A stretch of 48,714 nucleotides of DNA from Burkholderiales bacterium (GCA_947463885.1 CANHUQ010000003.1:1-48714), one strand, 5' to 3'. Positions 1 through 48,714 are shown, counted from the first letter of the stretch. The notes: generated by a model not told the origin, from the letters alone. Numbers and translations: made by a program.

Positions 1-277
1 ACCACGAGGTGTGCAACTGCTGATCGCCCCAATAGACACGCGTGGGGTAGCTGCGTGTGGCATAGGGCGAATAACCGGGTTTGTCGGAGCGCACGGCCGC
101 TTTGGCGGGCTCGGACGCGCTGGTCGTCCCGGCGGCCTCGCTGCGAGGGGCTGCACCCTGGCTCTGTGCGTCAGCGCTGGGCCACAGGACCGTGGCGACA
201 CCGATCGGTACCGCCACCGCTGCGGCGGCGATGGCAAAGAGACGGCTCGGGGAGGGCATCGAGATGGGGCGTTTCAT
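1..277 (-). CDS. DUF3604 domain-containing exported protein (partial, 3' end outside window)
   Basis: Manual minus-strand translation from ATG at 277: MKRPISMPSPSRLFAIAAAAVAVPIGVATVLWPSADAQ...KPGYSPYATRSYPTRVYWGDQQLHTSW; signal peptide followed by the DUF3604 N-terminal 'YWGDQQLHT' motif. Confidence 0.8.
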   Translation of the reverse strand, partial: MKRPISMPSPSRLFAIAAAAVAVPIGVATVLWPSADAQSQGAAPRSEAAGTTSASEPAKAAVRSDKPGYSPYATRSYPTRVYWGDQQLHTSW

Positions 278-353
278 CGGATGACTCGCAGGGTGAGGTT
301 TTTCGAAGTGTATCGGCGCCGAGACGGCGCACCTGTACGAAGGGATGAGGGGT

Positions 354-959
354 TCAAGAGGTGCGCCGCTTGGTGGCGGCAGCGGGGATGGGTGTGGGGC
401 GCCAGGTCTCGATGGCCGCGCTGACGGTGCTGGCCGCAGTTTGTGGGCCATAGATGCGCACCACACCGAGTTCGATCGCTTGCGCAAGCCGCATGCGGCC
501 TGTTGCCAGGGCTGCGAGCACCGGCTCGTCGGTGAGCAGCACGACGTCACCTGAGACCGGCCCATCTGCGTGAACCTGCAGCGCCATCGCATCGCCCTGC
601 TGCTCGAAGCGCGACCACATCATTGGCCCCATGAGCAGTACGGCGAAGGTCGGAGTCGGTTGTTGGGGGCGCTGGGCGGCCAGATGATCGCGCAGCTGCG
701 TGAGCTGACCTGACACCTCACGATAGCGTTGCGCCAGGGCCAGGCGTTCGGCAATCGGGTTGGCAGGCGGGGTGGTATCGGCGCGCGCGAGCAGACCCTC
801 GAGCTGGGCCTGCCACACCGCGGTGCGTACCCACAGGGCATTGGGGTACGCAACATTGAGGGCGCCCACCGCTGCGTTGCCGTGATAACCGCAGGCGATC
901 ACGGGAAACGCAGCGACAATGAGCGCAGCCATGGCCGCCAGGCGTGCAGAGGCGGCCAT
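354..959 (-). CDS. hypothetical exported protein / putative lipoprotein
   Basis: ORF 201 aa; hydrophobic N-terminus ending in VIAC (lipobox-like); co-directional with flanking DUF genes. Confidence 0.7.
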   Translation of the reverse strand: MAASARLAAMAALIVAAFPVIACGYHGNAAVGALNVAYPNALWVRTAVWQAQLEGLLARADTTPPANPIAERLALAQRYREVSGQLTQLRDHLAAQRPQQPTPTFAVLLMGPMMWSRFEQQGDAMALQVHADGPVSGDVVLLTDEPVLAALATGRMRLAQAIELGVVRIYGPQTAASTVSAAIETWRPTPIPAAATKRRTS

Positions 960-982
960 GGTGTGCAGAGGCGCTGGCTGTC

Positions 983-2440
983 TTATTTGATCTCCACCAG
1001 ATCCGGCAGTGCCCAGGTCTTGTTGAAGTAAGGCTCGGTTGGGCCATAGAGCCGGAAGTAGGTGAACCAGCCCTTGCCCGGCACGGTCTGCACGAAGTTG
1101 TCGCTGGCACCGGCCGGCTTGGTGGGGCCGAAGAACAGGTCAACCGAGCCGTCGCTGTTTTGCACCAGCCCAGGCTTGCGCGACGAGATGTCGGCCGCAC
1201 CCTGCGGCGTCTGCAGCGGTGCGCGGGTGATGTTCTCGTATAAGGTGAACGACCAGAACTGCTTGACCGGCGCGTTCGGCGGCACACGCAGTCTGTAGCT
1301 CTTGCCGCCATCGAGCCAGGCACCCGCCTGATCCTTGGCGGTTTCGAGGTACACCTGACCGAAGCCCAGGGTGCGACCCTGCATGCCGAGCGTGTTGCCG
1401 ATGGCCTCATAGAACCACGAGGCACGCTCATCGAGCTGCGAGTAGCCCTTGGCCTGCTGGTCGAGTTCGACCATGTTCGAGTATTCCCACTGCGTGCCCT
1501 TGAACACCGTGGAGCCTGGGAAGCGCTTTTCAAACGCATTGGCGCGAGCCATCAGTTCGCCCATCTGGGCGCCTTCTCCCAGGATTTTCTTCTGACGGTC
1601 ATTGGGCGCGAAAGGCTTGCCTTTCTCAATACCCAGAGAGCGCAGCATGGCGTAGAAGTAGCCGTCGCGCACCTCGGGTGTTTCGGGCTCGAGGACGTCA
1701 CGCAGCTGCTGAAAGTAGCTGATGTCGTTGGGCTGCCAGGAGGCCCAGTCGCGTCCGCCCACCGGAACGTAGTTGGTCACGCCCGGCTTGGCCCGATCAG
1801 CCCAGCGGTACAGACGATGCTTACGCAGCGTGGCCTCGGCCTCTTTGATATCGGGCGACAGGCCGCGTGAGCCCCACCAGACCTGGTTGGTCGGTGACTT
1901 GATCACGGTGTAGCCCGGTGCCTGCACGGGCGCGCTGCCCGGGGGCAGGATCAGGTACTTGCCGCCCTTGCCCTTGTCGGGCCCGGTCTGACCCATGTCG
2001 GTCATCGGCCGCTGCCAGATGTCGTTCACGCCGCCTGCCGTGGCGCCCGGAGGCACTTCCACTACCAGCGGACCTTTCTCGGCCAGGTTCCAGAAGCTGA
2101 AGGCGTACATGGTCGTGAGGTTGGGCGTGAGCATGCCCGCCTTGTCTTTGAGCGACTGGTACAAAACGATGTCGCCGTCCTTGGCCCCGAAGTTCTTCAG
2201 ATGGGCCTGGTGCAGGTTGTGAAAGCCCACCGCCGGCAAGCCCCACAAATAGGCCTGGCTGGCCCGCTGAAAGTCCATCTCGTCATAGATCTTTTCCACT
2301 GCAGCCTTGGACGGATAGCCGTTCTCAAGTTGCAGGGTGCCGATGCGGGTGTTCACGGGCTGCGCCCAGGCGGCCGAGACGAGGGAGGCTGACAGCGAGA
2401 GCGCTGCAGCGAAGGCGAGGGGGCGGGTGAGTCGAGTCAT
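983..2440 (-). CDS. DUF1254/DUF1214 domain-containing exported protein
   Basis: ORF 485 aa; signal peptide; 'AYLWGLPAVGFHNL...TPNLTTMYAFSFWNL' and C-terminal 'FWSFTLYE...' typical of DUF1254+DUF1214. Confidence 0.88.
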   Translation of the reverse strand: MTRLTRPLAFAAALSLSASLVSAAWAQPVNTRIGTLQLENGYPSKAAVEKIYDEMDFQRASQAYLWGLPAVGFHNLHQAHLKNFGAKDGDIVLYQSLKDKAGMLTPNLTTMYAFSFWNLAEKGPLVVEVPPGATAGGVNDIWQRPMTDMGQTGPDKGKGGKYLILPPGSAPVQAPGYTVIKSPTNQVWWGSRGLSPDIKEAEATLRKHRLYRWADRAKPGVTNYVPVGGRDWASWQPNDISYFQQLRDVLEPETPEVRDGYFYAMLRSLGIEKGKPFAPNDRQKKILGEGAQMGELMARANAFEKRFPGSTVFKGTQWEYSNMVELDQQAKGYSQLDERASWFYEAIGNTLGMQGRTLGFGQVYLETAKDQAGAWLDGGKSYRLRVPPNAPVKQFWSFTLYENITRAPLQTPQGAADISSRKPGLVQNSDGSVDLFFGPTKPAGASDNFVQTVPGKGWFTYFRLYGPTEPYFNKTWALPDLVEIK

Positions 2441-2488
2441 GGGGCGTGCGTTTACCTTGCAGAGGGGGGCGGTAGATCGTGTAGGACG

Positions 2489-3913
2489 TTACTTCAGTTC
2501 GGTGAGCGGAGGCAGACTCCAGCTGCCATCGATCAGATTGCTGCGCGGGCCGTAAAAGCGGGCTACAAAGAAGAACGGGCCTTTTGGCGTGGGCAGCCAG
2601 TTCGATGTCTTGTCACCGCCCGGGTCCGTGCTTTGCAGGTAGATGTCCATCGACCCGTCGGCGTTTTTCTTCAGCCCAGGCGAGCGGTCGCCAATCGAGT
2701 AACGGTTAAGTGGGTTATCCACCAGCAGGCGCTGGGGCAGGTTGTACATGGTGATCGACCAGAAGAGATCGGCCGGCGGCAGTTGCCCGGGTGCAAAGCG
2801 CAGCAGCCATTTGCGGTTGCCATCGAGCAGCTTGCCCTCTGGGTCAGTCTGCTGGCTGGCATAGACCGCTTCCTCCTTGGTGTTGCCGTAGATGCCCAGC
2901 ATCGCGCCCAGGGAACGATTCATCACATAGTCATTGCCCAACTGCTCACGCGTGCCGAAGAGCTTTTTCGAATCCTTCTGCACGGCAGCTGTCTCGGTCA
3001 GTTGCTTGGTGGCGTCTTGCACCCCCTGCTCAATAGCCGTGCGCAGTTCGGGCGATAAGCTGGCCGGGTCAAAGGGTTTGCCGGGCGCAATGCCGATCTT
3101 GGCGAAGCGCTCCATGGCGGCCTTCTCGGAAGGCACAGTGGGCATGAGCGGCAACATGGCGTTCAGATAACCGATGAAGCCGATGCCTTCCGCCTTGTCC
3201 TTGTCCCAGGGCGGCATGTTCAGGGGCGGCGCTGCAGGCGGCTTAGGCAGACCTGCATAGGCTGACAATGGGATCAGCCGATACTGCGCCTGCAAGGCCT
3301 GCAGGGTGGGGACATCTGCTGGGCCATTGAGTTGCGTGCGGGTGAGGGTGCCCACGATTTCGGTTTCTGCGCGGTAGACCCGCGTGATGCCCGGGGGCAC
3401 GTTCCCTTTCCAGTTTGGGCCGGCAAACAGGTAATTGCCTGGCTCGCGACCCGTGGCCCGGACCCCTGTATACGCAAAATTGTGCGTATACAGGTCGAAC
3501 CACTGGTTCACGTAATAGCGCGGCGCGGGTACGGACGGCAGCGACAGCACGATCGGCTCGGCACGCAGATCCAGCCAGGCCCACGAATAGGGTGTGTCGT
3601 TATTGGGGGTGACGATCTCGGCGTCTTGGGGGGTATAGGTGCGGGAGTAGTGCCTGAAGGTGTTCAGGCCACCCACGTATCCAGGCGCCTGGGTGTTGAG
3701 TGCCTGGTTATAGAAGGTTTGATACCCCTGGATGGGGGCGTAGCCATAGAGCCAGGCTTCTTTCGCGATCGCACGGGCTTCCGCCGGGGAGACCGCGCTC
3801 CCAGGCGCATTTGGCAGGCTTGTGCAGGCGGTCATGAGCAGACCGAAGAGGCCGGCGGCCAGTGCCGGCATGAGGCTCGTACCCGTACGCATCGTCCTGC
3901 GCTCCTGTCTCAA
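2489..3913 (-). CDS. DUF1254/DUF1214 domain-containing lipoprotein
   Basis: ORF 474 aa; lipobox LLMTAC; 'EAWLYGYAPIQGYQTFYNQ...TPNNDTPYSWAWLDLRAEP' and 'FWSITMYNLPQRLLVDNPLNRYSIGDRSPGLK'. Confidence 0.9.
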   Translation of the reverse strand: MRQERRTMRTGTSLMPALAAGLFGLLMTACTSLPNAPGSAVSPAEARAIAKEAWLYGYAPIQGYQTFYNQALNTQAPGYVGGLNTFRHYSRTYTPQDAEIVTPNNDTPYSWAWLDLRAEPIVLSLPSVPAPRYYVNQWFDLYTHNFAYTGVRATGREPGNYLFAGPNWKGNVPPGITRVYRAETEIVGTLTRTQLNGPADVPTLQALQAQYRLIPLSAYAGLPKPPAAPPLNMPPWDKDKAEGIGFIGYLNAMLPLMPTVPSEKAAMERFAKIGIAPGKPFDPASLSPELRTAIEQGVQDATKQLTETAAVQKDSKKLFGTREQLGNDYVMNRSLGAMLGIYGNTKEEAVYASQQTDPEGKLLDGNRKWLLRFAPGQLPPADLFWSITMYNLPQRLLVDNPLNRYSIGDRSPGLKKNADGSMDIYLQSTDPGGDKTSNWLPTPKGPFFFVARFYGPRSNLIDGSWSLPPLTELK

Positions 3914-3949
3914 CTGTCAACAAACGGTCGCGAGAGTGCCTCAGGGCGG

Positions 3950-3962
3950 TTGCATAGCGCAA
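3950..3962. promoter_or_regulatory. candidate LysR-type binding site (T-N11-A dyad)
   Basis: TTGCATAGCGCAA (TTGC-N5-GCAA) in the divergent intergenic region between the DUF1254 gene and the LysR gene. Confidence 0.4.
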
Positions 3963-4008
3963 TGCCAATCTTGCTATGGTTTTCATGCGTTTTAGGTATA
4001 TTCAATGC

Positions 4009-4959
4009 ATGCAAATTGACTTCCGCCTGCTCCGACAGGCCCAGGCACTGGCCGAGCACGGCAGTTTCAGTCGTGCCGCCGAAGCGCTGAATATCGCCCA
4101 GCCCTCGTTGAGTCGGGGCATCAAGGAACTGGAAGCACGGGTCGGCTTGCCGCTTTTTGAGCGACGCCGATCCGGACATCAACCCACCGATTTCGGGCGG
4201 CTGTTCCTGGATCACACCGCGCAGTTGCTGGCTGGCGTCGGCGACCTGGAACAGGAGGTCGCGCGGGCCAAGGGTCTGGTGACGGGTGAGCTTGCGGTTG
4301 GTTTCGGAGCGTATGCGGCTGAGGCGCTGGCGCCGGTCTGTGCCCCGGGGTTTGTCGCGAAGCACCCCTCGCTGCGCTTGCGGGTGCGTATGGAAGAGCC
4401 TGCTGCGATGGCCCGCAGCCTGCGCGCACGCACGATTGATCTGGCGGTGGGTGAAGCCAGTGTGCTGGCCGATGACGATGCGATCGAGGTGATGGCCACG
4501 CTCGCGCCGCTGATTGGGTATGTGGTGGTCAGGGCCGGGCATCCGCTGACGCGGCAACCCCATCCGACCCTGAACGATGTGCTGGCCTATCCGTTTGCGC
4601 AGGTGGTCATGCTGCCAGCCCGGGTGCTCAAGCCGCTCCTGGCTGCGCGCGGCGCTGCCAGTATGCCGGGCTTTCCTGCCATCGAATGCCCCAGCTTCAA
4701 CCTGGCTGCGCGGATCGTGGCCACGACCGACGCCTTCACCTTTGCCTCTTTAAGCACGCTGCGTGACGGGATGGACCGGGGGGAACTCGTGCCCTTACTG
4801 CAGGCCCCTTGGCTGCACGCCGAGTGGAGTATTGCCCGCCTGCGCAGACGCATCTTGTCGCCTGCCATGACTGACCTGGTGGAAGCCTTGCAACGTGCGC
4901 ATGTCCAGTTGCTCAGCGAGGAAGCGGTGCTGCGCGAACGATGGATCGCCACGTCCTGA
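4009..4959 (+). CDS. LysR family transcriptional regulator
   Basis: N-terminal HTH 'MQIDFRLLRQAQALAEHGSFSRAAEALNIAQPSLSRGIKELEARVGLPLFERRRSG'; start chosen at internal ATG of ORF 3976..4959. Confidence 0.92.
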   Translation: MQIDFRLLRQAQALAEHGSFSRAAEALNIAQPSLSRGIKELEARVGLPLFERRRSGHQPTDFGRLFLDHTAQLLAGVGDLEQEVARAKGLVTGELAVGFGAYAAEALAPVCAPGFVAKHPSLRLRVRMEEPAAMARSLRARTIDLAVGEASVLADDDAIEVMATLAPLIGYVVVRAGHPLTRQPHPTLNDVLAYPFAQVVMLPARVLKPLLAARGAASMPGFPAIECPSFNLAARIVATTDAFTFASLSTLRDGMDRGELVPLLQAPWLHAEWSIARLRRRILSPAMTDLVEALQRAHVQLLSEEAVLRERWIATS

Positions 4960-5060
4960 CAAGCAGCCCGGCAGGCTGAGCCGCCGACCCGGCTGCCGGC
5001 CGAGCTGTGTGCCTTTGTACAACCCGGTCTGAGAGGCCTTCTCCTGGCGTATCAGCCCCA

Positions 5061-6146
5061 TCAGGTGGCGTTGAGGCGCTCCAGCCGTTCTACCGCCTGC
5101 TCTGATTGCATCAGGGCAATGTCGATCGCGCGGCGCAGCCCGGGCATGTCCACCCCATCGGTGCTCTTCTTGCCTTCCATGTAGCGGGCGTATACGCCAT
5201 GGATGATGGCCGCAGTTTTCCAGCGGTTGAAGCCCACGTAGAAATCCAGCTTGGACAAGTCGCGCCCGGTGCGCGCGCCGTATCGGTCGGTCAGATACGG
5301 GCGACGTGCAAAGCCCGGCAGCGAGGTGGGCGGTACCACCCGCGGGTTGGGCGGGTCGGTGGGATCGAACCACTGGTTGAGCGCGTAGGCCAGATCAGCC
5401 AGCGGGTCGCCCAGCGTGGAAATCTCCCAGTCCACCACGGCAGCGATCGTGCCTTGGGGGCCGATCAAGGTGTTGTGCAAGCCATAGTCACCATGCACGA
5501 TGCGCGCCGGACCCTGATCGGGCGTGTTCTCAAGGAAATACTTCTGCAGGGCATGCGCACGCGGGTCGTCGTATTGAGCGGGTTCGGCCGAGGCCAGCCA
5601 CGAGCGATACCAGGTCTTCAATTGCCGGCCGATGTAATCGTCCTTTTTGCCCAGATCGCTTAGGCCCACCGCATCGGGGTCCACGGAATGCAGATCAGCC
5701 AGCACGTCGATGAAGGAGTCCGACATGATCATGCGGCGGTCTTCCGGCACCCATTGCTGCGTGTCCTCGGCCTTGTAGAGCGGATGGCCGTCGATCATGC
5801 CCATGACGTAGAAATGCGCGCCCGTGACCGAGGTATCTTCGCAAAACCCAAGTGCCGCCGGCACCGGCACGGGCGTGTTGCCCAGCCCTCGAATGACCGA
5901 CCATTCGCGCCCCATATCGTGCGCCTTGGGCAGGAGCTCGCCCATCGGTGGACGGCGGATGACCGCTTCGTTGCCTTGGGCGTCACGCAGTTTGAAAGTG
6001 AGGTTGGAGTGCCCGCCTTCGAGGCGGATCCAGGTGAGTGGCGGCGTGAGTTGCGGCACATGGGCGGTGATCCAGGCCTCAACAGCCGGCACGTTGTAGC
6101 CCGGGGTGGCGCTGCCTGCAGCGGCGGTGTCAGTGGTGTCGGTCAT
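5061..6146 (-). CDS. phosphotransferase family protein (APH/ACAD10-like)
   Basis: 361 aa; 'RIVHGDYGLHNTLIG...AVVDWEISTLGDPLADLAY' kinase-like motifs. Confidence 0.92.
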   Translation of the reverse strand: MTDTTDTAAAGSATPGYNVPAVEAWITAHVPQLTPPLTWIRLEGGHSNLTFKLRDAQGNEAVIRRPPMGELLPKAHDMGREWSVIRGLGNTPVPVPAALGFCEDTSVTGAHFYVMGMIDGHPLYKAEDTQQWVPEDRRMIMSDSFIDVLADLHSVDPDAVGLSDLGKKDDYIGRQLKTWYRSWLASAEPAQYDDPRAHALQKYFLENTPDQGPARIVHGDYGLHNTLIGPQGTIAAVVDWEISTLGDPLADLAYALNQWFDPTDPPNPRVVPPTSLPGFARRPYLTDRYGARTGRDLSKLDFYVGFNRWKTAAIIHGVYARYMEGKKSTDGVDMPGLRRAIDIALMQSEQAVERLERLNAT

Positions 6147-7852
6147 GCGTGGAGATCCTTGTTCAGTGCGCCTGCGTGGCGCAGTGCGGCCACGGCTTCA
6201 TCGCGCAGTTCGCGTTTGAGAATCTTGCCCGAGGGGGTGCGGGGCAGCGGCTCGAGGCAGGTGCGCACATAACGCGGCACTTCGAAGCGCGCCAGGCGTT
6301 CGCCCAGAAAACTGCGCAAGGCGTCCACATCGAGTGCGGCATCGCAATGAATGGTGGCGCCCACTTCTTCGCCCAGTCGGTCGTCGGGTACGGCGTACAC
6401 AGCCGCCTCATGCACCTGCGGGTGCTCGAGCAATGCGGCTTCCACTGCACCGCAGCCGATGTTTTCGCCACCGCGAATAATCAGATCCTTGCTGCGATCG
6501 ACGATGTACAGATAGCCGTCTGCATCGAATTGCGCGACATCTCCGGTGCGAAACCAGCCGTCTGCATCGATCATCTCAGCGTTCACCTCAGGCCGGTTCC
6601 AGTAGCCGTTGAACATTCCTGCGCCGCGTACCAGCAATTCCCCGCGTGCACCGGTGGGCACTTCGTGTCCGGCCTCATCGACGATCTTCAGTTCCATGAC
6701 CGCCGAGCATCTGCCGGAGCTTGCAGGTCGGTCCAGGTAGTCCTGACCACCGATGCCCACGCCGATGGCGTTGGTCTCGGTCATGCCCCAGCCGGTGCCG
6801 GGAAAGGCCTGCCCGAACGCGCGACCGATCTCGCCGACCTGCTCGGGCGCACGCGGTGCACCGCCCCCGCCCACGGCCAGCAGGGACGTGAGGTTACGCT
6901 GACCATCGCGCGCAAACCGCACCAGATCGCCGGTCATGGCCGCGGGTGCGATGAACGAGGTCAGGCGCTCGCGCTCGATCAGTTCAGCGCCCAGGGCTGC
7001 ATCCCACTTGTACATGCACACCAGCTTGCGCTGCGCGCGGTAGCTCGACAGGAAAATCGCGTGTGAGCCGGTCACGTGAAAGAACGGCACCGCCATGAGC
7101 GAGCCGGCTTGCTCGACGGGCGGTTGAAGGTCGACGCCTGCCACCTTGGCCGCGGCCAGGGCATCCAGTTCCCACGAGAGCAGGGCAGACAGGATCGCCC
7201 GATGTGTGCTGACGACGCCCTTGGGGTGTCCGGTGGAGCCCGAGGTGTAGAAGATCGTGGCTGGGTTATCAGCTGCCACGTGTGCGGGCGGCATGACCGC
7301 GTCGCTGCATCGGGCCAGCAGATCCGCCAACCGTGTTGTGCCGGGCGCGGTCTCGTCGGTTCGCACGCTGATGACCTGCACTGCCGGGCGATGTGCGCAC
7401 CGCGACAGTCGCTCGATGCGCTCCGCGTCTGCAAAGAGCACGCGTGCGCCGCAGTCGGTGAGCCCATAAGCCAGTTCGTCTGGCTGCCATAGTGCGTTCA
7501 TGGCCACTGCGATCGCGCCCAACGAGGTGATGGCCATGAAGGCCAGCACCCACTCGGGGTAATTGCGCATGGAGATGGCCACGCGGTCGCCGTGTTGCAC
7601 GCCGAATTCGCGCACCAAACCCTGAGCGATGCGCGCCGCCAGCGCCTGCGACTGCGCAAACGACAAGCGCTCTTCGTTGTAAATCAGAAAGGCCTTGTCG
7701 CTGACGCTCTGCTCGAACAACTCGCGCAGTGATGCCGGCGCGTTGACGAACACACGTAGTGTGCGTGCGCCAATGACCTGCGTCTGTAGCGCATATGGCT
7801 GACCCTGCGCCGTCAGCTCGGCGAGGGCCGAGGCACGGGTAATGGTGGTCAT
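6143..7852 (-). CDS. AMP-dependent synthetase/ligase (acyl-CoA synthetase family)
   Basis: 569 aa; 'TIFYTSGSTGHPKGVVSTHRA', 'GWGMTETNA', 'GWFRTGDVAQFDADGYLYIVDRSKDLIIRGGENI'; 4-bp overlap with downstream gene. Confidence 0.95.
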   Translation of the reverse strand: MTTITRASALAELTAQGQPYALQTQVIGARTLRVFVNAPASLRELFEQSVSDKAFLIYNEERLSFAQSQALAARIAQGLVREFGVQHGDRVAISMRNYPEWVLAFMAITSLGAIAVAMNALWQPDELAYGLTDCGARVLFADAERIERLSRCAHRPAVQVISVRTDETAPGTTRLADLLARCSDAVMPPAHVAADNPATIFYTSGSTGHPKGVVSTHRAILSALLSWELDALAAAKVAGVDLQPPVEQAGSLMAVPFFHVTGSHAIFLSSYRAQRKLVCMYKWDAALGAELIERERLTSFIAPAAMTGDLVRFARDGQRNLTSLLAVGGGGAPRAPEQVGEIGRAFGQAFPGTGWGMTETNAIGVGIGGQDYLDRPASSGRCSAVMELKIVDEAGHEVPTGARGELLVRGAGMFNGYWNRPEVNAEMIDADGWFRTGDVAQFDADGYLYIVDRSKDLIIRGGENIGCGAVEAALLEHPQVHEAAVYAVPDDRLGEEVGATIHCDAALDVDALRSFLGERLARFEVPRYVRTCLEPLPRTPSGKILKRELRDEAVAALRHAGALNKDLHA

Positions 7853-7946
7853 GGAAAGCGTCTCCGTCGTCGCGTTGCGCCTGCCGAATATCGAATGGCG
7901 CGCTGCGGTGATGTATCAGGTGTGTTTGAGCCTGATGATACCGATG

Positions 7947-8402
7947 TCACCCGGTGGCCGACGGGTCTTCGCCCGAGAGGTGTCTCTGGGCGGCCGCACC
8001 GAGCTTCGCATCGAAGGTCGCCAGCGGTGCTTGCAGATGGTCGGCGAGCCAGAGGTAGGACGCGTCGTAGCCTGAAAGATCGTAGCGGTGCGCCAAGGTG
8101 AAGGCTTCAAGCGGCGGCACAGCGAAGAGCTCGACACCCACATCTTCGAAATCCCGTATCGCCCGTGAAGCAAAATCGGACGAGATGGCCCGCCTTCGGA
8201 CTTTCTGGCGCGCCACATTACAAAGCTCGAAGCTCAGTAAAAACGGAGCGCATAGCCGACGCCCGCGGATCCACGCCACAGCTTCTTGCGTCCACGTTTC
8301 GGGAAATACCGTTGAGGCAAGGACACTGGCATCGATCACCAGCGTGGGTCGTAAGGCGTAGGCGACAGGTGGCTCTGCAACCATCAGTCGCGCACCAATC
8401 AT
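7947..8402 (-). CDS. PIN-domain toxin, VapC/FitB-like
   Basis: 151 aa; 'LVIDASVL', 'FELCNVAR', 'YDASYLWLADHLQAPLATFDAKL' PIN acidic residues present; ATGA overlap with antitoxin. Confidence 0.88.
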   Translation of the reverse strand: MIGARLMVAEPPVAYALRPTLVIDASVLASTVFPETWTQEAVAWIRGRRLCAPFLLSFELCNVARQKVRRRAISSDFASRAIRDFEDVGVELFAVPPLEAFTLAHRYDLSGYDASYLWLADHLQAPLATFDAKLGAAAQRHLSGEDPSATG

Positions 8403-8716
8403 GTCCCGTCCCCGTAACGGTTGTCGCGCATCTCACGAATGATGTCGACCGAACTGGGCCCCGTTCCATTGGGAAACCGCTTGAGCGCGCGCTCGTAGAC
8501 TTCATCCACCGTCAGCCGCGGCCGCTGAGGGGGTGCAGGTGGCAGACGGCTCAGGACGGGGTCGGAACCGAGCGACTGTGTGGGCGCAACCTGCGATGCC
8601 CACTCCAGCATGGCCATCAGTTCGGCCTGAAGCGAACGGCGGTTGCGTGCGGCACGGGCGCGCAGCCGTTCGGCGAGTGCGTCCGGGACGTTTTTGATCG
8701 ACAGATTGACGGGCAT
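8399..8716 (-). CDS. FitA/VapB-like ribbon-helix-helix antitoxin
   Basis: 'MPVNLSIKNVPDALAERLRARAARNRRSLQAELMAMLEWA' RHH N-terminus; start set at 8716 rather than the longer ORF start at 8878. Confidence 0.85.
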   Translation of the reverse strand: MPVNLSIKNVPDALAERLRARAARNRRSLQAELMAMLEWASQVAPTQSLGSDPVLSRLPPAPPQRPRLTVDEVYERALKRFPNGTGPSSVDIIREMRDNRYGDGT

Positions 8717-8747
8717 GGCGGTCTCGCTGAACCGGTTGGATCCGAAG

Positions 8748-8765
8748 TGGATCTTCAAAGATCCA
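8748..8765. promoter_or_regulatory. candidate toxin-antitoxin operator
   Basis: Perfect inverted repeat TGGATCTT-CA-AAGATCCA about 30 bp upstream of the antitoxin start, flanked by further GGATC copies. Confidence 0.55.
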
Positions 8766-8870
8766 TTCTGGATCTGCGCGGTTCGGTGGTCAACCCACTT
8801 CAGTTCTAGGCCGTTCGGATGAGTGCGTGCGCTCACATCTATCCAAAAATGCTGCCGCACAGGGCGACAC

Positions 8871-8898
8871 TCGGTCATCGGTCATCGGTCATCGGTCA
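8871..8898. repeat. 7-bp tandem repeat (TCGGTCA)x4
   Basis: Four perfect consecutive units; last unit contains the stop codon of the DUF1415 gene. Confidence 0.95.
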
Positions 8899-9444
8899 TT
8901 CGACCGTATCGGTCCACAGCCGCTTCCAGCCCTCGTGCCCTAACCCCCGAAGGGTCTCGATGTTCCGTTCGAAGATCTCGGCGGCGTCCGGAAAGGCGGC
9001 CACCGCGCGTTCGACACTGTCTTCGCGCAGCAGATGCAACATCGGAAATGGCGAGCGGTTGCTGCAGTTTTCAACGTCACCGGGCGCACTGTCGGCAAAG
9101 ACATAGGCCGGGTGAAAGCTGGCAATCTGCAGGACGCCCTCATAGCCACCTTGGCGCAGTGCGCGCTCTGCCTGACGTAGAAAAGCGCTGTACTCGATGA
9201 AGTCGGTCAGTGCCTGCGGGTGGATCAACAATGTGGTGTCGATATCCTGCGGATCAGCGCCGGCCAGCAACGCCAGCTCATCACGCAGGGCCGACAGCAA
9301 CTCATCGGCACTGCGGGCCTCGGTCACCACGTACCGGATCTGCCGCTTCACATGGACGGCCTTGGCGAAGGGACACAGATTCAGTCCGATGACCGCCACC
9401 TCCAGCCAACGCTGCGTGGCGGCAATGACCTCGGCCGCACTCAT
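8896..9444 (-). CDS. DUF1415 family protein
   Basis: 'MSAAEVIAATQRWLEVAVIGLNLCPFAKAVHVKRQIRYVV...LIHPQALTDFIEYSAFLRQAE...ASFHPAYVFADSAPGDVENCSNRSPFPMLHLLRE'; start placed at internal ATG 9444. Confidence 0.88.
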   Translation of the reverse strand: MSAAEVIAATQRWLEVAVIGLNLCPFAKAVHVKRQIRYVVTEARSADELLSALRDELALLAGADPQDIDTTLLIHPQALTDFIEYSAFLRQAERALRQGGYEGVLQIASFHPAYVFADSAPGDVENCSNRSPFPMLHLLREDSVERAVAAFPDAAEIFERNIETLRGLGHEGWKRLWTDTVE

Positions 9445-9457
9445 GCTGAGAAACGAC

Positions 9458-11065
9458 TCACATCCGGAACACGCCGAACCGGGTGTCGGGAATGGGCGCA
9501 TTCAGGCTGGCCGACATGGCCAGGCCCAGCACGCGACGCGTATCGGCCGGGTCGATGATGCCGTCGTCCCACAGCCGCGCACTGGCGTAGTAAGGGTGCC
9601 CCTGGGTGTCGTACTGCGCACGCAGTGGTGCTTTGAAGTTGGCCTCTTCTTCGGCGCTCCAGCTGCCGCCGCGGCCTTCGATGCCATCGCGCTTGACCGT
9701 GGCGAGCACCGACGCAGCCTGCTCTCCACCCATCACGCTGATGCGCGCATTGGGCCACATCCACAAAAAGCGCGGTGAGTAGGCGCGCCCGCACATGCCG
9801 TAGTTGCCGGCACCGAAGCTGCCGCCGATGATGACCGTGAACTTGGGCACCTGCGCGCAAGCCACCGCAGTCACCATCTTGGCGCCGTTGCGTGCAATGC
9901 CTTCGTTTTCGTACTTGCGGCCCACCATGAAGCCGCTGATGTTCTGCAAGAAGAGCAGCGGCACTTTGCGCTGACAGCACAGCTCGATGAAGTGGGCAGC
10001 CTTCAGTGCCGACTCCGAAAACAGGATGCCGTTATTGGCAATGATGCCCACCGGCATGCCGTGTATGCGCGCAAAGCCGGTCACCAGCGTCGTGCCATAC
10101 CGCGCCTTCCATTCGTCCAGATCCGATCCATCAACAATCCGCGCGATAACTTCGCGCACATCGTAGGGCTTGCGTGTGTCGGTGGGCAGCACCCCGTGCA
10201 GCTCACGCGGGTCATAGCGTGGCGATACCGGGTCGGTCAGCACCAGTTGAGACGGCTTGTGCCAGTTCAGGTTGGCCACGATGCGTCGGGCAATGGCCAG
10301 CGCATGCCGGTCGTCTTGTGCAAGCCAGTCGGCCACGCCTGACAGCCGCGTGTGCACATCGCCACCGCCCAGGTCTTCGGGCGACACCACTTCGCCGGTG
10401 GCCGCTTTCACCAGCGGGGGGCCACCCAGAAAAATGGTGCCCTGATTCTTGACGATGACCGATTCATCGCTCATGGCCGGCACGTAGGCACCGCCTGCCG
10501 TGCACGAACCCATCACCACCGCGATCTGTGGGATGCCGCGGGCCGACAGATTGGCCTGGTTGAAGAAAATGCGCCCGAAGTGATCGCGGTCGGGAAAGAC
10601 TTCGTCCTGGTTGGGCAGATTGGCACCGCCCGAATCGACCAGATAGATGCAGGGCAGGCGATTCTCGGCGGCCACTTCCTGCGCCCGCAGGTGCTTCTTG
10701 ACGGTGACCGGGTAGTAAGTGCCGCCCTTGACCGTAGCGTCGTTGCACACGATGACGCACTCCACGCCCGACACCCGCCCGATGCCGGTGATGATGCCGG
10801 CGCACGGCGCTTCGTTGTCGTACATGTCGTGAGCGGCCAGCGGCGAGAGCTCGAGAAACGCAGTACCTGGATCGAGCAGCTGATCGATCCGATCGCGCGG
10901 CAGCAACTTGCCGCGGGCGGTGTGACGCGCCCTGGCAGTGTCGCCACCGCCTGCCGCAGCGCGGTCCACCTGGCTGCGCAGGTCAGACACCAGGCCGCCC
11001 ATGGCGCGCGCGTTGTTGAGGAATTCGTCGCTGCGGACGTCAAGACGGGATTCGATGGCAGGCAT
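9458..11065 (-). CDS. acyl-CoA carboxylase carboxyltransferase (beta) subunit, methylcrotonyl-CoA carboxylase-like
   Basis: 535 aa from ATG 11065; '[49 protein letters not shown]', '[80 protein letters not shown]'. Confidence 0.94.
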
Positions 11066-11072
11066 GTGTGCG

Positions 11073-11777
11073 TCAGAGGGCGAGCAGGGCAGGAAGGTGG
11101 TGCATATCGCGAAAGACCGCGCTGGCACCGACGTCAAGCAAGGCATGCGGATCATTACGTTCGCAATAGCCCAGTACGGTTGCACCCGCAGCCAGACCAG
11201 CGCGCACGCCCACCGGCGTGTCTTCGATGACCACGCAGTGTGCAGGCTGCACGCCCAGCGCCTGTGCGGCCATCAGATAGACGTCGGGTGCGGGCTTGGC
11301 GCGTTCCACCATGTCGGCACCGAACAGGCGCGAGGGCTGCGCAGGGTCCGAGATGTGTGCAGGCGAAGCAGGCTGAGGGGGCAGGGTTTCGAAGCGATGC
11401 AGCAGCCCGGAGGTGCCCAGCGTCAGACGCATCTTGGCGCGGTCACCGCCCGAGGCTACGGCGACCGGAATGCCACGCGCTGACAGCGCATCAAGGACCC
11501 TTACGATGCCGCGCACTGCGGTAACGCGTGCACGCAGGGCAGCGTTGCGTCGTTCGAGGTAGGTGTCGACCCAGCCCGAGGGCAGCGCGCGGCCCAGCAT
11601 CGATTCGATGAGAGCGACGTCGTCGCGCAAGGATCGGCCCATGAACGCTTCAGCGGCTTCGTGTTCGGTCATGTTCAGACCGGCTTCATTCGCCATGGCG
11701 GCCAGCACGCCCATGGTGATCGGTTCGCTGTCGACCAGCACCCCATCACAATCGAAGATCACGGCTTGAGCGCGCAT
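11073..11777 (-). CDS. HAD family hydrolase/phosphatase (beta-phosphoglucomutase-like)
   Basis: '[23 protein letters not shown]', '[14 protein letters not shown]', '[38 protein letters not shown]'. Confidence 0.92.
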
Positions 11778-11799
11778 GGGGATGGGGACTGCGTTCCGA

Positions 11800-12621
11800 T
11801 CAGAGGTCCATCACGCGATCGAGCCCGCGTGTCACGCCGATGCGTCCGCGCACAGCCCGAATGGCCAGCAGCGCACCATCCACATAGGGCTCGGCGCTCG
11901 AACCTGAGTCATGGCGGATCTGCAGGCGTTGGTCGGGCGCACCGAACACGGCCTCCACGCTCAGCGCATAGCCCGGCACTCGCAACGCATGAACCGGGAT
12001 CCCGGACATGGCGGCACCGCGTGTTTCGCGCGGGCCGCGCACTTGATCGACCGGTACGGCCTCCGGGCGGCCCTGGCCGCGTGCGGCGGCCAGTCGCACG
12101 GTGAGTTCACGTACCGTACCCGAGGGCACGTCAACCTTGCCGGCCTTGGCATAGTCGATCAGCTCGACATCGGGCAGATAACGCGCGGCGATCTCGGCAA
12201 ATTTCAGCAGCAGAACCGCCGTGATGGCGAAGTTGCCGCAGGCGAGCACACCACGCCCAGCGGCACGCGCACGCGCATCGATGGCCGCATAGTCGTCATC
12301 GGACAGGCCGGAAGTGCCCACCACCACATCGGCGCCTGCATCGAGCGCACACATCACGTTGGCCAGTGCGACATCGGGCTTGCTGTATTCAAAGAAGACA
12401 TCGGCCCCTTGTGACAGGGCTTGTGCGGCATCGGCAAAGACCGAACCGCTGGCCGACTCAACCTCCAGCGCATCGGCCAGAGGGCGGCCCGCCATGCGCC
12501 TTGCAACGCCCGCCACCAGTTGCATGTCGGCGCTGCGCAAAATGCCATGGGCGAGTGCGGATCCGGCCCAGCCGGTGACACCCGAGAGCACGATTCGAAG
12601 AGGAGCGTGTGATGTGGTCAT
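11800..12621 (-). CDS. DapB-family (dihydrodipicolinate reductase-like) protein, divergent
   Basis: 'IVLSGVTGWAGSALAHGI', 'VVGTSGLSDDDYAAI', 'GKVDVPSGTVREL'; HHRHK segment replaced by YAKAGK. Confidence 0.8.
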   Translation of the reverse strand: MTTSHAPLRIVLSGVTGWAGSALAHGILRSADMQLVAGVARRMAGRPLADALEVESASGSVFADAAQALSQGADVFFEYSKPDVALANVMCALDAGADVVVGTSGLSDDDYAAIDARARAAGRGVLACGNFAITAVLLLKFAEIAARYLPDVELIDYAKAGKVDVPSGTVRELTVRLAAARGQGRPEAVPVDQVRGPRETRGAAMSGIPVHALRVPGYALSVEAVFGAPDQRLQIRHDSGSSAEPYVDGALLAIRAVRGRIGVTRGLDRVMDL

Positions 12622-13283
12622 GGGCGCAGGTGTTGTCCAAAAAAAGCGAGAGTACGGGACAACGCGGTGAGTGCGCTGTCTTCGTGCCAGTCGGTATGAC
12701 CATGGCGATTGAACCCGTGCCCGGCCGGGTACAGGTGGCAGGCAGAGTCTGGAAAGGCGCGACTGATGCGTCGCACGGTGTCCAGTGGAATCATCGGGTC
12801 ATGCTCGCCAAAATGAAACATCGCAGGTGCCTGAAGCGGTTCGTGCAGATAGGCGCTTGTCCGCCCGCCGTAATAGCTCACCGCCGGCAGCCCGAGGCGC
12901 ATGGCACTGAGGCAGGCGATTGAGCCGCCCCAGCAATAGCCGGCGACACCCATGGGCAGACCTTGAGCGCACTGCTGCTGCACCGCCTGAATGTCGCGAA
13001 GCGGGGCATCGACCCCCAAGGCATCGACCAGACGCCGGCCTGCCGCGACACCCTCCGGGGTGTCATTGAGTTCGCACCCCGGCTCAAGGCGATCAAACAA
13101 TGCGGGGGCGACCGCCAGGTAGCCCGCAGCGGCAAACTGTTCGGTCGCCACCCAGCGAATATGCGCGTTCACCCCAAAGATTTCCTGCACGATCACAATG
13201 CAACCGCGGGGCTCGCCCTCAGGCTGCGCCACATACGCGCTCAATGGCTGACCGTCGTGGGTGGCGATCTGCACCGTGCTCAT
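12618..13283 (-). CDS. dienelactone hydrolase family protein
   Basis: 'GCIVIVQEIFGVNAHIRWVATEQFAAAGYLAVAPALFDR', 'GVAGYCWGGSIACLSA', 'FHFGEHDPMIP', 'PAGHGFN'. Confidence 0.93.
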   Translation of the reverse strand: MSTVQIATHDGQPLSAYVAQPEGEPRGCIVIVQEIFGVNAHIRWVATEQFAAAGYLAVAPALFDRLEPGCELNDTPEGVAAGRRLVDALGVDAPLRDIQAVQQQCAQGLPMGVAGYCWGGSIACLSAMRLGLPAVSYYGGRTSAYLHEPLQAPAMFHFGEHDPMIPLDTVRRISRAFPDSACHLYPAGHGFNRHGHTDWHEDSALTALSRTLAFFGQHLRP

Positions 13284-13284
13284 T

Positions 13285-13326
13285 GGACTAAGCCCATCGG
13301 CCTCAGCTCGTCGGACTAAGCCGACT
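13285..13326. repeat. degenerate 14-bp-period repeat (x3)
   Basis: GGACTAAGCCCATC / GGCCTCAGCTCGTC / GGACTAAGCCGACT; the 10-bp GGACTAAGCC is exact in units 1 and 3. Confidence 0.5.
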
Positions 13327-14461
13327 CGGACTGTGCCAGCGCCCGGCCGATGAGGATCTTCTGGATGTCACTGGTGCCTTCGTAGATCTGGCAGACCCGC
13401 ACATCGCGCCAGATGCGCTCCACCGGAAAGTCGCTCACGTATCCGTAGCCACCGTGAATCTGGATGGCGTCGGAGCAGACCCGCTCGGCCATCTCGGAGG
13501 CAAAGAGCTTGGCCATGGCGGCCTCCTTCAGGCAGGGCTGGCCTGCGTCCTTCAGCGCGGCTGCATGCAAAATCAGCTGGCGGGCAGCTTCAATAGAAGT
13601 GGCCATATCGGCCAGTCGAAACTGCACCGCCTGATGATTGAAGATGGCCCCGCCAAAGGCTTCGCGCTCTTTGGCGTAGCGCAGCGCCGCTTCAAAGGCC
13701 GCACGCGCCATGCCCAGCGATTGCGAGGCAATGCCGATACGCCCGCCTTCCAAACCGGACAGCGCAATCTTGTAGCCCTGACCCTCTTCGCCCAGCAGGT
13801 TCGCAGCCGGAATACGACAGCCTTCCAATGCGATCTGCGCGGTGTCCGACGCGTGCTGGCCCACTTTGTCTTCGAGCCTGGCGACCCGATAGCCAGGCGT
13901 GCGCGTGGGGACCAGGAAGGCGGAAATGCCCCGCTTGCCTGCAGCGGCATCGGTGACGGCCATCACGATCGCCACATCGGCGTGCTTGCCCGAGGTGATG
14001 AACTGCTTGACCCCATCGATCACGTAGTCGTTGCCTTCACGCCGGGCCGTAGTGCGCAGCGCCGAGGCATCCGAGCCCACATGCGGCTCGGTCAGGCAGA
14101 ACGCACCCAGCATGTCGCCACGGGCCAGCGGTGCGAGCCACTGCTGCTGCTGCGCCTCATTGGCATAGGCCATGAGGATGGAGCACACCGGGCAGTTGTT
14201 GACCGAGACGACTGTGGAGGTGGCGCCGTCGCCAGCAGCGATCTCCTCGAGGATGACCGCGAGCGCGGTGTAGTTCAGACCAGCACCGCCCAGTGCTTCA
14301 GGCACCGCCACGCCGTAGCAGCCAAGCGCCGCCAGGCCGCTGAGTGCATGGGCCGGAAACTCGCGTTCGCGGTCCCATCGCGCAGCATGCGGCGTGACCT
14401 GTTCGGCCACGAAGGTGCGCACGGCATCGCGCACCTGGGACAGTTCGTCAGACAGGATCAT
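13316..14461 (-). CDS. acyl-CoA dehydrogenase
   Basis: 'MILSDELSQVRDAVRTFVAEQ', 'GAFCLTEPHVGSDASALRTTA', 'IQIHGGYGYVSDFPVERIWRDVRVCQIYEGTSDIQKILIGRAL'; start taken at 14461. Confidence 0.94.
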   Translation of the reverse strand: MILSDELSQVRDAVRTFVAEQVTPHAARWDREREFPAHALSGLAALGCYGVAVPEALGGAGLNYTALAVILEEIAAGDGATSTVVSVNNCPVCSILMAYANEAQQQQWLAPLARGDMLGAFCLTEPHVGSDASALRTTARREGNDYVIDGVKQFITSGKHADVAIVMAVTDAAAGKRGISAFLVPTRTPGYRVARLEDKVGQHASDTAQIALEGCRIPAANLLGEEGQGYKIALSGLEGGRIGIASQSLGMARAAFEAALRYAKEREAFGGAIFNHQAVQFRLADMATSIEAARQLILHAAALKDAGQPCLKEAAMAKLFASEMAERVCSDAIQIHGGYGYVSDFPVERIWRDVRVCQIYEGTSDIQKILIGRALAQSESA

Positions 14462-14486
14462 GCGAGCCCCGTGACCTGGTCTGGAC

Positions 14487-15683
14487 TCAGAGGAGCTCGA
14501 TCCCGACGGCTGTGGCTTCGCCGCCGCCGATACACAACGAGGCAATGCCGCGCTTGCCGCCGGTTTTGCGCAGCGCGCCGATCAGCGTGACGATCAGTCG
14601 GGCGCCCGAGGCGCCGATCGGGTGCCCCAGTGCGCACGCACCACCGTGAATGTTGACCTTGGCATGGTCCAGGCCATGCTCTTTCATGGCTGCCATGGTC
14701 ACGACAGCGAAGGCCTCGTTGATTTCGAAGAGATCGACATTCGCCGTAGACCAGCCGGTTTTTTCGTACAGCTTGCGAATGGCGCCCACCGGAGCCGTGG
14801 TGAACCACTGCGGCTCCTGCGAGTGCGTGGCATGGGCCACGAGCCGCGCCACCGGCTTGATGCCGAGCTTGTCGGCGGTGGACTGTCGCATCATGACCAT
14901 GGCGGCTGCGCCATCCGAAATGGATGAGGAGGTGGCCGCGGTGACCGTGCCGTCCTTGCGAAACGCCGGCTTGAGCGTGGGGATCTTGTCGATCTGTGCT
15001 TTAAAAGGGCTTTCGTCCTTGTCGATCACGACATCGCCCTTGCGCCCTGCGACCGTGACCGGCGCCATCTCCCAGGAGAACGAGCCGTCAGTGTTGGCCG
15101 CCTTGGCGCGCTCGGTGGACGTGATGGCGAACCGGTCCTGCTCTTCGCGTGTGAACTGGTATTTGCCGGCGCAGTCTTCGCCGTACATGCCCATGGACTT
15201 GCCACCGCCGTTGGGCGTTTTTTCGTAGGCGTCTTCCAGCCCATCGAGTGCCATGTGATCGAAGAGCGTACCGTGACCGTAGCGATAGCCGCTGCGACCC
15301 TTGAGCATCATGTAGGGCGCATTGGACATGCTCTCCATGCCGCCCGCCACGATGATGTCCTGGCTGCCCACGGCCAACAGGTCATGGGCCAGCATGGCGG
15401 CTTTCATGCCCGAGCCACAGACCTTGTTGAGCGTGGTGGCCCCGGCAGAGGGCGGCAGGCCGGCACCTAGCGTGGCCTGACGTGCCGGCGCTTGTCCCTG
15501 CCCCGCAGGCAGCACGCACCCCATGATCACCTCCTGAACCTGCTCAGGCTTGAGGCCGGCGCGTTCGACGGCAGCGCGAATCGCGTGCGCGCCCAGCTGA
15601 TGCGCAGCAAACGAGGACAGCTCACCGGACATGCTGCCGATAGGGGTGCGCGCCACGGAGGCGATGACGATGGGGTCAGCCAT
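14487..15683 (-). CDS. acetyl-CoA C-acyltransferase (thiolase)
   Basis: 398 aa; 'LNKVCGSGMKAAMLAHDLL', 'GGMESMSNAPYM', 'NIHGGACALGHPIGASGARLIVTL', 'LCIGGGEATA'. Confidence 0.96.
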   Translation of the reverse strand: MADPIVIASVARTPIGSMSGELSSFAAHQLGAHAIRAAVERAGLKPEQVQEVIMGCVLPAGQGQAPARQATLGAGLPPSAGATTLNKVCGSGMKAAMLAHDLLAVGSQDIIVAGGMESMSNAPYMMLKGRSGYRYGHGTLFDHMALDGLEDAYEKTPNGGGKSMGMYGEDCAGKYQFTREEQDRFAITSTERAKAANTDGSFSWEMAPVTVAGRKGDVVIDKDESPFKAQIDKIPTLKPAFRKDGTVTAATSSSISDGAAAMVMMRQSTADKLGIKPVARLVAHATHSQEPQWFTTAPVGAIRKLYEKTGWSTANVDLFEINEAFAVVTMAAMKEHGLDHAKVNIHGGACALGHPIGASGARLIVTLIGALRKTGGKRGIASLCIGGGEATAVGIELL

Positions 15684-15727
15684 GAAGAACTCCAGGAGGT
15701 GTTGAAAGGGGGTGCGCCGGGCGCGAA

Positions 15728-17521
15728 TCAGCCGGGCGGCGATGCCTCATGATAACGGTTCCTGAATCGCAGCGATTCAGGGTAAGGGAACACATCCTCG
15801 AGCTCGCCCGCCCGGATTCTGGCTTGTTTTTCCTGCCAGAAACTCGCATCCAGCAGATCGGCGTGGTGCTTCATGAAGGCCTCGCGCACACGCGGATCGC
15901 CCAGCAAGAAGGTGCCGAATTCTTCTGGAAAGACGTCGGTCGGGCCGACCGTGTACCACGGCTCAGCCGCCATTTCGTCTTCGGGTGTGCGAGGCGGCGG
16001 GATGCGTCTGAAATTGCAGTCGCTGACATACGCCACTTCGTCGTAATCGTAGAACACCACACGACCCTGCCGGGTCACACCGAAATTTTTGTAGAGCATG
16101 TCGCCCGGAAAAATATCGGCTGCCACCATCTGCTTGATGGCATCGCCATATTCGATCAGTGCCCGCTCGCGCTGCACCGCGTCGGCCTGCTCGAGGTACA
16201 TGTTGAGCGGCACCATGCGTCGCTCGATATACACGTGCCGGATTCGCAGGGACGTACCATCGTCTTCAATGATGGACGGTGCAGTGTCGAGCAGCTCCTC
16301 GATGAGGGCTGGATCCAGCCGCGACTTGGGCAGTGACACATCGGCATATTCCCAGGTGTCGGCCATGCGCCCCACACGGTCGTGGAACTTCACGAGCTGG
16401 TATTGGCGCTGAATGAACTCGCGGCTGACATCCTTGCGCCGCTTGTCCTTGATGATCTTGAACACATACGGAAACGAGGGCAGGGTGAACACGCCCATCA
16501 CCAGCCCCTTGATCCCCGGTGCAATGACAAACTGGTCATTGGAGTGGCGCAGGTGATGCAGCAGGTCGCGGTAGAACGAGGTCTTGCCTTGTTTGTGCAG
16601 TCCGAGCATGGTGTAGAGCTCGGACTCAGGCTTGGTCGGCATGAGCGTTTTCAGAAAGCGCACATAGGCAGACGGCACCTCCATGTCGACCATGAAATAC
16701 GCGCGTGAAAAATTGAACAGACCGTCAATGCGCTCATGCCCTGTGAGCACGGTGTCGAGATACAGCCGCCCGCGGTGGTCCTGCAAGATCGGGATGGCAA
16801 AAGGCGTGATCTCGCCGTCAGCCACGAAGCGCCCGATGAGATAGGCCCCCTTGTTGCGAAAGAAGAGTGTTCGCAACACGTGAAGCTGACAGTCTGACGG
16901 CCATTCCGATTCAGGCCCTTCGAGTTCGGCAGCCTCCCTGAGCGCTTGCGTGGCCAGTCCCAGGTCGCGGTCGATATCCAGAAACGGGCACGCCAGCCCC
17001 ATGTCCACGAACACCTCGCGCAGGCTCGCCAACAGGCCGGCGCTGCGCGGGTAATACGCGCGAAAGCTGGGTGGATCGCTGTCGAGATAATCCGTGGCCA
17101 CGGCGGGCCGCACAAAGATGAAGTCGTTTCGGAAATAGGCCCGGTACAGCAGCTTCACACAGACCGAGTTGAAGAACGTCTCGGCCAGCTCGGGTTGTCG
17201 ATGCTCGGCCAGCAGATTCACAAAATGGCGTCTGACCTGCGCCCAATTGTCTGCGGCGAGCTGCGAGTCGCGAAACTGCACGCCGATCAGCTCGACGGCT
17301 TCGCGCACACGCTCATCGTAAAAGGCGATCCGCTCACGGGCGAGCTTGCGGATGGCATGCCAATCGCCCGCTTCATAACGCGACTTGGCCTGCTGCGAGT
17401 TGTATCGGAACAATGCGTAATGGCGATCGAATCCGTTGCGGATCGCCAATGCAATGGCTGCGTTGACCGTATCTTCGGTCGGGAGCAGTTGATCGGTTGC
17501 CCGGCGCGAGAGCTTACTCAT
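15728..17521 (-). CDS. aceK: isocitrate dehydrogenase kinase/phosphatase
   Basis: 597 aa; 'GIKGLVMGVFTLPSFPYVFKIIKD', 'DMLYKNFGVTRQGRVVFYDYDEVAYVSDCNFRRIPPPRTPEDEMAAEPWYTVGPTDVFPEEFGTFLLGDPRVREAFMKHHADLL'. Confidence 0.97.
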   Translation of the reverse strand: MSKLSRRATDQLLPTEDTVNAAIALAIRNGFDRHYALFRYNSQQAKSRYEAGDWHAIRKLARERIAFYDERVREAVELIGVQFRDSQLAADNWAQVRRHFVNLLAEHRQPELAETFFNSVCVKLLYRAYFRNDFIFVRPAVATDYLDSDPPSFRAYYPRSAGLLASLREVFVDMGLACPFLDIDRDLGLATQALREAAELEGPESEWPSDCQLHVLRTLFFRNKGAYLIGRFVADGEITPFAIPILQDHRGRLYLDTVLTGHERIDGLFNFSRAYFMVDMEVPSAYVRFLKTLMPTKPESELYTMLGLHKQGKTSFYRDLLHHLRHSNDQFVIAPGIKGLVMGVFTLPSFPYVFKIIKDKRRKDVSREFIQRQYQLVKFHDRVGRMADTWEYADVSLPKSRLDPALIEELLDTAPSIIEDDGTSLRIRHVYIERRMVPLNMYLEQADAVQRERALIEYGDAIKQMVAADIFPGDMLYKNFGVTRQGRVVFYDYDEVAYVSDCNFRRIPPPRTPEDEMAAEPWYTVGPTDVFPEEFGTFLLGDPRVREAFMKHHADLLDASFWQEKQARIRAGELEDVFPYPESLRFRNRYHEASPPG

Positions 17522-17530
17522 GATGCAGGC

Positions 17531-18742
17531 TCAGCGGGTTTCGGCGAACAATTCGCGACCGATCAGCATGCGCCGGATTTCGGAGGTGCCGGCGCCGATC
17601 TCGTAGAGCTTGGCATCGCGCCACAGTCGGCCCGTGGGCGAATCATTGAGATAGCCACTGCCGCCCAGGCACTGAATGGCCTCGCCGGCCATCCAGGTAG
17701 CTTTTTCGGCGGAATACAGAATGGCTGCGGCTGCGTCTTTGCGCAGCGTGCGCACGTCGATCTTGCCCTGGGCCGAGCGGTCGCACTGGCGCGCCACTTC
17801 GTAGACGTACGCACGGCAGGCCATCATGGTGCTGTACATGTCGGCGATCTTGCCCTGCATGAGCTGGAATTCGCCGATCGGCTGGCCGAACTGCTTGCGC
17901 TCATGCAGATAAGGCACCACCACGTCCATGCAGGCGCTCATGATGCCCAGCGGCCCGCCAGAGAGCACCGCACGCTCGAAATCCAGCCCGCTCATCAGCA
18001 CATTCGCACCGCGCCCCACCCCACTCATGACGTCACCACCCAGCCCGCCCAGCACGTTTTCGGCGGGCACGATGCAGTCCTGAAAGACGAGCTCACCGGT
18101 GTGGCTGCCGCGCATGCCAAGCTTGTCGAGCTTTTGTGCCACCGAAAAGCCCTTGAAGGTTTTCTCCACCAGGAATGCGGTGATGCCGCGTGCGCCGGCC
18201 TCCAGGTCGTTCTTGGCGTAGATGACCATGACATCGGCATCGGGCCCGTTGGTGATCCACATTTTGGTGCCGTTGAGCACCCAGTGATCGCCCTTGAGCT
18301 CAGCGCGCAGCTTCATGGACACGACGTCGGAGCCTGCGCCCGGCTCGCTCATGGCGAGCGCACCTACCCACTCTCCGGAGACGAGCTTGGGCAGATACTG
18401 GCGCTTTTGCCATTCGGTGCCATTGCGGTTGATCTGATTGACGCACAGGTTCGAGTGCGCGCCGTAGGACAGCCCCACCGATGCCGAGCCACGCGAGATT
18501 TCTTCCATGGCCACGACATGGGCGAGGTACCCCATGTCGCTGCCGCCATAGGCCTCGGGCACGGTCATGCCGTGCACGCCCAACTCGCCGAGCTTGCGCC
18601 AGAGGTCCATGGGGAACTGGTCGTGGCGATCGATGTCCGCGGCGCGCGGGGTGATTTCAGCCGCCGTGAACTGCTGCAGCGAATCGCGCAGCATGGCGAT
18701 GTCTTCGCCGAGGTCGAATTGCAATCCGGGGAGGTTCAGCAT
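17531..18742 (-). CDS. isovaleryl-CoA dehydrogenase-like acyl-CoA dehydrogenase
   Basis: 403 aa; '[24 protein letters not shown]', '[16 protein letters not shown]', '[11 protein letters not shown]-type' segment ([42 protein letters not shown]). Confidence 0.93.
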
Positions 18743-18847
18743 CAGGCGTTCCTGGAATCGAATCGTTTGGGATGACCGTGCGAAGCCCGTGCGCGCTTGC
18801 GGCTCCGGGTAGACTCACTCGCAATCAAGCCCCCGATTCTAGCCGCG

Positions 18848-19906
18848 ATGAACCTACTCGAACACGAGCTTAGCTACCCCCTGGGCGACACCCTGCCCGC
18901 TTTCGGCGGCAAGCTGGAAGTTGCCCCCGGTGTGTTCTGGTTACGCATGCCGCTGCCGTTTGCGCTGGATCACATCAACCTGTGGTTGTTGCGCGATGTG
19001 TTTCGGGGCCAGTCGGGATGGACGCTCATTGACTGCGGCATCTCGAGCGATGCGGTGCGCGGCCATTGGGACACGCTGATCGCACAGGAACTCGACGGCT
19101 TGCCGATCGTGCGCGTGCTGTGCACGCACCACCACCCGGACCATGTGGGCTTGGCCGGGATGCTCACGGAGCGCTTTTCCGCGCCGCTGTGGATGACGCT
19201 GGGCGAATACACGGTCGGGCGCATCCTGTCGGTGATCATGCCGGGCAGCGATCCGCAAGCCACCTACAAGCACTATCTTCGCAACGGCATGCAGGACAGC
19301 CCTCAGCTCGATGCGCTGAAGGTGCGCAGCAGCTCGCACTTTCCAAGCCTGGTGCCGTCCATGCCGCAGCGTTTCCGCCGCATCCTGGACCATGAGGACA
19401 TTGCGATCGGTGAGCGCACCTGGCGCGTCATCATCGGCACCGGGCATTCACATGAACATGCCGCGCTGCACTGCGAAGCCGAGGATCTGCTCATCTCGGG
19501 CGACATGGTGCTGCCGCGCATTTCCACCAATGTCTCGGTCTTCGACATGGAGCCCGAGGCGAATCCGCTCACCTGGTTTCTCGACTCACTCGGTCGCTTC
19601 GAGCCGTGCGCGCAGGACACCCTCGTGCTGCCCTCGCATGGCCGACCCTTTCGCGGATTGCATCGGCGCATTGCACAACTGCGCGCGCATCATGCCGAGC
19701 GGCTGACGGTCATCGAGGCCGCCTGCCGTGAGCGGCCGCGCCACGGCGCCGAGTCGGTGAAGATCATTTTCGGGCGCGAGTTCGATGCCCACCAGATGAT
19801 GTTCGCGCTCGGTGAGTCGCTCGCGCACCTGCACGCACTTTGGTACGACGGCCGATTGCGCCGCGAGCTGGGCGCTGACGGCGTGCTGCGCTTTGCGGCG
19901 ACCTGA
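18848..19906 (+). CDS. MBL-fold metallo-hydrolase
   Basis: 'VLCTHHHPDHVGLAGML', 'GTGHSHEHAALHCEAEDLLISGDMVLPRIS'; start at internal ATG 18848. Confidence 0.92.
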   Translation: MNLLEHELSYPLGDTLPAFGGKLEVAPGVFWLRMPLPFALDHINLWLLRDVFRGQSGWTLIDCGISSDAVRGHWDTLIAQELDGLPIVRVLCTHHHPDHVGLAGMLTERFSAPLWMTLGEYTVGRILSVIMPGSDPQATYKHYLRNGMQDSPQLDALKVRSSSHFPSLVPSMPQRFRRILDHEDIAIGERTWRVIIGTGHSHEHAALHCEAEDLLISGDMVLPRISTNVSVFDMEPEANPLTWFLDSLGRFEPCAQDTLVLPSHGRPFRGLHRRIAQLRAHHAERLTVIEAACRERPRHGAESVKIIFGREFDAHQMMFALGESLAHLHALWYDGRLRRELGADGVLRFAAT

Positions 19907-19930
19907 TCGGTCAGTCGCACCGAGCCTGCG

Positions 19931-21133
19931 TTACACCTGACGCGGCCGCACCTTCGCAGCTGCCTGCTTGGCATTCGCGCGCGCCGTGTCGATATCGTCT
20001 GCGCGGGCCAGTGCCACACCCATGCGTCGCTTCAGGAAAGACTCGGGCTTGCCGAAGAGCCGCAGATCGGTGCCCGGCACCGAGAGCGCCTCGTCCACGC
20101 CATCAAAGACAATGCCGCGTGCCTGCACGCCGCCGTAGATCACGGCGCTCGCTCCGGGGTTGCGCAGCGATGTATCCACCGGCAACCCCAGGATGGCGCG
20201 CGCATGCAACTCGAACTCGGACTGATGTTGGGTCGCCATGGTGACCATGCCGGTATCGTGAGGCCGTGGGCTCACTTCCGAGAACCACACGGCGTCGCCC
20301 TTCACGAACAACTCCACGCCGAACAAACCCGCCCCGCCCAGCGCACTGGTGACCGCTTCGGCCATCTCGCGCGAACGCTTCAGGGCGGCCGCGCTCATCG
20401 GCTGCGGCTGCCAACTCTCCACATAGTCGCCCGCCACCTGCACGTGACCGATGGGCTCGCAAAAATGCGTGGCCATCTGGCCGGTTGCGTTGGCGGCGCG
20501 TACCGTGAGCAGCGTGATTTCATAGTCGAAATCAATGAAGCCTTCCACGATGACCCGCCCTGCGTCCACCCGCCCGCCGGTGCCGGCATAGGACCATGCG
20601 GCGGCCACTTCCTCGGGCGAATCGACTTTCGATTGGCCTTTGCCCGACGACGACATCACGGGCTTCACGATGCACGGGTAGCCGATGCCGTCATCGATCG
20701 CGGCCTGCAGTTCAGCCAGACTGCTGGCAAAGCGATACGGCGAGGTCGCCAGCCCAAGCTCTTCAGCGGCCAGGCGTCGGATACCCTCACGATTCATCGT
20801 GAGCCATGCCGCGCGTGCGGTGGGGGTGACCGCCACCACGCCTTCGCGCTCAAGCTCCATGAGGGTGGAGGTGGCGATGGCCTCGATTTCGGGGACCACG
20901 CGCATGGGTTGTTCACGTTCGATCAGGGCACGCAATTGCGCGCCGTCTGTCATGTCGATCACATGTGCCCGATGCGCCACCTGCTGACCCGGGGCGTCGC
21001 CGTAGCGATCGACGGCGATCACTTCGACGCCCAGACGCTGCAGCGCGATGATCACTTCTTTGCCGAGTTCGCCCGCGCCCAGAAACATGATGCGGGTGGC
21101 CGAAGAGGAAAGAGGGGTGCCTAGCGTCGTCAT
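19931..21133 (-). CDS. purT: formate-dependent phosphoribosylglycinamide formyltransferase
   Basis: 400 aa; '[47 protein letters not shown]', '[13 protein letters not shown]', '[20 protein letters not shown]'. Confidence 0.97.
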
Positions 21134-21142
21134 GGTGAATGC

Positions 21143-23248
21143 CTATTTGAGCACTTCGAACAGGTTGTGATGGTCATCGGTCCAGGTGGCGCGACCGTCG
21201 GGTGGGGCCTGTGGCGTGAGTCCGCCTTGGGCCCGCAGCGTGTTGGCGAGACTCGGTTGGGCCGTCAAGACAATCCAGTCCGAGCGATAGGTGTGATGGC
21301 TTGCTGCAGGCTCATCCGAGATCAGGACGGCCTGCATGCCGGTCTCGTCGGCCAGCCGGCGCACCACACCCTTCAGATCAAGGTAGCGGTTGGTCACGTG
21401 AAACGCCACGGCACCCTGTTCAGCCAGATGGCGACGATAAACCGCGAGCGCCTCGCGTGTCAGCAAATGGACCGGAATGGAGTCGCTGGAGAAGGCGTCG
21501 ACCGCCAGCACATCGAATCGCTGCGCGGTCTCGCCCTCGAGCATGAGTCGCGCATCGCCGAGTACCTCCTGGATCTGCGCGGCCGAGTCGCTCAGATACG
21601 TGAATTGGCTACGGGCCAGTTCAAAGACGGCGGGGTTCAGTTCATACAACCGATACACGTCGCCCGTGCGACCGTAGCCCGCCAGTGTGCCGATGCCCAC
21701 GCCAATGAGCCCGACCCGCAAGGGGGTGGTGCCGCGTGCAGCCTGTTGTGCCGCAATCAGTTGCCCGATGCCCGACTGCGGACCGTAGTAGGTGGTGGGC
21801 TCCTTGCGCCGCGAGGGGTCTGTAAATTGCTCACCATGCAGGATCTCGCCATGCAGCAGTTGTCGTCTGGCCTGAAGTGGTCCCTGGCCTTCGACGGCGC
21901 GCACGCGCAGGGTGCCATAGAAGTTGCGTGACACTTCACGCATCTCGCCCCGGATCCACCCCACATAATCGCCCAGCAGCGTCGCGCATCCCACCACCGC
22001 CAACAACCCGATGAGCTTGATGGCCAGATGCGGGGTGCGGCCTGTCTCACGCGATGTGGCGGTGGCGGACAGGGTGACACCCAAGGCTGCCACGATGGTC
22101 AGTGCAATGGGCAACTCCCAGTACCAGCTGAACAGCAGCGGCGCCGCAATGCCAACCAGCAATCCGCCGATCGCACCGCCCAGCGACACCATCAGATAAA
22201 AACGGGTCAGGTGGGTGGGCGACGGTTTGCGCGCCACCAGCTCCCCATGCACAAACATGCACGTCAGAAACAGGCCCACCGCATACAACGGCACCGCGTA
22301 GCGAATGGGAATCAGTCCGCGCTGTAGCCCTGCATCACCGAAGCGCAGGGTCAGTCCGGCGAGCATCACGCCGCACGCAATGACCGCCAGCGGCCGCATG
22401 AGTGCAGGCCGGTACCAGCCTTCGCCATCGAAACACAGGATGAAGGTGATCAGGTACAGGGCCAGCGGCAAGACCCACAAGAACGGGATGGAGGCGACGT
22501 TTTGCGTAATGTGGGTGGTCACGGCCAGCAGCAGGACGGACCCCAGCCCTGCCAGCAGCAGCCACATCGCTTGAGCCCCTACAGTTGGGGGCGGGCTGAC
22601 GATCGTGCTGGCGGGCTCGTCGCTGATCGTGTGCGCTGCGAGTGGGGCAGGCCCTGTGGTGCGTAGTCGTGCGCCCCGCCAGGCGGCGGCGATCGCCAGC
22701 ACGGCAAACGCGATATAGGCCACCGACCAGCCGATCGACTGCGTCCGGGCCTGTGCGTAGGGCTCGATCAGTGGCGGATAGGCGATCAGCGCTGTCATGG
22801 ATGCCAGATTGGACAGCGCATAGAGTCGGTAGACCCGCGCCGAGCTGAATTCGCGCGTGAACCACGCCTGCACCAATGGCCCGGTGGTGGCCAGCATCAG
22901 GTAAGGCAAGCCGATCGTCAGTGTGAGCAGCCACAGGATGTCGGCGATCGGATGACTGCCGCCAGTGGGCTTGAGGGCCTCCGCCGCAGTGATCGGCAGG
23001 CACAGTGCGCTGGCCAGCAGCAAGGTGGTGTGCACGATCGCCTGCTTGCGCGGCGTGAGTTTGCGGATGACGAAGTCGGAGTAAAAATAGCCGGCTAGCA
23101 GGACGACCTGGAAAAAGACCATGCAGGTGGTCCACACCGCTGCAGATCCGCCGAACCAGGGCAGGATCTGTCTGGCAATGATCGGTTGCACGAGAAAGAG
23201 CAGGAACGCTGAGAGCGCGATCGTGAGGGCATGCAGGGTCATCGGCAC
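21143..23248 (-). CDS. multi-TM protein fused to spermidine synthase-like (SAM methyltransferase-fold) domain
   Basis: 701 aa; multiple hydrophobic N-terminal segments, C-terminal 'RVGLIGVGIGTLAGYGRTGDVYRLYELNPAVFELARSQFTYL...VLGDARLMLE...VDAFSSDSIPVHLLTREALAVYRRHL'. Confidence 0.9.
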   Translation of the reverse strand: MPMTLHALTIALSAFLLFLVQPIIARQILPWFGGSAAVWTTCMVFFQVVLLAGYFYSDFVIRKLTPRKQAIVHTTLLLASALCLPITAAEALKPTGGSHPIADILWLLTLTIGLPYLMLATTGPLVQAWFTREFSSARVYRLYALSNLASMTALIAYPPLIEPYAQARTQSIGWSVAYIAFAVLAIAAAWRGARLRTTGPAPLAAHTISDEPASTIVSPPPTVGAQAMWLLLAGLGSVLLLAVTTHITQNVASIPFLWVLPLALYLITFILCFDGEGWYRPALMRPLAVIACGVMLAGLTLRFGDAGLQRGLIPIRYAVPLYAVGLFLTCMFVHGELVARKPSPTHLTRFYLMVSLGGAIGGLLVGIAAPLLFSWYWELPIALTIVAALGVTLSATATSRETGRTPHLAIKLIGLLAVVGCATLLGDYVGWIRGEMREVSRNFYGTLRVRAVEGQGPLQARRQLLHGEILHGEQFTDPSRRKEPTTYYGPQSGIGQLIAAQQAARGTTPLRVGLIGVGIGTLAGYGRTGDVYRLYELNPAVFELARSQFTYLSDSAAQIQEVLGDARLMLEGETAQRFDVLAVDAFSSDSIPVHLLTREALAVYRRHLAEQGAVAFHVTNRYLDLKGVVRRLADETGMQAVLISDEPAASHHTYRSDWIVLTAQPSLANTLRAQGGLTPQAPPDGRATWTDDHHNLFEVLK

Positions 23249-23278
23249 AACGCCTTAACGTAGAACAACATGAGGGAG

Positions 23279-24067
23279 TCAGGCCAGACCGAGTGCTGCG
23301 AATTGCTGGTTGACCGCTTGTGCCCAACCGCGATTGGCGGCCGGGCTGGCTGGACTGGGATGCAGAATCTGACCGATACGCAGTGCATCGCGAACGGCCT
23401 GCTCAACAGGGGCGCGTGTATTGGTGTGGGCCACGACGGCGCGCAGGCGTTGCTCGGCAAAGCCACCAATGCCGATCGCCCAGTGCGGTGCAAGCAGCGA
23501 CAGCGCCTGCGCCAGATGGCGGTCGCAGGCCTGCTGCACGGGTGCGAATTCCGCTGCAGGCAATTGCACCGGCGTGCGGTTGCGCCCCGATGCCTCCAGC
23601 CACACCAACGGGCAGTAGTTCAGCACGAAACACTGTTCAAAGAATTGCTCAGCGCTGCCCCAGCGCGCAGCCGCCCAAGCCCACAGACGTCGCCCGCTGA
23701 CTTCAGAGCGCTGGCATGCAAAACCTTCGATCTTGCGTTTGGGGTGCATGCTGGCGGGTGTCTGCACGGGGGCTTCAATGCCCATCCAGTCGCGCACCGC
23801 ACTGATTTCGCCAAAGGGCACGCCGGTCTGCATCATCCCGAACGGCCCCGGGTTCATGCCCAGCAGAACGATGCGTTTGGGGCCGTTGCCGTAGCGGCGC
23901 ACGTAGGCTTCAAACGGTTGCCAGGCGTAGGCGTGCGGGTCATAGACCTGCACGACGGGGTCGGCAAAGCGCAGTCTGCCCAGCGAGGCAGAGAGCTCGC
24001 GCGCAGCCTGCAGCAAACCATCGGCGATACGACCTTCGGCGGCGGATGAATCAGACATGGCTGACAT
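23279..24067 (-). CDS. SMUG1-type uracil-DNA glycosylase
   Basis: 'VLLGMNPGPFGMMQTGVPFGEISAVRDWMGI', 'HPKRKIEGFACQRSEVSGRRLWAW', 'FVLNYCPLVWLEASGRNRTPVQLP', 'HPSPASPAANRGW'; alternative start at 24058. Confidence 0.93.
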   Translation of the reverse strand: MSAMSDSSAAEGRIADGLLQAARELSASLGRLRFADPVVQVYDPHAYAWQPFEAYVRRYGNGPKRIVLLGMNPGPFGMMQTGVPFGEISAVRDWMGIEAPVQTPASMHPKRKIEGFACQRSEVSGRRLWAWAAARWGSAEQFFEQCFVLNYCPLVWLEASGRNRTPVQLPAAEFAPVQQACDRHLAQALSLLAPHWAIGIGGFAEQRLRAVVAHTNTRAPVEQAVRDALRIGQILHPSPASPAANRGWAQAVNQQFAALGLA

Positions 24068-24072
24068 CGTAA

Positions 24073-24090
24073 CAATTCACCTGCGAATTG
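24073..24090. promoter_or_regulatory. inverted repeat in divergent promoter region
   Basis: CAATTC-ACCTGC-GAATTG between the divergent glycosylase and cupin genes. Confidence 0.3.
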
Positions 24091-24159
24091 CCGCAGCAGC
24101 CCCGATAGCGAAGTGCGGTAACCTGCGGCCTGCCGTGACTTCGCCCATACCGCATTGCC

Positions 24160-24696
24160 ATGAACAAGCCCGCCGAGTTGCCGTTTCGCGCTGAAGACCG
24201 CACCCCCTATCAGGGCCAGCAGCCTTGGGGCATGTCGCCCGACATGGTGATTCCCGATGTCCTGGAACATGACGAACGCATGTGGGCGCCGCTGGGGCCC
24301 GGTTTGTGGTCGCGCCCGCTGCTCCTGAACACGACCCAGGGCTACTACGTGCACATGCTCAAGGTGAAGCGCTCGGGTCTGCTGCAGCGCCACCGCCACT
24401 CGGGCCATGTGCACGCCTGGGTGATCCGCGGCAAATGGCATTACCTCGAGCACGATTGGGTGGCCGAAGAGGGCAGCTATATCTATGAGCCCCCAGGCGA
24501 GACCCACACGCTGGTGGTTCCTGACGATTGTCAGGACATGGTGACCCTTTTCACCGTGCACGGTGCACTGATTTATGTCGACCCGCATGGCCAGGCTGTG
24601 GGCTATGAAGACGTGTTCACCCGCATCGAAAAGTACCGCGCGCATTTCGAATCAGTCGGCCTGGGCACCGATTACATCAAGCGCTTCATGCGCTGA
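24160..24696 (+). CDS. cupin-domain protein, 2,4'-dihydroxyacetophenone dioxygenase-like
   Basis: 178 aa; 'LLQRHRHSGHVHAWVIRGKWHYLEHDWVAEEGSYIYEPPGETHTLVVP'. Confidence 0.85.
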   Translation: MNKPAELPFRAEDRTPYQGQQPWGMSPDMVIPDVLEHDERMWAPLGPGLWSRPLLLNTTQGYYVHMLKVKRSGLLQRHRHSGHVHAWVIRGKWHYLEHDWVAEEGSYIYEPPGETHTLVVPDDCQDMVTLFTVHGALIYVDPHGQAVGYEDVFTRIEKYRAHFESVGLGTDYIKRFMR

Positions 24697-24767
24697 CAAA
24701 GTTGGGCCGTGTGATGGATCGCGGCCCGTGTTGATGCAGAGGGTTCCGACGCGGTGCGGATAAGCGG

Positions 24768-25736
24768 ATGAAGTCATTCGGAATGGCCGTGATCGGCCTG
24801 GGCGTCGTTGGGCGGCGCATGCTGGAGCAGGCCCAAATCAGCCGGGGTGTGCGGGTGGTATCGGCGTGGGATCTGTCTGCTGCCGTGCGACAGGCTGCTG
24901 CGGCCGACTTCCCCGGGCTGCCCATGGCCCACAGCGCAGCCGACGCCATCGAACGCCTCGATGTCGATGTGGTGTACGTAGCGGTTCCGCCCCTTGCCCA
25001 TGCGGACTATGTCCGAGCCGCGGTGGCTGCGGGCAAGGCAGTGTTCTGCGAGAAGCCGCTGGGCGTGGACCTCGCCGATAGCCGTGCACTGGTCGAGGAA
25101 GTTGGGCGCAGCGGTGTAGCGCAGGCCGTCAACTTTGTGTTTGCTTCGTCAGCGGCAGTCGATGCGCTGGCGCGCGCCGTGCGCGATCCGGCCTTTGGCC
25201 TGAGAGCGGTTGAAATCCGAACGCAGTTTCAACTCTGGCCACGCGCCTGGCAGGCTGGAGCGACCTGGCTGCAGCGGTCCGATCAGGGCGGATTCACGCG
25301 CGAAGTGTTATCGCATTTCATCTATTTGCTGCATCGCGTGCTGGGCCCGCTCACGCATCATGGTGCCTATGCTTGCGGGCCATCGCCTGAGCTCGCTGAA
25401 ACTGCGCTCGCCGCCAGTCTGTCGTGCGGCGGCGTGCCCGTGAGCATCACGGGCGCAGTGGGCGGGCAGCCGCCTGACCTCATTGAAGCGCGTTTCATTG
25501 GGGCAACACAGACGCTGCGTCTGAGCGACTGGTATCGCCTGGAGGCTTTCGGTCCGCAGTGCCCTGCAGGCCAGGCCGTGCAGGGGCTGCCCGACGACCC
25601 GCGCCAGGCCACCTATCAACGCCAACTGGATCAGTTGCACGCGATGTTGAGCGGTGAGCCCCATTCGCTGCCTAGTTTTGCGGATGCGCTGGCGGTCCAG
25701 ACTCACATCGAAACCCTGTTGTCTTCCCGGATCTGA
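24768..25736 (+). CDS. Gfo/Idh/MocA-family oxidoreductase
   Basis: 322 aa; 'GMAVIGLGVVGRRMLEQAQ', 'DVVYVAVPPLAHADYVRAAVAAGKAVFCEKPLGVDLADSRALVE'. Confidence 0.92.
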   Translation: MKSFGMAVIGLGVVGRRMLEQAQISRGVRVVSAWDLSAAVRQAAAADFPGLPMAHSAADAIERLDVDVVYVAVPPLAHADYVRAAVAAGKAVFCEKPLGVDLADSRALVEEVGRSGVAQAVNFVFASSAAVDALARAVRDPAFGLRAVEIRTQFQLWPRAWQAGATWLQRSDQGGFTREVLSHFIYLLHRVLGPLTHHGAYACGPSPELAETALAASLSCGGVPVSITGAVGGQPPDLIEARFIGATQTLRLSDWYRLEAFGPQCPAGQAVQGLPDDPRQATYQRQLDQLHAMLSGEPHSLPSFADALAVQTHIETLLSSRI

Positions 25737-25738
25737 TC

Positions 25739-26743
25739 ATGCCTATCCCTTCTTCCATGCGCGGTATCGACCACGGTGCCGGTGGCGGCCCTGAAGTGCT
25801 GCATATCGCGCCACGCGAGGTGCCGGAGGTCGGCGCCGGCGAAGTGCTCATTGAAGTGGTTGCGGCGGGCGTTAACCGGCCCGATTGCATCCAGCGTAGC
25901 GGTCGTTATCCGCCACCCAAGGACGCCTCGCCGCATCTCGGCCTGGAAGTCTCCGGGCGGATCGCTGCTGTCGGTCAGGGCGTGACCGAATGGAAGCGTG
26001 GTGATGCCGTATGCGCGCTCACCAATGGCGGTGGCTATGCCGAATACGTGACCGCGCCTGAAGGCCAGGTGCTGCCTGTGCCCCAGGGGCTGACGATGTT
26101 GCAGGCCGCTGCCCTGCCCGAAACCTACTTCACGGTCTGGGCCAATCTGGTCGAGGGCGGGCGTCTGGCCAAGGGCGATGTGGTGCTGATTCACGGTGGC
26201 TCCTCGGGGATCGGCATGACGGCCATCCAGATGGCCAAGGCCTGGGGCGCAACGGTTTACTGCACCGTGGGCAATGCCGAGAAAGCCCAAGCCTGCCGAG
26301 CTGTGGGCGCCGATGCAGCGATCGACTATCGGCGCCAGGACTTTGTGCAGGAGACCATGCGCCTCAGTGGCAGCCGCGGGGTCGATCTGATCCTGGACAT
26401 GGTCGGCGGCCCCTACATCGAGAAGAACCTCAAGCTGCTGGCCGTGGACGGCCGACTGGTCCAGATCGCTTTCCTGCAGCCTTCGCGGGTCGAGATCGAC
26501 CTCATGCCGGTCATGACCAAACGGCTGACCTTCACGGGCTCCACCATGCGCCCGCGCTCGGCCGCCAACAAGGCCGCGATCGCTCAGAACCTGCGTACGC
26601 AGATCTGGCCGCTGCTTGAGCAGGGCAAGCTGCTGCCATCGATCTTCAAGGTGTTTGCGCTCGAGCAGGCTGCTCAGGCGCATGCGCTCATGGAGAGTTC
26701 CGAGCACATCGGCAAGATCATGTTGGCGGTCAAGCCGTCCTGA
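25739..26743 (+). CDS. NAD(P)H-quinone oxidoreductase, zinc-independent MDR family (PIG3-like)
   Basis: 334 aa; 'EVVAAGVNRPDCIQRSGRYPPPKDASPHLGLEVSGRI', 'VVLIHGGSSGIGMTAIQMAKAWGATVYCTVGN'. Confidence 0.94.
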   Translation: MPIPSSMRGIDHGAGGGPEVLHIAPREVPEVGAGEVLIEVVAAGVNRPDCIQRSGRYPPPKDASPHLGLEVSGRIAAVGQGVTEWKRGDAVCALTNGGGYAEYVTAPEGQVLPVPQGLTMLQAAALPETYFTVWANLVEGGRLAKGDVVLIHGGSSGIGMTAIQMAKAWGATVYCTVGNAEKAQACRAVGADAAIDYRRQDFVQETMRLSGSRGVDLILDMVGGPYIEKNLKLLAVDGRLVQIAFLQPSRVEIDLMPVMTKRLTFTGSTMRPRSAANKAAIAQNLRTQIWPLLEQGKLLPSIFKVFALEQAAQAHALMESSEHIGKIMLAVKPS

Positions 26744-26764
26744 CCGCGTCTGGCTGTCCGGGTG

Positions 26765-27895
26765 TCAGCCCGGCACCAGCGTGCGGTGCCGATGGATGCT
26801 CATGAGCATCCCCATGCCCAAACCGAGGGTGACCATGGCCGTGCCACCGTAGGACAGCCAGGGCAGCGGTACGCCCACCACCGGCAGGATGCCGATCACC
26901 ATGCCGGTGTTCACGAAGCAATACGTGAAGAAGCTAAGGGAGATCGAACCTGCGAGCAGTCGGCCGAAGGTGGAGCCTCCGGTGGCGGCGATGGCCAAGC
27001 CACGCAGAATGATCGCCAAATACAGCGTCATGAGTATGCACACCCCAAAGAAGCCAAATTCTTCGGCAAATACGGCGAGGATGAAATCGGTGGTGCGCTC
27101 GGGGATGAATTCCAGGTGGGTCTGGGTGCCCTGCATCCATCCCTTGCCAAAGAGACCCCCTGAGCCCACCGCAATGGTTGACTGGATGATGTGAAAACCC
27201 TTGCCCAGCGGGTCCGAGGTGGGGTCGATCAAAGTGAGGACACGCTGGCGCTGATAGTCGTGCATCGACATCCAGAGCAGCGGCAGGGCGGCCACGCCTG
27301 CCACCAGCAGACCCAGGATGATTTTCCAGCTCAGACCGGCAAAGAAGATCACGTAGACGCCGGCAGCCAACACGAGAATCGCTGTGCCCAGATCGGGCTG
27401 TTTCGCGATCAGTCCGACGGGGATGATCAGGATGAGCGCAGCCATCAGGAAGTCGAACCAGCGCAGCACGCCTTCGCGCTGCTGGAAGTACCAGGCCAGC
27501 ATCAGCGGCGTGGCGATTTTCAATACCTCGGAGGGCTGGATGCGGGTAAATCCAATATTCAGCCAGCGCTGCGCACCCTTGTTGGTGATGCCGAACAGGG
27601 CGACTGCGATCAGCAGCGCCACGCCGACTGCATACAGCGGCACGGCAATGCGCATCAGCAGATTCGGCGGCACCAATGCCACGACCCACATCACGGCGAT
27701 CGCCACCAGCAGATTACGCAGGTGGCCTTCGAAGCGGCCTGGAAAATCAAAACCGGCAGAGTACTGAATCGCGATGCTGATCAGCATGACCAGCGCCGTG
27801 GCGGTGAGCAGTGCACGGTCGAAGACCAGCACATAAGGGCGTATGAGCTCGAAGGGTGTGCGCCGCTCGAAGGTGCGGGGGCCGAGCGCGCTCAA
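26765..27895 (-). CDS. rodA: rod shape-determining protein RodA (SEDS family)
   Basis: 376 aa; 'KGAQRWLNIGFTRIQPSEVLKIATPLMLAWY', 'FIPERTTDFILAVFAEEFGFFG', 'GVPLPWLSYGGTAMVTLGLGMGMLMSI'; adjacent to mrdA. Confidence 0.96.
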   Translation of the reverse strand: MSALGPRTFERRTPFELIRPYVLVFDRALLTATALVMLISIAIQYSAGFDFPGRFEGHLRNLLVAIAVMWVVALVPPNLLMRIAVPLYAVGVALLIAVALFGITNKGAQRWLNIGFTRIQPSEVLKIATPLMLAWYFQQREGVLRWFDFLMAALILIIPVGLIAKQPDLGTAILVLAAGVYVIFFAGLSWKIILGLLVAGVAALPLLWMSMHDYQRQRVLTLIDPTSDPLGKGFHIIQSTIAVGSGGLFGKGWMQGTQTHLEFIPERTTDFILAVFAEEFGFFGVCILMTLYLAIILRGLAIAATGGSTFGRLLAGSISLSFFTYCFVNTGMVIGILPVVGVPLPWLSYGGTAMVTLGLGMGMLMSIHRHRTLVPG

Positions 27896-29850
27896 TTGCG
27901 TCCTACCGGGGCGGCCTGGCCGCTCACGGGTTCGGGTTCCATGTCGACCGGGACATCGCGCATTTCCGACTCATCGAGTTCGGCCACACCCGGCAACGGC
28001 TTGGCCGAGTCTTTGGGCACCTTGCCCAGCAGCACATAGTCGAACACCTTGCGGGCAATCGGGGCTGCTGCCTGCGCGCCGAAGCCCCCGTTTTCGACGA
28101 TCAGCGCCAGCGCAACCTTTGGGTTGTCCACCGGCGCGAACGCCATGAACAGCGAATGGTCGCGAAAGCGTTCGGCAATGCGCCGTGCGTCATAGCGTTC
28201 GTTCTGTTTGATACCGATCACTTGGGCGGTGCCGGTCTTGCCTGCCGCCACATACTCAGCGCCGGCAAAGGCTACGCGGCCGGTCCCCGTGCGATTGACT
28301 TCAACCATGCCTTGCTTGACCAGCGCGAGGTACTCCGGCTTCAGGGCAATGGTGTAGCTTTGGTTGGGAACCGTTGGTGTTCGGGTGCCCGTCACCGGGT
28401 CGTGCACTTGTTTGACCACGTGCGGTTTCATGACACGTCCGCCGTTGGCCAGGATGGCGGTGGCATGCGCCAACTGCAGCATCGTGAAGGTGTTGTAGCC
28501 CTGCCCGATCCCGACCGAGGGTGTTTCGCCCGGCAGCCACTTCTGCTTATAGCGGCGCATTTTCCATTCGGATGACGGCAGGATGCCAGTCGACTCTCCG
28601 GTGAGATCAATCCCGGTGAGTTGGCCGAAACCCCAGGGCTTCATGAAGTTGTGAATCCGGTCGACGCCCATTTCATAGGCCGCGCCGTAGTAGTAAGTAT
28701 CGGATGAGACCACGATGGATTTTTTCAGATCCACTGCACCGTTGCCGCGTGGATTCGAATCGCGAAAGCGATGCCCGCCGAGCATGAAGTACCCCGGGTC
28801 CATGATCGTGGTGTGTGGGCCCCTGGTGCCCGACTCCAGCACGGCGAGCGCCATGAACGGCTTGTAGGTCGAGCCCGGCGGGTATGTGCCACGCAGCGGC
28901 CGATTGAGCAGCGGCTTGTCCGGGTCGTCGTTCAGCGACTGCCAGGTTTGCGGGTCAATGCCGTCGATGAACAGGTTCGGATCGAACGTCGGCGAAGAGA
29001 CAAATGCGAGCACGTCACCCGTCGCAGGTTCAATGGCGACCAGCGCACCTTTGCGTTTGCCGTACCACTCTTCGACCAAGCGCTGCAGTCGTACGTCGAT
29101 CGACAACATCAGGTTATTGCCAGCCCGCGCGGGGCTGCGCGAGAGTGAACGGACGGCCCGCCCGCCAGCCGACACCTCGACTTCATCGAATCCGGTCTGC
29201 CCGCGCAGGGCATTTTCGTAGCTGAGCTCCACGCCGACCTTACCCATATGGGTGCTGCCCGCGTATTGCGAGGCCAGGCCGTTGTCCTCAAATTTCTTTT
29301 TGTCCTCGGGTGAAATACGACCGATGTAGCCGATCACATGTGAAGCGGTTTCGCCCAGCGGGTAATTGCGAAAGAGCCGGGCGCGCACCTCCACACCAGG
29401 CAGCCGGAAGCGCTGCGCAGCGATCCGCGCCACTTCTTCGTCGGTCAGGCGGGTCTTGAGTGGCAGCCATTCCGCGTTGCGGGTGTCGTCCTGCAGCCGC
29501 TTGAAGCGCCGTCGGTCGCGGGGCGCGATCTCGATGAGCTTCGCCAGTTCATCGATGGTGCGCTCCAGATTGTCGATCTGGCGGGGTGACAGCTCGAGCG
29601 TGTAGGCCGACACATTTTCGGCCAACAGGACCCCGTTGCGATCGTAGATCATGCCGCGCGCAGGCGGCACCGGCACCACGGCAATGCGGTTGTCTTCGGC
29701 TTGCGCCTGGAACTGTTCGTGTTGATAGACCTGCAACCAGATCAGCCGCGCGGCCAGCACACCGAACAGCAATGCGACCCCGATACCCGCAAAAGCCAGT
29801 CGCCATCGCAGCTGTTTGATCTCCTGTTCCGGGTTGCCGATTTCAAGCAT
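27892..29850 (-). CDS. mrdA: penicillin-binding protein 2
   Basis: 652 aa; 'ARGMIYDRNGVLLAENVSAYTLELSPRQI', 'YPPGSTYKPFMALAVLE', 'VSSDTYYYGAAYEMGVDRIHNFMKPWGFGQLTGIDL', 'AAGKTGTAQV'. Confidence 0.97.
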   Translation of the reverse strand: MLEIGNPEQEIKQLRWRLAFAGIGVALLFGVLAARLIWLQVYQHEQFQAQAEDNRIAVVPVPPARGMIYDRNGVLLAENVSAYTLELSPRQIDNLERTIDELAKLIEIAPRDRRRFKRLQDDTRNAEWLPLKTRLTDEEVARIAAQRFRLPGVEVRARLFRNYPLGETASHVIGYIGRISPEDKKKFEDNGLASQYAGSTHMGKVGVELSYENALRGQTGFDEVEVSAGGRAVRSLSRSPARAGNNLMLSIDVRLQRLVEEWYGKRKGALVAIEPATGDVLAFVSSPTFDPNLFIDGIDPQTWQSLNDDPDKPLLNRPLRGTYPPGSTYKPFMALAVLESGTRGPHTTIMDPGYFMLGGHRFRDSNPRGNGAVDLKKSIVVSSDTYYYGAAYEMGVDRIHNFMKPWGFGQLTGIDLTGESTGILPSSEWKMRRYKQKWLPGETPSVGIGQGYNTFTMLQLAHATAILANGGRVMKPHVVKQVHDPVTGTRTPTVPNQSYTIALKPEYLALVKQGMVEVNRTGTGRVAFAGAEYVAAGKTGTAQVIGIKQNERYDARRIAERFRDHSLFMAFAPVDNPKVALALIVENGGFGAQAAAPIARKVFDYVLLGKVPKDSAKPLPGVAELDESEMRDVPVDMEPEPVSGQAAPVGRN

Positions 29851-29864
29851 GGGTCAGGCCGACT

Positions 29865-30380
29865 TCACAGGGGGCGGTTGTCGTCACGATTAATGGCTCG
29901 CCGCTGCGGCAGCAAGAGCAGCAACTCCGCCACAGGCCACAGCAGCGTTGATGAGACGCTCTGCAGGAACCACCCAAAACCTGGAAACGGGCCGCCGATC
30001 GCCATGCGCACCGCCACCACCACACACTGCGCCAACAGGAAAAGCGGCAGCACATGGAGCATCTGTCCGCCCGGACCAAACCAGACGACACGCCGGTGAA
30101 TGGCGATTGCCCCATAGGAAAGCAGACTGTATGCGAGCGCACGCTCACCCAAAAGGGCTGATGCATGCACATCCATCAGCAGTCCGACCAGGAAGGCCAC
30201 GCCGATTCCGACCTTGCGGGGTTGATGGATGTTCCAGAACACCAGCACCACCGCGAGGAAATCGGGCATGCCGAGCGAGCGACCCCAGGGCAGCAGATTG
30301 AGCACCAGCGCCCCCGCAATCGAGGCGGCAATGAAGGCGCGATTGGCTGGCAGCAGCAGATACTCGGGCGGCATGCGCAT
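29865..30380 (-). CDS. mreD: rod shape-determining protein MreD
   Basis: 171 aa hydrophobic; position in mreBCD; 'MPDFLAVVLVFWNIHQPRKVGIGVAFLVGLLMDVHASALLGERALAYSLLSY'. Confidence 0.94.
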   Translation of the reverse strand: MRMPPEYLLLPANRAFIAASIAGALVLNLLPWGRSLGMPDFLAVVLVFWNIHQPRKVGIGVAFLVGLLMDVHASALLGERALAYSLLSYGAIAIHRRVVWFGPGGQMLHVLPLFLLAQCVVVAVRMAIGGPFPGFGWFLQSVSSTLLWPVAELLLLLPQRRAINRDDNRPL

Positions 30381-30398
30381 GGTGCGTGTCCAGTCGGT

Positions 30399-31310
30399 TC
30401 AGTCGCGTCGGACGAGCGGTGCCCGCTTGCCGCGCCCGGCCTCGACGGGCTCAGCTGGCGGGGGCGGCGGCAGCGCACTGCGGTCCGCCAACAGCACCAG
30501 CATCATCCGACTGCTGTCAACGCTGCTGGATGGCTCCAGGCTCACTCGTGCAAAGTTGCCCGAACCGGTACGGTCGACCGACACAATTCGACCGACGGGT
30601 AGACCAGCCGGGTACAGGCTGTCCAGGCCGGAGGTCACGACAATATCGCCTTCCTTGAGATCGGCATTGACCGCCATGTAGCGCAGTTCCAGGCGTCCGG
30701 CGCGTGCACTGCCCGACGCGATGGCGCGCAGACCGTTACGCTGGATTTGCACGGGCACGGTGATATGGCGATCGGTGAGCAAGGTGAGTTCTGACGACAG
30801 AGGAAAGACTCGCGTGATCTGGCCCACCACGCCTTGCGCGTCGATGACCGGCTGCCCATTGGCAACACCTTGTTGCAGCCCCTTGTCGAGCACGATCCTG
30901 CGGCTGAACGGGTCACGGGTGTCGTACAGCACTTCAGCGACCACGCTGCGCACTGCGCTGCGGTCTCGAGCGCCCAGGAGTTCGCGCAGTTGGCGGTTCT
31001 CCTGGTTCAGCTGTTCAACCTGCAGGAGCTGACGGGCATTGGCCGCTTCAATGCGACGCAACTCGACATTTTCCGCACGCAAACGAGAGGTGTCGCCGAA
31101 ATAGCCACTCACGTTTGCCCAGGCGTCGCGCGGGACGAGCAGTGCGCGCTGCAACGGGTAGAGCACCGTACCGATGCCTTGGCGCAGACCTGCGAGGGTC
31201 TGGGTGCGGGCGTCGAACACGAGCAGCGACAGGGCCAGCAACGCGAACAGCGCGAGACGAACGTCGGCGGAGGGCCCTTGCTTGAAAAACGGCGGCGGAC
31301 TGCGGTCCAT
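30399..31310 (-). CDS. mreC: rod shape-determining protein MreC
   Basis: 303 aa; 'LRELLGARDRSAVRSVVAEVLYDTRDPFSRRIVLDKGLQQGVANGQPVIDAQGVVGQITRVFPLSSELTLLTDRH'. Confidence 0.96.
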   Translation of the reverse strand: MDRSPPPFFKQGPSADVRLALFALLALSLLVFDARTQTLAGLRQGIGTVLYPLQRALLVPRDAWANVSGYFGDTSRLRAENVELRRIEAANARQLLQVEQLNQENRQLRELLGARDRSAVRSVVAEVLYDTRDPFSRRIVLDKGLQQGVANGQPVIDAQGVVGQITRVFPLSSELTLLTDRHITVPVQIQRNGLRAIASGSARAGRLELRYMAVNADLKEGDIVVTSGLDSLYPAGLPVGRIVSVDRTGSGNFARVSLEPSSSVDSSRMMLVLLADRSALPPPPPAEPVEAGRGKRAPLVRRD

Positions 31311-31325
31311 GACCCCGCTTTCAGA

Positions 31326-32438
<1,113 letters not shown>

Positions 32439-32540
32439 TCAGGACCCAATGCGGCCGGCCGTTGATGGTCTGGCGCTGCGGTTCGGAAACAGCGGCCACA
32501 ACGGGCCGGGAACTCCTCGGAAACAACGGAAATCATACCT

Positions 32541-32546
32541 TATAAT
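32541..32546 (+). promoter_or_regulatory. candidate -10 element for gatCAB
   Basis: Exact TATAAT 34 nt upstream of the proposed gatC start; no good -35 at 16-18 bp. Confidence 0.45.
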
Positions 32547-32579
32547 TGAAGGCTGACCCCCGCAAACTCGGAGTTTTCA

Positions 32580-32867
32580 CTGGCTCTCACCGCTGCCGAC
32601 GTCGCCCGTATTGCCGAGCTGGCGCGACTGGAACTCGACGCCGCCGAGGCCTCGGGCATGCTCGGGCAACTCAACCAGGTCCTGGCTCTCATCGAGGACC
32701 TGCAGTCCGTCGATACGCAGGGCGTCGCCCCCATGACGCATGCAGGCGATCTCATCTTGCGTCTGCGTGCCGATGACGTCACGGAGCCCGACCGTCGCGA
32801 CGACTACCAGCGTGCAGCGCCGGCGGTGTTCCATGGGCTCTACCTGGTGCCGAAGGTGATCGAGTGA
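32580..32867 (+). CDS. gatC: Asp/Glu-tRNA(Asn/Gln) amidotransferase subunit C; apparent CTG start
   Basis: In-frame translation (L/M)[98 protein letters not shown] at 32570-32573 six nt upstream of CTG; no in-frame ATG/GTG/TTG before 32658; stop overlaps gatA GTG. Confidence 0.85.
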
Positions 32868-34363
32868 GCCACTGGCACCTGCAGTCCGTCAGCCAACTGC
32901 GGCAGGCACTGGACGCCCGCGAGGTCAGCGCCGTCGAACTGGCCCGCCATTTCCTGAAGCGCATCGAGGCCAGCTCGCTCAATGCGTTCATCGATGTGCG
33001 CCCTGAACTCACGGTCGAGCAGGCCGTGGCCGCCGACAAACGCCTGGCCAGTGGCGAGCGCGGGCCGTTGCTTGGCTTGCCCCTCGCACACAAGGATATC
33101 TTCGTCACGCGCGGTTGGCGGTCCACCGCCGGCTCACGCATGCTGGCCGATTACATCAGCCCGTTCGACGCGACCGTGGTCGAGCGCCTGGCGTTGGCCG
33201 GCGCCGTGTGCCTGGGCAAGGCCAATTGCGATGAGTTCGCCATGGGCTCGTCCAACGAGCATTCGTATTTCGGTGCGGTGCGCAATCCCTGGGATCACAC
33301 CGCCGTGCCGGGCGGCTCATCTGGCGGCTCTGCCGCAGCCGTGGCGGGTGGCCTGGCACCGCTGGCCACAGGGACCGATACCGGCGGCTCGGTGCGCCAG
33401 CCTGCCGCCATGTGTGGTGTGACGGGCATCAAGCCCACCTACGGGCGCGTCTCGCGGTTCGGCATGATTGCCTTTGCCTCCAGCCTCGATCAGGGCGGGG
33501 CATTTGGTGCTTCAGCCACCGATTGTGCGGCCCTGCTGGGACCGATGGTGGGGTTCGATTCCCGTGATGCCACCAGTCTGCAGCACCCAGCGGAAGACTT
33601 CAGCGCAGGGATGCGTGCGTCGCCTGTTCCCGCAGACCGATCCGCCGGTGTCTCCGAGTCGGCGCCCTTGGCCGGGCTGCGCGTGGGCGTGCCGCGCGAG
33701 TTTTTCGGTGAAGGTTTGGCGGCCGATGTCGAGCGCATCGTGCGCAGCGGCCTGCAGGTCCTGGAGTCGCTCGGAGCGGTGCTGGTCGAGGTGGCGCTGC
33801 CCCGCACCCGGCTGGCCATTCCTGCCTACTACGTGATTGCTCCGGCCGAGGCGTCGAGCAATCTGTCGCGCTTCGATGGCGTGCGCTACGGACACCGCGC
33901 ACGGGACTACACCGATTTGCGCGACCTGTACCGCAAGTCGCGTGCTGAAGGGTTTGGAGCCGAGGTCCGTCGTCGGATCATGGTCGGCACCTACGTGCTG
34001 TCGCATGGTTATTACGATGCGTATTACCTGCAGGCTCAGAAACTGCGTCGCCTGATCGCCGAGGACTTCGCTACCGCCTTCACCCAGGTCGATGTCATCG
34101 CCGGTCCGGTCTCACCCACCGCAGCCTGGAACCTGGGCGAGATCGTCGACGATCCGGTGCGCAATTATCTTGCCGACATCTACACCCTGGGCGCTTCGCT
34201 CGCAGGTCTGCCGGGTCTGTCTATGCCCGCCGGTCTCAACGATGCGCGCCGCCCGGTCGGAATGCAGCTCATCGGACCGCGTTTTGCCGAGTCGCGCCTG
34301 CTGGCCGTGGCCGATCGTTTCCAGCAAGCCACCGACTGGCATTTGCGTCGGCCGCCGGAGTAA
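32864..34363 (+). CDS. gatA: Asp/Glu-tRNA amidotransferase subunit A (GTG start)
   Basis: 499 aa; '[23 protein letters not shown]', '[53 protein letters not shown]'. Confidence 0.97.
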
Positions 34364-34369
34364 GGCCCT

Positions 34370-34837
34370 GTGCACTCCTGCGCCCGAATCACTGTCTGGG
34401 CGTTCGCGTCCCTGCTCGCGGGCTGCGCCGCAACGGCAGGGCCCGGTGCGCCCAGTGCGCCGAGTGCCCGCGCGCCCGAACCGGATCTGCCGATCGCGCT
34501 CGCCGCGCAATGCGAACAGACCGAAGAGGACGGCTTTCGTGAACACGCCCGACTGGTGGTCGTCGACAACCAGGTGCGAGAGCTGTCGTGGAAGCTGTGG
34601 GTCGGCGAGAAAGGCGGCTGCACCTTCGAGCTTGAACAGTTTCGCCAAACACGCAGTCGGCCATCCATTGAATTGGCCGAGCGCAGCGGCTCGGCGTGCC
34701 GACTGATGGTCTGGCGCGTCCCCGCGCGCGTCACGCTTGCGCATGCGGGCTGCGAGCAACAATGTTCACCCGGCATTTACGAAGAAGCCTGGCCGGTCAT
34801 GTTCGATCCCGGCACAGGTGGGTGTGCCACCCGATGA
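34370..34837 (+). CDS. hypothetical lipoprotein between gatA and gatB
   Basis: 155 aa (GTG start); '[25 protein letters not shown]' lipobox LLAGC; co-directional in a 484-bp gap between gatA and gatB. Confidence 0.75.
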
Positions 34838-34847
34838 AGAGGACACG

Positions 34848-36344
34848 ATGAAAGGCTGGGAAGTTGTCATCGGGCTGGAGACGCATGTCCAGCTCGCCAC
34901 ACGCTCGAAGATCTTCTCGGGCGCACCCACCACATTTGGCGCTGCCCCGAATACCCAGGCCAGCCCGGTCGATCTGGCGCTCCCGGGTGTGTTGCCGGTC
35001 ATGAACGCCGCAGCCCTGGAATGCGCCGTCCGGTTCGGGCTGGCCGTGGGAGCAGACATCGCGCCGCGGTCGGTCTTTGCCAGAAAGAATTATTTCTACC
35101 CGGATTCGCCCAAGGGCTACCAGATCAGCCAGTATGAAATTCCCGTGGTCAGCGGCGGGACACTCACGCTGGTTTGGCAGGAAGGCAACGAGCCCCGGCA
35201 CAAGGTGGTGAATCTCACCCGCGCACACCTTGAAGAAGATGCCGGCAAGTCGCTGCATGAAGACGCCATGCGATCCCTGGGGGGCAGCGAGCTGTCCGGT
35301 CTATCCGGGATTGATCTGAACCGTGCGGGCACGCCACTACTCGAGATCGTGAGCGAACCCGAGATGCGTTCATCGACCGAGGCGGTGGCTTATGCGCGCG
35401 TCCTGCATGGGCTGGTCACCTGGTTGGGTATCTGCGATGGCAACATGCAGGAAGGCTCGTTTCGGGTCGATGCCAACGTTTCCGTGCGACCGGTGGGCCA
35501 GCCCGAGTTCGGTACCCGTTGCGAAATCAAGAATCTCAATTCGTTTCGCTTCATGGAGCGCGCCATCGAGTTCGAGGTGCGCAGGCAGATCGAGCTGATC
35601 GAAGACGGTGGCAAGGTCGTGCAGGAAACCCGCCTGTACGACCCCGATCGTGACGAGACGCGGTCCATGCGCAGCAAGGAAGATGCGCACGACTACCGCT
35701 ACTTCCCGGATCCCGACTTACCCACCCTGGTGGTTGAGCCCGAGCTGCTTGAGCGGGTGCGTGCGAGCCTGCCTGAGTTGCCGGGCGCCATGCGTGCGCG
35801 CTTTGAACGCGAGCTTGGTCTGCCCGCTTACGATGCGGCCACGCTCACAGCGCAACGTGCCACCGCCACGTATTTCGAGGCGGTGCTGGATGGGCTGCCC
35901 GATCGGGCGGGACAGGCCAAGTTAGCGGCCAACTGGGTCATGGGCGATATGGCGGCCCAGCTCAATCGTGACGGCATCGGCATTGAGGCCAGTCCGGTCA
36001 AGGCGGGCCAGTTGGCGTTGCTCATCACCCGCATCACCGACGGCACGGTGTCCGGCAAGCTCGCGCGCGACGTGTTCCAGGCGATCTGGGACGAGCGTCG
36101 TACCGAACCGGACGCAGCCGATCGCATCATTGCCGAGCGTGGTCTCAAGCAGATCAGCGACAGCGGTGAGCTCGAGCGCATCGTGGACGCGGTGCTGGCA
36201 GCCCATGCCAAATCGGTCGAGGAGTTCCGTGCAGGCAAGGAAAAAGCCTTCAATGCGCTGGTGGGACAGGCCATGAAGGCGACTCGCGGCAAAGCCAACC
36301 CGCAGCAGGTCAACGACCTGCTCAAGCGCAAGCTGACTGGCTAA
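34848..36344 (+). CDS. gatB: Asp/Glu-tRNA amidotransferase subunit B
   Basis: Start at ATG 34848 '[53 protein letters not shown]'; '[19 protein letters not shown]'. Confidence 0.97.
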
Positions 36345-36352
36345 GCCCCGCC

Positions 36353-36376
36353 CCGGCAGACCTGAGTGGCTGCCGG
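36353..36376. other. hairpin in convergent gatB/pyrE junction
   Basis: CCGGCAG-N10-CTGCCGG perfect 7-bp stem, no T-tract on either strand. Confidence 0.35.
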
Positions 36377-37069
36377 TCAGTCCTGCACGCCGTAGCGGGC
36401 ACGGTAGGCCGTGATGGCGTCCTTGTGGTGTGCCATATCAGCCGCTTCTTGAGCACTGGCGCTGTGGGACTCAGAGAGGTAACCCAGCAGGTCTTCGAGC
36501 GTGCCGATGGCATACACCGGGATGCCGTACAGCGCGCTGACTTCCTGTGTGGCCGAGCGACCGGCAGGGTGGTCGGCGGTGCCACCCCGCTCCTGACGGT
36601 CCAGTGCAATCAGCACTGCCGCAGGGGTGGCGCCATGTGCGCGAATGAGTTCCACCGACTCGCGCACCGAGGTGCCTGCCGAGATCACATCATCAATGAT
36701 CACCACCCGTCCCTTCATGGGCGCGCCGACCAGCGTGCCGCCCTCGCCATGATCCTTGGCCTCTTTGCGATTGAAGGCGAAGGGGATGTTGCGACCCGCG
36801 CTTGCCATGGCCACCGCGGTGGCGCTCGCGAGCGTGATGCCCTTGTAAGCGGGCCCGAAGAGCAGATCGAAGCGTTCGCCCGAAGCCGCCTCGGCCTGCA
36901 TCAGACGTTGCGCGTAAAACTGCGCCAACCGCCCCAGCCGCTCGCCGTCATCGAACAGGCCTGCGTTGAAAAAATAAGGGGAATCCCGCCCGGCCTTGGT
37001 CCGGAACTGGCCGAATTTCAACACGCCGGCACCCAGCGCGAAGCGGATAAACTCATGTCGATCATTCAT
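36377..37069 (-). CDS. pyrE: orotate phosphoribosyltransferase
   Basis: 230 aa; '[28 protein letters not shown]', '[15 protein letters not shown]', '[21 protein letters not shown]'. Confidence 0.96.
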
Positions 37070-37088
37070 GGCGGTCGACTATACCAAG

Positions 37089-37865
37089 ATGCTTCGAATC
37101 GTTTCGCTCAACCTCAATGGCATTCGTTCGGCCTTTCGCAAGGGTGCCTACGAGTGGCTGGCCGCGCAGCAGGCCGACGTGATCTGCGTGCAGGAAGTCA
37201 AAGCCCAGGCAGACGACCTGGACGAGACCATGCGGGCGATCGACGGGGCCACCGGCCACTTTCATTTCGCTCAACAAAAGGGCTACAGCGGGGTGGGCGT
37301 GTATTGCCGCAGACAGCCTGATGCCGTGCGCATCGGGTTTGGAAGCGAGGAGTTCGACGCTGAGGGCCGTTATGTGCAGGCCGACTTCGGTGCACTCTCC
37401 GTGGTCTCGGTGTATGTGCCTTCGGGCTCTTCATCCCCCGAACGCCAGGAGGCCAAGTTTCGCTTCATGGGTCAGTTCGACGCCCATCTGAAGACCTTGC
37501 GCGCTAGCGGTCGCGAAGTGGTGTTGTGCGGAGACTGGAACATCGCACACAAGGAAATCGACCTGAAAAACTGGCGCTCCAATCGCAAAAATTCAGGCTT
37601 TTTGCCTGAAGAACGCGATTGGCTCTCGCAACTGTTTGATGGCCACGGATTCGTTGATGTGTTCCGTACACTCGATCCGAACCCCGAGCGCTACACTTGG
37701 TGGAGCAACCGCGGCCAGGCCTGGGCGAAGAACGTCGGATGGCGCCTTGACTACCAGATTGCCACCCCAGGCATTGCTCAGGCGGCCCTGCGCAGTGACA
37801 TCTACATCGCACAGCGCTTCAGCGATCATGCGCCGCTGACACTCGATTACGACTACACCCCTTAG
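37089..37865 (+). CDS. xth: exodeoxyribonuclease III
   Basis: Start at 37089 'MLRIVSLNLNGIRSAFRKGAYEWLAAQQADVICVQEVKAQ'; 'GDWNIAHKEIDLKNWRSNRKNSGFLPEERDWL'; 'RLDYQIATPGIAQ'; 'FSDHAPLTLDYD'. Confidence 0.95.
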   Translation: MLRIVSLNLNGIRSAFRKGAYEWLAAQQADVICVQEVKAQADDLDETMRAIDGATGHFHFAQQKGYSGVGVYCRRQPDAVRIGFGSEEFDAEGRYVQADFGALSVVSVYVPSGSSSPERQEAKFRFMGQFDAHLKTLRASGREVVLCGDWNIAHKEIDLKNWRSNRKNSGFLPEERDWLSQLFDGHGFVDVFRTLDPNPERYTWWSNRGQAWAKNVGWRLDYQIATPGIAQAALRSDIYIAQRFSDHAPLTLDYDYTP

Positions 37866-37900
37866 GCGCCGCAATACGGCTGACGCGCCATCGCCCGCGC

Positions 37901-37920
37901 ACACCACACCACACCACACC
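37901..37920. repeat. 5-bp tandem repeat (ACACC)x4
   Basis: Perfect ACACC units in the spacer between xth and the Bug protein gene. Confidence 0.9.
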
Positions 37921-37944
37921 AATGATGGTGTCCAGGAGACCTTG

Positions 37945-38940
37945 ATGACAACACGCCACTTTCCCCATCGCCGCGCGCTGCTTGGCGCTGCCTTCGCCTC
38001 CTGCGTCATGGCGCCGGTTCCAGCGATGGCCCAGGATGCATGGCCCAACCGGCCGGTCAAGCTGATCGTGCCGGGAGGCGCCGGCAGCGGCACCGATATC
38101 GTTGCGCGTGTGTTTGCCGAGTCGTTCAGCACGACGTTCAAGCAGCCATTCATCGTCGACAACAGAGCAGGGGCCAATGGCATGCTCGGTTCCCAGATGG
38201 CCGCCAAGGCGCCGGCAGACGGATACACCCTGCTGTTCACCTACGCAGCGGCGCAGGTCGTGAATCAAAGCCTGTACGAAAAAGCTGGCTACGATGGCGC
38301 CAAGGATTTTGCTGCCATTGCTCAGATCGGTTCCGGCGGCAACTATCTGGTCGTGCCGGCTGCGTTTCCGGCCAACGATCTCAAAAGCTTTATTGCACAC
38401 GTGAAATCCCGCCCGACTGACGAACTCGCTTACGGGTCATGGGGCATCGGTTCAGGGGGGCATTTGAGCATGGAGGCGCTCAATCAGCAGGCAGGCATCC
38501 GGATGCGTCATGTGCCCTACAAGTCCACTGCAGCGGCCAATCAGGACCTGCTCGCCGGGCACATTCAGGTGGCTTTTTCTGCAACCGCCTCGGCGTTGCC
38601 GCTGATTCAGGCGGGCCGCCTCAAGGCGCTCGCCGTCAGCGGCCCACACCGCGTGCCGCTGACTCCAGAGGTCGCCACCATGTCCGAGCAAGGGGTGAAG
38701 TTCGATGTCGCAGCATGGTATGGCGTCTTCGCGCCTGCCGGCACACCTCGTGCCGTCGTGGATCGGATGAACCGGGAAATCAATCGCATCATCGCCGACC
38801 CGGCCAACGCCGAGCGCTGGAAGACGATGGGATTTTCTCAGATGCCCTTGCGCACGCCTGAGGAATTTGCAAAGCAGGTGCGCGAAGACATCCGCGACTG
38901 GGGGGACGTGGTGCGCAAGGGCGACATCAAGCCGGAGTGA
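37945..38940 (+). CDS. Bug/TctC-family tripartite tricarboxylate transporter substrate-binding protein
   Basis: Signal peptide plus 'WPNRPVKLIVPGGAGSGTDIVARVFAESFSTTFKQPFIVDNRAGANGMLGSQMAAKAPADGYTLLF'. Confidence 0.95.
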   Translation: MTTRHFPHRRALLGAAFASCVMAPVPAMAQDAWPNRPVKLIVPGGAGSGTDIVARVFAESFSTTFKQPFIVDNRAGANGMLGSQMAAKAPADGYTLLFTYAAAQVVNQSLYEKAGYDGAKDFAAIAQIGSGGNYLVVPAAFPANDLKSFIAHVKSRPTDELAYGSWGIGSGGHLSMEALNQQAGIRMRHVPYKSTAAANQDLLAGHIQVAFSATASALPLIQAGRLKALAVSGPHRVPLTPEVATMSEQGVKFDVAAWYGVFAPAGTPRAVVDRMNREINRIIADPANAERWKTMGFSQMPLRTPEEFAKQVREDIRDWGDVVRKGDIKPE

Positions 38941-38962
38941 TCAAGAGCTCGCTGCGAGCTGC

Positions 38963-39961
38963 TTATTTCGATGACGGGCTGCCTGTAGGACCCGTATCAC
39001 TGCGTGGGTCATCTGCCGACGCACGTCGGGTTCGTTCATACAGGGGCATGACCTTGGGTTGGGCCTCTCGCAGCGTGTCGATACGCGTGGAATGCGAAGG
39101 GTGCGTCGACAGGAACTGTGGCGGCTCGCCCTTGGAGGCGGCGCCCATCTTCTGCCATAGGGTCACCGCTGCCCGGGGGTCGTAGCCCGCCCGTGCGGCG
39201 ATGTCCATGCCGACCAGATCGGCTTCGGTTTCGTCGCCACGGCCGAACTTCAGCAGCGTGAGCTTGGAGCCCTGCGAGGCGATCACCCCGCCCAGATCAC
39301 CGTAGCCGAGGATTTGCGAAAAGACCGATGCCCCGATGGTGATGCCTTGAGCCAGCTTTTGCTGGCCAGCCCGTTGACGCGAATGCTCGAGCAATGCATG
39401 CGCCATTTCGTGACCCATGATCATGGCCACTTCGTCATCGGTGAGCTTGAGCTTGTCCAGAATGCCCGTGAAAAAGACGATCTTGCCGCCAGGCATCACG
39501 AAGGCGTTCACCTGCGGTGACCCGATGAGATTGACTTCCCAGCGCCACGCATCCGACCGATCACTGAAGCGGTGCGTATAGGGAATCAGGCGCGCGGCAA
39601 TCGCTTGCAGGCGCTGGCGCTGAGGAAATTCCTCTGGCGCGAGCGCGCGCTGCGACTGTGCCTGCTGCAGCAGCTTGCGGTATTGCAGGACGGCATCTTT
39701 CTCGAGTTGCTCGGACGAAGCCAGCGATGCAAGTTTGCTGCGCTTGGGTACCGCAATGCCCTCAGGCTCCGACAGGGCCTGCTTGCGCCGCTGCTCGGCT
39801 TCATCGGCGCGCTCCTTGGCCAACTGCTGCTGTGCATGGGCAGCAGGTGCGTACAGCATGAGTCCGGGCACCGCTGCACCGAGCAGCGTTCCCCAGCATG
39901 CAAGAGCAAATAGCAGATGTTTCATGGGCGCGAGAGTAGCAACGTGGTGCGGATGGGGCAA
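38963..39961 (-). CDS. M48-family metalloprotease
   Basis: 332 aa; HEXXH 'MIMGHEMAHALLEHSRQRAGQQ', 'ETEADLVGMDIAARAGYDPRAAVTLWQKM', 'FLSTHPSHSTRI'. Confidence 0.95.
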   Translation of the reverse strand: MPHPHHVATLAPMKHLLFALACWGTLLGAAVPGLMLYAPAAHAQQQLAKERADEAEQRRKQALSEPEGIAVPKRSKLASLASSEQLEKDAVLQYRKLLQQAQSQRALAPEEFPQRQRLQAIAARLIPYTHRFSDRSDAWRWEVNLIGSPQVNAFVMPGGKIVFFTGILDKLKLTDDEVAMIMGHEMAHALLEHSRQRAGQQKLAQGITIGASVFSQILGYGDLGGVIASQGSKLTLLKFGRGDETEADLVGMDIAARAGYDPRAAVTLWQKMGAASKGEPPQFLSTHPSHSTRIDTLREAQPKVMPLYERTRRASADDPRSDTGPTGSPSSK

Positions 39962-40045
39962 CCATCCCCGCTGCTACACTCCCTCGATCCGTGATGACCG
40001 ATCTTCGTCATCCGCCTGTCGGCCAGTCCTGGCCCGATCGCCACC

Positions 40046-41527
40046 ATGACGAACCCCACTCCTCGCGTGTCGCTCGCCCAGATCTTCGCTTCGCGGCGCA
40101 TGGCCGCCATGCTGGGTCTGGGGTTTGCCAGTGGGCTGCCGCTGGCGCTGTCCTCCGGCACGCTGCAGGCCTGGCTCACGGTCGAGGGGGTCGACATCAA
40201 GACGATCGGGTTTTTCGCCCTGGCCGGGTTGCCGTACACCTTCAAATTCGTCTGGGCACCGCTGCTTGATCGCTTCGAGCCGAAAATGCTCGGACGCCGC
40301 CGCGGCTGGTTGCTCATCACGCAACTGCTGCTAGCTGGCGCGTGCTGGGCCATGGCCAGCGCCGACCCTCGTACCTCCATCGTGGCGCTGGGCGCGCTTG
40401 CGGTGGCGGTGGCGTTTCTATCGGCCTCGCAAGACATTGTGTTCGATGCCTATCGTGCCGATCTGCTCGAGGCACCTGAGCGCGGGGCGGGTGCCGCGGT
40501 GTCGGTACTGGGCTATCGGCTGGCCATGCTGGTGTCTGGCGCACTGGCACTGATCCTGGCCGACCAATGGTTGGGCTGGCCAGCCACCTATCGGCTGATG
40601 GGGGCGTTGTTTCTGGTCATGGCAGGCATCACGCTGCTGGCGCCCCGCACCACCCTCGATGCCCAACCGTTGCGCAGCGATGCCCGCAGCGAATGGACCG
40701 GGTTCCTCTCCTTGCTGGTGGCTGGCGTGGTGGCCTGGTACGTCTGCCAGACCGTATTTGCGTCGTTGCTGCCCGCCAAACCCGATCGTTTCGTCAAGCT
40801 GGCCGCCGACACCGTCACGCTACTGACGGCCTTTGGCGCAGGACTGTGGGCGGCGCGTCGCGCGGGCTTTCCGTCATTCGTCGAGCCTTGGGACGCCTTC
40901 TTTACCCGTCGCCGTGCGCTGGCCCTGCTGGGTCTGATCGTGCTGTACAAGCTGGGCGATGCGTTTGCCGGCAGTCTGTCGACCACTTTCCTGATTCGCG
41001 GCGCGGGGTTTACCGCCACCGAGGTCGGGGCGGTCAACAAGGCGCTCGGCCTGATCGCCACGATCGTCGGTGCACTGGCGGGCGGGGCCTTGCTGGCCCG
41101 CACCGGGCTGTACAAGGCACTGATGTTGTTTGGCATCCTGCAGGCCGTGTCCAATTTCGGCTACTGGCTGATTGCCGTGAGCCCGAAGAGTCACACCCTG
41201 ATGGCCGCGGCAATCGGGGTGGAAAATCTGTGCGGCGGTCTGGGGACGGCGGCCTTCGTGGCTTTCCTCATGGGGCTGACCGACCGGCGCTTCTCGGCGG
41301 CGCAATATGCGCTGCTGTCGGCGTTGGCCGCAGTAGGCCGGGTGTACGTCGGACCCGCCTCTGGCGTGTTGGTTGAAGCCTTCGGCTGGCCGACCTTTTT
41401 TGTGCTGACCGTCTTCGCTGCTCTGCCCGGACTGGGCCTGCTATATTGGCTCAGGAAAGAAGTGATCGATATCGACGCCACGCAATCTGCGCGTGATGCA
41501 GATCAACCCCCGAAGGACACTGTATGA
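40046..41527 (+). CDS. AmpG-like MFS permease
   Basis: 493 aa; 'RRMAAMLGLGFASGLPLALSSGTLQAWLTVEGVDIKTIGFFALAGLPYTFKFVWAPLLDRFEPKMLGRRRGWLLITQ'. Confidence 0.9.
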   Translation: MTNPTPRVSLAQIFASRRMAAMLGLGFASGLPLALSSGTLQAWLTVEGVDIKTIGFFALAGLPYTFKFVWAPLLDRFEPKMLGRRRGWLLITQLLLAGACWAMASADPRTSIVALGALAVAVAFLSASQDIVFDAYRADLLEAPERGAGAAVSVLGYRLAMLVSGALALILADQWLGWPATYRLMGALFLVMAGITLLAPRTTLDAQPLRSDARSEWTGFLSLLVAGVVAWYVCQTVFASLLPAKPDRFVKLAADTVTLLTAFGAGLWAARRAGFPSFVEPWDAFFTRRRALALLGLIVLYKLGDAFAGSLSTTFLIRGAGFTATEVGAVNKALGLIATIVGALAGGALLARTGLYKALMLFGILQAVSNFGYWLIAVSPKSHTLMAAAIGVENLCGGLGTAAFVAFLMGLTDRRFSAAQYALLSALAAVGRVYVGPASGVLVEAFGWPTFFVLTVFAALPGLGLLYWLRKEVIDIDATQSARDADQPPKDTV

Positions 41528-42888
41528 ACGACATGGCCCGTGCCCAGGATCTTCTGCAGGATGCTTCCCGCACCGCCGCTGGTGCTGGCCTTGAAGCGTT
41601 CTGGATGCCTTTCACCGCCAACCGGCATTTCAAGGCTGCGCCCCGCATGCTGTCCCGTGCAGAGGGCATGCACTACTACACACCCGAAGGCCGCCAGATC
41701 CTCGATGCGGTGGCCGGGCTGTGGTGTACCAACGCCGGGCATTGCCGCACACCCATTGTTGAGGCCATTCGCAAGCAGGCTGGCGAACTCGATTTCGCGC
41801 CGACCTTCCAGATGGGTCACCCGCTGGGGTTCGAGCTGGCCAACCGCCTGATGGGCATCCTGCCCGATGCATTCGGTCAGGCCTTCTTTTGCAACTCCGG
41901 CTCCGAGGCGGTCGACTCTGCACTCAAGATCGCGCTGGCCTACCACCGCATGCGCGGAGAAGGCCAACGCACACGCCTCATTGGACGCGAACGTGGCTAT
42001 CACGGCGTGGGGTTCGGTGGCATCTCGGTAGGCGGCATCTCCGGCAACCGCAAGCATTTCGGCGGACTGCTCGCGGGCGTCGATCATCTGCCTCACACCC
42101 ACAACCTCGAGCACAACGCGTTCACGAAAGGCCAGCCAGCCTGGGGCGCACATCTGGCCGACGATCTGGAAAAGATTCTCGCCTTGCACGATCCGTCCAC
42201 TGTGGCTGCGGTCATCGTCGAGCCGGTGGCCGGGTCCACTGGGGTACTGATCCCGCCGGTGGGTTATTTGCAGCGCCTGCGCGAGATCACCGCCAAGCAC
42301 GGCATCCTGCTGATCTTCGATGAGGTGATCACGGGCTTCGGTCGCCTGGGCTCGCCTTTCGCCGCGCAGCATTTCGATGTCGTGCCCGATCTGATGACCG
42401 TGGCCAAGGGCATCACCAGCGGCACGGTCCCGATGGGCGCCGTGTTTGCACGCAAGGGCTTGTACGAAGCCTTCATGCAGGGCCCCGAGAAAGCCATCGA
42501 ACTCTTCCACGGCTACACCTATTCCGCCCATCCGCTGGCCTGCGCTGCGGCGCTGGCCACACTCGATGTATACGAAGAAGAAGGGCTGTTGACCCGCGCG
42601 GCCACGCTCGCCTCGCATTGGGAGCAGGCGGTGCATTCGCTGCAAGACTGCCCTCATGTCATCGACGTGCGCAATATCGGACTGGTGGGCGCCATCGAGC
42701 TGGCTCCGCGCGCAGGTGAGCCGGGCACGCGGGCCTTCGATGCCTTCATCCGCGCGTTCCAGGACGAACATCTGCTGATTCGTGTGACCGGCGACATCAT
42801 CGCCTTGTCGCCGCCGCTCATTGTCAGCGCCGACCAGATCGACGATATCGTGGCCCGCTTGCGCCGCATCCTCACCCGCCTGGCGTAA
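41524..42888 (+). CDS. omega-amino acid (beta-alanine):pyruvate aminotransferase-like class III aminotransferase
   Basis: 454 aa; 'FWMPFTANRHFKAAPRMLSRAEGMHYYTPEGRQILDAVAGLWCTNAGH', 'LIFDEVITGFGRLGSPFAAQHFDVVPDLMTVAKGITSG'; ATGA overlap with preceding gene. Confidence 0.93.
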   Translation: MNDMARAQDLLQDASRTAAGAGLEAFWMPFTANRHFKAAPRMLSRAEGMHYYTPEGRQILDAVAGLWCTNAGHCRTPIVEAIRKQAGELDFAPTFQMGHPLGFELANRLMGILPDAFGQAFFCNSGSEAVDSALKIALAYHRMRGEGQRTRLIGRERGYHGVGFGGISVGGISGNRKHFGGLLAGVDHLPHTHNLEHNAFTKGQPAWGAHLADDLEKILALHDPSTVAAVIVEPVAGSTGVLIPPVGYLQRLREITAKHGILLIFDEVITGFGRLGSPFAAQHFDVVPDLMTVAKGITSGTVPMGAVFARKGLYEAFMQGPEKAIELFHGYTYSAHPLACAAALATLDVYEEEGLLTRAATLASHWEQAVHSLQDCPHVIDVRNIGLVGAIELAPRAGEPGTRAFDAFIRAFQDEHLLIRVTGDIIALSPPLIVSADQIDDIVARLRRILTRLA

Positions 42889-42949
42889 TCGCTTTCGCCG
42901 CTCACATGGATTCAACCGGGGCCTTTGTCGGGCCCTTGTGGACGACAAC

Positions 42950-43633
42950 ATGATCGATAAGACGGTCAGCACCATGGCGCAGGCCATGGCTGGCGTAAAG
43001 GACGGTTCGACCGTACTCGTGGGGGGGTTCGGCGGCGCCGGGCAACCCATGGAACTCATTCACGCGCTGATCGAGCAGGGAGCCACCGACCTCACCGTGG
43101 TGGCCAACAACGCCGGCAATGGCGAGACCGGCTTGGCAGCACTACTGGCTGCAGGCCGAGTACGCAAGCTGATCTGTTCGTTCCCACGTTCGGCTGACTC
43201 GCAGATCTTTGACGGCCTGTATCGGGCAGGTCGCATCGAACTCGAACTCGTTCCACAGGGCAATCTGGCCGAACGCATGCGAGCGGCAGGTGCAGGCGTT
43301 GGTGCGTTCTACACCCCCACAGGATTCGGGACCGATCTGGCCGCGGGTAAAGAGACACGTCGCATCGACGGGCGTGACTACGTTCTGGAATTTCCGATCC
43401 GCGGGGACCTGGCCCTGATCAAGGCGCGCCAGGGTGATCGATGGGGCAACCTGGTCTATCGCAAGGCCGCGCGTAACTTCAACCCGATCATGGCCATGGC
43501 CTCTTCGTGTACCGTGGCCCAGGTCGAAGAGATCGTGCCGCTGGGCGCACTTGACCCCGAAGTGATCGTGACGCCGGGTATCTTCGTTACGCGAGTCATC
43601 CAGCTTCAATCGCCCGCCGAAGCCGCAGCCTGA
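42950..43633 (+). CDS. 3-oxoacid CoA-transferase subunit A
   Basis: Start ATG 42950 'MIDKTVSTMAQAMAGVKDGSTVLVGGFGGAGQPMELIHALIEQGATDLTVVANNAG'; 'YRKAARNFNPIMAMAS'. Confidence 0.94.
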   Translation: MIDKTVSTMAQAMAGVKDGSTVLVGGFGGAGQPMELIHALIEQGATDLTVVANNAGNGETGLAALLAAGRVRKLICSFPRSADSQIFDGLYRAGRIELELVPQGNLAERMRAAGAGVGAFYTPTGFGTDLAAGKETRRIDGRDYVLEFPIRGDLALIKARQGDRWGNLVYRKAARNFNPIMAMASSCTVAQVEEIVPLGALDPEVIVTPGIFVTRVIQLQSPAEAAA

Positions 43634-43723
43634 CCCGTTTCGCTTCGCACGCGGGCGGCTCTTGCGCCTGGCGCACGATGCACCTTGCTCTGTTCACGCC
43701 ACCCCTTTCTCACAGCAACCGAC

Positions 43724-44371
43724 ATGGCCTACGAAAAACGCTCCCGTGATGCGATCGCCGCGCGGGTTGCCCGCGACATACCGGAAGGCGCCTACGTCAA
43801 CCTCGGTATCGGGTTGCCCACGCTGGTGGCCAACCATCTGCCCATCGATCGCGAAATCGTCCTGCAAAGCGAGAACGGCATCCTGGGCATGGGGCCGGCA
43901 CCCGCTGCGGGCGCCGAAGACTGGGATCTCGTCAATGCCGGCAAGCAGCCGGTCACCTTGCTCAGCGGGGGCGCCTACTTCCATCATGCCGACTCGTTCG
44001 CGATGATGCGTGGCGGTCATCTCGACATCTGCGTGCTCGGTGCGTTTCAAGTGTCTGCCGCTGGCGACCTCGCCAATTGGCATACCGGAGCCCCGGATGC
44101 GATCCCCGCCGTGGGTGGGGCCATGGATCTGGCCATCGGCGCCAAGCAGACCTTTGTCATGATGGAACACGTGACCAAGTCGGGCGAAGCGAAGATCGTC
44201 GAGCGCTGCACGTATCCGCTCACCGGCATCGGATGCGTCAAGCGTATCTATACCGATCTGGCCACGATTGAGGTGTCGCCCACCGGACTCGTGGCGATCG
44301 ACTGGGTCGATGGGCTGTCGTTCGAGGAGCTGGCCCGTCTGACTCAAGCGCCACTCAGTCGACGTCAATGA
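43724..44371 (+). CDS. 3-oxoacid CoA-transferase subunit B
   Basis: Start ATG 43724 'MAYEKRSRDAIAARVARDIPEGAYVNLGIGLPTLVANHLP'; 'LQSENGILGMGP'. Confidence 0.95.
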   Translation: MAYEKRSRDAIAARVARDIPEGAYVNLGIGLPTLVANHLPIDREIVLQSENGILGMGPAPAAGAEDWDLVNAGKQPVTLLSGGAYFHHADSFAMMRGGHLDICVLGAFQVSAAGDLANWHTGAPDAIPAVGGAMDLAIGAKQTFVMMEHVTKSGEAKIVERCTYPLTGIGCVKRIYTDLATIEVSPTGLVAIDWVDGLSFEELARLTQAPLSRRQ

Positions 44372-44398
44372 GTCGACGTCAATGAATCGACGTCAGTG
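44357..44398. repeat. 14-bp tandem repeat x3
   Basis: AGTCGACGTCAATG, AGTCGACGTCAATG, AATCGACGTCAGTG; starts in the last codons of the CoA-transferase B gene. Confidence 0.95.
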
Positions 44399-44442
44399 AG
44401 CCGTCCAGTCGTATTCTCAATCACAACACCCGGGAGACCCGC

Positions 44443-44832
44443 ATGAGCACCACCGCTGAACTGATTGCCGAACTCAATGCCCTGGACGATCGCCGTGCCC
44501 AGGTGACCATCGCCAAAGACCGTGCGGCGATGGAGGCGCTGTTTGCCGCCGATCTGCGCTATGTGCATTCATCCGGGACCGACGAAGACAAGGCGACGTA
44601 TATCGAGCGCGCCTGCACCGGCTGGTACGACTACCGCGGGCTCCAGGCGCTTCGTCGCGAGTGGCGCGTCTATGGCGATGTCGCGTTGTGTCATGGCGAT
44701 GTGAAGATCGATGTCATCGCGCGTGGCACGCCCAAGCAGTTCACCAGTCGTTATTTGCAGGTCTGGCGTCGCGAGGCCGGCGCGTGGAAGCTCGCTGCGC
44801 TTCAGTCCACGCCACTGCCCCCTGCAGCCTGA
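44443..44832 (+). CDS. NTF2-like / DUF4440-type nuclear transport factor 2 family protein
   Basis: 129 aa; 'MEALFAADLRYVHSSGTDEDKATYIERACTGWYDYRGL...VWRREAGAWKLAALQSTPL'. Confidence 0.88.
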   Translation: MSTTAELIAELNALDDRRAQVTIAKDRAAMEALFAADLRYVHSSGTDEDKATYIERACTGWYDYRGLQALRREWRVYGDVALCHGDVKIDVIARGTPKQFTSRYLQVWRREAGAWKLAALQSTPLPPAA

Positions 44833-44857
44833 TTCCTCTGCCTGACTTGTGCCGACC

Positions 44858-45448
44858 ATGATCGATTCCCACGCGCTCCAAACGCTTTTCACTGCCGCAC
44901 GCACCCAAAACGGATGGCTTGACCAACCCGTGAGTGATGCGCAATTGCGTGAGGTCTTCGACCTCATGAAAATGGCTCCAACCTCCATGAATACGCAACC
45001 CGCGCGTTTCGTGTTCCTGCGCACGGCGGCGGCCAAGGAGCGTCTGCGCCCGGCCCTGTCCCGAGGTAATGTGGACAAGACCATGACAGCACCGGTCGTG
45101 ACGCTCATTGCACACGATCTGCAATTTCACGAGCATCTGCCCCGCGTGTTTCCGCACGAACCTAACGCCAAGAACATGTTCGAGGGCGATGCGAACCGCG
45201 ACTTCCGCTCCACGTTTGCGTTTCGCAACGGATCGCTGCAGGGCGCCTACTTCATGATGGCCGCGCGAGCGGTCGGTCTGCAGGTCGGGCCGATGTCCGG
45301 CTTCGATGGTGCAAAAGTCGATGCGGAGTTTTTTCCGGACGGACGTTACCGGATCAATTTTCTGTGCAACCTCGGCCATGGCGACCCCTCCAAAGTCATG
45401 GAGCGTCTGCCGCGCTTTGCCTTTGAGGATGTCTGCAGCCTGCTGTAG
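44858..45448 (+). CDS. malonic semialdehyde reductase / RutE-like nitroreductase-family protein
   Basis: 'FDLMKMAPTSMNTQPARFVFLRTAAAKERLRPALSRGNVDKTMTAPVVTLIAHDLQFHEHLPRVFP...GAYFMMAARAVGLQVGPMSGFD'; ATG 44858 (GTG 44849 alternative). Confidence 0.92.
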   Translation: MIDSHALQTLFTAARTQNGWLDQPVSDAQLREVFDLMKMAPTSMNTQPARFVFLRTAAAKERLRPALSRGNVDKTMTAPVVTLIAHDLQFHEHLPRVFPHEPNAKNMFEGDANRDFRSTFAFRNGSLQGAYFMMAARAVGLQVGPMSGFDGAKVDAEFFPDGRYRINFLCNLGHGDPSKVMERLPRFAFEDVCSLL

Positions 45449-45462
45449 CGCCGCGTGTTCGG

Positions 45463-45492
45463 CGAACGGCCTGCTGCCAGGCATGCCGTTCG
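45463..45492. other. inverted repeat / hairpin after the RutE-like gene
   Basis: CGAACGGC-N14-GCCGTTCG perfect 8-bp arms; no T-tract directly following. Confidence 0.5.
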
Positions 45493-45515
45493 GGCAATCT
45501 GGTTCGGACAATCTG
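45488..45515. repeat. 14-bp tandem repeat x2
   Basis: GTTCGGGCAATCTG GTTCGGACAATCTG (one mismatch). Confidence 0.9.
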
Positions 45516-45622
45516 TATAGCTGGTCGCAGCATCGGAAGGCTCTTGAATTCCTGCTGCGCGTGCCCTATCTGCGGAGTGTGGCTGACTGACAGCCGCCCC
45601 ATCACCCCTCAGGAGTGCGCAA

Positions 45623-46069
45623 ATGACCAAGATTTCTGTATACGACCCGTTCGCCGAAGTATTCCCGTCGATTTTTCGCAGCATGTTCACCGCCGCCCCC
45701 GAACCGCAGGCGGGTGCTGCAAGCGCTGCGCCTGCCGTGCCAACCGTGGCCATGCGCGTCGATGTGATCGAGACGGCTGAAGGCTATCTGCTGCGCGCCG
45801 ACCTGCCGGGTGTGCCTAAGGAAGCCATTCAGATCGACATTGACGCCAATCGCGTGACCTTGCGTGCGCAACCGGTGCGTGATGCCGAACCCAAAGCCGA
45901 AGGGCGCGTGCTGCGCAGCGAGCGTTTCGATGGGCACTACGCCCGCAGTTTCGCGCTGTCCGACGAGATCGACGAATCGCGTGCAACAGCGCGCGTTGAT
46001 AACGGTGTGCTCGAGTTGACGCTGCCGCGCAAGGCTGGTGTCGGACCGACCAGACTGACGGTGCAGTAA
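45623..46069 (+). CDS. Hsp20/alpha-crystallin family small heat shock protein
   Basis: 148 aa; 'MRVDVIETAEGYLLRADLPGVPKEAIQIDIDANRVTLRAQ...RSERFDGHYARSFALSDEIDESRATARVDNGVLELTLPRK'. Confidence 0.94.
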   Translation: MTKISVYDPFAEVFPSIFRSMFTAAPEPQAGAASAAPAVPTVAMRVDVIETAEGYLLRADLPGVPKEAIQIDIDANRVTLRAQPVRDAEPKAEGRVLRSERFDGHYARSFALSDEIDESRATARVDNGVLELTLPRKAGVGPTRLTVQ

Positions 46070-46104
46070 AGCATCTGGGCAAAGCTTTCCGTGACGGAAT
46101 GCAC

Positions 46105-46138
46105 AATCCCCGCGTGGCGACATGCGGGGATTTTTTTT
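46105..46138 (+). terminator. rho-independent terminator downstream of hsp20
   Basis: AATCCCCGC-N10-GCGGGGATT stem followed by TTTTTTTT. Confidence 0.93.
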
Positions 46139-46141
46139 GTG

Positions 46142-46179
46142 CGACCCCTACCATCGACTAAGTCGGTACTAAGGGGTCG
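46142..46179. promoter_or_regulatory. nested palindrome in the hsp20/yfiM-like intergenic region
   Basis: Outer arms CGACCCCT (46142-46149)/AGGGGTCG (46172-46179) enclosing inner palindrome CGACTAAGTCG (46155-46165). Confidence 0.4.
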
Positions 46180-46279
46180 GTTCAGACGAGCGGTCGGTAT
46201 GTCTCGATGAAAGGTGTTTAACTCTTTTTACAAAGCCTCTGTTCGAAGTGAATAAAGTCGCAGCCATCAGGAGGCTGTG

Positions 46280-46753
46280 ATGAAAATCACCCGAAATTCG
46301 AGCAATACCGCATGCGGTTTCAGATCAACGGACGTTCAAGGCCGATCGGCGCGCCGCATCACCTGGATGCTTGCCTTGGCTGCTGCGATCGTGAGCGCCC
46401 CGGCGCATGCCAATGGATCCACTGATTCTTGGTTTGGTCAGGACAAGGCGATGCACTTCGGCATGTCGGCACCACTTGGCATGCTGGGCGCCTCGGTGGC
46501 CGAGAAGCTCGGCTACACCGGCAAGACCGAGCGCCTGGTGGTGGGCGCGGCGCTGGGCATGATGCCCGGACTCGCCAAGGAGTGGGCCGATCGCTACAAC
46601 CCGCGTGCCACCGCCTCGGTCAAGGACATGGCCTTCAATGTATTAGGCGCCATGTTGGGCGCAGCTGCCGTTGAATGCTGCACGGTGCGAGCGCTGTCGT
46701 CGCGTCGGGACCGCTTCGACGGATTGGCTGTGGAGTATCGGATCGAGTTCTGA
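46280..46753 (+). CDS. YfiM/DUF2279-like exported protein
   Basis: Signal peptide then 'DSWFGQDKAMHFGMSAPLGMLGASVAEKLGYTGKTERLVVGAALGMMPGLAKEWADRYNP...SVKDMAFNVLGAMLGAA', resembling E. coli YfiM 'DSW-GQDKA-HF' pattern. Confidence 0.8.
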   Translation: MKITRNSSNTACGFRSTDVQGRSARRITWMLALAAAIVSAPAHANGSTDSWFGQDKAMHFGMSAPLGMLGASVAEKLGYTGKTERLVVGAALGMMPGLAKEWADRYNPRATASVKDMAFNVLGAMLGAAAVECCTVRALSSRRDRFDGLAVEYRIEF

Positions 46754-46793
46754 TCGCATCATCAGCGGCTGACGCATGCGCAGCCACCAGGGT

Positions 46794-47573
46794 TCAAGCC
46801 ACAGGCCATACTGCCCACGAGCGGCCCGCGTCACACCGCTCGATCCGAATCGCTCCATCAAAGACAGCCTCCAGCTCACGGTGCATGTGGCGGTCATGCA
46901 CTGCACCCTGCGCCCTGACGGTGCCTTCTGTCACAACCACCACCCGATCAGCCTGCAAGGCGTGAGTCAGATCGTGTTCCGCCGTCAGCACGGCGTGCCC
47001 CGCCTGAGTACGTAAGCGAAGTGCCCGCATCAGCTGGCGCCGGTACTGAGGGTCCAGGTGCGCACAGGGCTCATCCATCAGCGTGACGGCCGCCTGCGTC
47101 GCCAGTGCGCGGGCGATCAGCACCCGCTGCCTTTCGCCGCCCGACAACTCAGACAACCTTCGGGAGGCCAGGTGCGTGCAACCGGTGGCAGCCATGGCCT
47201 CGTCTGTGGCCCGATGGTCCCGACCGTCGGCTGATCCAGTGAGCCCGTGATAGGGCAGCCGACCCAGCATCACCACTTCGCGCGCGATGAGATCCGTGTC
47301 CATGGGCCCCTGCTGCGAGAGCCATGCCAGTTGACGTGCCCGCTCGCGGCGCGGCCAGGCCGACAAGGCGCGGCCGTCTAAAGACACTTCGCCCGACTGA
47401 ACCGCAAGCACACCTGCAAGCGCAGCCATGGCGGTGCTTTTACCTGCGCCATTCGGTCCGACCAGCGCCGTCCAGGTGCCTGGCGGCACTTCAAGAGACA
47501 AACCTCTCAGGACGGCTCGACCACCGCGTTCGACATGCAGCTGATGGGCCTGTAGGCCGATCGGATCACTCAT
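46794..47573 (-). CDS. ABC transporter ATP-binding protein (FecE/BtuD type)
   Basis: Start at 47573 'MSDPIGLQAHQLHVERGGRAVLRGLSLEVPPGTWTALVGPNGAGKSTAMAALAGVL', 'LSGGERQRVLIARALATQAAVTLMDEPCAHLD'. Confidence 0.95.
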   Translation of the reverse strand: MSDPIGLQAHQLHVERGGRAVLRGLSLEVPPGTWTALVGPNGAGKSTAMAALAGVLAVQSGEVSLDGRALSAWPRRERARQLAWLSQQGPMDTDLIAREVVMLGRLPYHGLTGSADGRDHRATDEAMAATGCTHLASRRLSELSGGERQRVLIARALATQAAVTLMDEPCAHLDPQYRRQLMRALRLRTQAGHAVLTAEHDLTHALQADRVVVVTEGTVRAQGAVHDRHMHRELEAVFDGAIRIERCDAGRSWAVWPVA

Positions 47574-48592
47574 GCGAGATCCTCTCGAGCGGTACGTCGA
47601 CGCAGCAGTGCCAGCAGATATGCGCCGCCCAGGATGGCGGTCAACAGACCGACCGGTAACTCGCCCGGCGCCCAGACCGTGCGAGCGATGACATCGGCTA
47701 GCAGCAGGAGGGTGGCTCCGCACAGGGCACTCAGTAGGAGCAGCGGCGCGTGGGTCAGTGGCACCGTGCGGCGGACCAGATGCGGGGCGGCCAGACCAAT
47801 GAAGCCAATCAGCCCGGCCTGCGCCACAGCGGTGCCCGTGACCAGGGTCATGGCAGCGATCAGGAACAGTCGGTGGGTTGGGATATCAATGCCCAGGGAT
47901 CTCGCCGTTTCATCGCCCAGCACCAGGGCGTCCAGTGCGCGCGCGCGCCGCACCGCCACGCCCAGGCTGAGCGCAAGACTCAGTCCGAGCAAGATGACCC
48001 CTGTCCAGTCGATCAGGCTGGTAGACCCCAGCAAAAAGGATTGGCGTGCGCGCAGCGCCTGCGGAGCGAACAGCGCAATGAGGTCCGAGAGCGCTCCAAG
48101 GAGCATGCCCACCACGACGCCCGCCAGCAGCATGGCCACCGGCCGGTGCGTGCTGCCAGCCAACAACAGCGTGAGGGAAGTGCCAAGCACGGCACCCACA
48201 AATGCGGCACCTGAAAGGCCGACGGCCGAACCTGCGGCGGCCCACCCCGCCCACTCCACCCCAAGTGGCCACATGCCGCCCGCCAGTCCGCCAGCCAGTG
48301 CCAGCGTGGCTGTCACTGCAAGCCCGGCACCGGATGCCGTCCCGAGCAGGTATGGATCGGCCAACGGATTGCGAAACAGGCCCTGCGCGATGGCACCTGC
48401 CAGTCCGAGGGCCGCACCTGTGAGCCACGCGCCGAGCGTGCGCGGCAGTCGGATGGCGCTCACCAGCGACTGGGTGTTCTGAAGCGACCAAGGGGATGAG
48501 CAACCGTCGCTGCCGCACAGCACTCCCGCAAGAACGCCCCCGGCGCTCAGGCTTACCAGAAGGATCGTCAGGCGAACTGGATTCAGGCTCAT
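47570..48592 (-). CDS. FecCD/BtuC-family ABC transporter permease
   Basis: 'SAIRLPRTLGAWLTGAALGLAGAIAQGLFRNPLADPYLLGTASGAGLAVTATL', 'GLIGFIGLAAPHLVRRTVPLTHAPLLLLSALCGATLLLLADVIARTVWAPGELPVGLLTAILGGAYLLALLRRR'. Confidence 0.96.
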   Translation of the reverse strand: MSLNPVRLTILLVSLSAGGVLAGVLCGSDGCSSPWSLQNTQSLVSAIRLPRTLGAWLTGAALGLAGAIAQGLFRNPLADPYLLGTASGAGLAVTATLALAGGLAGGMWPLGVEWAGWAAAGSAVGLSGAAFVGAVLGTSLTLLLAGSTHRPVAMLLAGVVVGMLLGALSDLIALFAPQALRARQSFLLGSTSLIDWTGVILLGLSLALSLGVAVRRARALDALVLGDETARSLGIDIPTHRLFLIAAMTLVTGTAVAQAGLIGFIGLAAPHLVRRTVPLTHAPLLLLSALCGATLLLLADVIARTVWAPGELPVGLLTAILGGAYLLALLRRRTAREDLA

Positions 48593-48714
48593 GAAGACTC
48601 GGGGCGTGCGCCGTTTGCCAGGCACTGTGCGATACGTTGCGAGGCTTCGCCCAGGCGTGGACCGGGCCGCACGATCGCGTCATAAGCCTCAGGCACAAAG
48701 GGGCAGCTTCGGGA
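48589..48714 (-). CDS. periplasmic substrate-binding protein (BtuF/FecB-like), C-terminal fragment
   Basis: Manual minus-strand translation SRSCPFVPEAYDAIVRPGPRLGEASQRIAQCLANGARPESS*; 'DAIVRPGPRLGEA' C-terminus typical of BtuF-like proteins; overlaps permease start (ATGA). Confidence 0.8.
   Translation of the reverse strand, partial: SRSCPFVPEAYDAIVRPGPRLGEASQRIAQCLANGARPESS

Follow-up and report, generated by a model that had tools for sequence, protein, structure and literature searches.

Almost nothing has been published on the large families DUF1254/DUF1214 and DUF3604, and the question raised by this locus is whether genes from both, lying beside a LysR gene, work together under that regulator or are only neighbours. 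The window, the whole stretch of 48,714 nucleotides analysed here, is the entire contig C3 of a 354-contig MAG from a freshwater Burkholderiales genome. ORF calling and Pfam agree with the layout described in an earlier sequence-only reading, namely four consecutive minus-strand genes for exported proteins opposite a plus-strand LysR gene. Starting from the LysR side, these are g4, a DUF1254/DUF1214 lipoprotein (2489..3892); g3, a periplasmic DUF1254/DUF1214 protein (983..2440); g2, an exported 201-aa protein (354..959); and the N-terminal part of a DUF3604 gene (2..277), consisting of a signal peptide and the start of a metal-motif domain. Because the window is a whole contig, the DUF3604 gene is cut at base 2, and most of it and anything downstream are missing. 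The successive gaps from g4 to DUF3604 are 48, 23 and 76 bp, and in none of them was an intrinsic terminator found on the strand of these genes. Over positions 1-8500 there are 8 terminator-like sites, about the number expected from shuffled sequence, and no promoter-like site was found. The gaps and the missing terminator are compatible with read-through through all four genes.

The regulator (4009..4959, plus strand) contains the Pfam domains HTH_1 and LysR_substrate, and together with a T-N11-A box the features of a LysR-type protein with a divergent target are all present. Its ORF is open from 3976 too, and the ATG at 4009 is preferred because the orthologs start M/V-[QS]-I-D-[LF]-R-L-L-R and because a start at 3976 would take the reading frame through a conserved operator. 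With the start corrected, the divergent intergenic region, already described as short, is 116 bp. The putative operator TATACCTAAAACGCATGAAAACCATA (3975..4000, minus strand), which holds the T-N11-A box, was found by aligning the divergent intergenic regions of relatives; a second conserved block, ATAGCAAGATTGGCATTGCGCTAT (3954..3977, minus strand), adjoins it on the g4 side. Both are kept among congeners with DUF1254 proteins about 70-77% identical; even in locus L062, where the LysR is only 50% identical, the 16-mer core ATACCTAAAACGCATG is unchanged. The operator pattern gave one match per whole genome in all five congeners having it, always at this intergenic region, where its presence is by construction and its uniqueness is not, as the pattern was derived from these same sites. 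There were 0 matches in 7 other genomes searched, and a reversed control pattern gave no match in any genome searched.

Orthologs of the LysR were found at 11 loci (48-69% identity), and every one of them adjoins DUF1254; within the 1.47 Mb of fetched DNA the closest other LysR reaches about 30% identity. Because of these 11 loci, the distance to the next LysR and the single operator per genome, which is unique in the 5 congeners, the role of the LysR as a dedicated local regulator of the DUF1254 pair is well supported by sequence comparison, and the protein may bind the T-N11-A box.

Both g3 and g4 contain DUF1254 and DUF1214 above the Pfam gathering score, with E-values in the two large ORFs of 1.6e-21/1.9e-29 and 3.9e-43/6.6e-36. 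The former description of the pair as tandem paralogs is borne out in that both domains are present in both proteins, but they are not recent duplicates: g3 is VPA0735-like (2.7e-120) and g4 is VPA0106-like (6.9e-51), and at about 25-33% identity they belong to old, distinct subfamilies. The contrast drawn between their N-termini was confirmed. The lipobox of g4, LLMTAC, is retained in the inspected orthologs (LLAAC, LVAAC, LLASC), while g3 has an ordinary signal peptide with AWA before Q. Each protein is homologous over its full length to one Vibrio parahaemolyticus protein, VPA0735 (2p3y, 3vb9) or VPA0106 (3u07), which have been solved yet are uncharacterised; the window differs in having a tandem pair with its own LysR and operator, an arrangement for which no paper was found in the literature searchable here. 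The only significant matches to a g3 structure model were 2p3y, 3vb9, 3u07 and 6ans, so that no function can be read from the fold, the nearest solved structures all being uncharacterised proteins. In the alignments made, DUF1254/1214 shows no conserved catalytic His pattern.

For g2, searches of Pfam, NCBIfam and PDB sequences were all empty. Against the Pfam SCP2 family (PF02036) the window protein gave no match and one homolog reached 12.7 bits, compared with a gathering threshold of 21.3 bits. A two-sequence AlphaFold model was built, with a mean pLDDT of 56 and values of 74-83 across most of the C-terminal half. The best PDB matches found with Foldseek were SCP2 proteins (3bdq, 2.4e-4) and alkylsulfatase C-terminal domains, including that of Pisa1; every leading structural match was SCP2, though the model is of low confidence. 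An independent profile comparison with Alkyl_sulf_C gave 50-56% probability (P about 1e-4); the controls stayed far lower, with eight other families reaching at most 0.3% and 30 column-shuffled profiles at most 0.6%. Structure and profile comparison together indicate that g2 most likely has the SCP2 fold (sterol/lipid-carrier-like), and it is most likely a newly classified exported SCP2-fold protein that may bind a ligand or act as a carrier. It resembles the SCP2 domain proteins, among them the C-terminal domain of the alkylsulfatases SdsA1, Pisa1 and YjcS, in its predicted fold with a C-terminal strand-helix-helix-strand-helix. It differs from them in being stand-alone and exported, in its own N-terminal ACG[YF] motif, and in the lack of an above-threshold Pfam SCP2 match.

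The same motif bears on the former label "lipoprotein-like" for this 201-aa protein. Lipidation of g2 seems doubtful because in the homologs the invariant ACG[YF]-type motif directly follows an ordinary A-x-A signal-peptidase site; the residues at the putative lipobox are VIAC in the window and AAAC, ARAC, AYAC or ALAC in the homologs, with the Cys inside the conserved ACG. Across 274 genomes of the class, g2 was found in the window's own genome only. Homologs adjoin DUF3604 in the congeners G010 and G005 and an alkylsulfatase in G028.

The DUF3604 fragment (about 92-96 aa) is alone under the Pfam threshold, and a DUF3604 profile matches it with an E-value of 1e-10. The family assignment made earlier holds for this N-terminal part, since the fragment aligns with the beginning of complete DUF3604 proteins (81% over 27 aa with L066, a locus discussed below, whose copy is the closest relative of the window's and matches PF12228 with an E-value of 2.3e-238). 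The missing end of the gene was sought elsewhere in the genome, where the only further DUF3604 matches are a complete but different gene on contig C49 and a distant match on C202. In an alignment of 13 homologs, the motifs G-D-x-H-x-H-T, S-D-H, further His/Glu and (T/S)-D-x-H (T-D-N-H) are conserved. This layout, with HxH, (S)DH and DxH, is that of the PHP metallohydrolases, and DUF3604 is a candidate hydrolase of this type. The window itself reads GDQQLHTSW, with Gln in place of the first His that is invariant in the alignment; the change sits within ~20 bases of the contig start and may reflect a true loss or an error.

Support from profiles is partial. The DUF3604 profile gave no match to DnaE-type PHP domains (0.5%) and weak matches to TrpH-type PHP (12%) and CehA (31%) in which the motifs still align; for TrpH-type PHP, motif I is paired with motif I and motif II with motif II. 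A bridge family at C202 of the same genome scores 97.7% with DUF3604 and 3.7e-7 with the NCBIfam CehA/McbA metallohydrolase family. CehA/McbA enzymes are carbamate hydrolases, one of which was shown to be periplasmic (PMC8292978). DUF3604 is like these PHP-type enzymes in the weak profile relation through the bridge family, the type of metal motif and export, but the L066 protein scores only 12.4 bits with the CehA/McbA family NF038032, far under its curated cut-off of 80 bits. No PDB relative of DUF3604 was found by sequence.

When the surroundings of these genes are compared among genomes, the cluster is seen to be a composite of two older, repeatedly associated modules. Module A is a LysR gene divergent from a g4-type DUF1254 lipoprotein (VPA0106-like) followed by a VPA0735-like DUF1254 protein. 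Module B is DUF3604-PPIase-HupE/UreJ, with or without g2, and is widespread in Gamma- and Alphaproteobacteria. Besides L066, DUF3604, PPIase and HupE/UreJ occur together in 10 loci from several gammaproteobacterial families (L049, L050, L120, L122, L124, L125, L127, L129, L130 and L131). Module B is also found on Sinorhizobium plasmids, and its genes overlap on Rhizobium/Sinorhizobium plasmids; for example, the Sinorhizobium meliloti plasmid NZ_CP021803.1 has DUF3604-DUF3604-PPIase-HupE-g2 with overlapping genes. The association of g2 with module B is consistent, and its position is variable.

The two modules are joined in L066, an independent lake MAG of an uncultured proteobacterium (CAJACZ010000164.1) that came up in a genome scan with g3. 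Its g3-g2-DUF3604-PPIase-HupE genes all run the same way, overlapping or separated by short gaps, and its g2 and DUF3604 start are 58% and 81% identical to those of the window; g4 and LysR are absent. As the same join is present in an independent genome, it is not an assembly artefact of the window, although L066 is the only other genome seen with exactly g3-g2-DUF3604. Since the window ends inside DUF3604 and L066 continues into PPIase-HupE, these two genes are predicted past the end of the window's contig. The window's g2-DUF3604 and the whole L066 order match the DUF3604-PPIase-HupE/UreJ neighbourhood of Alpha- and Gammaproteobacteria, from which the window differs by the joined LysR-controlled DUF1254 pair and by the PPIase/HupE part lying past the contig end. 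The window cluster combines two associated modules in a way that is genuine and recurs, and it has a regulator of its own.

The cluster is not a four-gene cassette conserved across the genus, for in 7 congeners neither g2 nor DUF3604 lies next to module A. In a sample of 143 genomes of the class, DUF3604 is present in 15 and DUF1254 in 11; five genomes, including the window's, have both, where about 1 would be expected, and none except the window's own has them on one contig. These results bear on the main rival to a LysR-regulated joined cluster, which is that two independent units are neighbours: the LysR would regulate the DUF1254 pair only, and g2-DUF3604(-PPIase-HupE) would be a separate metal-enzyme module placed downstream by chance. 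The congeners with module A only, the presence of g2-DUF3604-PPIase-HupE without DUF1254 in G005 and G010, and the lack of a shared contig all favour it. Against it are the L066 join with its overlapping genes and the 23-bp gap between g3 and g2 in the window, with no terminator-like site inside.

Further evidence against chance neighbourhood comes from the outer membrane, since the modules are linked by a common barrel family and by alternation in one Rhizobium leguminosarum slot. The barrel family OMP_A follows g3 in the congeners G003 and G004 (L039/L042), precedes g2-DUF3604 in the congener G010 (L049), and is adjacent to DUF3604 or DUF1254 on plasmids of rhizobia and Bosea. OMP_B, another such barrel family, lies next to DUF1254 in 6 loci. 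Both families occur only in such positions within the 1.04 Mb of fetched neighbourhoods, all of which were chosen around DUF1254 or DUF3604. The R. leguminosarum slot is bounded by OMP_A (90.5% identity between strains) on one flank and by a 180-aa protein (93%) and hutH (93%) on the other, and it contains DUF3604-PPIase-HupE in strain 9B and OMP_B-DUF1254 in WSM1325. This swap suggests related roles for the two modules. The recurring join and the shared barrel family and locus argue that the set has not come together by chance alone. Taken with the evidence on both sides, we regard two independent units as a serious but rather doubtful explanation.

Processing of a small hydrophobic compound within the cell envelope is the probable task of the joined modules. 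More specifically, we favour, tentatively and with somewhat less than even confidence, a LysR-regulated envelope cluster assembled from the two modules, whose genes, once induced by the LysR, would handle a hydrophobic, ester-like compound. The LysR would bind the T-N11-A box in the 116-bp divergent promoter, sense a pathway metabolite and switch on g4 and g3, from which read-through probably reaches g2, DUF3604 and the off-contig PPIase and HupE. With g4 anchored in the envelope as a lipoprotein and g3, g2 and DUF3604 in the periplasm, the compound would enter through a beta-barrel of the kind encoded beside these genes in relatives, and the DUF1254 pair would then bind it or pass it on. The predicted SCP2 fold of g2 could carry or shield the hydrophobic substrate or product, DUF3604 would act on the ester-like compound as a PHP-type metal-dependent hydrolase, and PPIase and HupE may assist the folding and metallation of this enzyme. 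Gene association and regulation in this scheme have comparative support, and the activities, the sequence of steps and the substrate class are inferred. Several observations weigh against it: the exact join is known from a single further genome, where g4 and LysR are missing, so that control of the DUF3604 part by the LysR is conjectural; DUF1254 in other places in the genus is not accompanied by DUF3604; the profile links between DUF3604 and PHP enzymes are weak or absent; the window's copy lacks a motif His; and the g2 model has low confidence.

A broader proposal, which we hold to be rather unlikely as it stands, is an as yet undescribed modular periplasmic degradation system in which a PHP-type DUF3604, a PPIase foldase, a HupE/UreJ metal supplier and an SCP2-fold carrier can be exchanged or combined with the LysR-controlled DUF1254 pair and dedicated barrels. 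If this were true, the DUF1254, DUF3604 and g2 families would share a function. No paper combining these families was found in our literature search, and for DUF3604 only a Chlamydia transposon list was found. The function of these families is made testable by three handles: a dedicated LysR whose operator occurs once per genome and whose inducer would point to the substrate class; a fold for the previously unclassified exported g2; and the natural DUF1254/DUF3604 module swap at one Rhizobium locus.

The resemblance of g2 to alkylsulfatase C-terminal domains and the alkylsulfatase beside its homolog in G028 raise another explanation, that DUF1254, DUF3604 and g2 are an accessory set for sulfate-ester (arylsulfatase-type) or surfactant catabolism, supporting sulfatases nearby or elsewhere. 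Sulfatases do lie, as raw occurrences, within the fetched DUF1254/DUF3604 surroundings in L063, L120, L124, L126, L239, L241, L247, L248 and WSM1325. However, no sulfatase turned up close to the window cluster or at the congeners' module A loci, and most DUF1254 loci in the genus are without a sulfatase. We consider this explanation improbable. A general DUF1254-sulfatase linkage was mostly negative in 20 DUF1254 regions of congeners and relatives and seen on some plasmids, and it is kept as a rival only.

Elsewhere in the genus, DUF1254 lies in varied catabolic surroundings, without DUF3604. The weakest explanation, an envelope-structure or stress set in which DUF1254 is structural or protective and the LysR, as suggested earlier, senses stress, agrees with the absence of a conserved catalytic His pattern and with the uncharacterised nearest structures, but is very improbable, as the specific LysR, the patchy distribution (11 of 143 genomes), the catabolic surroundings and the barrel partners suggest less a part in core envelope upkeep than an accessory metabolic role.

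The DUF3604 fragment at the start of the window reads GDQQLHTSW (window 14-19), and its second Gln stands where the homologs carry a His, a metal-ligand position (GDxHxHT). Either the His has truly been lost, or the sequence is wrong here at the end of the contig. On another contig of the same genome, a 747-aa protein (G000:C202:4463-6706, locus L053) forms a bridge between DUF3604 and the CehA/McbA metallohydrolases; it adjoins genes resembling a GntR-type regulator and a solute-binding protein, and is retained in several congeners.

In the conjugative plasmid NZ_CP021803.1 (L238, 92727-99028), the gene order is DUF3604-DUF3604-PPIase-HupE-g2, where g2 denotes a homolog of the exported 201-aa protein of the window cluster. 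Type IV secretion and relaxase genes flank this array, which indicates that the module moves on mobile DNA. A single slot in the R. leguminosarum plasmids NC_012858.1 (L246) and NZ_CP050099.1 (L250) holds DUF1254 in one strain versus DUF3604-PPIase-HupE in the other, bordered by the outer-membrane barrel family OMP_A on one side and a 180-aa protein adjoining hutH on the other.

DUF1254 also occurs as 2-5 tandem genes or fragments, some split (L043, L067, L243, L247), and as an additional subfamily within the genus with partly kept synteny (L199-L202), partnered, as identified by eye, with a CoA-ligase-like gene and often also an M20-peptidase-like gene.

In the window, LysR is adjoined by minus-strand genes with overlapping ends (5061-7852) for an APH-type phosphotransferase and an AMP-dependent acyl-CoA ligase, whose top NCBIfam match, steroid-24-oyl-CoA synthetase CasG, scores under the cut-off. 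An acyl-CoA ligase also lies close to the DUF1254 pair in L038. Two overlapping minus-strand ORFs, read by eye as PIN-domain-like (7947-8402) and short FitA/Arc-like (8399-8878), probably encode a VapBC-type toxin-antitoxin pair.
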